The position numbers and the translations under genes are program-made. From Candidatus Poribacteria bacterium (GTDB lineage: Bacteria; Poribacteria; WGA-4E; WGA-3G), in assembly GCA_026706025.1 (NCBI GenBank), contig JAPOZO010000082.1:1-35565 (forward strand): a stretch of 35,565 nucleotides of DNA, read 5' to 3'. Shown here in pieces: positions 1 through 35,565 of the stretch. Within the stretch, counting starts at the first letter, position 1, and each line of letters starts with the position of its first letter. The notes under the pieces were generated by a model. The model did no database searches and had not been told where the DNA came from. It worked only from the letters and a program-made list of their open reading frames with translations.

Positions 1-857
1 ACCTTTGCCCCGTTCGCTTCCAAGCGGTCAGCGAATTCACTTGCTTGTGCGCGGGCGCGTGTGACAAGAATTCGTTTCCCGAAAAGCGGTTTAGTATCAA
101 ACCATCGGAGATGCTGGCGTAGCCGGTTCACCTCCCCGACAACGATAACAGCGGGACTTTCGAGTTGGACTGCCGCCACCTTTGACACAATATCGGCGAG
201 GGTGCCTTGGACGACTCGCTGTTGCGGTGTTGTGCCAACACGCACTAAACTAACAGGTGTTGCCGGATGCCTACCGTGTGTTACCAATCGTTCCACAATC
301 TGGCGGAGGTGCGCGACCCCCATATAGACGACAAGCGTGTCTACCGCAGTGGCGAGTTGTTCCCAATTGATATTTGAATCTGATCGCAGTGCGGCGGAAT
401 GTCCGGTCACAAACGCGACCGATGATGCGTAATCCCGGTGCGTGACGGGAATACCTGCATAAGCGGATGCGGCAATCGCAGAGGTGATACCGGGAACTAT
501 TTCAAATGGAATGCCTGCTTTGGTGAGTGCCATCGCCTCTTCGCCGCCACGCCCAAAGATATACGGATCTCCACCCTTGAGGCGGACGACAATTTTACCG
601 GCTTTTGCGTGTTTAACAAGTAACTGATTGAGTTCGGTCTGGCGTGTCGCTCGGATTCTTGGGTCGGGTGCCTTGATTTTTTCGGTGTGTGTGGGACAGT
701 GTTCCAATAACGCATCGTTCAACAACAGATCATAGATGACGACATCGGCGCGCTGAAGGCACTCGACACCTTTAAGTGTGATCAAATTTTTATCACCAGG
801 ACCGGCACCTACGATGTAGACGATACCTGTAAGTAGTTTATTCAGAGACGCGTTCAT
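1..857 (-). CDS. cobA/hemD: Uroporphyrinogen-III C-methyltransferase / uroporphyrinogen-III synthase fusion, 3' end outside window
   Basis: The reading frame is open from an ATG at 857 to the left edge (about 285 residues visible). Residues ~10-250 are a SUMT/CobA tetrapyrrole methylase: 'IVYIVGAGPGDKNLITLKG' near the N-terminus, 'VVRLKGGDPYIFGRGGEE' and 'EIVPGITSAIAASAYAGIPV' are the SAM- and substrate-binding signatures. It methylates uroporphyrinogen III at C2 and C7 to make precorrin-2. At about residue 258 a new domain starts with 'FGKRILVTRARAQASEF', the typical start of HemD (hydroxymethylbilane to uroporphyrinogen III). The protein is therefore a CobA-HemD fusion, an arrangement known in other bacteria. 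Its ATG overlaps the hemC stop (ATGA at 854-857), so it is probably translationally coupled to hemC. Only the HemD N-terminus is visible, so the integrity of that domain cannot be judged. Confidence 0.93.
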   Translation of the reverse strand, partial: MNASLNKLLTGIVYIVGAGPGDKNLITLKGVECLQRADVVIYDLLLNDALLEHCPTHTEKIKAPDPRIRATRQTELNQLLVKHAKAGKIVVRLKGGDPYIFGRGGEEAMALTKAGIPFEIVPGITSAIAASAYAGIPVTHRDYASSVAFVTGHSAALRSDSNINWEQLATAVDTLVVYMGVAHLRQIVERLVTHGRHPATPVSLVRVGTTPQQRVVQGTLADIVSKVAAVQLESPAVIVVGEVNRLRQHLRWFDTKPLFGKRILVTRARAQASEFADRLEANGAK

Positions 858-1780
858 CTCAATGCCCCTTGCGTCGTCAGCAATCCAGTTGCACCACCTT
901 CCCGGAGCTTTTCAGCAACAACTTCGCCTAAATGTTCGGCAGCGTTTGGTGCCGCTTTCGCGTTCTTCACAATACGTAGGGCACCTTCTGGATGACAGAC
1001 CACACCGATAAGCGAGAGCTCACCATCAACATGTTTGGCGTACGCACCAATCGGTACTTGGCATCCACCACCGAGGCTTTTCAACACGGACCTTTCAGCG
1101 GTAACTTCTGCCACCGTCTTCTGATCGTTCAGGGGTTCAAGTAGGGTTTCAAGAGCAGTATCGCCTTCACGTGCTTCAATCGCGAGTGCTCCCTGCCCAA
1201 CGGCTGGTACCATCCGCTCCACATCAAAAAATTGTGTGATAACTTCCGGCTTACGGAGACGGTTGATACCGGCAGCGGCAAGGATAATCCCATCAAGCCC
1301 GGTTTCGTGAAGTTTGCGCAACCGCGTATCTATATTGCCTCGGATATCAACGACCTGTAAATCAGGACGTATATGGAGGATTTGTGCTTTTCGACGCGGA
1401 CTCGTGGTGCCAATTGTCGCGCCATTGAGCAAGTCTTCCAAAGGGAGTCCAGAGGCGGTGATGAGGACATCGCGCGGGTCCTCGCGTGTCGGAATAGCGG
1501 CGATGCAAAGCCCTTCGGGTAATTCTGTTGCGAGATCTTTCAAACTATGCACAGCAAGATCAATATCTCCTGCTAAGAGCGCGTTTTCTATCTCTTTGGT
1601 AAAGACCCCTTTGCCGAGTCCAACTAATGAACGGTCTGGAATCGTGTCCCCGGTAGTTTTGATGATCTTGAGATTGACTTCGAGATCGGAGAAAAGGCGT
1701 TCCAACTGATCTTTGACGAATTGTGCCTGCCAAAGTGCGAGTTGACTACCACGGGTGCCAATTACAAGCGAGTTGTGCAT
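854..1780 (-). CDS. hemC: Porphobilinogen deaminase (hydroxymethylbilane synthase)
   Basis: HemC condenses four porphobilinogens into hydroxymethylbilane in the cytoplasm, using a covalently bound dipyrromethane cofactor. The 308-residue protein has the usual family length and motifs: 'IGTRGSQLALWQA' at the N-terminus, 'VHSLKDLATELP', 'TTSPRRKAQ', and the cofactor-attachment loop 'LGGGCQVPIGAYA' with the cysteine at residue 240. I place the start at the ATG at 1780. A TTG sits one codon upstream, but the AGGA ribosome-binding site is spaced correctly for the ATG. It lies about 70 bases downstream of hemA, and its stop overlaps the start of the cobA/hemD fusion by 4 bases (ATGA), so hemA-hemC-cobA/hemD is almost certainly one operon. 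Confidence 0.97.
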   Translation of the reverse strand: MHNSLVIGTRGSQLALWQAQFVKDQLERLFSDLEVNLKIIKTTGDTIPDRSLVGLGKGVFTKEIENALLAGDIDLAVHSLKDLATELPEGLCIAAIPTREDPRDVLITASGLPLEDLLNGATIGTTSPRRKAQILHIRPDLQVVDIRGNIDTRLRKLHETGLDGIILAAAGINRLRKPEVITQFFDVERMVPAVGQGALAIEAREGDTALETLLEPLNDQKTVAEVTAERSVLKSLGGGCQVPIGAYAKHVDGELSLIGVVCHPEGALRIVKNAKAAPNAAEHLGEVVAEKLREGGATGLLTTQGALR

Positions 1781-1851
1781 CAAATGTCCTTTTTTCCCGA
1801 TGTCAAAAACGGGGCTGGCGTGAAGTTATGCTGCTCTTGACGGAATTCACC

Positions 1852-3153
1852 CTACATATCTGAGTTATCATCGTTAACATCCAAGGCAAACAATTCTTGC
1901 AAGGCTTGGATGTACTGCCCGTGATCGGCATCTCCATCGTTGACAGCATAGCGAAGATTTTGCATGGGGTGGTGGAGCAGTTTTTTGACAATTGCCTGCG
2001 TCATAGAGGCGATGGCTTCCTCTTGCTCGTCGGAGAGTGTTGCTTTATAGAAACAGGCTTGCAATTCAGTGTCAGCGATCTCTCGAAACTGTTGATGGAG
2101 TGCCTTAATAGTGGGGTTGACCTGAAAGACTTGCAATTGGTCGTAGAACCGCTTTGCTTCTTCGGCGACAATCTGTTCGGCGCGGGTCGCTTCTTGTTGC
2201 CGATCCTTGAGATTGGAGGCGACAACGGCTTCAAGGTCATCAATATTGTAAAGGAAAGCGTGATCAATCTTACTCACGTCCGGTTCTATATCGCGTGGCA
2301 CAGCGATGTCAATAAGAAACATATACCGGTGTCTGCGTTTCCGCATGATGTTAGCGAGCGGACGGCGTTTGATGAGATAATCGGGGGCATCGGTAGAACT
2401 AATGACGATGTCGGCATCAATGAGAAAACCGAGATCGCTATCATAAGCGATAGGTGTACCCTTAAATTTCTCGGCGACTTTGACAGCACGTTCATAAGTG
2501 CGATTGGCAACAATTACGTTAGAAACACCATTTGCAACGAGATGCTTCGCGGTAAGTTCACTCATTTCACCCGCACCGACAATCGCAACAGTTTTGCCTT
2601 CAAGGGTATTGAAAATCTTTTTGGCGAGTTCAACGGCGGCGTAACTAATAGAAACGGCACCGGCAGCGATAGTCGTTTCGGAACGGATGCGTTTACCGAC
2701 GCTAAAGGCTTTAGTAAAAAGACGGTTAAGAATTGTCCCAGCACCGCCCGCTTCCCGCGATGCATCGTAAGCCTCTTTGACTTGACCCAATATTTGGGAC
2801 TCACCGACTACCATAGAATCAAGACTTGCGGTTACTCTGAAAAGATGCCGGATTGTCTCCAAGTTATGATGGAGATACGTCCATTTCTTAAGTGATTCCA
2901 CTCCGATCTGGTGATAGCGGGAAAGGAATTCAGCCAGAATTTTGGCAGCGGTATCAGCGTTTCGTACTGCGTTCGCAACAGCATAGATCTCTACCCGATT
3001 ACAGGTAGAGAGAATTACTGCCTCTTGCACCTGATCAGATTCACGAAAGTGCTGGAGAGATTCTATAATTTGTGCTTCGGAAAACGCCAGTTTTTCCCTG
3101 AATTCAATCGGGGCGACATGATGGCTCGTTCCGATGGAGACGATCTGGTTCAT
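1852..3153 (-). CDS. hemA: Glutamyl-tRNA reductase
   Basis: HemA reduces glutamyl-tRNA(Glu) to glutamate-1-semialdehyde with NADPH, the first committed step of C5 tetrapyrrole synthesis. The 433-residue product has the full domain order: catalytic N-domain with 'ILSTCNRVEIYA' (catalytic Cys51), 'SMVVGESQILGQVKEAY', the NADPH-binding 'VAIVGAGEMSELTAKHL', and a C-terminal helical dimerisation domain. The ATG at 3153 gives the conserved start 'MNQIVSIGTSHHVAPIEFRE'. An in-frame TTG at 3165 would add four residues; AGAGGA lies unusually close to the ATG, so the start is not fully certain. A consensus sigma-70 promoter ends about 50 bases upstream. HemA commonly partners the GSA aminotransferase, which is encoded about 7 kb upstream in the same cluster. 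Confidence 0.96.
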   Translation of the reverse strand: MNQIVSIGTSHHVAPIEFREKLAFSEAQIIESLQHFRESDQVQEAVILSTCNRVEIYAVANAVRNADTAAKILAEFLSRYHQIGVESLKKWTYLHHNLETIRHLFRVTASLDSMVVGESQILGQVKEAYDASREAGGAGTILNRLFTKAFSVGKRIRSETTIAAGAVSISYAAVELAKKIFNTLEGKTVAIVGAGEMSELTAKHLVANGVSNVIVANRTYERAVKVAEKFKGTPIAYDSDLGFLIDADIVISSTDAPDYLIKRRPLANIMRKRRHRYMFLIDIAVPRDIEPDVSKIDHAFLYNIDDLEAVVASNLKDRQQEATRAEQIVAEEAKRFYDQLQVFQVNPTIKALHQQFREIADTELQACFYKATLSDEQEEAIASMTQAIVKKLLHHPMQNLRYAVNDGDADHGQYIQALQELFALDVNDDNSDM

Positions 3154-3204
3154 TCCTCTAACCAAAAGATCTAAAAACTGAAATGTTGTTTATACGTTTC
3201 GTAA

Positions 3205-3233
3205 ATTATATCACATATCGGCTATTGTGTCAA
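3205..3233 (-). promoter_or_regulatory. Consensus sigma-70 promoter for hemA operon
   Basis: On the minus strand TTGACA (3233-3228) is followed by exactly 17 bases and TATAAT (3210-3205), a perfect match in both hexamers and spacing. Predicted initiation is near 3198, giving a leader of about 45 bases before the hemA ATG at 3153. No operator or riboswitch-like structure was recognised in that leader. The promoter implies that hemA-hemC-cobA/hemD can be transcribed separately from the genes upstream. Confidence 0.85.
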
Positions 3234-3282
3234 ATTTGGAAGTTGCGCAGTCGCGATTCAAAACGGCTGCTACGTAAGAAAA

Positions 3283-4125
3283 CTACCGATACGTATGCAT
3301 GCTGTCTAAAAAGAGATCAACGCCGACGTAAGTACAAAGGACAGCAACAAAACCGATGATAGCGGCATAAGCCGCCCGTCGTCCGTGCCACCCCCAGAAT
3401 TGACGAAGACCGATCTGGAGCACATAGATAAACCATGTCATGAGGGTGGAAATTACTTTCGCATCAAGCCATCTCCACGGGACATCTCGGATATACTGGG
3501 TCCAGAGACTCCCAACAATAACCCCCATCGTGAGCAGAATCACGCCGAGAATTGTGCAACGGTACCCAAGTTCATCAGAAACACCGAGAGAAGGGAGGAG
3601 ATTGTCAAGAAGTGTGTCCGTTTTTTTACGGATTTTCCGCTCGGCTATCAAATACATCAATCCAAATCCAAATGCAGCAATGAACGCGGCGTAGCCAAGA
3701 AAAATGAGGGAGGTGTGCGCCAAAAGCCAATAGTTCTGTAGCGGTTCCGGGAGCGCAGCAGTGTGTGTCGCGAAACTATATGAGATCAGGATGGCAATAA
3801 AGGCGACAGGCATCACAAAACTGCCGAGTGTGCGGAGATGCGTCAGACGCACGATGATGAGATAGATCAGTGTGATTGCCCAAGCGAAGAAAGCAGTGGA
3901 GTCGGTCCAGTGCGTCATCGGAAAATGCCCTTGCGTTAACCACCATAAGGCAATAAAGAGGCTCAGAAAAGCGAAACCGATACTGGTTCCCCAAAAAGCG
4001 ATTCGCTCAATCGTTGGACGGATGATAGCCGCTTCGCTCCGGTTACTGATAGCCAACGAGAGCGTCTGAAAAATGCTTGCGGCTAAGTATATGAGAAGGG
4101 TAACGAGAAAAAGAAAATTGATCAT
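3283..4125 (-). CDS. CcsA/HemX-family membrane protein (cytochrome c assembly type)
   Basis: A 280-residue polytopic membrane protein with about eight hydrophobic segments. The C-terminal half carries the family signature: 'LLAHTSLIFLGYAAF', then 'GVIVGSLWTQYIRDVPWRWLD' (degenerate WWD-like loop), then 'RRAAYAAIIGF', ending in an HTY motif. CcsA proteins handle haem for cytochrome c maturation; HemX, the Bacillus relative in hemAXCDBL operons, modulates HemA level. Its position directly upstream of hemA matches the HemX/HemA pairing, so HemX-like is as likely as CcsA. I use the ATG at 4125. A GTG at 4155 would add ten residues, but that codon falls in a dispersed repeat; neither start has a clear ribosome-binding site. 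Confidence 0.85.
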   Translation of the reverse strand: MINFLFLVTLLIYLAASIFQTLSLAISNRSEAAIIRPTIERIAFWGTSIGFAFLSLFIALWWLTQGHFPMTHWTDSTAFFAWAITLIYLIIVRLTHLRTLGSFVMPVAFIAILISYSFATHTAALPEPLQNYWLLAHTSLIFLGYAAFIAAFGFGLMYLIAERKIRKKTDTLLDNLLPSLGVSDELGYRCTILGVILLTMGVIVGSLWTQYIRDVPWRWLDAKVISTLMTWFIYVLQIGLRQFWGWHGRRAAYAAIIGFVAVLCTYVGVDLFLDSMHTYR

Positions 4126-4148
4126 ACGCCGTGTTTTTCGAGAGACTA

Positions 4149-4164
4149 TTCTCACTGCGAAGCA
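4149..4164. repeat. Dispersed 16-bp repeat TTCTCACTGCGAAGCA
   Basis: The same 15-16 bases recur at 10357-10372 (one change) and as an inverted pair at 11798-11838. This solo copy lies between the Uma2 gene stop and the ATG of the CcsA/HemX-like gene. Confidence 0.75.
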
Positions 4165-4200
4165 ACATAGCAGTCGGATATGCCTCTCCGTTAGTGTTGT

Positions 4201-5064
4201 TCATTCGCTTTCATTTTCGCTATTGGCGAGTTGTGCCTGGAGACGTTCTAACTCGACTTCTATTGCCTGTCGTCTTTCGGATTCTTCTCTGGCGCGTCTT
4301 TCTGCCGCTTGCCGTTGTTCTGCTTCTTCTCTGGTGCGTCTTTCCGCGGCTTGCCGCTGTTCCGCTTCCCCTGCTACCCGTTCTTCTGCTGCCACCCGTA
4401 GGTGATGTTCCTCCATGGAAGTTGTAATAGCGGTGCCATCGGGGAGATACGGACGCAAAAGCCGCAGCTCCCACGCCTCATGAAGCTCCCACCGAAAATA
4501 AAGGTTTAACGACGCACTGAACAAACCATCATCAGCCTCTTCTTCAATCTCAACGATGTCGCCCAAGGCATCTCGCCGCCACCCCCGAAATTCTATGGGG
4601 CGATTCATATCGGGTTGATGAATAAAATACTCCGCAACCCCTATATCTCGTAGATACACCTCAACTTTTTCATGCCGATCCTGAGACGCTGTTGCATCTG
4701 AAAGGAACTCAAAAACTGCTGTAGGGACGGTACCTTCTGCCCAGGTATAAAAACTTCTTCGTAAGGGAAGTTTCGCAGCACCCAAGACAACATAAACGTC
4801 TGCCCCCACGACCTTTCTGATATCGCCTTCGCGGTAGTAGATAAAATTATCCATACTGACATGAATATGCGGGTGCGTGTGAAAATATCGTAAGAACTGG
4901 TCAAATAAACTCTGCATCTGCATCCCGTGAAATTCGCCTGCTGGCATAGGGTTTTCGTCCTCGGAAGGGTAGCCTTCAATATAAGTGGTAGGTTTTCCGA
5001 CCGCTTTTGGGAAGACAGGCATGTATTTTCTTTGCTTCAATTCAAAATCGCTTAGCGTATTCAT
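4201..5064 (-). CDS. Uma2 (DUF820)-family putative endonuclease with coiled-coil tail
   Basis: The 287-residue protein has a Uma2-type PD-(D/E)XK-like core at residues ~30-200: 'MDNFIYYREGDIRKVVGADVYVVLG' contains the family's conserved D, followed by 'AVFEFLSDATASQDRHEKVEVY' and 'GVAEYFIHQPD'. Uma2 proteins are abundant in cyanobacteria and other phyla; biological function is unknown. Residues ~215-287 are a highly charged Glu/Arg/Ala heptad stretch with repeats such as 'EAEQRQAAERRTREE', predicted to be a coiled coil. I choose the ATG at 5064 because GGAAG precedes it; the frame stays open 23 codons further upstream. A separate sigma-70 promoter lies about 115 bases upstream. It has no obvious link to tetrapyrrole synthesis and looks like an insertion into the cluster. 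Confidence 0.85.
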   Translation of the reverse strand: MNTLSDFELKQRKYMPVFPKAVGKPTTYIEGYPSEDENPMPAGEFHGMQMQSLFDQFLRYFHTHPHIHVSMDNFIYYREGDIRKVVGADVYVVLGAAKLPLRRSFYTWAEGTVPTAVFEFLSDATASQDRHEKVEVYLRDIGVAEYFIHQPDMNRPIEFRGWRRDALGDIVEIEEEADDGLFSASLNLYFRWELHEAWELRLLRPYLPDGTAITTSMEEHHLRVAAEERVAGEAEQRQAAERRTREEAEQRQAAERRAREESERRQAIEVELERLQAQLANSENESE

Positions 5065-5178
5065 AATTTTCTTCCTTCGCCTATAAGAACAGAAATGTTC
5101 CTCATCCGCGTGCGGTGGCAAAGCCGTTCGCAACTGTTTTGCAAGTTTGAAAAAAGCGCGCTTTTTCGTTTTCGTGCA

Positions 5179-5207
5179 ATTTTATCAACCCTCGTTCGCT
5201 TTGTCAA
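5179..5207 (-). promoter_or_regulatory. Sigma-70 promoter for the Uma2 gene
   Basis: Minus-strand TTGACA (5207-5202), 17-base spacer, TAAAAT (5184-5179). It overlaps the stop codon (5185-5187) of the upstream precorrin-2 dehydrogenase gene and sits about 115 bases before the Uma2 ATG. This gives Uma2 its own transcription start inside the cluster. Confidence 0.75.
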
Positions 5208-6357
5208 GTCGTTTAGAGGTAAAGGCGTTGGCGCGTTCCAATCTACCGTGCCGAACCCAGTTGAAAAGGCATTCAGCAGAACACCCAAGGTTTGTGAGAC
5301 CGAGACAGCATGTTGTAGGAGGGGTTTGTAACCCCGATACCGAATCTTCAACGTTGTTGATAAGCGTTTCAAAGAAGTCGGCGCGTTTTTTAGGCGTTGG
5401 AAAAGCCTTGAGAATCTCAGAACGTCGCGTCCCAAGGAATTCAATAAATGCACCGTAGCCATTGTTTTCAAACTGGTTCGCGAGTCTCTTATGAAGCCGT
5501 CTCGCTCTGTCAATGTGTTTGCCGTTTCGAGTCGATACACTAATTATCAGATTGTCATCTATCACGAGATCAGGGGTGAAGTGGGTACCAGCACTCGGTT
5601 CATCAAGATATTCCCGAATGGATGCAGTTTCACTCTCACAAGATACGTCTACCTCTGAAAACTTGTCTGCGATCACAAGGAACGCATCTTCAAGGTGCTG
5701 CGGTTTCATTTCGTCCGGTGTCAGAGAGACAACAGAGGCACCACATCGGTTTAGCAGGGAGATACGGCGTTCAACCTCCGGCGTTTCCTGCTCACACAAG
5801 ACAACACACGTGCGATTTTCCAGTAGCAGATAGACAGGATAAGGCAGCCCTTGATTCTCAATCGGCACCGGTTTTCCATCTTCATATCCGAGTGTGTATA
5901 ATGAAGAAGCAGGCAGGAGCTCTTCAAAATGTTCACGGATGCGGCGACTCGTCGCGGGGCTTTTACCACTCGTGGAGATGCTGAGCATTAACTGGCCATC
6001 CGTTACAACAGAAGCGGCGGCGAAGGTGCATTGTGGGATAACATCAACGACATTGACCAAGCGAATCTTGTTTTTTTCGTGCGCTTCTGTGAAGACAGCA
6101 CTGTTAATAGCAGTGAAATCGGTGGCAGCACAAACGAGGAAATAGCCGCGCGTGTCCCCTGCCTTCAGTTGCCGTTTGTGCCAGCGAATCGTGCCGATCT
6201 GTGCAAGGTAGGTCAGCAATTCGGTTGCATCAGGACTAATCACAGTAACATCGCCACCACTGATAAGCATAGCGACGACTTTCCGCTCAGCAACGGTCCC
6301 GCCACCGACAACGAGGCATTCCCGGTCTTGAAGGTTTATGTGTGCAGGATAAAACAT
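5185..6357 (-). CDS. Precorrin-2 dehydrogenase / sirohydrochlorin ferrochelatase with duplicated domain
   Basis: Residues 1-150 are a Met8/CysG-N siroheme synthase domain: 'CLVVGGGTVAERKV' is the NAD-binding glycine motif, followed by 'NVVDVIPQCTFAAASVV' and 'LSISTSGKSPATSRRIREH'. It would oxidise precorrin-2 to sirohydrochlorin and may insert iron. Residues ~170-330 repeat the same fold in degenerate form: 'YPVYLLLENRTCVVLCEQE' aligns with the N-terminal 'YPAHINLQDRECLVVGGG' but lacks the GGG motif, 'FLVIADKFSEVD' matches 'FLVCAATDFTAIN', and 'LIISVSTRNGKHIDRARRL' matches the first copy's ISTSGKSP segment. The last ~55 residues look unlike either domain and contain a palindromic repeat, so they may be read-through into repeat DNA. 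The normal family length is ~200 residues. The ATG at 6357 lacks a clear ribosome-binding site. Confidence 0.88.
   Translation of the reverse strand: MFYPAHINLQDRECLVVGGGTVAERKVVAMLISGGDVTVISPDATELLTYLAQIGTIRWHKRQLKAGDTRGYFLVCAATDFTAINSAVFTEAHEKNKIRLVNVVDVIPQCTFAAASVVTDGQLMLSISTSGKSPATSRRIREHFEELLPASSLYTLGYEDGKPVPIENQGLPYPVYLLLENRTCVVLCEQETPEVERRISLLNRCGASVVSLTPDEMKPQHLEDAFLVIADKFSEVDVSCESETASIREYLDEPSAGTHFTPDLVIDDNLIISVSTRNGKHIDRARRLHKRLANQFENNGYGAFIEFLGTRRSEILKAFPTPKKRADFFETLINNVEDSVSGLQTPPTTCCLGLTNLGCSAECLFNWVRHGRLERANAFTSKRLDKANEG
5315..5340. repeat. Palindromic repeat inside precorrin-2 dehydrogenase C-terminus
   Basis: GGGGTT (5321-5326) and AACCCC (5330-5335) form a short stem within a GTAGG...GATAC frame. 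It resembles the perfect palindrome at 23635-23661. Translated in the gene's frame it yields 'VSGLQTPPT', the start of the unusual C-terminal extension. Confidence 0.55.
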
Positions 6358-6398
6358 TTTTTAATGGTTGTCAGTCGTCGGTTAACAGTTAAAATAGA

Positions 6399-6501
6399 TG
6401 GGACTTACGCATTTTCTCTTAAAGTCCCCCTGATAAGGGGGATTTAGGGGGTTAAAAATAGAAAAATTCCGTGCTATCCGTTAGATTTGTGTAAGTTCTA
6501 A
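6399..6501. mobile_element. MITE-like element with imperfect terminal inverted repeats
   Basis: The ends TGGGACTTACGCA (6399-6411) and TGTGTAAGTTCTA (6489-6501) match as inverted repeats at 10 of 13 positions. Inside are a CCCCCT-GATA-AGGGGG hairpin (6426-6441) and a further GGGGG run. There is no coding capacity in the ~100 bp. No clean target-site duplication was identified, so the mobile-element call is tentative. The element accounts for most of the gap between the WD40 gene and the precorrin-2 dehydrogenase gene. Confidence 0.5.
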
Positions 6502-6578
6502 TAAAGCACATATCCGATGCAATTTAAAGGCAACGTTTTCTAATATCCTCAATCAATGTGCCTTGATAGAAGAAGACT

Positions 6579-9182
6579 TTACTTTCTTATCAGCATTTTG
6601 CGTGTCGCGGTGAATTCGCCTGCAGTCAAGGTGTAGAAGTAAACGCCACTCGCTATTGGTTCCCCGAATTCATTTTTCCCATCCCAATATACCGCGCGGT
6701 TACGGTGATGGTAAATACCAACAGGTTTACGTCCCAAATCCAATGTGCGAACCAACTTGCCATCGGCAGCGTAAATCGAGATTTTGACATCAGCAGATTC
6801 TGCTAACTGATACGGTATCCACGTCTCCGGATTGAATGGATTCGGGTAGTTGGGCAACAGTGCCGTTTCCTTCGGAGTCAGTGTTGCCAAGAGTTGTTCC
6901 AAAAAGAGAATGCCCCGCTGTGATGTTACATCTGTCAGATTTAGCTGCTGTGCTTGCGTAAGCCATTGTCTGATATCTGCCGCTGTGAGCATTTCAGATG
7001 ATTGAACATACAGAGAAGGTGCAGCGGCTGTGGTACCGAGTGCAGCAGCAACCATTACCAAGTCTTGGACGTTCACAACGCCATCTTCGTTCACGTCTGC
7101 ATCGTTCGGACCCGTTTTGCCAAAATTCGATGCCACTAACACCAAGTCTTGGATATTCACAACCTTGTCCTTATTAACATCCTCAAAGAGCGGACGGTCT
7201 TCAATGATGATAGGGTGGATAACAAGTTCGTGGGGTATGTTTTCCGTAGATAAAGTGCTAAGTTGTGTATTGAGCAGTTGTAATTGCCCATCTCCGGCTG
7301 CCTTCGCTTCAAAGGTAATTGAAAACAGTGTCCCTTCTCCACTGACACTACCGCCGAGAATTGCCCCACTTAAACCAGTAACCTTGCCGGTTGTATTATC
7401 AATGTTACCTTCGTGAAAAAAGGTGGTTCTGCCCCCTGTTTTAAGAAAATCATCTTCTTTGGTTTCAACGATTGAAAGCACGTCAGAATTGAACATAACA
7501 TCCGTTTGCCAACCGGCTAAATCGGTTACATCTTTGACTGTGAAATCAAGTGTGAATTGCGTGCCGGTTTTTACCGGATCAATTTCGGAAGAAAGGAGCA
7601 CTGTGGGTATTAAGTTAACGACCTCGGATGGTAGGAACGTTCTGTAAACTTTCCTGCCATCTGAGATGAAATTTCCGGACGGATGCCACGCCAAGTCAGA
7701 TACGCCTTGACTCGTTTTGATAGTTCTCACTTTAGTGATTTCTGAATCTATATTAATTTCTCCTTGTGGCATTTGGTAGATCGTAATTAACCCGTTTTGA
7801 TCTCCAACAGCGAAATAAAATCCATCAGGACTAAAGACAACAGCACCAACCCAACCTCCATCATGTTTTATCTCTTGAACTTTTACCCCACTACTCACCT
7901 CACAGATTGACACATAGCCCGCATTATCTCCTGTTACGAGATACTGCCCATCCCGACTGAAAGCGACTGCCCAGACAGTGGCCCTATGTTCTATCCGCTG
8001 AATCAGTCTATCGTTGTTCGGATCCCAGATAACCGCGTCAGAAAAAGAATCGCCCGTTGCGAGATATTGCCCATCTGGACTGAAGTCAACCGCATAGAAA
8101 CGAGCGTAACGAGTGGATCCAGTATAGATTCTATAAGATCGAGTTCTGTCCCAAAAATTCCCGCCTCCATTTACATCCGCTACGAAAGTACTACGATCAT
8201 TTGCTGCTGCTAAGGTATTGCCATCTGGACTGAAGTCAACCGCATGGAAATCAGCGTGGGAGGTGGCTCCAGTCCAGATTCTATAAGTTTTGGTTTTTTC
8301 CCAAATCTGTTCACCATTTTTCACCTGCCATAACTTTAATCTAAGACTATCTCCTGTTGCGAGGTACTGTCCATCCGGACTGAAGGTGACAGCATGGACT
8401 CGGCCATTATGTCCTTTCTGACGAAGTTCTTTACCGCTGCTCGTTTCCCAAATTGTGTGAACTCGAGTACCTCCCGTAGCGATGTATTTTCCATCAGCAC
8501 TAAAAGCAACGGCAGAATGATTATTATCAAGAGGGTATACTTCATGAAATGTCCATGTATATGCCTCTTCCCAAAGCGGTGGGTACTCAAGTTTTACCTG
8601 TGCCAAAGCCCGACGGTAACCTGGATCAATCGAGATGTAAGCTGTTTTGACGACCTTATCCCAATTACTTTTGAGATTTGGAGCATCATTTTGTCTGCTA
8701 ATATACAATCTTGCATCAACACTTTCGTTGTTTGCCACAAATGTGATCGGAAAGTATTCCTCGTTAGCATTATAAGAACCAAGGGTTGCGGTAACGTCGT
8801 TAGTGAAAAAGGACCTTCTATGCAAACGTGAGATTTCGGTTTGCATCTCAAGGCGATCTGCCCGGACGGACGAAAGGTTTTCTTCTTCAAGTTCTGCGCG
8901 ACGTTGCGCGACTGCTGCAGCCAATCGGTTCAGGCGCGCTGCATAGTCTGCATCAGATTCAAACTCTCCCTTCGGGGCATTGAGAGGGTGATTCGTCCGG
9001 AAGGTTCTAAGTTCTCCTTCAATAAAAGTCACCTTTTCGTCAATGTCAATTTGGTTCTGCTCAAGTTCAACTTCAAGGATTTTAATCCGATCAACAGTCT
9101 GATCAAAAGCATCTCCCATAGCGGCAGAAGTGAGTATAAATATGGTAAGAAAAATTAAACTGTGTTGGATTACTTTGGGCAC
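6579..9182 (-). CDS. Secreted WD40-propeller / cohesin / dockerin protein with FlgD-like C-terminal tail
   Basis: This 867-residue modular exported protein starts with a signal peptide (residues 1-25, cleavage near 'SAAMGDA'). A charged coiled-coil region (28-125) follows, then WD40 repeats (~215-510) with recurring 'AVxFSPDGQYLATGD' blades. A cohesin-like domain (~527-660), a dockerin (~666-714, two Ca-binding repeats 'DVNKDKVVNIQDLVLVA' and 'DVNEDGVVNVQDLVMVA') and a terminal module (~775-867) complete it. The last module begins 'LPNYPNPFNPETWIPYQL' and ends 'GVYFYTLTAGEFTATRKMLI', a FlgD/T9SS-type A-like tail common in Poribacteria-type secretomes. Two adjacent blades (8045-8130 and 8220-8305) are near-identical in DNA, indicating recent blade duplication. 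Start is GTG at 9182, nine bases after AAGGAG. Likely extracellular or surface-attached; ligand unknown. Confidence 0.85.
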   Translation of the reverse strand: MPKVIQHSLIFLTIFILTSAAMGDAFDQTVDRIKILEVELEQNQIDIDEKVTFIEGELRTFRTNHPLNAPKGEFESDADYAARLNRLAAAVAQRRAELEEENLSSVRADRLEMQTEISRLHRRSFFTNDVTATLGSYNANEEYFPITFVANNESVDARLYISRQNDAPNLKSNWDKVVKTAYISIDPGYRRALAQVKLEYPPLWEEAYTWTFHEVYPLDNNHSAVAFSADGKYIATGGTRVHTIWETSSGKELRQKGHNGRVHAVTFSPDGQYLATGDSLRLKLWQVKNGEQIWEKTKTYRIWTGATSHADFHAVDFSPDGNTLAAANDRSTFVADVNGGGNFWDRTRSYRIYTGSTRYARFYAVDFSPDGQYLATGDSFSDAVIWDPNNDRLIQRIEHRATVWAVAFSRDGQYLVTGDNAGYVSICEVSSGVKVQEIKHDGGWVGAVVFSPDGFYFAVGDQNGLITIYQMPQGEINIDSEITKVRTIKTSQGVSDLAWHPSGNFISDGRKVYRTFLPSEVVNLIPTVLLSSEIDPVKTGTQFTLDFTVKDVTDLAGWQTDVMFNSDVLSIVETKEDDFLKTGGRTTFFHEGNIDNTTGKVTGLSGAILGGSVSGEGTLFSITFEAKAAGDGQLQLLNTQLSTLSTENIPHELVIHPIIIEDRPLFEDVNKDKVVNIQDLVLVASNFGKTGPNDADVNEDGVVNVQDLVMVAAALGTTAAAPSLYVQSSEMLTAADIRQWLTQAQQLNLTDVTSQRGILFLEQLLATLTPKETALLPNYPNPFNPETWIPYQLAESADVKISIYAADGKLVRTLDLGRKPVGIYHHRNRAVYWDGKNEFGEPIASGVYFYTLTAGEFTATRKMLIRK

Positions 9183-9256
9183 TATCTATCTCCTTATAAC
9201 TCAGGCATCAATTCTGTTTTCCATATTCCTTATACGGTAAAATCTCCGTCCCTTTT

Positions 9257-10240
9257 TTATGATTCGCGTGAAACGACGTAGTCTGCAAGTTGTTCGAGTG
9301 CGACGCGGGCAGGAGTCTCTGGTAAGCCTGTCAATGCTGCTTTAGCACGGTCGGCATAGTCTTGGGCAACCTTCAAACAGTGCGTCTCAACACCATATCG
9401 TTGGAACAAGGCTTCAACAAAGGCGATCGCCTCGGCTTCGTCAGTGTTAGGATTCAGGACTTTTTCCAACATCTGCTTTTCATCATCATTACAAACAGTT
9501 CGTGCATAAATGATGGGGAAGGTGAGTTTTCCTTCACGGAGGTCACCGAATGTGTTTTTTCCTAATTTATCAGCATCCTCTGTGAAATCAAGCACGTCAT
9601 CGACAATTTGGAAAGCCGTCCCAATATGCTGTCCGTAGGTTGTGAGTGCCTCAACCTGCTGTGCGTCTGTTAGGTTTCCGAGGTGTGCGCCGAGAGTGCA
9701 GGACGCGGCGATCAATTTACCGGTCTTGAAACTGATGATTTTGAGGTACTCGGCTTCGGAGATGTCAAAATCACCGCTCTTATACGCATGGATAACTTCA
9801 CCTTCGCACATTGCCTGCGTGGTATCGGCGAGAACCGCCATGGCTGGATCATCAGCACGGCGGGCTACAAGCATAGAGAGGACACGCGCATGGAGATAAT
9901 CTCCGACAAGGACAGCGACTTTATTGCCCCATTTCGTCTGTAACGTCTCACGTCCACGCCGGATCGCGGCCTCATCAAGCACATCGTCATGAACCAGCGA
10001 TGCGACATGAATGAGTTCAACGACAGCAGCAAGTGTGTGTGCATCATCACCTGCGTACCCGCAGACCTTGGCAGAAAGCACAACAAGGATCGGACGGAGC
10101 CGTTTGCCACCACCCTCCACGACATGCTGGACTGCCATATCGACGAAACTATACTCGCTGGCGGTGTGCTCCGTGAGTTTCACCTCAATAGCACCGAGAT
10201 CGTCGGCAATTAATTCAACGATTTGATCAAAGTTGGACAT
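9257..10240 (-). CDS. trans-Polyprenyl diphosphate synthase (long-chain)
   Basis: This 327-residue protein elongates allylic diphosphates with isopentenyl diphosphate, most likely making the side chain of a respiratory quinone. It shows the family motifs: 'GGGKRLRPILVVLSA' near residue 43, the first Asp-rich motif 'HDDVLDEAAIRRGRETLQ' (~84-101), 'SFKTGKLIAASCTLGA', and the second Asp-rich motif 'AFQIVDDVLDFTED'. DDxxD here is DDVLD in both places, as in octaprenyl/heptaprenyl synthases. Chain length cannot be fixed from sequence alone. It lies 171 bases downstream of hemL, across a repeat-rich spacer, so co-transcription is plausible but not certain. The start ATG at 10240 matches the family N-terminus. 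Confidence 0.93.
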   Translation of the reverse strand: MSNFDQIVELIADDLGAIEVKLTEHTASEYSFVDMAVQHVVEGGGKRLRPILVVLSAKVCGYAGDDAHTLAAVVELIHVASLVHDDVLDEAAIRRGRETLQTKWGNKVAVLVGDYLHARVLSMLVARRADDPAMAVLADTTQAMCEGEVIHAYKSGDFDISEAEYLKIISFKTGKLIAASCTLGAHLGNLTDAQQVEALTTYGQHIGTAFQIVDDVLDFTEDADKLGKNTFGDLREGKLTFPIIYARTVCNDDEKQMLEKVLNPNTDEAEAIAFVEALFQRYGVETHCLKVAQDYADRAKAALTGLPETPARVALEQLADYVVSRES

Positions 10241-10283
10241 AATGTAATAGTTATCAGTTTTAATAGTTGTCAGTTTTCAGTAC

Positions 10284-10302
10284 GATTTTTCTGCGAAAAA
10301 TC
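10284..10302. repeat. Hairpin GATTTTTC-TGC-GAAAAATC
   Basis: Perfect 8-bp stem with a 3-base loop in the hemL/polyprenyl synthase spacer, flanked by CAGTTTTCAG and TTTCAGTTATC heptamer-like sequence. A half copy (GATTTTTC, 11789-11796) occurs next to the inverted repeat at 11798. It lacks a T-tract, so I treat it as a repeat element rather than a terminator. Confidence 0.6.
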
Positions 10303-10356
10303 TTTCAGTTATCGGTTAAGAACCTGTAATAGTTCCCTTTTCTGTTCCTGCCACAA

Positions 10357-10372
10357 TTCTCACTGCGAGGCA
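10357..10372. repeat. Dispersed repeat TTCTCACTGCGAGGCA
   Basis: Second copy of the 16-bp repeat seen at 4149-4164, with one A to G change. It lies immediately before the heptamer array. Confidence 0.7.
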
Positions 10373-10377
10373 CTCTT

Positions 10378-10410
10378 TAACTGATAACTGATAACTGATA
10401 ACCGATAACT
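10378..10410. repeat. Tandem heptamer array (TAACTGA)n
   Basis: Three exact TAACTGA units, one TAACCGA and a partial unit, ending at the hemL stop codon. Related CAGTTATCAGT / AACTGAAAACTGAAA stretches occur at 6372-6392, 10248-10280, 11722-11790 and 11886-11910. There are no spacers or unique inserts, so this is not a CRISPR array. Confidence 0.8.
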
Positions 10411-10411
10411 C

Positions 10412-11698
10412 CTAAACGAGATTCGCCAATACCTGTGTTGCGGCTTGAACGGTTTTGTTGATATCGTCTTCGGAATGGACTAAAGAGACGAACCCTGCCT
10501 CGAACTGGGAAGGTGCGACATAGACCCCGCGTTGGACGAGTCCCCAGAAGTAGTGCTCAAAGCGTTCAGTATCCGCTGTACGTGCGCCATCGGCATCCGT
10601 GACGGTTTCCGGCGTGAAGTAGAGCATCAGCATCGAACCGACGCGACTGTGCCAAGCATCAACACCGTGTTTTTCGGTTGCTTCAGCGAGTCCATCTGCG
10701 AGGGCTGCAGCTCGGGTTTCGAGTTGTTCATAAACGCCCGGTTCAGCAAGCCTTTTAAGCGTTGTGATCCCTGCTGTAACGGCTAAAGGGTTACCGGACA
10801 ACGTTCCTGCCTGATAGACCTCGCCTTCTGGAGCGACACACTGCATGATCTCCCGTTTTCCGCCGTACGCCCCAACGGGTAAACCGCCACCGATAATTTT
10901 CCCTAAACAGGTCATGTCGGGTGTGACGTTATAGTAGGTCTGGGCACCGCCATACGCCACCCGAAAGCCGGTGATAACTTCGTCGAAGATGAGTACGATA
11001 CCGTGTGCTTCGGTAATTTCACGGAGTTCATTGAGGTACCCGTCACGGGGTGGGATGATACCCATATTGCCCATAATCGGTTCGAGAATGAGACAGGCGA
11101 TTTCGTCAGGATTGGCTTCTATCGCTTCACGGACTGCATCGGGGTTGTTAAAGGGAACAGTGAGTGTATTGCGTGCGAAATCTTCGGGGACACCGCCGCT
11201 ATCAGAAAGTCCAAACGTTGCAACCCCAGAACCGGCTTTTGCCAATAGGTAGTCCACGTGACCATGGTAGCATCCATCAATTTTGAGGATTTTATCGCGA
11301 CCGGTATACCCACGTGCGACGCGAATTGCGCTCATTGTGGCTTCGGTGCCGGAATTGACGAGGCGCACCTTTTCAATGGAAGGAACAGCACTGACGATAG
11401 TTTCGGCGAGTTCTGTTTCTAATAGCGTTGGTGCCCCAAAACTTGTGCCGTTCAAGGCTGCTGCACTGATAGCCTCCACAATGTCCGGATGCGCATGCCC
11501 TAAAACCAAGGGACCCCATGAGGCGACATAATCAATATATTCGTTTTCATCAACATCGTATATTTTTGAGCCGTCGCCGCGTGCGATGAAGCGCGGATGT
11601 CCGTGGACTTTGCTGAAATTTCGGACGGGACTGTTGACCCCGCCGGGGATAAATTGTTGTGATTTTTGCCATGCGGCTAAGGATTTATTGCTCTCCAA
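10412..11698 (-). CDS. hemL: Glutamate-1-semialdehyde 2,1-aminomutase
   Basis: HemL is a PLP enzyme that converts glutamate-1-semialdehyde to 5-aminolaevulinate, the step after HemA. The 428-residue protein has standard length and motifs: 'FIPGGVNSPVRNF' at the N-terminus, 'LVNSGTEATMSAIRVARG' (~113-130), 'YHGHVDYLL', 'LIFDEVITGFRVAYGG' (PLP-binding Asp), and 'LGKIIGGGLPVGAYGG' with catalytic Lys267. The start is a TTG at 11698, well supported by GGAGG seven bases upstream and by conservation from the first residues; no suitable ATG exists. It follows hemB with a 194-base repeat-rich gap. Confidence 0.97.
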   Translation of the reverse strand: MESNKSLAAWQKSQQFIPGGVNSPVRNFSKVHGHPRFIARGDGSKIYDVDENEYIDYVASWGPLVLGHAHPDIVEAISAAALNGTSFGAPTLLETELAETIVSAVPSIEKVRLVNSGTEATMSAIRVARGYTGRDKILKIDGCYHGHVDYLLAKAGSGVATFGLSDSGGVPEDFARNTLTVPFNNPDAVREAIEANPDEIACLILEPIMGNMGIIPPRDGYLNELREITEAHGIVLIFDEVITGFRVAYGGAQTYYNVTPDMTCLGKIIGGGLPVGAYGGKREIMQCVAPEGEVYQAGTLSGNPLAVTAGITTLKRLAEPGVYEQLETRAAALADGLAEATEKHGVDAWHSRVGSMLMLYFTPETVTDADGARTADTERFEHYFWGLVQRGVYVAPSQFEAGFVSLVHSEDDINKTVQAATQVLANLV

Positions 11699-11797
11699 AC
11701 TATTTCCTCCGTGTTATAGTTTCCAGTTTCCAGTTATCAGTTAAAGAGACATCTGATTAACTTAAGTCTTCTTAACTGAAAACTGAAAGATTTTTCA

Positions 11798-11838
11798 TGC
11801 CTCGCAGTGAGAGAAAATCGTATTCTCACTGCGAAGCA
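11798..11838. repeat. Inverted repeat of dispersed element (15-bp stem)
   Basis: TGCCTCGCAGTGAGA (11798-11812) pairs with TCTCACTGCGAAGCA (11824-11838), one G:T-type mismatch, around an 11-base loop. Each arm is a copy of the 16-bp dispersed repeat at 4149 and 10357. It lies in the hemB-hemL spacer and could form an RNA hairpin that tunes hemL expression, but it has no T-tract. Confidence 0.75.
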
Positions 11839-11892
11839 AACTGTTAACTTCCTATAAAGAGATGTTAGGTGAATCTAATACCTCTTAACTGG

Positions 11893-13793
<1,901 letters not shown>

Positions 13794-13859
13794 AAGAGAT
13801 TCCTTTTCTGGCTCTCGTCAAACTCTCAAGTTCCCGAAAGCATCCCTTCAGAAACGGGA

Positions 13860-14759
13860 TTAATCACCCTCACCGCTTTCTGATTCAGTGGATTTGATTT
13901 CATAGTTTGTTAATTCAAGCGTTTTGACGGTGTCGCTATTTTCGGATTCTTGCAGCATTTTAACAATACCGACATTCGGCGCGAGCCAGAGCGTTGTTAA
14001 CGTCCCTTTATATGCATCTGCAAACAAGGTTTTCGCTTCTGGTAGGTCCGGTTCTGTCTTTATTGTGGCATCCATTTTATACTCGACTATTAGGCAATCT
14101 TCAAACGTACCAGCAGACGTTGCAACGGTTTCTGTGCCAGTGACCACGCCAGTCTCAACAAGGGTCAGGAACATTGTGATTGCCTGACTTGCTGGTGGAA
14201 AGCCGTCCAAGTTGCTTGTAATCTCAATCTGCAAATCCATTTCCACATCAACGCGCGAAGCCTCCCACTCTTCATTGAACGTTGCAGGGGTCGGCAGAAG
14301 ATAGAAATAGTCTTGTGCTTGTATATCAAGGTCGTATGTCACATTAAGGTCAAGGTTCATCCCGGGTGGCAGTTGATTATTCAACTCTTGTTTCATCACG
14401 ACCATAGCCTCGTTCCACTGTTGCTCCGTGACCGCCCGTGTCGCATTTTCGATATCATCACCGACAAAGAACGCCACCCAGTCGTCACTGACTTGGTAGA
14501 AATAGGGATGAAAATAATACTGATAGTTTGCCCAGTCCTCCAAGACAGGTTCATAACTGAACGCGCGATAGGTTTCACCATCAATCTCTTCAGGTGCTAT
14601 GGCGTAGCGCGTTAATTCCTCACCGTCATGGTCTTCATAGGTCCAGTAACTGTCAAGCTCATCTGGGAAATAGTAATTTGCCCACTCGTTTCCCATCAAT
14701 GTCGCGCTGAAACCGAAGACGAGCAGAAACAGAAAAGCAGACCGAAATTTTTTCAACAT
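13860..14759 (-). CDS. Secreted protein of the tandem family (copy 2)
   Basis: A 299-residue paralogue of copies 1 and 3, with signal peptide 'MLKKFRSAFLFLLVFGFSATLMGNE' and mature region starting 'WANYYFPDELDSYWTYEDHD'. It shares 'RYAIAPEEIDGETYRAFSYEP', 'YFHPYFYQVSDDWVAFF', 'GTETVATSAGTFEDCLIVEY' and 'WLAPNVGIVKMLQESENSD'. Its last ~35 residues are almost identical to copy 3, pointing to recent duplication or gene conversion between these two. The 66-base spacer to copy 1 contains no promoter that I recognise, so the three genes are probably one operon running into hemB. No catalytic motif was seen; function is unknown. Confidence 0.8.
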   Translation of the reverse strand: MLKKFRSAFLFLLVFGFSATLMGNEWANYYFPDELDSYWTYEDHDGEELTRYAIAPEEIDGETYRAFSYEPVLEDWANYQYYFHPYFYQVSDDWVAFFVGDDIENATRAVTEQQWNEAMVVMKQELNNQLPPGMNLDLNVTYDLDIQAQDYFYLLPTPATFNEEWEASRVDVEMDLQIEITSNLDGFPPASQAITMFLTLVETGVVTGTETVATSAGTFEDCLIVEYKMDATIKTEPDLPEAKTLFADAYKGTLTTLWLAPNVGIVKMLQESENSDTVKTLELTNYEIKSTESESGEGD

Positions 14760-14826
14760 GTAGAGTTCCTTTTGGCACTCTCGGGAACGTTCACAATTCC
14801 CGAAAGCGAGGCTTCAGGAATCGGGC

Positions 14827-15729
14827 TTAATTGGTTTCGCCGCTTCCTGATTCAGTAGATTTGATTTCGTAGTTCGTCAATTCAACAGTGTTCACAGTGT
14901 CGCTATTTTCAGATTCCTGCAGCATTTTAACAATACCGACGTTAGGCGCCAACCAGAGCGTGTTTAATGCGTTTACCTTCTCTGGCACCATGGATTGCGT
15001 TCCTTCCATAGGCGGTGATGTTTCGAGGGTCGTAACCATTTCTGTTTCAAATTCAATTTTTAGGCAGTCATCAAACGTGCCTGCTGATGTCTCCACAGTT
15101 TCGGTAGTTTTAACCGTCCCTGTTCCTAATACATCTAAATTGAAGGTGAATATTAAAGCACCGCCGGGTGGGATTTCGTTGGGATCGCCTGCTACATCAA
15201 TCCTGATGACAAATTTCGCATTTACCACCTGCGCATCCCATTCTTCATTGTAAGTAACCGGTGTTGGAAAAAGATAAGAGTAATCCTGTGCCTCCGCTTC
15301 AAAACTCGTACTAATCTCAAAAGTAACGCCAGGCGGGACAGTCTGATTCAACTGTTCCTTGAGTGGCTGCAACACCCCTTCTTCCAATTGTTTCGTCACT
15401 ATTGCTTTCATGGCGTTTTCAATCTCATCCCCGTTAAAGAATGCTACCCAGTCGTCACTGACTTGGTAATAATAGGGATAGACGAGATACTGGTAATCTT
15501 CCCAATCTTCTAAAGGTGGATCATAACTGAACGCACGATAGGTTTCGCCATCAACATCCTGTGGTTCTATGGCGTAGCGCGTGAATTCTTCACCGTCTTG
15601 GTCTTCGTAGGTCCAGTAGCTGCCAAGTGTATCGGGGAAATAGTAGTTTGCCCATTCGTTTCCCATCAACGTCGCACTGAAACCGAAGATGAATAGGAGG
15701 ACGAAAAAGCACCACACTTTTTTCAACAT
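14827..15729 (-). CDS. Secreted protein of the tandem family (copy 3, first in operon)
   Basis: A 300-residue paralogue with signal peptide 'MLKKVWCFFVLLFIFGFSATLMGNE', then 'WANYYFPDTLGSYWTYEDQD', 'DDWVAFFNGDEIENAMKAI', 'ETVETSAGTFDDCLKIEFE' and 'WLAPNVGIVKMLQESENSD'. It is the promoter-proximal member: a good sigma-70 promoter lies 40-70 bases upstream of its ATG. The spacer to copy 2 (14760-14826) holds a TCGGGAA...TTCCCGA hairpin (14781-14803). All three copies have acidic, low-complexity C-terminal ends. They lie immediately upstream of hemB, but nothing in the sequence shows a biochemical tie to haem synthesis. Confidence 0.8.
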   Translation of the reverse strand: MLKKVWCFFVLLFIFGFSATLMGNEWANYYFPDTLGSYWTYEDQDGEEFTRYAIEPQDVDGETYRAFSYDPPLEDWEDYQYLVYPYYYQVSDDWVAFFNGDEIENAMKAIVTKQLEEGVLQPLKEQLNQTVPPGVTFEISTSFEAEAQDYSYLFPTPVTYNEEWDAQVVNAKFVIRIDVAGDPNEIPPGGALIFTFNLDVLGTGTVKTTETVETSAGTFDDCLKIEFETEMVTTLETSPPMEGTQSMVPEKVNALNTLWLAPNVGIVKMLQESENSDTVNTVELTNYEIKSTESGSGETN

Positions 15730-15767
15730 GTCTCGCTCCTGTTGCGTTTTGTACTTTCTCCTTTTAA

Positions 15768-15796
15768 AGTATACAAAATCTCAGCACAAACGGCAA
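15768..15796 (-). promoter_or_regulatory. Sigma-70 promoter for tandem family / hemB operon
   Basis: Minus-strand TTGCCG (15796-15791), 17-base spacer, TATACT (15773-15768). The ATG of copy 3 is at 15729, preceded by AGGAG. This is the only plausible promoter I find upstream of the three paralogues and hemB. Confidence 0.6.
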
Positions 15797-15808
15797 GGTT
15801 AATTCAGT

Positions 15809-15836
15809 TGTCAGCCGTTAGCCATCAGCCATCAGC
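15809..15836. repeat. Short tandem heptamers (GCCATCA-type)
   Basis: The sequence cagttgtcagccgttagcc is followed by two copies of atcagcc/atcagc. It is a degenerate heptameric repeat resembling the TAACTGA arrays near hemL. No gene is visible in 15730-15900. Confidence 0.5.
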
Positions 15837-15900
15837 AAAGAAGGTTTTACAAAGGCATAGATGTCCTTCGCTGGTTTTTCGTCGTCGATCTTTTGAGTGT

Positions 15901-16986
15901 TCAACGTTTCTCATAATCAAAGGGGAAAGTGACAGGCGCGCCGTTGTTTGACCATGAACGTGCCATGGCAACATCAATTTCTCGATCCTTGCGACCGTTA
16001 TACGCGCCGTATTCCGGCTCTATATCGTTGCGAACGGCGTTGACGAGGCTCATCAGTTCCGAAGCGACCGTAATTTCACCGTCGCTGAGCGGATAATTTT
16101 GCAACGGGTTTTCCCAAACCACTTCAGGGTCGGTGTCGGCGACAAGCGCGGCTAAGGTTTCATAACCGTCAACGGTATTGGTTCTGCGTGTGACGGTAAT
16201 CGCGCGCTGTTCATCGGCAGCGTCGTTCAAAATGACAGCATCGTTTCGGAAACACATTCCGCGCGCTGCGTAGAACTTTGAACCGTTAAAGCCACGCAGC
16301 GGGGAGCCGTAGGAGAGACCACTGAAATTGAAGATGCCGACAGCACCATCTGAGAACTCAATCACTGCATGTTGCCAATCCTCAGTATTGCGCGTAGGTT
16401 GCCCTTTCCGCCAGACGTGCTCCTGAACGTCATACCCCTTTCGGAATCCGTAAACTTGCACCGGTTCGTTATCAAAACCGACATAACTGCGGATGAGACC
16501 GATGCCGTGATAGCCGTGTCCCCGGAAGTCGTTGTAGGCGACATTAACTTTGCCGAAAACACCCGCGAGAATCATCTCCCGTTTGATCCGCTCTGTCGGC
16601 ACGCGATAATAATTTTCGTTGACTTCCAGTTTTATGCCGTTCTCTTGTGCGGAGGCGATCATCTTGTCCGCCCATCCGAGATCGGTATCAATCGGTGTTT
16701 CTGTACAATAACTGATACCGCGCCCGGAGCAGAGCAATCCGGGAATGTGATTGTTGCTCGGTGTAATCACGATCGAACAGATATCAGGTTTTACTGTGTC
16801 TAACATCTGCTCGGTGTTCGTGTAAGCAGGGACGTTATATTTCTCACCCTGTTCAGCAACGCTCTCTTCGCGTGGATCACAAACAGCGACTAACTCAAGG
16901 TCGCCTGCCAATTTTGAGATAAGAGGAAGGTAGGTACCGGCACCACGTCTGCCTGTGCCGATATGTGCGATTCTGAGTCTATCCAT
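15901..16986 (-). CDS. Gfo/Idh/MocA-family NAD(P)-dependent oxidoreductase
   Basis: A 361-residue cytoplasmic protein. An N-terminal Rossmann domain contains 'LRIAHIGTGRRGAGTYLPLI' and 'ELVAVCDPREESV', followed by 'ICSIVITPSNNHIPG'. The usual EKP motif is replaced by 'CTETPIDTD' (T-P in place of K-P), so the catalytic lysine of the classical family may be missing. The C-terminal beta-sheet domain includes 'YNDFRGHGYHGIGLIRSYVG'. Family members oxidise or reduce sugars, inositols and related substrates; the substrate is unknown. The ATG at 16986 follows GGAGAG. It is 30 bases downstream of the small lipoprotein gene and probably co-transcribed with it. Annotation to family is secure; a non-redox or altered mechanism is possible given the TP substitution. 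Confidence 0.9.
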   Translation of the reverse strand: MDRLRIAHIGTGRRGAGTYLPLISKLAGDLELVAVCDPREESVAEQGEKYNVPAYTNTEQMLDTVKPDICSIVITPSNNHIPGLLCSGRGISYCTETPIDTDLGWADKMIASAQENGIKLEVNENYYRVPTERIKREMILAGVFGKVNVAYNDFRGHGYHGIGLIRSYVGFDNEPVQVYGFRKGYDVQEHVWRKGQPTRNTEDWQHAVIEFSDGAVGIFNFSGLSYGSPLRGFNGSKFYAARGMCFRNDAVILNDAADEQRAITVTRRTNTVDGYETLAALVADTDPEVVWENPLQNYPLSDGEITVASELMSLVNAVRNDIEPEYGAYNGRKDREIDVAMARSWSNNGAPVTFPFDYEKR

Positions 16987-17016
16987 GATTTCTCTCCATC
17001 TGGGTGCGGCAGGTGG

Positions 17017-17511
17017 TTACTCTACCCAGAAGATATGGCTCCGCTCAAAGAGGTCACCATCAAGGTAGACTTCAACGAACCACTCGCCTGTAATGTCCGG
17101 GTCGGGTAGATCAATATAAAACCACGTAATTTTATCGCCGGTTGTAGAGGTAAAGGTCTGTTTCTCTTCCCAGAACGGTGGATCGTCAATACCGTCCTCT
17201 GGAGAGTACCACCTGACTTCAACCGTATGTTCTTCTGTAATATTCGCCCACAAGAGCCATAAATACACTTGATCGTTGAACTCGGCGAAGAACGTATTCG
17301 TGATACCGTCGGGTCTGTCATCAAAGACACTGATCGCTAAGGCAGAATCAACGATAGTCGGTTCACCGCGTGCTACATCCGTAAAGCCGCTTCCGCCAGA
17401 AGGCTCCTCACTACAACCGCTCAACGCAATCGTCAACGACAATAGGACTACCCCGAATACGGAATAGAGACCTGCGGACAATGTCCTGATGAAAGTGTAG
17501 ACTTGATGCAT
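17017..17511 (-). CDS. Small predicted lipoprotein, function unknown
   Basis: A 164-residue protein with a lipoprotein signal: a hydrophobic stretch ending in 'LTIALSGC', lipobox cysteine at residue ~33. The mature part contains 'FAEFNDQVYLWLLWANI', 'TVEVRWYSPEDGIDDPPFWEEKQTF' in shortened form 'VEVRWYSPEDG', and 'GEWFVEVYLDGDLF', which look like a single beta-sandwich domain. No family was recognised. GGAGG precedes the ATG at 17511 by a normal distance. It is the first gene of a probable two-gene operon with the Gfo/Idh/MocA oxidoreductase, and is divergent from the amidohydrolase gene at 17712. Confidence 0.75.
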   Translation of the reverse strand: MHQVYTFIRTLSAGLYSVFGVVLLSLTIALSGCSEEPSGGSGFTDVARGEPTIVDSALAISVFDDRPDGITNTFFAEFNDQVYLWLLWANITEEHTVEVRWYSPEDGIDDPPFWEEKQTFTSTTGDKITWFYIDLPDPDITGEWFVEVYLDGDLFERSHIFWVE

Positions 17512-17658
17512 GAGTTTCCTCCTATTGTGGGCTAAGAAATTTCGATTGCAAATTTAAGTTAAATCCTAACTGCTATTGTATCAGGCATCAGATTTTTTGT
17601 CAAAGGAAAATCGTGATGAGTGTTGTGTGTCAGAGAGCATGTTGACCCAAGTTTTATA

Positions 17659-17687
17659 TTGACATACGCCATTTTCAGTGATAGACT
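17659..17687 (+). promoter_or_regulatory. Sigma-70 promoter for the amidohydrolase operon
   Basis: TTGACA (17659-17664), 17-base spacer, TAGACT (17682-17687). AGGAG (17701-17705) lies six bases before the ATG at 17712. The predicted leader is only about 20 bases. Confidence 0.7.
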
Positions 17688-17711
17688 CAATCAACAACAG
17701 AGGAGCATCTT

Positions 17712-19259
17712 ATGAGATTTGATACAATTATTACTGACGGAAATATAGTTGATGGAACGGGTAAACAGGAGCCGTTTGTTGCAGACATCGGCATCCATGA
17801 CGATCAGATCGCTGCGATTGGTGACCTCGCGGAAGCAGAAACACCTCGCCGAATTTCTGTAAGTGGACAGATCGTCTGTCCCGGTTTCGTCGATGTGCAT
17901 GTACATTCAGAGATCTCTCTGCTCGGTGGACGTGACCAGTTTGCCGCAGTCAGTCAAGGTGTGACGACACACTTGGCTGCGCCAGACGGTTTTGGCTGGG
18001 CACCTTTACCACCGGAGCAGGCGAAAGAACTGTGGCATTATACACAGTTTGCCTATGGCGATGCTGAACTGCCGCTCAACTGGCAGACCCCAGATGCATA
18101 TCTCAGTATGTTCGACGGACGCATCCCAGCGAACCTATATCCACAGGTACCGCACTGTGCTGTTCGCATCGGTGCGATGGGATGGGATCCGCGCCCAGCA
18201 ACGTCTGATGAATTGAAAGCGATGGAACAGACAACACGTGAATGGTTAGAAGCAGGCGCGTGCTGCCTCTGCTTAGGACTGGATTATCAGCCATCCGCGA
18301 ATGCCGATTTGCACGAACTTGTGTATCTTTCAAAGATCGCGGCAAGTTACGACGCAATCTACGCCGCGCATATCCGGTACCGTATCCTCGGTCGAAAGCA
18401 GGCGTGGGAGGAGACGATTGAGATTGCCCAACGCGCCGGGATCCCTGTGCATATCTCGCATGAACGGGTGGACGATGAAGCCGCTGATATACTTGAACGG
18501 GTTGAGAAAGAACAGATAGATCTGACCTTTGAATCCTACCTTTATCCCGCCGGTATGACCCATCTCGCGATGATGCTTCCGATGGAATTTCAGACGGGTG
18601 CTCCGGCTGATATGTTAGCACGCCTTGAGGACCCTGCAGTCCGAGAAAAATCGGCTGCATACCTGCGAGGCGAATTACGCGACGGCAGCCAGATTGTGGG
18701 TTACAACCGTTCCGGTAGGTTTATCGGGATGACGCTTGCTGAAGCCGCCGAAAGTGAGGGTAAATCTAACGAAGAATTCGCTTTTGATCTCATCTGCGAA
18801 GAAGCCGCGATTGAGACCTTCGTGATGCCGTGGGCGACACCGCCCGCAGAAAATGAACGCATCTTGAATCAGACGGCAAGCCATCCCCGTATGATGATCG
18901 CGAGCGATGGTGTCTATAACATCCCACATCCACATCCCCGGAGTTACGGATGTTTCGTGCAGTATCTTGGTAAGTTCGTGCGTGAACGTCAACTCGTCTC
19001 GCTGAAAGAAGCGATTTACAAGATGAGCGGTTTCCCTGCCGAACGTTTCCGACTCCGCGACCGCGGCAGAATCAGTCAAGGGCTTGCCGCGGACATCGTT
19101 GTTTTCGACCCAGAAACCGTTGCAGATAGGTCTACATGGTTCGACCCGGTGCAATCGCCTGTCGGTGTAAACTGGGTATTCGTCAACGGCGTTTCAGTTG
19201 TCGAAGATGGCAACGTGACGCGGCAGCTGCCGGGCAGAGTGTTGCGTCAACAACGGTAA
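17712..19259 (+). CDS. D-aminoacylase / N-acyl-D-amino-acid deacylase-type amidohydrolase
   Basis: A 515-residue metal-dependent amidohydrolase. The N-terminal part has 'DGNIVDGTGKQEPFVADIGI' and the metal motif 'GFVDVHVHSE' (His63, His65). Later come 'YAAHIRYR' (His220), 'VHISHERV' (His250), 'MIASDG' (Asp399), and the C-terminal 'MSGFPAERFRLRDRGRI..GLAADIVVFD' family signature. These positions parallel the ligands of Alcaligenes D-aminoacylase. The cysteine ligand normally found in a 'VVGNCG'-like segment is replaced here: the aligned stretch is 'THLAAPDGFGWAPL', with Asp92 at that position. The substrate is uncertain; D-acylamino acids or another amide/lactam are possible. A TAAATG junction links it to the next gene, probably an operon. 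Confidence 0.85.
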   Translation: MRFDTIITDGNIVDGTGKQEPFVADIGIHDDQIAAIGDLAEAETPRRISVSGQIVCPGFVDVHVHSEISLLGGRDQFAAVSQGVTTHLAAPDGFGWAPLPPEQAKELWHYTQFAYGDAELPLNWQTPDAYLSMFDGRIPANLYPQVPHCAVRIGAMGWDPRPATSDELKAMEQTTREWLEAGACCLCLGLDYQPSANADLHELVYLSKIAASYDAIYAAHIRYRILGRKQAWEETIEIAQRAGIPVHISHERVDDEAADILERVEKEQIDLTFESYLYPAGMTHLAMMLPMEFQTGAPADMLARLEDPAVREKSAAYLRGELRDGSQIVGYNRSGRFIGMTLAEAAESEGKSNEEFAFDLICEEAAIETFVMPWATPPAENERILNQTASHPRMMIASDGVYNIPHPHPRSYGCFVQYLGKFVRERQLVSLKEAIYKMSGFPAERFRLRDRGRISQGLAADIVVFDPETVADRSTWFDPVQSPVGVNWVFVNGVSVVEDGNVTRQLPGRVLRQQR

Positions 19260-19283
19260 ATGGGACAACATGGAGACGAAATC

Positions 19284-20711
19284 GTGACTGTATACGATTT
19301 GACGATCATCGGCGGCGGCAGTGCGGGGCTTGTACTTGCCGTGGCGGGCGCAAAATTAGGTAAAAAAACCGCGCTTGTGGAGAAACATCGCATCGGTGGC
19401 GACTGCCTCTGGACGGGGTGCGTGCCTTCCAAATCACTCCTGAAAGCGGCGAAGGTGGCGAATTCCATCCAGAATGCGGAGAAATACGGCATTGCTGTCC
19501 CCGATGCCACACCTGACTGGGAACGTGTGATGGCGTATGTGCAGGGGACACAACACACCATAGAAGAGGAACACGATAACCCGGAGCGGTTCCGTGAAAT
19601 GGGGGTCTATGTTATCTTCGGAGATGGGCATTTTGAAGCATCCGACACCTTTGTCGTGGCAGATACCGAAAGTGGAGAAACACGCACGCTCAAAAGCAAA
19701 AAGTTTGTGATTAGTACGGGTTCCCGTCCAGTCGCGCCACCTATACCCGGTTTGGAATCTTGTGGCTATCTCGACAGTGAATCTGTATGGGAGTTGGCAG
19801 AATTCCCAGAACGGCTGCTCGTTGTCGGTGCGGGTCCGATCGGTATTGAACTCGGTCAGGCGTTTCATCGTCTCGGTGCCGATGTGACAATCGCCCAACG
19901 GAGCGAACGTATCCTCACAAAAGAGGATATCGATGTCTCTGAGCAGATGCTGCGTTACCTCCGTGATGAAGGGATCACAATCCGACTCGATACCAATATC
20001 GAGCAAGTTGCCGAAAGCCAAGAAGGCGTAAATGTAAAGTTCGATGATAGTGAAAACGGAACAGCAGAACAGACCTTTGATAAGATTCTAATTGCGGCGG
20101 GACGCGCGCCGAACATTGAAGGGTTAGGACTCGACAAAATCGGGGTACAGGTGGGTAGACGCGGGATTGAGGTGAACAACAGACTTCAGACGAGCGTCAG
20201 GAACATCTACGCCGCGGGTGATGTGATCGGGCATTACCTGTTCACACACGTCGCCGCTTTCCAAGCGCAGCTGCTCCTTCGGAATATCTTCTTTCCATTC
20301 TCCAAAACGATCAATTATGCTGTCGTGCCCTGGACGACCTTCTGTGACCCAGAGGTTGCCCGTTGTGGTCTCACCGAGGCAGAGGCACGCGAGAAATACG
20401 GGGATGTTGACGTGTTCACACTCGACCAAGCGGACGTTGATAGAGCCGTCGCGGAAGGCGAGACACACGGCTTCAGCAAGGTTATTGCAAGTCGGTGGAC
20501 AGGGAAGATACTGGGGGTTCATCTTGTCGGCGCGAATGCGGGAGAAGTCGTTCACGAGTATGTGCTGGCAATGCAACAAGGGATTCCTTTGCGGAAGTTG
20601 AGCGGGATGATCCACGTCTATCCGACGTTTTCGAGCAGTGTGTGGCGTGTGGCAGGCAAATGGTTTTCAGAAAGCACACTGATTCAGACGTTGCGAAAAT
20701 TGATTCCATGA
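19284..20711 (+). CDS. FAD-dependent pyridine nucleotide-disulfide oxidoreductase (MerA/Lpd-like)
   Basis: A 475-residue class I disulfide oxidoreductase: FAD-binding 'YDLTIIGGGSAGLVLAV' at the N-terminus, redox-active pair in 'GGDCLWTGCVPSKSLL' (Cys41, Cys46), NAD(P)-binding 'LLVVGAGPIGIELGQAF', the second FAD motif 'NIYAAGDVIG', and a C-terminal dimerisation domain with 'HVYPTFSSS'. It resembles the mercuric reductase-like/dihydrolipoamide dehydrogenase-like proteins. It has neither the N-terminal HMA domain nor the C-terminal Cys-Cys pair of MerA, so mercury reduction is not supported. I choose the GTG at 19284 because GGAG precedes it by 8 bases; an ATG at 19260 directly abuts the upstream stop but lacks a ribosome-binding site. 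Probably co-transcribed with the amidohydrolase. Confidence 0.88.
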   Translation: MTVYDLTIIGGGSAGLVLAVAGAKLGKKTALVEKHRIGGDCLWTGCVPSKSLLKAAKVANSIQNAEKYGIAVPDATPDWERVMAYVQGTQHTIEEEHDNPERFREMGVYVIFGDGHFEASDTFVVADTESGETRTLKSKKFVISTGSRPVAPPIPGLESCGYLDSESVWELAEFPERLLVVGAGPIGIELGQAFHRLGADVTIAQRSERILTKEDIDVSEQMLRYLRDEGITIRLDTNIEQVAESQEGVNVKFDDSENGTAEQTFDKILIAAGRAPNIEGLGLDKIGVQVGRRGIEVNNRLQTSVRNIYAAGDVIGHYLFTHVAAFQAQLLLRNIFFPFSKTINYAVVPWTTFCDPEVARCGLTEAEAREKYGDVDVFTLDQADVDRAVAEGETHGFSKVIASRWTGKILGVHLVGANAGEVVHEYVLAMQQGIPLRKLSGMIHVYPTFSSSVWRVAGKWFSESTLIQTLRKLIP

Positions 20712-20715
20712 TGCC

Positions 20716-20745
20716 GTATGGACAGGCACGGATACCTGTCCATAC
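20716..20745. terminator. Hairpin between convergent genes (bidirectional terminator candidate)
   Basis: GTATGGACAGG (20716-20726) and CCTGTCCATAC (20735-20745) form a perfect 11-bp stem with an 8-base loop, in the 52-base gap between the convergent oxidoreductase and S55-type genes. No long T-tract follows on either strand, so it may be a palindromic repeat acting as a terminator. Confidence 0.6.
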
Positions 20746-20763
20746 AATAGCGTTCTGAAATTA

Positions 20764-22752
20764 TTATTCTCCGCCCTCTATTGGCAGCACACCGGCTCCC
20801 ACGTCTCCTACTTTAATCGTAATCCGTGCCTCTTTAGACCCTGTTACGATAAACCCCTCAATAACGAGTTCAGTTTCTATGGGCTGTTCCGCAGAATTGT
20901 CAGGGAGTGGGAAGCCTTCCGGCAATGGGAGACCCTCTGGGAATGGAAAACCTTCTGGAATTGCTCCGTCATCTCCTTCACCTTCTTCGCCACTCTCTGG
21001 CAGCGGCAAATCTTCTGGTAATAGGAATCCACCGCCAAAAGCCGATGGTGTAAGGGTTATTGTAATTAACCCTGCATCCATCTGATCTTCTTCCTTCTGA
21101 CGGATGAGTTCGTCGAGGTTCCTTGGCAGCGGTTTTTCATCATCATCTTCTTCATCGTCGCCTAAGATATCATCGAAAATATCGCCGAAGAGTTGTGTAA
21201 ATTCAGTGTCGTCAGTCGATTCATCGGCGGCGGAAACCGTGAGGTTTGCTTCACCTATCGGAAAGCCGTCAGGGATGTCAAGTATAACATCTCTTTGCAT
21301 TATCCGCTTAGCACCGGCAGTACTCCAGTGCGGAAGTAGCACAACTGAAACTGTGAGGCTTTCCCCAGGCATCACTTCAGCAGGCACAATAATTTCGTCA
21401 ATTTCGGCTGTGGCAATTTGCGGTTTGTCCACGATAGCAATCGACACCGCTTTCAATGTTGCTTTGCCCGCGCTGTTCGTAAGTGTATCGGTGAACGCAT
21501 TAATAATTGAACCCGTCTTTATGAACACATCGAAAAATGGGTTTGAAGAGGCGGTCCGAAACTTTTCTGTATACACAGTTTCGGTCTCTTGAAAGTGAAG
21601 CGTTACAGTTCCTTCAACTGTTGCAGCATTCCGCTCCATCCGAATTGCGTCCATTGTGACCGCCGTGACATACGAAATCGCCCACTCTTGTCCATAAGCA
21701 ACAACGTGATGTTTCTCTATAGGCGTGTTGTTAACCGGATGATAGGAGACCTTCACAGGAATCATTGCCGGTCCTGGTCCGAGTTTCCCTACAATTGCAG
21801 GATGTAGGTCTTTAGTTATTGTCCCGATCGGATTTCCATACGCTGAGACAGATTTCGTTGGTGCCGCCAAGCTGGACCTGATTCCATGCGTTACAGCCCT
21901 ATATACCGGTAATGCAGACTTCCCATCTGCAAAGAATGGGTGACCAAAGGCTACAAATTTATCGTCATAAACCTGTGTCACCGTCCCATAACCAATGAGG
22001 CTCGTAACATCTCCTGTGGCTACGGCAGCACCAATCATATCCCCTGCAAAGAGTTTTGTTGTAGTGCCTGCAGGCGGGGCTGCAGGCGCGCCGCCGATAT
22101 CACCAAGCAATTCAACAAAATCGAATTTTGAGTTAGAGAGATGCAAAGAAAGTTCTTGAATTCTGTGGGGCTGAATCCCTGTCATTATCACAGGTGTTTT
22201 AACAGGCGCGTACAGAGCATTCATCGCCATTGCAGGTGCAGCGGGTGCCGCCTCTCCATTCAAAAACTCACCAAACGTTGGATGGTTTATGGCTGTCTCC
22301 ATATAATCAATCGGTGTGACCAAGAACCGATACGGCGGTTTACTATACCAGTATGCGAAAGCAAGCGCACCCATGACGCGGCCCGGGGGACCTACCGGAC
22401 TGCCTGACATTCCCCGGGCAACCTCTGCTGAGTCATCAATCAGCTCACATTCATAGACGGGTGATCCAAAAGGCCCGTCTTTAACTGCCCGAAATTGAGC
22501 CTGAAGACTGACTTTGCCTGTGCCTTCAAGCACGGTAATGATTTCCAGGGGTGTTTTGCTTGTTAGTTTCCCAGCTTCATCCGCATACATATTTTCCAGT
22601 ACAACATTTCCGACAAAGCGTGGGGCGTTAAGAACGGATGTTGAATCGTTGGTTATGGGATTTTCAGATTGTGTTTGCTCTTCATCAAGAGAACAGCTAA
22701 GTTGGTATAGCATCGCAATGGCGATGCTTGCGAAAACGAGAATACGCTTCAC
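20764..22752 (-). CDS. SpoIVB-like (peptidase S55) lipoprotein with Pro/Glu-rich tail
   Basis: A 662-residue lipoprotein. From the GTG at 22752 (GGAGG seven bases upstream) the signal is 'VKRILVFASIAIAMLYQLSC', lipobox Cys20. An N-terminal domain carries 'ELIDDSAEVARGMSGSPVG': 'GMSGSP' is the S55 (SpoIVB) signature with the presumed nucleophile Ser118 and a nearby acidic pair. The rest of the S55 region runs to about residue 320 ('FAFGHPFFADGKS'-type segment with His). A central region resembles Ig-like beta domains, then an acidic stretch and a tail with repeated 'PEGFPFPEGLPLPEGFPLP' units. SpoIVB cleaves membrane-bound regulators in Bacillus. The target here is unknown; its neighbour is a membrane-anchored sigma factor. 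The catalytic His was not assigned with certainty. Confidence 0.75.
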   Translation of the reverse strand: MKRILVFASIAIAMLYQLSCSLDEEQTQSENPITNDSTSVLNAPRFVGNVVLENMYADEAGKLTSKTPLEIITVLEGTGKVSLQAQFRAVKDGPFGSPVYECELIDDSAEVARGMSGSPVGPPGRVMGALAFAYWYSKPPYRFLVTPIDYMETAINHPTFGEFLNGEAAPAAPAMAMNALYAPVKTPVIMTGIQPHRIQELSLHLSNSKFDFVELLGDIGGAPAAPPAGTTTKLFAGDMIGAAVATGDVTSLIGYGTVTQVYDDKFVAFGHPFFADGKSALPVYRAVTHGIRSSLAAPTKSVSAYGNPIGTITKDLHPAIVGKLGPGPAMIPVKVSYHPVNNTPIEKHHVVAYGQEWAISYVTAVTMDAIRMERNAATVEGTVTLHFQETETVYTEKFRTASSNPFFDVFIKTGSIINAFTDTLTNSAGKATLKAVSIAIVDKPQIATAEIDEIIVPAEVMPGESLTVSVVLLPHWSTAGAKRIMQRDVILDIPDGFPIGEANLTVSAADESTDDTEFTQLFGDIFDDILGDDEEDDDEKPLPRNLDELIRQKEEDQMDAGLITITLTPSAFGGGFLLPEDLPLPESGEEGEGDDGAIPEGFPFPEGLPLPEGFPLPDNSAEQPIETELVIEGFIVTGSKEARITIKVGDVGAGVLPIEGGE

Positions 22753-22804
22753 TTTGATTCCTCCAAAGATAAAAGTTTTCTTATCGTACACGCTAAATTG
22801 ACCC

Positions 22805-23608
22805 CTATTGATGAAATTCGCCAGCCAGCCATCTTCGGAACACTTGAACGTCCGTAAAATCTTTGAGAATATATCCGATTAATACGGGGTCCTCAAGTGC
22901 AAGCCAAATGAGTGCATCATGCTCGCCGTGTTTATCAAAGAGTTCTGCAGCCAGCGCAGCATCCGCCTGCTCAATTTTTTGGATGTAAAGGTCGATTTCC
23001 ACGCTAAAGAAAATGAGATCTAACCCATTCAAAACATTATGCTCGTCGTCTACAAAATGCTTAAAGGCTATATTCATTCCCGGACCGTCGATCAATTTCT
23101 TCAATTCGTCTCGAAAAGTATCAGGATCTTCGCCATGGTATCCACGCGTCAGCACATGTCTGTAGTGTACAGCGAAAAGATGTGCATTCGCGGCATCTTC
23201 TTCGTCAGGCTTCTCAAGCGTCTGCTTCAAAAATGGCATGTATCGTGATGGATGAGCCGATGCGATTTCCCAGAACGCATCATAAGTCTGATATTGAGCT
23301 TCAATCGGATGGTTACGTCTGAGGAAGTCTAAATAGGTCTTGGACGTGGCGAACCTCTTGAGTTTTCTGAAGTCCCCATCCAAAATGTTAGTGGGATTTT
23401 CCTGCTTGAGTTGTTCAAACGTCTCCTCGGGGGTTGGCGGTCGTGCAATCGGCTCAATACGACTTCCTGTTTCAAGGTCTCCTTTTTCGGGCTTTACAAC
23501 GCTTGGGTCGGGACTGGATTGACACGCGAAAAATAGTGAGATCCCTAAAAAGAGACAGACTCCGAGTCGGTTGAAAAAACGCTGACATTGAAAGCATCGT
23601 ATGTTCAT
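22805..23608 (-). CDS. Predicted lipoprotein, paralogue A
   Basis: A 267-residue lipoprotein from the ATG at 23608 (GGAG about 8 bases upstream). The upstream frame stays open to 23695 only because it reads through a palindromic repeat. Signal 'CLFLGISLFFAC' gives the lipidated Cys. The mature protein is all-alpha looking, with 'PPTPEETFEQLKQENPTNIL', 'DFRKLKRFATSKTYLDFLRR', 'TYDAFWEIASAHPSRYM' and a C-terminal 'YILKDFTDVQVFRRWLAGEFH'. No known family was recognised. The next gene upstream (23713-24633) is a clear paralogue, so this pair is a tandem duplication downstream of the sigma-propeller gene. Confidence 0.75.
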   Translation of the reverse strand: MNIRCFQCQRFFNRLGVCLFLGISLFFACQSSPDPSVVKPEKGDLETGSRIEPIARPPTPEETFEQLKQENPTNILDGDFRKLKRFATSKTYLDFLRRNHPIEAQYQTYDAFWEIASAHPSRYMPFLKQTLEKPDEEDAANAHLFAVHYRHVLTRGYHGEDPDTFRDELKKLIDGPGMNIAFKHFVDDEHNVLNGLDLIFFSVEIDLYIQKIEQADAALAAELFDKHGEHDALIWLALEDPVLIGYILKDFTDVQVFRRWLAGEFHQ

Positions 23609-23634
23609 TATGTTCTCCGAGGGTAAGATGTATG

Positions 23635-23661
23635 GTAGGGGTTGGGTAACCCAACCCCTAC
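23635..23661. repeat. Perfect 27-bp palindrome
   Basis: Two 13-base arms (23635-23647, GTAGGGGTTGGGT, and 23649-23661) are perfect reverse complements around a single central base. It lies in the 104-base spacer between the two lipoprotein paralogues. The arms resemble the degenerate palindrome at 5315-5340 in the precorrin-2 dehydrogenase gene. No T-tract; a REP-like element. Confidence 0.75.
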
Positions 23662-23712
23662 TACCCGGAACACGTTGCCTGCAATATCGTAGCACTGCAG
23701 GCGGACGTGTCC

Positions 23713-24633
23713 CTATTTTTCGTTATCCTCATTTTGATTCCACCAGGCGACTTCATGGAATTCTCCATCAACCCATTTCCGGAACACCTGGACATCTGTA
23801 AAATCTTTGAGGACATATCCGAGATTCACCGGTTCTTGGAGCGCGACCCGTAAAAAGCCTTTTTGCGTGCCATGTTCAACAAAAAGGGCATGGATATTTT
23901 CCCGATCTTCCTCTTGCAGTTCATCGACCAGAATGCTGTGATAGACCAAAACTTTTATTAAAAGAAGAATATTACCAACAAAGCGTTGCTCTAACCAACT
24001 GTGCACAGGTTCATTCATCATCATTTCCAGCATAACTTCTTTTACTTCGACTGGCTCCTCGTGATATAGACGGACGTTTAGATTGCGCTCAAACAAAGCC
24101 ATATAATGAAGCACATCAACATCCTCCGCAGTCGGAGGAGGCAGGGGTGGCTTAAAATATTCGTTCAAAAATTCCAGGGACCGCTCCGTATCCACGGACG
24201 CTAACGCCCAAAACTCATCGAAATTCTGGAACTGATTTTCCTGTGGATAGGTACGTTTTAAGTAGTCTATATAAGTTTCTGACTCGATAACTTCTCGAAT
24301 CCTTGTGAAGTCGTCGTCTAAGACGTTGCCGGGAAATTCCGCACGCAACTCCGCCATCACCTCTGCAATTGTAGGGGGCCTTAGCATTGGTGCCATTGGC
24401 ACTGCCTCAAATTGTGGTGCGGATTCCATTTCTGCGGCGAACATATCTTTTTCTACAGCCGCCAGCACCGCTGCCACCATTTCTTCAGAGATTGGTTGCG
24501 TCATTGTTTCTGCTGGGGCTAACGCGTTGCGGTTTTCGGGTTCCGAACAGCCCCAAACAACTACAAATCCGAGAAATACACAAAACGTCAATAGATTGAA
24601 TAGACACTGATATCGTGATCGAAAGTAAAACAT
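23713..24633 (-). CDS. Predicted lipoprotein, paralogue B
   Basis: A 306-residue lipoprotein: signal 'LLTFCVFLGFVVVWGC' with lipobox Cys, GGAGG eight bases before the ATG at 24633. It is longer than paralogue A, with an extra N-terminal Ala/Met/Glu-rich linker, then the shared motifs 'RPPTIAEVMAELRAEFPGNVL', 'SETYIDYLKRTYP', 'NFDEFWALASVD' and 'LGYVLKDFTDVQVFRKWVDGEFH'. Function is unknown. About 120 bases upstream lies a copy of the promoter-like box that also precedes the sigma-propeller gene, and the leader contains a 12-bp inverted repeat. It is therefore a candidate target of the neighbouring sigma factor. Confidence 0.78.
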   Translation of the reverse strand: MFYFRSRYQCLFNLLTFCVFLGFVVVWGCSEPENRNALAPAETMTQPISEEMVAAVLAAVEKDMFAAEMESAPQFEAVPMAPMLRPPTIAEVMAELRAEFPGNVLDDDFTRIREVIESETYIDYLKRTYPQENQFQNFDEFWALASVDTERSLEFLNEYFKPPLPPPTAEDVDVLHYMALFERNLNVRLYHEEPVEVKEVMLEMMMNEPVHSWLEQRFVGNILLLIKVLVYHSILVDELQEEDRENIHALFVEHGTQKGFLRVALQEPVNLGYVLKDFTDVQVFRKWVDGEFHEVAWWNQNEDNEK

Positions 24634-24671
24634 ATACTTTTTCCTCCTTAGACAGAATACCTATATTTATT

Positions 24672-24736
24672 ACGTGAGTTTGATAAAAGATTTTGAATTT
24701 TGTCGGGGGTTTCAGTCTTTATTTTCAAACTCACGT
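24672..24736. promoter_or_regulatory. Inverted repeat ACGTGAGTTTGA in leader of lipoprotein B
   Basis: ACGTGAGTTTGA (24672-24683) and TCAAACTCACGT (24725-24736) are perfect 12-base inverted arms separated by 41 bases, between promoter-like box A and the lipoprotein B start. A single copy of the arm occurs at 29190-29201, between box C and the propeller gene at 29157. A shorter ACGTGA(TTGTG) lies at 27899-27904 before the sigma gene. It could be an operator or RNA structure shared by the three units. Confidence 0.55.
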
Positions 24737-24750
24737 TTATTTATCGCTTA

Positions 24751-24780
24751 ATGATACAATTTGAAGGGCAAAAAGGTGCA
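24751..24780 (-). promoter_or_regulatory. Putative ECF-type promoter box, copy A
   Basis: Minus strand TGCACC (24780-24775), 17 bases, GTATCAT (24757-24751). It sits in a 47-bp stretch that aligns without gaps to copies B (27928-27957) and C (29259-29288). All share an upstream T-tract and a downstream TTAA. It precedes the lipoprotein B gene by about 120 bases. Confidence 0.6.
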
Positions 24781-24845
24781 TAATGGAAAAAAAATTGAAT
24801 GAGATAAAAAATAAGCGGTTTTTGATGGGAGAATTGCTGGGAATA

Positions 24846-27800
24846 TCAATCGTTTTCTTCTTCAAGCGATGCGTGAAACATCCCGCTTCGTTTGGTAGCG
24901 ATATAAAGTCTATCACCATTGATAACAACGGAGATGACACTGTGTGGCACCTCTGGCAAGATTTGTTCCCATCTACCTCGATTATCCAATTGATAGACAC
25001 CCGCATTACCAGCCCCATAAATCGTCGTGTCAACGACAGCGATGCGATCTATAATAGTGCGGGTCCCGGTTTTATTAGTTATCACGCGCCAGTTATCGCC
25101 ATCCGCTGATGTTAAAACACCTACGTCCGTAGCGACATAAACCGTTGAACCGGCAAAAACTATCTCGTTGAAATGCTCAAATCGAAGCGGCAGCGTTGCG
25201 GTCAGATCTTTCCATGTGTTCCCGCTATCAAGTGATCGGAACAGATGACCGTCGCGTTTGCCGACGTAGACGGTTTCGCCTGAAACAGCGAGAATGAAGG
25301 GGTCGGTGCCATCATTTTTGGCAGGCGCGTCGATGTCTACCAGTCCAGCGACGAACCATTCAGATTCGCCGCGCCTCCACCGCAGGAGCCGCCCCTGATA
25401 CTCCGTATAGAATGCATCGCCGCTGACTGCAAACGCACGAGGAAACGATGTCTTCTGGCGAGTTGATTCTGGCAACGCATCCATTTTTTCAGGATTGTTC
25501 GCGGCGTTACCCGTTATATTTTCTTCGGCACCCCCCTGCCCTTCAGTTGCTGGCATTTCTATAGAGAGATTTTCGCTAAAAGTCGGGGTCCCTTGAACAA
25601 GCACCAGATCATTGCCACTTGCAGAGAGATGGAAAATGCAGGCGGTATCTTCGACACCTGGGATTGATGTGATGCCGTAAAGCACACCATCAGAAACTGT
25701 TAGCCTTGGAAGGAGCAGTAATCCCCGAGCGTTCATCAATTGTTTTTTCCATATCGATGTCAATTTATTAGGATCGAAGTGTAAGGTTTGCCACGACATT
25801 CCGCCGTCTGTAGATTTGGCGATATTCGTGCCGGTATTTCCGTAGAGGGCGTTTTTGAACGCGATGAGGTTAGATATTCTGGTCGCTATCATTCCTGTCA
25901 TAAAAGGCTGCCACGATTCGCCAGCATCGGTTGAGCGATTAAGTCCGAACATTCCCGCCGTGAATACAGTGTTTTCGTCCACGCCGACAGCGGGGAATAT
26001 ACTCAAAAATATTGAATTCATAATTGCAATCGAGCTCGGCTTCTGATCGGCACCTGACCATGTTTTTCCACCATCCATGGATCGGAGATGGAAACCGACG
26101 TATCCGATGACTAAAAGCGTTTTTCCAGCAGTGAGGACTTTAACACCGGGTGCCAGCCTTATAAAAGGTGATTCGATTTTAGGTGTTATATCCGTCCACG
26201 AATTTCCTAAATCTGTTGACTGGAAGAGTTCCCATAAACCTGAATTGTTGTCATTCTTAAGTTGTTCGGTAAGTTGCTCGCTGAACACGGCTCTATCTTC
26301 AGCATTCTTGGATTGAAACAGATCCGGGCCTGTCCCGACATAAAGGTTATTTCCGGAAACTGCCAAAGAATGGATAGCATTCGTGGTATTCAGTGGCAAT
26401 TTTTCTAAACCGTGTCTCGGCTTGATGCGGTAGAGTCCCTGATTTGTCCCGACAAACACTGTGTTTTCAAGCGTAGCCAAGGCAAAGATTTTTACCGCTG
26501 TAACTTCATCATTCAATAGGGTCCACTGCTTCCCTTTATCTTCAGATCGGAAGATTCCGTTATCCCTAAGTGCGAGGTAGAAGGCTTCATCGGTTATTGC
26601 TAATCCCATAGCGGCACCTTTTGGGCGTGTCCCAAGCGATGTCCACGTCTCTCCGCTATTGCTTGAACTAAACACTTCATCACCAGAGACAAGGTAGAGC
26701 GTGTCGTCTTTCTCAGCCATGGGTATCATGCCGTAGCCCCCAGAAGCGGTTGGAAGGTTAACAGCGGCTGCCGGACTAATGAACGTCCACGCAGGGGCAT
26801 CGGGTGTCAATCTATAGATACCGAGGTGTGAAGCGGCATAGATATTGTTCTCTGAGCTGGCGAATAAGCCGAACACTGGCCCGAAACCCGGTGCATTTGC
26901 GTGTTTCCACTGCCGGTTCAGCGTCGGGGGCACTTCCTTCTCTACCTGCACGGTCGGAACCGGCACAACCGGCTTTGAAATTTGTACACCGGTGCCGTTG
27001 TTCCTACCCGGGGTATCGAAAAGTCCGGCTTGGTTTCGCACATCTGGTTCCGCCTGCGTATCAAGGACAATGGACGCATCAATGATTTCAACAGTGGTTT
27101 CCGATTGGGCGTTCAAGTTGTAAGGTTTCTGGAAACGCGCGAGGTATTGAGACCCGACACCGAGCATTAGCAATATGAAGACGGCAGCTGTGCCAAAAGC
27201 CGCCCACGGTAGCAGCGGTTTCCCAACCTGAGGCGGTGTCGGTTTAATGTCGGCAACTTGCTGCATAATACGCTCAATGAAATTGGCGGGCATCTGGACG
27301 CTTCCGAGCGTTTCGCTAATCAGGTGCTCTTCGGCTTGTAAACGCTCCCGTGCCCGGCGAAGCCGACTTTTTATGGTGTTCACCGATACCCCTAAGAAAT
27401 TGCCAATCTCTTTCGTTGTCATTTCACCGAGATAGTGGAGTGTCACCACTGTGCGTTCACTCTCCGGCAGTGTTTCCAGAAGTTCTTTGACGATTTCGTA
27501 GCGATGTTCCACGGCTTCCGCCTCCCGTTGCTCCGATACGTAACGTTTATAAGAAGATCTCCCTACCTCTGCTACAGATGTGGCCTCCAGGGATTGCATC
27601 ACAGGTTTGTTGCTTTGATGCCACCGCTTGCAAAGGTTATTGGCAATAACATAAAGCCATCCAGCAAACTGACTCGGATTCCTCAGCGTCGCGAGGTTCT
27701 TGTATGCTTGGAGAAAGGCATCTTGGGCAATCTCTTCAGCGATGTGAAAATCGCCAACCTTCCGCCACGCAAGCGCGTGAACGCTCTTTTGGTACTTTCG

Positions 27801-27878
27801 CACCAAAGCACTAAATGCCGCTTCATCACCCGACAAAATTCTGTGAATCAGTTGAACATCGTTTTCCACCATCAGCAT
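24846..27878 (-). CDS. ECF sigma factor fused through one TM helix to a BNR-type beta-propeller
   Basis: A 1010-residue single polypeptide. Residues ~8-90 are sigma-70 region 2 ('AEEIAQDAFLQAYKNLATLR', 'FAGWLYVIANNLCKRW') and ~128-185 region 4 ('LPESERTVVTLHYLGEMTTK', HTH 'EIGNFLGVSVNTIKSRLRRA'). A linker (186-222) leads to a transmembrane helix at ~225-246 ('AAFGTAAVFILLMLGVG'). Residues ~325-1005 are a long extracytoplasmic propeller with repeated Ser/Asp-x-Gly-x-x-Trp blades ('NSGETWTSL', 'DKGKQWTLL', 'DLGNSWTDI', 'DGGKTWSGA', 'DAGESWQPF', 'DSGNTWKDL'). It looks like a sigma factor tethered to its own sensor. The ATG at 27878 or the better-spaced ATG at 27872 (GGGAG seven bases upstream) is the start. 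A TGCACC-type box lies ~50 bases upstream. No separate anti-sigma gene is visible. Confidence 0.9.
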   Translation of the reverse strand: MLMVENDVQLIHRILSGDEAAFSALVRKYQKSVHALAWRKVGDFHIAEEIAQDAFLQAYKNLATLRNPSQFAGWLYVIANNLCKRWHQSNKPVMQSLEATSVAEVGRSSYKRYVSEQREAEAVEHRYEIVKELLETLPESERTVVTLHYLGEMTTKEIGNFLGVSVNTIKSRLRRARERLQAEEHLISETLGSVQMPANFIERIMQQVADIKPTPPQVGKPLLPWAAFGTAAVFILLMLGVGSQYLARFQKPYNLNAQSETTVEIIDASIVLDTQAEPDVRNQAGLFDTPGRNNGTGVQISKPVVPVPTVQVEKEVPPTLNRQWKHANAPGFGPVFGLFASSENNIYAASHLGIYRLTPDAPAWTFISPAAAVNLPTASGGYGMIPMAEKDDTLYLVSGDEVFSSSNSGETWTSLGTRPKGAAMGLAITDEAFYLALRDNGIFRSEDKGKQWTLLNDEVTAVKIFALATLENTVFVGTNQGLYRIKPRHGLEKLPLNTTNAIHSLAVSGNNLYVGTGPDLFQSKNAEDRAVFSEQLTEQLKNDNNSGLWELFQSTDLGNSWTDITPKIESPFIRLAPGVKVLTAGKTLLVIGYVGFHLRSMDGGKTWSGADQKPSSIAIMNSIFLSIFPAVGVDENTVFTAGMFGLNRSTDAGESWQPFMTGMIATRISNLIAFKNALYGNTGTNIAKSTDGGMSWQTLHFDPNKLTSIWKKQLMNARGLLLLPRLTVSDGVLYGITSIPGVEDTACIFHLSASGNDLVLVQGTPTFSENLSIEMPATEGQGGAEENITGNAANNPEKMDALPESTRQKTSFPRAFAVSGDAFYTEYQGRLLRWRRGESEWFVAGLVDIDAPAKNDGTDPFILAVSGETVYVGKRDGHLFRSLDSGNTWKDLTATLPLRFEHFNEIVFAGSTVYVATDVGVLTSADGDNWRVITNKTGTRTIIDRIAVVDTTIYGAGNAGVYQLDNRGRWEQILPEVPHSVISVVINGDRLYIATKRSGMFHASLEEEND

Positions 27879-27927
27879 TCTCCCTGATTAAAGCATAAAC
27901 GTGATTGTGTTTACATTCAAAATGTTA

Positions 27928-27957
27928 ATGATACAATTTTAAGGCGGAAAGGGTGCA
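27928..27957 (-). promoter_or_regulatory. Putative ECF-type promoter box, copy B (sigma gene)
   Basis: Minus strand TGCACC (27957-27952), 17 bases, GTATCAT (27934-27928), followed by TTAA. The sigma-propeller ATG is about 50-56 bases further on. Upstream is a T7 tract, also conserved in copies A and C. Because one box precedes the sigma gene itself, autoregulation is plausible. Confidence 0.6.
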
Positions 27958-28053
27958 TGATTTGAAAAAAATTTGATACCGGAGAATTTGGGAAGATGCT
28001 GCCAAGATAAGTCGGACAGGATAGGATCTTTCGGAAGTGTTTTTTAAATGTAA

Positions 28054-28161
28054 GTAGGACTCACCTAATTTTTCCATGAGTCCTACGTATTCGGTACGGG
28101 TGTTTGTGGAAGTCCTATGTAGGCATAAGAACGGCTATTTTTTCACTTTCCCCCACTGCGT
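28054..28161. repeat. 3'-end direct repeat, copy 1 (with 10-bp hairpin)
   Basis: These 108 bases are about 94% identical (6 mismatches by eye) to 30834-30941. Each copy covers the last codons of a propeller gene and ~80 bases beyond the stop. In this copy GTAGGACTCA (28054-28063) and TGAGTCCTAC (28077-28086) form a perfect hairpin, a possible terminator without a T-tract. Confidence 0.85.
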
Positions 28162-29157
28162 TGATAATAAGTGTGGTTGGGGCGAAACTGGGAAGAAAGT
28201 CTCTGGGACCCACACAGGAGCGGTCGACAATCTGCGTGTTGCCTCAAGCGGTTGTTCTGCGTCTTCACCGTCAGTATTTATGACACTGATGACATTGTTT
28301 CGAAAAGCCTCATTGATTGGAATTGCTTGACCATGATTCAATACTGGCGGAACTACGAAAAGATAGGCAATCCATTCGCCATCGGGCGACCACGCTGGAT
28401 CCCTCACCGTCGCATTTGGACCCACTCTGGTTAACGTGCGGCGGTTATTTCCATCGGCATCAATGATGTGGATATTCACGCCTTCACCGCCTATATTCCC
28501 AGCAGCAAAAGCAATATGCTTTCCATCAGGTGACCAAGTGCATCCGGATATGTTTAGATCTTCTAACAGTTGCTTTGATCTTGCCCCATTAGCGTTCATT
28601 ACATAGAGGAAATGTCTTCCCGGAACGCCGCCTGGACGATGAGCTCCGCCTTGATAGGAATCATAGACGATCCACTGACTATCTGGTGACCAAGCGGGAT
28701 TTTGGTTGTCTCCACGTTTTGTCAACCGCTTTAAGTTTGAACCGTCTACATCAATTCTGTAGATATCCAGATCACCGGCTCGGTTAGACACAAACGCAAT
28801 CCATTTGCCATTGGGTGCCCACACAGGCGACAGGTCCCTCTCGGGATGATTTGTCAATTGGCGGGATGTCTTGCTTTCGACATCCATCACATAGATATCA
28901 ACACTCCTATCGTCTTTGGATTGATAGGCAAAAAAACGTCTGTCTGGCGACCAAGTCGGTGAACGCTTATTTCTGTCATCGGTTATGAGTTCCCTGAGAT
29001 TCTGTCCCGTGCTATCTACGAGATAGAGGTCAGGGCTTCGGATGTAGGAAGCAAAAGAGATTGTCCCGGTCCCATCTGCCTGGCTATTTCTAACAAGCAG
29101 GACATTACTTACCAGCAAGGTGACTCCTAACATCATATAAACAAAAGCGTGTTTCAT
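28135..29157 (-). CDS. Secreted TolB/PD40-type beta-propeller with C-terminal WG-K tag
   Basis: A 340-residue exported protein: signal peptide 'MKHAFVYMMLGVTLLVSNVLL...' then about six PD40 blades of the form 'SPTWSPDRRFFAYQS', 'SPVWAPNGKWIAFVSNR', 'NPAWSPDSQWIVYDS', 'GCTWSPDGKHIAFAAGN', 'DPAWSPDGEWIAYLF'. It resembles the TolB C-terminal propeller but has no TolB N-domain and no Pal neighbour, so a TolB function is not implied. It ends in 'PVSPQPHLLSTQWGKVKK', a tag shared with the next propellers. It is closest to the gene at 29482. GGAGG precedes the ATG at 29157; box C lies ~100 bases upstream, with the ACGTGAGTTTGA element between. Confidence 0.85.
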   Translation of the reverse strand: MKHAFVYMMLGVTLLVSNVLLVRNSQADGTGTISFASYIRSPDLYLVDSTGQNLRELITDDRNKRSPTWSPDRRFFAYQSKDDRSVDIYVMDVESKTSRQLTNHPERDLSPVWAPNGKWIAFVSNRAGDLDIYRIDVDGSNLKRLTKRGDNQNPAWSPDSQWIVYDSYQGGAHRPGGVPGRHFLYVMNANGARSKQLLEDLNISGCTWSPDGKHIAFAAGNIGGEGVNIHIIDADGNNRRTLTRVGPNATVRDPAWSPDGEWIAYLFVVPPVLNHGQAIPINEAFRNNVISVINTDGEDAEQPLEATRRLSTAPVWVPETFFPVSPQPHLLSTQWGKVKK

Positions 29158-29258
29158 TTTGACGAATTCCTCCTTGACTCATTTTCTTAACGTGAGTTTG
29201 AAAAAAGTTTAGCGTTTCCAATGATCAATTATCTTTAACGCAAGTTGCTACATTATTA

Positions 29259-29288
29259 AAGAGACAATTTTTAGGAGCAAAAGGTGCA
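29259..29288 (-). promoter_or_regulatory. Putative ECF-type promoter box, copy C
   Basis: Minus strand TGCACC (29288-29283), 17 bases, GTCTCTT (29265-29259), then TAA. Here the -10-like part is GTCTC rather than GTATC, close to common ECF -10 forms. It lies ~100 bases before the propeller ATG at 29157 and overlaps the 3' part of a gene relic. Confidence 0.55.
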
Positions 29289-29372
29289 TAATTTGAAAAA
29301 AATCGGATAATCGCTATCATCTAATAGAATCAATATACTCCATAATACTGTATAACGCAATGCGTGTCTCAT
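29271..29372 (-). pseudogene. Signal-peptide stub of a propeller paralogue
   Basis: From an ATG at 29372 the minus strand reads 'MRHALRYTVLWSILILLDD' before unrelated sequence and a stop at 29271. The first ~17 residues, and ~41 of 45 bases, match the signal-peptide start 'MKQALRYTVLWGMLILL' of the gene at 30501. The propeller part is missing and the stub runs into promoter box C. This is best read as the remnant of a deleted or recombined propeller gene. The rest of the 29158-29481 gap (324 bases) holds box C, the ACGTGAGTTTGA element and AT-rich sequence; I see no other gene there. Confidence 0.7.
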
Positions 29373-29481
29373 CTTAAGTATTCCGCTTTGTTCGGTTTCT
29401 TAAAAATGTACTAAACTCTGGATTATATTCTAAGGATTCTTGTATTGTCCAAACTCTACTAAAAACGTAAGCAATGAGAAC

Positions 29482-30501
29482 CTATTCCTTTTTAATTTCT
29501 CCCCACTGCGTCGTTAGCAACTGTGGTTGCGGAGAAACTGGGAAGAAACCGTCCGGCACCCACACAGGACTGGACGACAATCCCCTTGTTGCCTTAAGCT
29601 GTTGGGCGTCGTTCTGGCCTTCAGGACTTATAACACAGATAACATTATCACCACTCCAAAAGTCAATGCCTCGGATTCCGTGACCAAGATCCACATCCAA
29701 TACTGGCAAATTCTTGAAAAAATAGGCGATCCACTTGCCATCCGGCGACCACGACGGACTCCCTGCCCATGCGTTTGGACCCACTTCGGTTAAGGCACTG
29801 CGGTTGCGCCTATTGACATCAATGAGGCTGATATTTATGCCTTCCTTTTCTATATTCCCCGCAGCAAAAGCGATCTGTTTTCCATCGGGAGACCATGTAC
29901 AACCGGACATATTTAGGCCTTCTGTCAGTTGTCTCGTCCTTCTGCCATCGGCGGTCATTACAGAGAGAAATTGCCTTCCACGAATCCCCGCATCACGATT
30001 TCCTTCTTGATAGGAATTATACGCGATCCACTGACTATCTGGCGACCACGCTGGATTTTGGTTATCCCCACGTTTTGTCAATCGCATCAGATTTGAGCCA
30101 TCTACATCAATTTTGTAGATATGTAGATCCCCGGTTCGGTCAGATTCAAACGCAATCCATCTCCCATTCGGGGACCACGCAGGCGACAGGTCTCGGTCAG
30201 GGTGGTTGGTCAATTGACGGGATATTTTGTTTCTGACATCCATCACATAGATATCAGGATTCCCATCGTCGTTGGATTGATAGGCAAAAAAACGTCCATC
30301 CGGTGACCAAGTCGGTGAACCTTTATTTATGTGATCGGTCACAAGTCTCCGAAGATTCTGCCCTGTACTATCTACGAGATAGAGGTCAGGGCTCCGGGGG
30401 TTGGTGGAAAAAGAGAGTGTTCCGGTTCCAGCCGCTTGGACATTTCCAACCAATAGAATCAACATACCCCATAATACTGTATAACGCAATGCCTGTTTCA
30501 T
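29482..30501 (-). CDS. Secreted TolB/PD40-type beta-propeller with C-terminal WG-K tag
   Basis: A 339-residue exported protein from the ATG at 30501 (GGAGG ten bases upstream; the frame is open to 30726 but that part is repeat sequence). Signal peptide 'MKQALRYTVLWGMLILLVGNVQA' is followed by PD40 blades 'SPTWSPDGRFFAYQSN', 'SPAWSPNGRWIAFESDR', 'NPAWSPDSQWIAYNS', 'GCTWSPDGKQIAFAAGN', 'SPSWSPDGKWIAYFF', and a C-terminal tag 'PVSPQPQLLTTQWGEIKK'. It is a close paralogue of the gene at 28135-29157, including an almost identical region just upstream of the start (30502-30535 vs 29158-29191). No enzymatic motif was found. Probable role is surface or periplasmic binding, as for other PD40 propellers. 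Confidence 0.85.
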   Translation of the reverse strand: MKQALRYTVLWGMLILLVGNVQAAGTGTLSFSTNPRSPDLYLVDSTGQNLRRLVTDHINKGSPTWSPDGRFFAYQSNDDGNPDIYVMDVRNKISRQLTNHPDRDLSPAWSPNGRWIAFESDRTGDLHIYKIDVDGSNLMRLTKRGDNQNPAWSPDSQWIAYNSYQEGNRDAGIRGRQFLSVMTADGRRTRQLTEGLNMSGCTWSPDGKQIAFAAGNIEKEGINISLIDVNRRNRSALTEVGPNAWAGSPSWSPDGKWIAYFFKNLPVLDVDLGHGIRGIDFWSGDNVICVISPEGQNDAQQLKATRGLSSSPVWVPDGFFPVSPQPQLLTTQWGEIKKE

Positions 30502-30544
30502 TTTGACGAATTCCTCCTTGACCCATTTTCTTAAAAAAGTCCTG

Positions 30545-30689
30545 TAGGTTGGGTTGAACGGTGTTGAAAAGGTATATGTCCGTGTGCTAATACCCTCAAA
30601 TCCAACCTGCCGTTCTATACATCCAAAAACGCAGTGAAACCCAACTTGAGACCCGCAGGTGCCCGGAAACAGCAAAGGTGTTGGGTTTC
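30545..30689. repeat. GTTGGGTTTC-type interspersed repeat in the 30502-30914 gap
   Basis: The 413-base gap upstream of the gene at 30501 has no gene. It contains TAGGTTGGGTTGAACGG (30545-30561), CAAATCCAACCTGC, and an inverted pair GAAACCCAAC (30636-30645) / GTTGGGTTTC (30680-30689). This is a common type of bacterial interspersed repeat. I found no promoter box of the A-C type here, unlike upstream of the gene at 29157. Confidence 0.6.
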
Positions 30690-30833
30690 TCTCGTTTTTC
30701 TGTTTGACGTGGCATCTATGATGCAATCTGAGTGTTGTGTTACTTTTCAGGGTTTTGGGAGTATCCGTTCAACCTATAGGAAACACCCCGATGCTGAACG
30801 TATCAGTAGTTACAGAATCTACTATAAACGTCG

Positions 30834-30941
30834 GTAGGACTCACCTAATTTTTCCATGAGTTTTACGTATTGCGTACTGGTGTTTGTGGAAGTCTTATGT
30901 AGGCATAAGAACGGCTATTTTTTCACTTTCCCCCACTGCGT
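30834..30941. repeat. 3'-end direct repeat, copy 2
   Basis: Matches 28054-28161 with about 6 differences over 108 bases. It covers the last codons of the gene at 30915-31898 (including the tag) and the downstream non-coding part. The hairpin is retained with two changes (GTAGGACTCA / TGAGTTTTAC). Confidence 0.85.
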
Positions 30942-31898
30942 CGTTAGCAACTTCGGTTGTGGTGAGACGGGCAGCGCGAATTCTGGATCGAACCAGTCTC
31001 CCAAAAGATGGAAACCCGGTTCAGTAAGCTGCACGGGTTGTCCGCCAGCTACGTCAACTTTGAAGATTCTCGATTTTGCGCCTGCGCTCAGTTTTTCATA
31101 AAGGAGTACATCGCCATGAGGTGACCAGGTCGGCCTGATTGCGGCGAGTCCTTCTTCAGCGACAATCTGTTGGAGGTCTGTCCCGTCTGGGTTAACAGTA
31201 TAGACCGTTTCTGTCTCAACGAAGTCCTTGAGTGGTACGCGATGGAGCCAAGAAAACGCGAGTTTGTTGCTTATTGGGGACCATGCTATGCCTCCCATCC
31301 ATGAGGGACGTGCTTCGGGCGGAAAAACAAATTTTTGTTTACCTGTCTGAAGGTTGTGCATCACAATCCGCATACGCCTTGGCCCGCCGACAATAATTGC
31401 TAACTTTGTTCCATCTGGTGACCAATCAGCACTTCCACCGAACGCCACGCGCTCCTCTTTTTTCGTATCCATTGATGCAATATAGACGTGCCGTTCTCCT
31501 TTTTCAAGGGAGATATAAGTAATCCGTTTCCCATCTGGCGACCACTTTCCACCGGATCTACCCTTTGATTTACCGAATACGCGCCTGACATTTGAACCGT
31601 CTGCGTCCATCAGATACAGGTCCCAGCTCCGCGGAAATCGGTCGCGGTCTGAGGCAAACAGGATTTGTTCACCCGTTGGAGACCATGCGGGGCGTATATC
31701 ACTCGCTGGATGGTTCGTGAGGTTTACCCATTCTGTCCCGTCTATATTCATTAAATAGATGTCTCGATTCGCATCTCCAGAGGAGGTAAACACTATTTTT
31801 GGGGTGTCGGGTGCTTTTGCCCAGACATCACAAACGCTTGTGTATAATATGACCACACTTAGTATACATAAAACAGATAAACACTTATATCGCAGCAT
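30915..31898 (-). CDS. Secreted PD40-type beta-propeller with C-terminal WG-K tag
   Basis: A 327-residue exported protein with signal peptide 'MLRYKCLSVLCILSVVIL...' and about five PD40 blades: 'RPAWSPTGEQILFASDR', 'GGKWSPDGKRITYISL', 'SADWSPDGTKLAIIVGG', 'GIAWSPISNKLAFSWL', 'RPTWSPHGDVLLYEKL'. It ends 'PVSPQPKLLTTQWGKVKK'. It belongs to a second propeller subfamily with the genes at 31921 and 32942, marked by 'GTEWVNLTNHPASDIRPAW' and 'WFDPEFALPVSPQP'. Yet its 3' end and downstream DNA match the other subfamily (gene at 28135). GGAGG precedes the ATG at 31898 and it lies 22 bases after the stop of the next gene upstream, so it is in the same operon. Confidence 0.85.
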   Translation of the reverse strand: MLRYKCLSVLCILSVVILYTSVCDVWAKAPDTPKIVFTSSGDANRDIYLMNIDGTEWVNLTNHPASDIRPAWSPTGEQILFASDRDRFPRSWDLYLMDADGSNVRRVFGKSKGRSGGKWSPDGKRITYISLEKGERHVYIASMDTKKEERVAFGGSADWSPDGTKLAIIVGGPRRMRIVMHNLQTGKQKFVFPPEARPSWMGGIAWSPISNKLAFSWLHRVPLKDFVETETVYTVNPDGTDLQQIVAEEGLAAIRPTWSPHGDVLLYEKLSAGAKSRIFKVDVAGGQPVQLTEPGFHLLGDWFDPEFALPVSPQPKLLTTQWGKVKK

Positions 31899-32010
31899 AT
31901 ACGCCTCCGAAAGAACTACTTCAGTTTTCCTTCTTCACTTCTCCCCATACCGTTGTTAGCAGCTGCGGTTGTGGTGAAACAGGCAACGCATACGCTGGAT
32001 CAAACCAATC
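31811..32010. repeat. Junction direct repeat, copy 1
   Basis: This stretch spans the signal-peptide region of the 30915 gene, the intergenic spacer, and the C-terminal tag of the 31921 gene. It is nearly identical to 32844-33031, apart from a 12-base insertion in this copy (four extra signal-peptide residues). The coding cores on either side are much more diverged. Confidence 0.85.
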
Positions 32011-32919
32011 CGCATAAAAATTTCGACTGATGGCAGTCAGTTGTTTCGGCTTATCATTACCGAATATGTGTCTGAAGAGTTGTGTCTCCTCGAAATTTCC
32101 GAGAATAACTTTAACTTTTCGTTGATAAAGCAAGGCATTCCCTTGTGGGGACCACATTGGATTATCAGCACCGAAATCCTCTCTAACGACCACCTGTTTC
32201 AAACCTGTACCATCCGTATTAACGACATACACTGTTAGATCATCAAAGCCTTTAAAACGACACGCTTGGTTCTCAACGCACTCCACGCCAGCGAACGCAA
32301 GTTGTTTCCCATCCGGAGACCACTCGACATTGAGTATTACAAAGTGAAGTTCTGGAAGTAGCGGCTCCACCGTTCGCGTCTGTAAATTAACAATATGTGT
32401 TCTACTCGTCCGGACGATATTATCAAAGGCGATCTGTGTGCCATCCGGAGACCACGCAAGATTGACATAAAGCAGATCGTCTACAGTTGTCAACACCTCA
32501 ACATCTTTCCCATCTTTTGTAGCAATATTTAGCGTCCGTTGAAGTCCGTTGTGTACATAGGCAACCCGTTTCCCATCTGGAGACCAGATAGGGGCGACAC
32601 GGTGAGACTTTTCTTCAAATACACGCTTGATATCACTTCCATCGGGTTTCATTAGATATAGGTCGTGCTTGCCTTCTCGGTTTGACACAAAAAGGATGCG
32701 TTCACCTGTCGGTGACCAAGCAGGTTGAATATCATCTGCTGAGTGTTCGGTAAGGTTGATTTTGTTTTGTCCGTTAGTATCCATAATATAGACTTCACGA
32801 TTGCCATTTCGTAAGGTGGTAAACACAATTTTGGCGGTCTCAGGTGCTTTTGCCCAGACATCGCAAACGCTTACCACACTTAGTATACATAAAACAGATA
32901 AACACTTATATCGCAGCAT
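31921..32919 (-). CDS. Secreted PD40-type beta-propeller with C-terminal WG-K tag
   Basis: A 332-residue exported protein from the ATG at 32919 (CGGAGG five bases upstream; an in-frame GTG at 32925 falls inside the ribosome-binding site). Signal peptide 'MLRYKCLSVLCILSVVSVCDV' is near-identical to that of the 30915 gene. PD40 blades: 'QPAWSPTGERILFVSNR', 'APIWSPDGKRVAYVHN', 'NLAWSPDGTQIAFDNI', 'NVEWSPDGKQLAFAGV', 'NPMWSPQGNALLYQRK'. It ends 'PVSPQPQLLTTVWGEVKK'. Blade two to four differ strongly from the neighbours, for example a 'CVENQACRFKG' insertion. It lies between paralogues with ~20-base spacers, so it is part of the operon starting at or before 34784. Confidence 0.85.
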   Translation of the reverse strand: MLRYKCLSVLCILSVVSVCDVWAKAPETAKIVFTTLRNGNREVYIMDTNGQNKINLTEHSADDIQPAWSPTGERILFVSNREGKHDLYLMKPDGSDIKRVFEEKSHRVAPIWSPDGKRVAYVHNGLQRTLNIATKDGKDVEVLTTVDDLLYVNLAWSPDGTQIAFDNIVRTSRTHIVNLQTRTVEPLLPELHFVILNVEWSPDGKQLAFAGVECVENQACRFKGFDDLTVYVVNTDGTGLKQVVVREDFGADNPMWSPQGNALLYQRKVKVILGNFEETQLFRHIFGNDKPKQLTAISRNFYADWFDPAYALPVSPQPQLLTTVWGEVKKEN

Positions 32920-33031
32920 AGACACCTCCGAAAGAACTACTTCAGTTTCCCTTCTTCATTTCTCCCCATACCGTTGTTAGCAACTGTGGTTGTGGTGAAA
33001 CGGGTAACACATACGCCGGATCAAACCAATC
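32844..33031. repeat. Junction direct repeat, copy 2
   Basis: Matches 31811-32010 (12 bases shorter). It includes the signal peptide of the 31921 gene, the spacer, and the tag region of the 32942 gene. Confidence 0.85.
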
Positions 33032-33910
33032 GCCGCCATAATTCCAATGAATATGCGTTAGTTGCACTGGCTCCCCTCCAGCCAAAGCGATTTTGAAGAT
33101 TTGGGAACGATTGTTTTCAAGACGCTGGGAATAAAGCAGCATGTCCCCACTTGGGGACCACGCCGGCTCGTTTGCTCTCGGACCGGCTTCATCAACAATT
33201 TGCTCAATGCCTGTCCCATCACGATTCACAATATAGATTGTCTGACGCTCAACAAAACCGATAAATGGAAAGTGATTTAGCCAAGCAAAAGCAAGTTTAG
33301 CCCCGGAAGGCGACCATGCTGGATACCACATCCACTGGATCGCATCGTCAGGAAGCAGCGATTTTTGCCGCCGTGTGCGAAGATTGAAAAGCCAAATTCG
33401 GGTGTGCCCAGCCAGTCCGGTAAAAAACGCTATTTCGGTGCCATCGGGCGACCATGCGGGGTACCGACCAAGGATTATTCGTTCTTCATTTGTACCGTCT
33501 ATGTTAGCAATATAGATCCAACGCTCATCAAATTCAACACGTTCGTAAGCGATCCTTTTTCCATCAGGCGACCATGTTGGGTGTTCTCTGTGTGCGACCT
33601 TTCTGAAAACCCGCCTGACGTTTGCGCCATCCGGATCCATGAGGTATAAGTCGTGAACGCGAATTCGATCTGAGGCGAACAGGATTTGCTCGCCTGTGGG
33701 TGACCAGACCGGGAAAAAATCATCGGAAGGGGCGTGCGTCAAGTTCACCTGTTCACTTCCATCTGGATTCATGAGGTAGATTTCAGTGTTGCCATCACGA
33801 AAAGAACTAAACACTATTTTCGCTGTGGCCGGTGCCTCGCTAAAGACAGAACAAATATTTCCATATAACAACATCAGGCTGATAATAAAAAAAAATCGTA
33901 TGGACCTCAT
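32942..33910 (-). CDS. Secreted PD40-type beta-propeller with C-terminal WG-K tag
   Basis: A 322-residue exported protein. Signal peptide 'MRSIRFFFIISLMLLYGNICS' differs from those of its two downstream paralogues. PD40 blades: 'FPVWSPTGEQILFASDR', 'HPTWSPDGKRIAYERV', 'YPAWSPDGTEIAFFTG', 'YPAWSPSGAKLAFAWL', 'EPAWSPSGDMLLYSQR'. It ends 'PVSPQPQLLTTVWGEMKK'. Its tag-coding DNA and the spacer after it are near-identical to those of the 31921 gene. It lies 20 bases downstream of the concanavalin-like gene and is probably co-transcribed with it. Function is unknown; no TolB N-domain is present. Confidence 0.85.
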   Translation of the reverse strand: MRSIRFFFIISLMLLYGNICSVFSEAPATAKIVFSSFRDGNTEIYLMNPDGSEQVNLTHAPSDDFFPVWSPTGEQILFASDRIRVHDLYLMDPDGANVRRVFRKVAHREHPTWSPDGKRIAYERVEFDERWIYIANIDGTNEERIILGRYPAWSPDGTEIAFFTGLAGHTRIWLFNLRTRRQKSLLPDDAIQWMWYPAWSPSGAKLAFAWLNHFPFIGFVERQTIYIVNRDGTGIEQIVDEAGPRANEPAWSPSGDMLLYSQRLENNRSQIFKIALAGGEPVQLTHIHWNYGGDWFDPAYVLPVSPQPQLLTTVWGEMKKGN

Positions 33911-33929
33911 TACTATCTTCTTATTTTTT

Positions 33930-34784
33930 TCACTGCTCCGACTTGATTTGACCCCACGTCACTGTTAGTTTATCTTGGGGTTGGACCGACAAATTGCCGT
34001 GGTTTGGTACATCTTCGCCAGTAATCTTGAAATTGTCAAATCGAGCGGTATATCCCGCAAGGCCGAAACCGACACTACCAACATTAAGGTCCTCCTCCAA
34101 GAAAGCGAAGTTGTCAAAGAGACAAGTGAAAGATAGAACATCCTCTCCATTAACCGAGAGTGTAAACCGTTCTTGGTCAACACGCAGTTTTAAATGACTC
34201 CACTCCCTTGTTTTCAGAAAAGAGCGTGGTAAAACCGTTGTGCAATTCATACTTGCCCCCTCTTTCAAAATCTCTTCTTGGACCTCCTCTCTCGCGAGTC
34301 TGTTGAACACTTCATTTAATTCGGCAAGTTCCATCTTAAAAAATTTATCTATTCTGGCAAAGAAAAGCGGGAGTCCTATTATCTGTCCCATAGGCAAATT
34401 TAAAACAACACCCGAAACTATCGGTGAAGGTGTGTTCCAGAAGATATTCCCGATCGCAAAAATGACAGCGTATGTCTGATTAACTCTGGCGGCAATTACA
34501 ATGTGCCCGCGTCCGTGTCTGACAAGCGGCATGACATCTAATTCCACCTCATAATCGTGCCACGCTGCACCTTCTATCACCAGCATTCGGATTGCGTTAT
34601 CCTTACTTTCTGCTTGCAGCACACCATTGATACCCCGCCATTCGCCAGCAGGTGCATTCCGTTCGGTAACTTCTTCCCAATCTTTTAAGTTAAAGTTATC
34701 AAATGTCTCAAGGAACGTCCCAGCGGAGACAGGCAATGTCTGGAATAGGAGAATACCTCCAATCATCAAAATAGCAAATCTCAT
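33930..34784 (-). CDS. Secreted concanavalin-like (LamG/DUF1080-type) protein with C-terminal WG-K tag
   Basis: A 284-residue exported protein: signal peptide 'MRFAILMIGGILLFQTLPVSA', then a jelly-roll domain with 'GTFLETFDNFNLKDWEEV', 'WRGINGVLQAESKDN', 'WHDYEVELDVMPLVRHGRG', and, after a long helical insertion (~125-190), 'WSHLKLRVDQERFTLSVNGE' and 'SVGFGLAGYTARFDNFKITG'. These are typical of LamG/3-keto-disaccharide hydrolase-like sandwiches that bind or cleave glycans. No catalytic residues were identified. It ends 'SVQPQDKLTVTWGQIKSEQ', a version of the tag on the neighbouring propellers, although the fold is different. AGGAGG precedes the ATG. First gene of a probable four-gene operon (34784 to 30915). 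Confidence 0.82.
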   Translation of the reverse strand: MRFAILMIGGILLFQTLPVSAGTFLETFDNFNLKDWEEVTERNAPAGEWRGINGVLQAESKDNAIRMLVIEGAAWHDYEVELDVMPLVRHGRGHIVIAARVNQTYAVIFAIGNIFWNTPSPIVSGVVLNLPMGQIIGLPLFFARIDKFFKMELAELNEVFNRLAREEVQEEILKEGASMNCTTVLPRSFLKTREWSHLKLRVDQERFTLSVNGEDVLSFTCLFDNFAFLEEDLNVGSVGFGLAGYTARFDNFKITGEDVPNHGNLSVQPQDKLTVTWGQIKSEQ

Positions 34785-34804
34785 TCTATCCTCCTTAGCA
34801 GTTT

Positions 34805-34833
34805 AAAATACAAGAGATACGTGGAAATTGCAA
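34805..34833 (-). promoter_or_regulatory. Possible sigma-70 promoter of the tag-protein operon
   Basis: Minus strand TTGCAA (34833-34828), 17 bases, TATTTT (34810-34805), about 20 bases before the ATG at 34784. The match is only moderate. It could start the operon that runs through four tagged proteins. Confidence 0.4.
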
Positions 34834-34856
34834 TGAATTTCTTCGATATGCGGTAT

Positions 34857-35565
34857 CTACCTTGTGGCATTTTCTGCTTGCTTGAGTGCTCCCCATAACG
34901 TTATCTGCTTCTCTGCACTTGCGGATACAGAGAGAAGCTGTTTTGGCACCCACTGCAGAGATTGTTTTGGCAATCCTTTTGTTGCCTCAATCGGTTTCCC
35001 GCCCGCACCGTCTATCGTATTGACAACACTGACGACCCCGTTAGTCCTAATTTGATTTATTATCCCTGCCCCTCCTGCTTGGATCGGACCCACGATATAG
35101 GCGATCCATTTTCCACTCGGCGACCACACAGGATCCCAAATGAATACCGGTTGGTTCGACCACGTGAGTTGGCGCCGGTTTTTTCCGTTTATATCAATGC
35201 CAAAAACCTCCCAGCCCCCATTCGCAGCAGATGAGATAAAAGCAATCTGTTTGCCATCAGGTGACCATGAACAGTCAGAGAAGCGCGTAGACACTGTGAG
35301 TTCTCTCAACTGTCTACCGCCAGCATCCATCACGTAAAGAGCACTTTCTGAAGCAAAGGCAATCGATTGGCTGTCTGGCGACCAAGCGGGGCGGCGGCAG
35401 CCTTCTCGGTTCGTGAGTTGCCTCACGTTTTCACCATTTGCATCCATTCTATAGATATTCGCGCTCCCGGTACGGTCCGAGACGAAAGCGATCCATTTCC
35501 CATTCGGAGACCACGCAGGGCCCAAGTCCTTGTTACCATCAAAAGTCAACTGGCGGTGTGTATTT
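34857..35565 (-). CDS. PD40-type beta-propeller, N-terminus outside window
   Basis: The frame is open to the right edge (about 236 residues, 5' end missing). Visible PD40 blades: 'GPAWSPNGKWIAFVSDR', 'RPAWSPDSQSIAFASES', 'DCSWSPDGKQIAFISSA', 'DPVWSPSGKWIAYIVG'. It ends 'LLSVSASAEKQITLWGALKQ', a diverged version of the C-terminal tag. The TTG at 35549 is an internal codon, not the start: the frame continues 'NTHRQ' upstream. It resembles the 28135/29482 subfamily ('KPIEATKGLPKQSLQWVP'). Its stop lies 72 bases before the concanavalin-like gene. Confidence 0.82.
   Translation of the reverse strand, partial: NTHRQLTFDGNKDLGPAWSPNGKWIAFVSDRTGSANIYRMDANGENVRQLTNREGCRRPAWSPDSQSIAFASESALYVMDAGGRQLRELTVSTRFSDCSWSPDGKQIAFISSAANGGWEVFGIDINGKNRRQLTWSNQPVFIWDPVWSPSGKWIAYIVGPIQAGGAGIINQIRTNGVVSVVNTIDGAGGKPIEATKGLPKQSLQWVPKQLLSVSASAEKQITLWGALKQAENATR

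Follow-up and report, generated by a model that had tools for sequence, protein, structure and literature searches.

Candidatus Poribacteria is a sponge symbiont. Only a few single-chain ECF sigma factors that sense the cell exterior have been described. IutY of Pseudomonas putida (ECF243) is a sigma/anti-sigma hybrid that is released by Prc and then by RseP (PMC5411451). In Actinobacteria, members of ECF48, ECF52 and ECF53, such as SCO4117, have a C-terminal helix followed by an extracytoplasmic extension, which is carbohydrate-binding in SCO4117, and their activation is expected to occur by proteolysis (PMC8999054). ECF57 has a WD40-like C-terminal extension and two cysteines that are reported to connect sigma2 with sigma4 (PMC8999054). 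In the SigI/RsgI system of Clostridium thermocellum, each of several autoregulated sigma paralogs is linked across the membrane to a module that senses substrates outside the cell (PMC4711584), and RsgI is cleaved by RseP (PMC12203970). In a search of open-access papers, with subscription papers and preprints outside its reach, nothing was found on fusions of the kind described below in Poribacteria.

Domain layout and conservation of the fusion protein

The window, i.e., the whole analysed stretch of 35,565 nucleotides, encodes a protein in which ECF sigma regions 2 and 4 are followed in the same chain by a predicted membrane helix and a beta-propeller region:

24846..27878, minus strand: sigma-TM-beta-propeller fusion gene, an ORF of 1010 aa with its likely start at Met3 (27872)
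27321..27878, minus strand: ECF sigma regions 2 and 4, residues 1-186 (Pfam; dN/dS; residue-171 covariation)
27216..27320, minus strand: linker, residues 187-221, with a conserved segment (NFIERIMQQVADIKP here) and KP..PW ahead of the membrane helix (alignments; model helix 200-208)
27156..27215, minus strand: single membrane helix, residues 222-241 (hydropathy; AlphaFold2 helix; module of 38 paralogs; order/class relatives)
27084..27155, minus strand: juxtamembrane motif RFQxPYxxxAxSExTxEIID, residues 242-265 (conserved in alignment)
26904..27083, minus strand: stalk, residues 266-325, predicted to be disordered (pLDDT < 50 at 237-321)
24849..26903, minus strand: beta-propeller region, residues 326-1010, with eight Asp-boxes and a predicted GH74-like fold (Pfam, AlphaFold2, Foldseek, motif count)

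The likely start codon is preceded at 7 nt by GGGAG, and the plus strand contains many stops in the same frame. In Pfam searches, Sigma70_r2 (residues 25-90, 5.7e-13) and Sigma70_r4_2 (128-180, 3.1e-16) scored above cut-off, as did DUF6242 (1.9e-13) and Sortilin-Vps10 (6.9e-11) past residue 350. The presence of sigma2 and sigma4 and the absence of other sigma domains are those of an ECF factor, and the recognition helix of region 4.2 could be placed at residues ∼165-180 (NTIKSRLRRAR), with serine at position 171. Rfam gave no match. Hydropathy analysis identified one strong helix at ∼222-241 (Kyte-Doolittle mean of 2.04 at 223-241), and a weaker hydrophobic peak at 615-633 (1.72) is located inside the propeller. 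In the AlphaFold2 model, which was built from a 59-row alignment and has a mean pLDDT of 73, the sigma part is helical up to residue ∼191, further helices are found at 200-208 and 227-241, and the chain is all-beta from ∼325. The two sigma regions and the single membrane helix that had been read from the sequence in the first-pass annotation, which also asked for a full-length structure prediction, could thus be confirmed, and its estimate of ∼700 residues of BNR-like blades came close to the ∼685 measured here. In the juxtamembrane motif F249, Q250, P252, Y253, and E260 are invariant in the alignment. For the propeller part, the top Foldseek matches were GH74 enzymes, the fold of which is a tandem of seven-bladed propellers (E 3.4e-21, target TM 0.62, rmsd 7.7), and the HTCS periplasmic domains of BT4663/BT4673 were also matched, with low TM-scores of 0.2-0.3. 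An internal start that would yield a free propeller was rejected, as no Shine-Dalgarno-led ATG occurs at residues 180-340 and a lone GTG at residue 316 has a weak Shine-Dalgarno sequence.

The genome is a draft of 103 contigs, and a sequencing or assembly error that joined two genes, or a decaying fusion, was considered. No support was found for this explanation, the probability of which is negligible. Other genomes were searched for the same architecture, and full-length orthologs with 70-89% identity were identified in six other Poribacteria MAGs. The stop or frameshift at residues 190-330, which had been named as a possible sign of such an error, is present in none of them. Because of these orthologs an assembly artefact or a split gene is ruled out, and many paralogs within the genome likewise argue against it. 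Compared with the orthologs in L055, L058 and L059, dN/dS is 0.06-0.09 for the sigma part, 0.30-0.40 for the propeller and 0.23-0.35 overall. Both halves of the fusion, with values well below 1, are under purifying selection, and the propeller evolves faster than the sigma part.

A paralogous family with different C-terminal domains

The fusion is not a one-off but one of at least 56 paralogs in the genome, each of which scored >170 bits against the sigma part, while the next ECF factors remained <77 bits. This number is a minimum, because a 57th gene (C56:49879) is incomplete at the edge of the examined stretch. The sigma-helix module is common to 38 of the paralogs; with a laxer cut-off 39 are helix-bearing, as a protein of 237 residues that lacks a C-terminal domain is then included. 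The C-terminal parts of 23 members, two of them helix-less, cluster with BNR propellers, and WD40 (in few paralogs), TolB, LRR, thioredoxin, peptidase and further domains are found in others. That the propeller is of the BNR rather than the WD40 type had been considered noteworthy: the assignment holds for the window member, but BNR is the commonest class in the family and therefore no peculiarity. The module was found in all 35 congeners searched, with 8 to at least 42 matches each. At the same threshold, relatives within the order gave 0 to 7 matches, in which the sigma-helix-sensor layout is kept.

The window protein is predicted to have its sigma domain inside the cell, a single membrane pass and a sensor-like domain outside, based on hydropathy, the AlphaFold helix and a comparison with free homologs bearing signal peptides. 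For many helix-bearing fusions with non-BNR domains, the unfused homologs start with a signal peptide and similarity to the fusion starts just after it, which indicates that the C-terminal domains of such fusions are located outside the cytoplasm. For the BNR class the free homologs that were found are fragmentary and lack an informative N terminus, and the topology of the window protein itself is therefore an argument by family. The charges flanking the helix (mean K/R of 2.3 before and 1.8 after) are weakly informative and barely favor an N-in orientation. Overall the orientation of the fusion in the membrane is well supported by inference. The separation between helix-bearing and helix-less fusions is not clean, since the domains fused in the helix-less C99, C35, and C15_2139 are of kinds that bear signal peptides in their free homologs. 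In a sigma-WD40 fusion (L040:4618-7134; G000:C99:44617-47133, minus strand) the junction, judged by eye, resembles the stalk of the window protein and looks as though the helix had been lost.

Among the helix-less members, the same sigma domain is found in frame with DnaN, the sliding clamp of DNA polymerase, and no membrane helix is present (L031:14839-16569; G000:C60:134838-136568, minus strand). Full-length open frames of this fusion were present in 17 of 20 congeners searched, with 61-87% identity. At the seven loci that were read, an internal Shine-Dalgarno-like stretch (GGAGGTATTCRGATG in six of the seven) and an ATG precede the clamp, which might allow the clamp to be produced in free form as well. 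The gp55/gp45 pair of T4 offers an analogy for a sigma-clamp fusion. An AlphaFold model of sigma-DnaN from the single sequence was poor (pLDDT 35). In a further fusion (L031:5529-7070; G000:C60:125528-127069, minus strand) the sigma domain is in frame with SAICAR synthetase (PurC), and a free PurC that is ∼90% identical to the fused one is encoded elsewhere in the genome. The fused DnaN and PurC as sole copies of the genome were ruled out, as free copies exist. An ABC-2 permease gene is located downstream of 11 of 17 helix-less versus 1 of 39 helix-bearing sigma genes (own-genome loci L009-L048; Fisher 9e-7).

Candidate promoters and proposed mode of action

An EM search identified the pattern TTATGCAACCTTT-N13/14-CGTCAYTAA upstream of 42 of the 56 family genes. 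Because the matrix used for scoring was derived from the very genes to which it was applied, it carries a bias that leave-one-out scoring removes partly; scored in this way, 42 of 56 genes were above the 99% shuffle level and 40 above all 4000 shuffles. No recognisable promoter was found by motif scoring before the other 14. A strict form of the pattern gave 46 matches genome-wide versus 1 in the reversed control, and in 593 kb 75 versus 3 sites were counted. Where matches lie apart from sigma genes, many are found upstream of genes for ABC transporters, MoxR, STAS, sigma54-type AAA or exported proteins, as identified by eye. A predicted ECF-type -35/-10 promoter is also located upstream of the window gene itself:

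27924..27960, minus strand: predicted sigma-gene promoter, TCATGCACCCTTT-N14-TATCATTAAC (22.6 bits; present in all six orthologous loci)
24747..24783, minus strand: predicted promoter of the same type, TTATGCACCTTTT-N14-TATCATTAAG, before the next gene downstream (26.8 bits)
29257..29291, minus strand: predicted promoter of the same type, TTATGCACCTTTT-N12-TGTCTCTTTA, before gene 28135-29157 (27.9 bits)
23713..24633, minus strand: putative target gene for a predicted lipoprotein of 306 aa, with a paralog at 22805-23695
28135..29157, minus strand: putative target gene for a PD40/TolB-type propeller of 340 aa that has a signal-like segment at its N terminus (Pfam; promoter site upstream)

These three are the only sites >16 bits in the window, before the sigma gene and the flanking genes on both sides, and none was found in the reversed window. 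The lipoprotein gene had no Pfam match. In L055, L056, L057 and L081 the next gene is also preceded by a site of this kind, though that gene differs. The arrangement of the sites well supports the inference that the fusion turns on its own gene and the adjoining genes for exported proteins. Three genes downstream of the fusion (20764-22791, minus strand) a predicted lipoprotein with a GMSGSP motif gave a sub-threshold match to Peptidase_S55 (SpoIVB) with an E of 0.021. A series of PD40/TolB-type propeller genes and one 3-keto-disaccharide hydrolase-like gene occupy 28135-35549 on the minus strand.

Promoter and recognition helix appear to be matched within the family. In the 97 promoter-bearing sigma genes, scanned with the tested columns masked, serine at residue 171 occurred with CA in the gene's own -35 in 75 of 75 cases and asparagine with G in 15 of 16 (Fisher 1.6e-15). 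On the tree, residue 171 needs four changes and the promoter two, and the covariation stems for the most part from a single clade, to which one or two independent changes are added. Of the independent pairs, about 2 of 3 agree in direction and none is contrary, a number too small for significance. Variants of the -10 element compared with sigma residues gave a clade signal and no clean rule. That the sigma part has lost its function in transcription and is merely a cytoplasmic domain is highly improbable, given its dN/dS of 0.06-0.09 and the covariation of its recognition helix with its own promoter.

That an anti-sigma gene is missing nearby had been noted before, and indeed no anti-sigma Pfam match was obtained among the 20 window genes scanned. 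Eight zf-HC2 domains at seven loci were identified in the genome, all adjoining short conventional ECF genes and none beside the sigma-fusion family, and a hidden anti-sigma factor near the family was therefore rejected. By eye, the linker ahead of the helix resembles the zinc finger-to-helix segment of the genome's own anti-sigma factors, which is regarded as a lead. M50 proteases are encoded in the genome; to our knowledge they are near-universal.

The best-supported reading remains that of the first-pass annotation, a self-tethered sigma factor that links an extracytoplasmic propeller to transcription. The product is probably a single-chain signaling protein, in which a tethered ECF sigma factor and an outside propeller would drive, in a signal-dependent manner, the expression of its own gene and of neighbouring genes for exported proteins. 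The sigma factor would be held at the inner membrane by the single helix, with the tandem beta-propeller outside, and it is assumed that in the absence of a signal the tether keeps it from RNA polymerase or promoters. By analogy with GH74-fold proteins and HTCS propellers, the ligand might be a glycan or, as a further guess, a host or envelope macromolecule. After binding, cleavage might occur first in the stalk and then in the membrane helix, or the chain might rearrange, upon which the sigma domain would act and, by positive autoregulation, transcribe its own gene along with adjoining genes for exported proteins from TTATGCACCNTTT-N14-TATCATTAA promoters. Proteolytic release is plausible by analogy with IutY (PMC5411451) and RsgI (PMC12203970). 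An intramembrane cut would fall past residue 222 and not at 186-225, where cleavage had been suggested, because the helix begins at ∼222.

The sigma domain could instead work while bound to the membrane, like ToxR/CadC-type regulators, with the propeller altering its conformation or clustering. The conserved linker between sigma domain and membrane would be in line with this, as would the lack of a locus-linked protease apart from the weak S55-like motif below cut-off; however, IutY, the best-studied single-chain ECF factor, is released by proteolysis (PMC5411451), and the 60-80-residue stalk by the helix, predicted to be disordered, would suit site-1 trimming. Activity without cleavage is considered unlikely. 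Somewhat less likely still is that the propeller is cargo and not a sensor, so that the sigma-helix module would be an auto-inducing cassette for expression and anchoring that replaces signal peptides and yields autoregulated, membrane-anchored effectors. The module indeed occupies the place of the signal peptide of free homologs with many unrelated domains, and the propeller evolves faster than the sigma part, but the strong conservation of the juxtamembrane motif speaks against this reading and the shared promoters before neighbouring genes suggest control beyond self-expression.

Beyond the tethered signaling protein favored for this locus, it is tentatively proposed, at somewhat less than even confidence, that in Poribacteria one ECF sigma lineage became a modular sensor platform. 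Its sigma-helix cassette would have taken over a large variety of unrelated proteins destined for export, in each case at the position of the signal peptide. Every copy would recognise the promoter of its own gene along with a small regulon nearby, and specificity would diversify via matched changes in recognition helix and -35. In a soluble branch the same sigma domain would be joined to proteins of the cytoplasm. One of these is the sliding clamp DnaN, in a fusion that is conserved across the genus and through which transcription might be coupled to replication. In one genome at least 56 paralogs are encoded, of which ∼38 are predicted to span the membrane, and both the sensor and promoter recognition vary naturally among them. 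This opens two questions to direct tests, namely how sigma factors that are paralogous remain insulated from one another and how one-piece membrane sigma factors switch without an anti-sigma factor. Sensor and promoter, being separable parts, might also find use as membrane-sensing switches.

Comparison with described systems

Like IutY, the window protein combines in one chain a cytosolic ECF sigma factor, a membrane pass and a part predicted to be periplasmic (PMC5411451). IutY, however, has a CSS anti-sigma domain and a TonB-dependent receptor as partner, whereas the window protein, in which Pfam identified no CSS/FecR-like or other anti-sigma domain, has a putative tandem propeller and belongs to a family of at least 56 copies. 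With ECF48, ECF52 and ECF53 it shares the membrane helix followed by a predicted extracytoplasmic extension, but their extension has a zinc finger and no zf-HC2 match was obtained by Pfam for the window protein. The combination of an ECF sigma factor with a propeller-type extension is shared with ECF57; the propeller of the window member is of the BNR/Asp-box type and not WD40, and the cysteine pair between sigma2 and sigma4 is missing, as cysteines occur at positions 83 and 747 only. Several sigma paralogs, probable autoregulation and a putative sensing module across the membrane are reminiscent of SigI/RsgI, where, in contrast, the sigma factor and its anti-sigma are encoded as two proteins and sigma-I does not belong to the ECF factors. 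The Bacteroides hybrid two-component sensors BT4663/BT4673 likewise have an outside propeller and an inside regulatory output in one chain, but that output is a kinase/response-regulator chain and not a sigma factor.

Single-chain membrane sigma factors as such are thus already known (IutY, ECF52/53, ECF57; PMC8999054). New compared with these are the putative tandem propeller, the lack of a recognisable anti-sigma domain, the scale of the expansion and the covariation of promoter and recognition helix, together with the ECF-type promoter shared by 42 of 56 genes, the three sites in the window and the occurrence of zf-HC2 genes beside conventional ECF genes and not beside this family.
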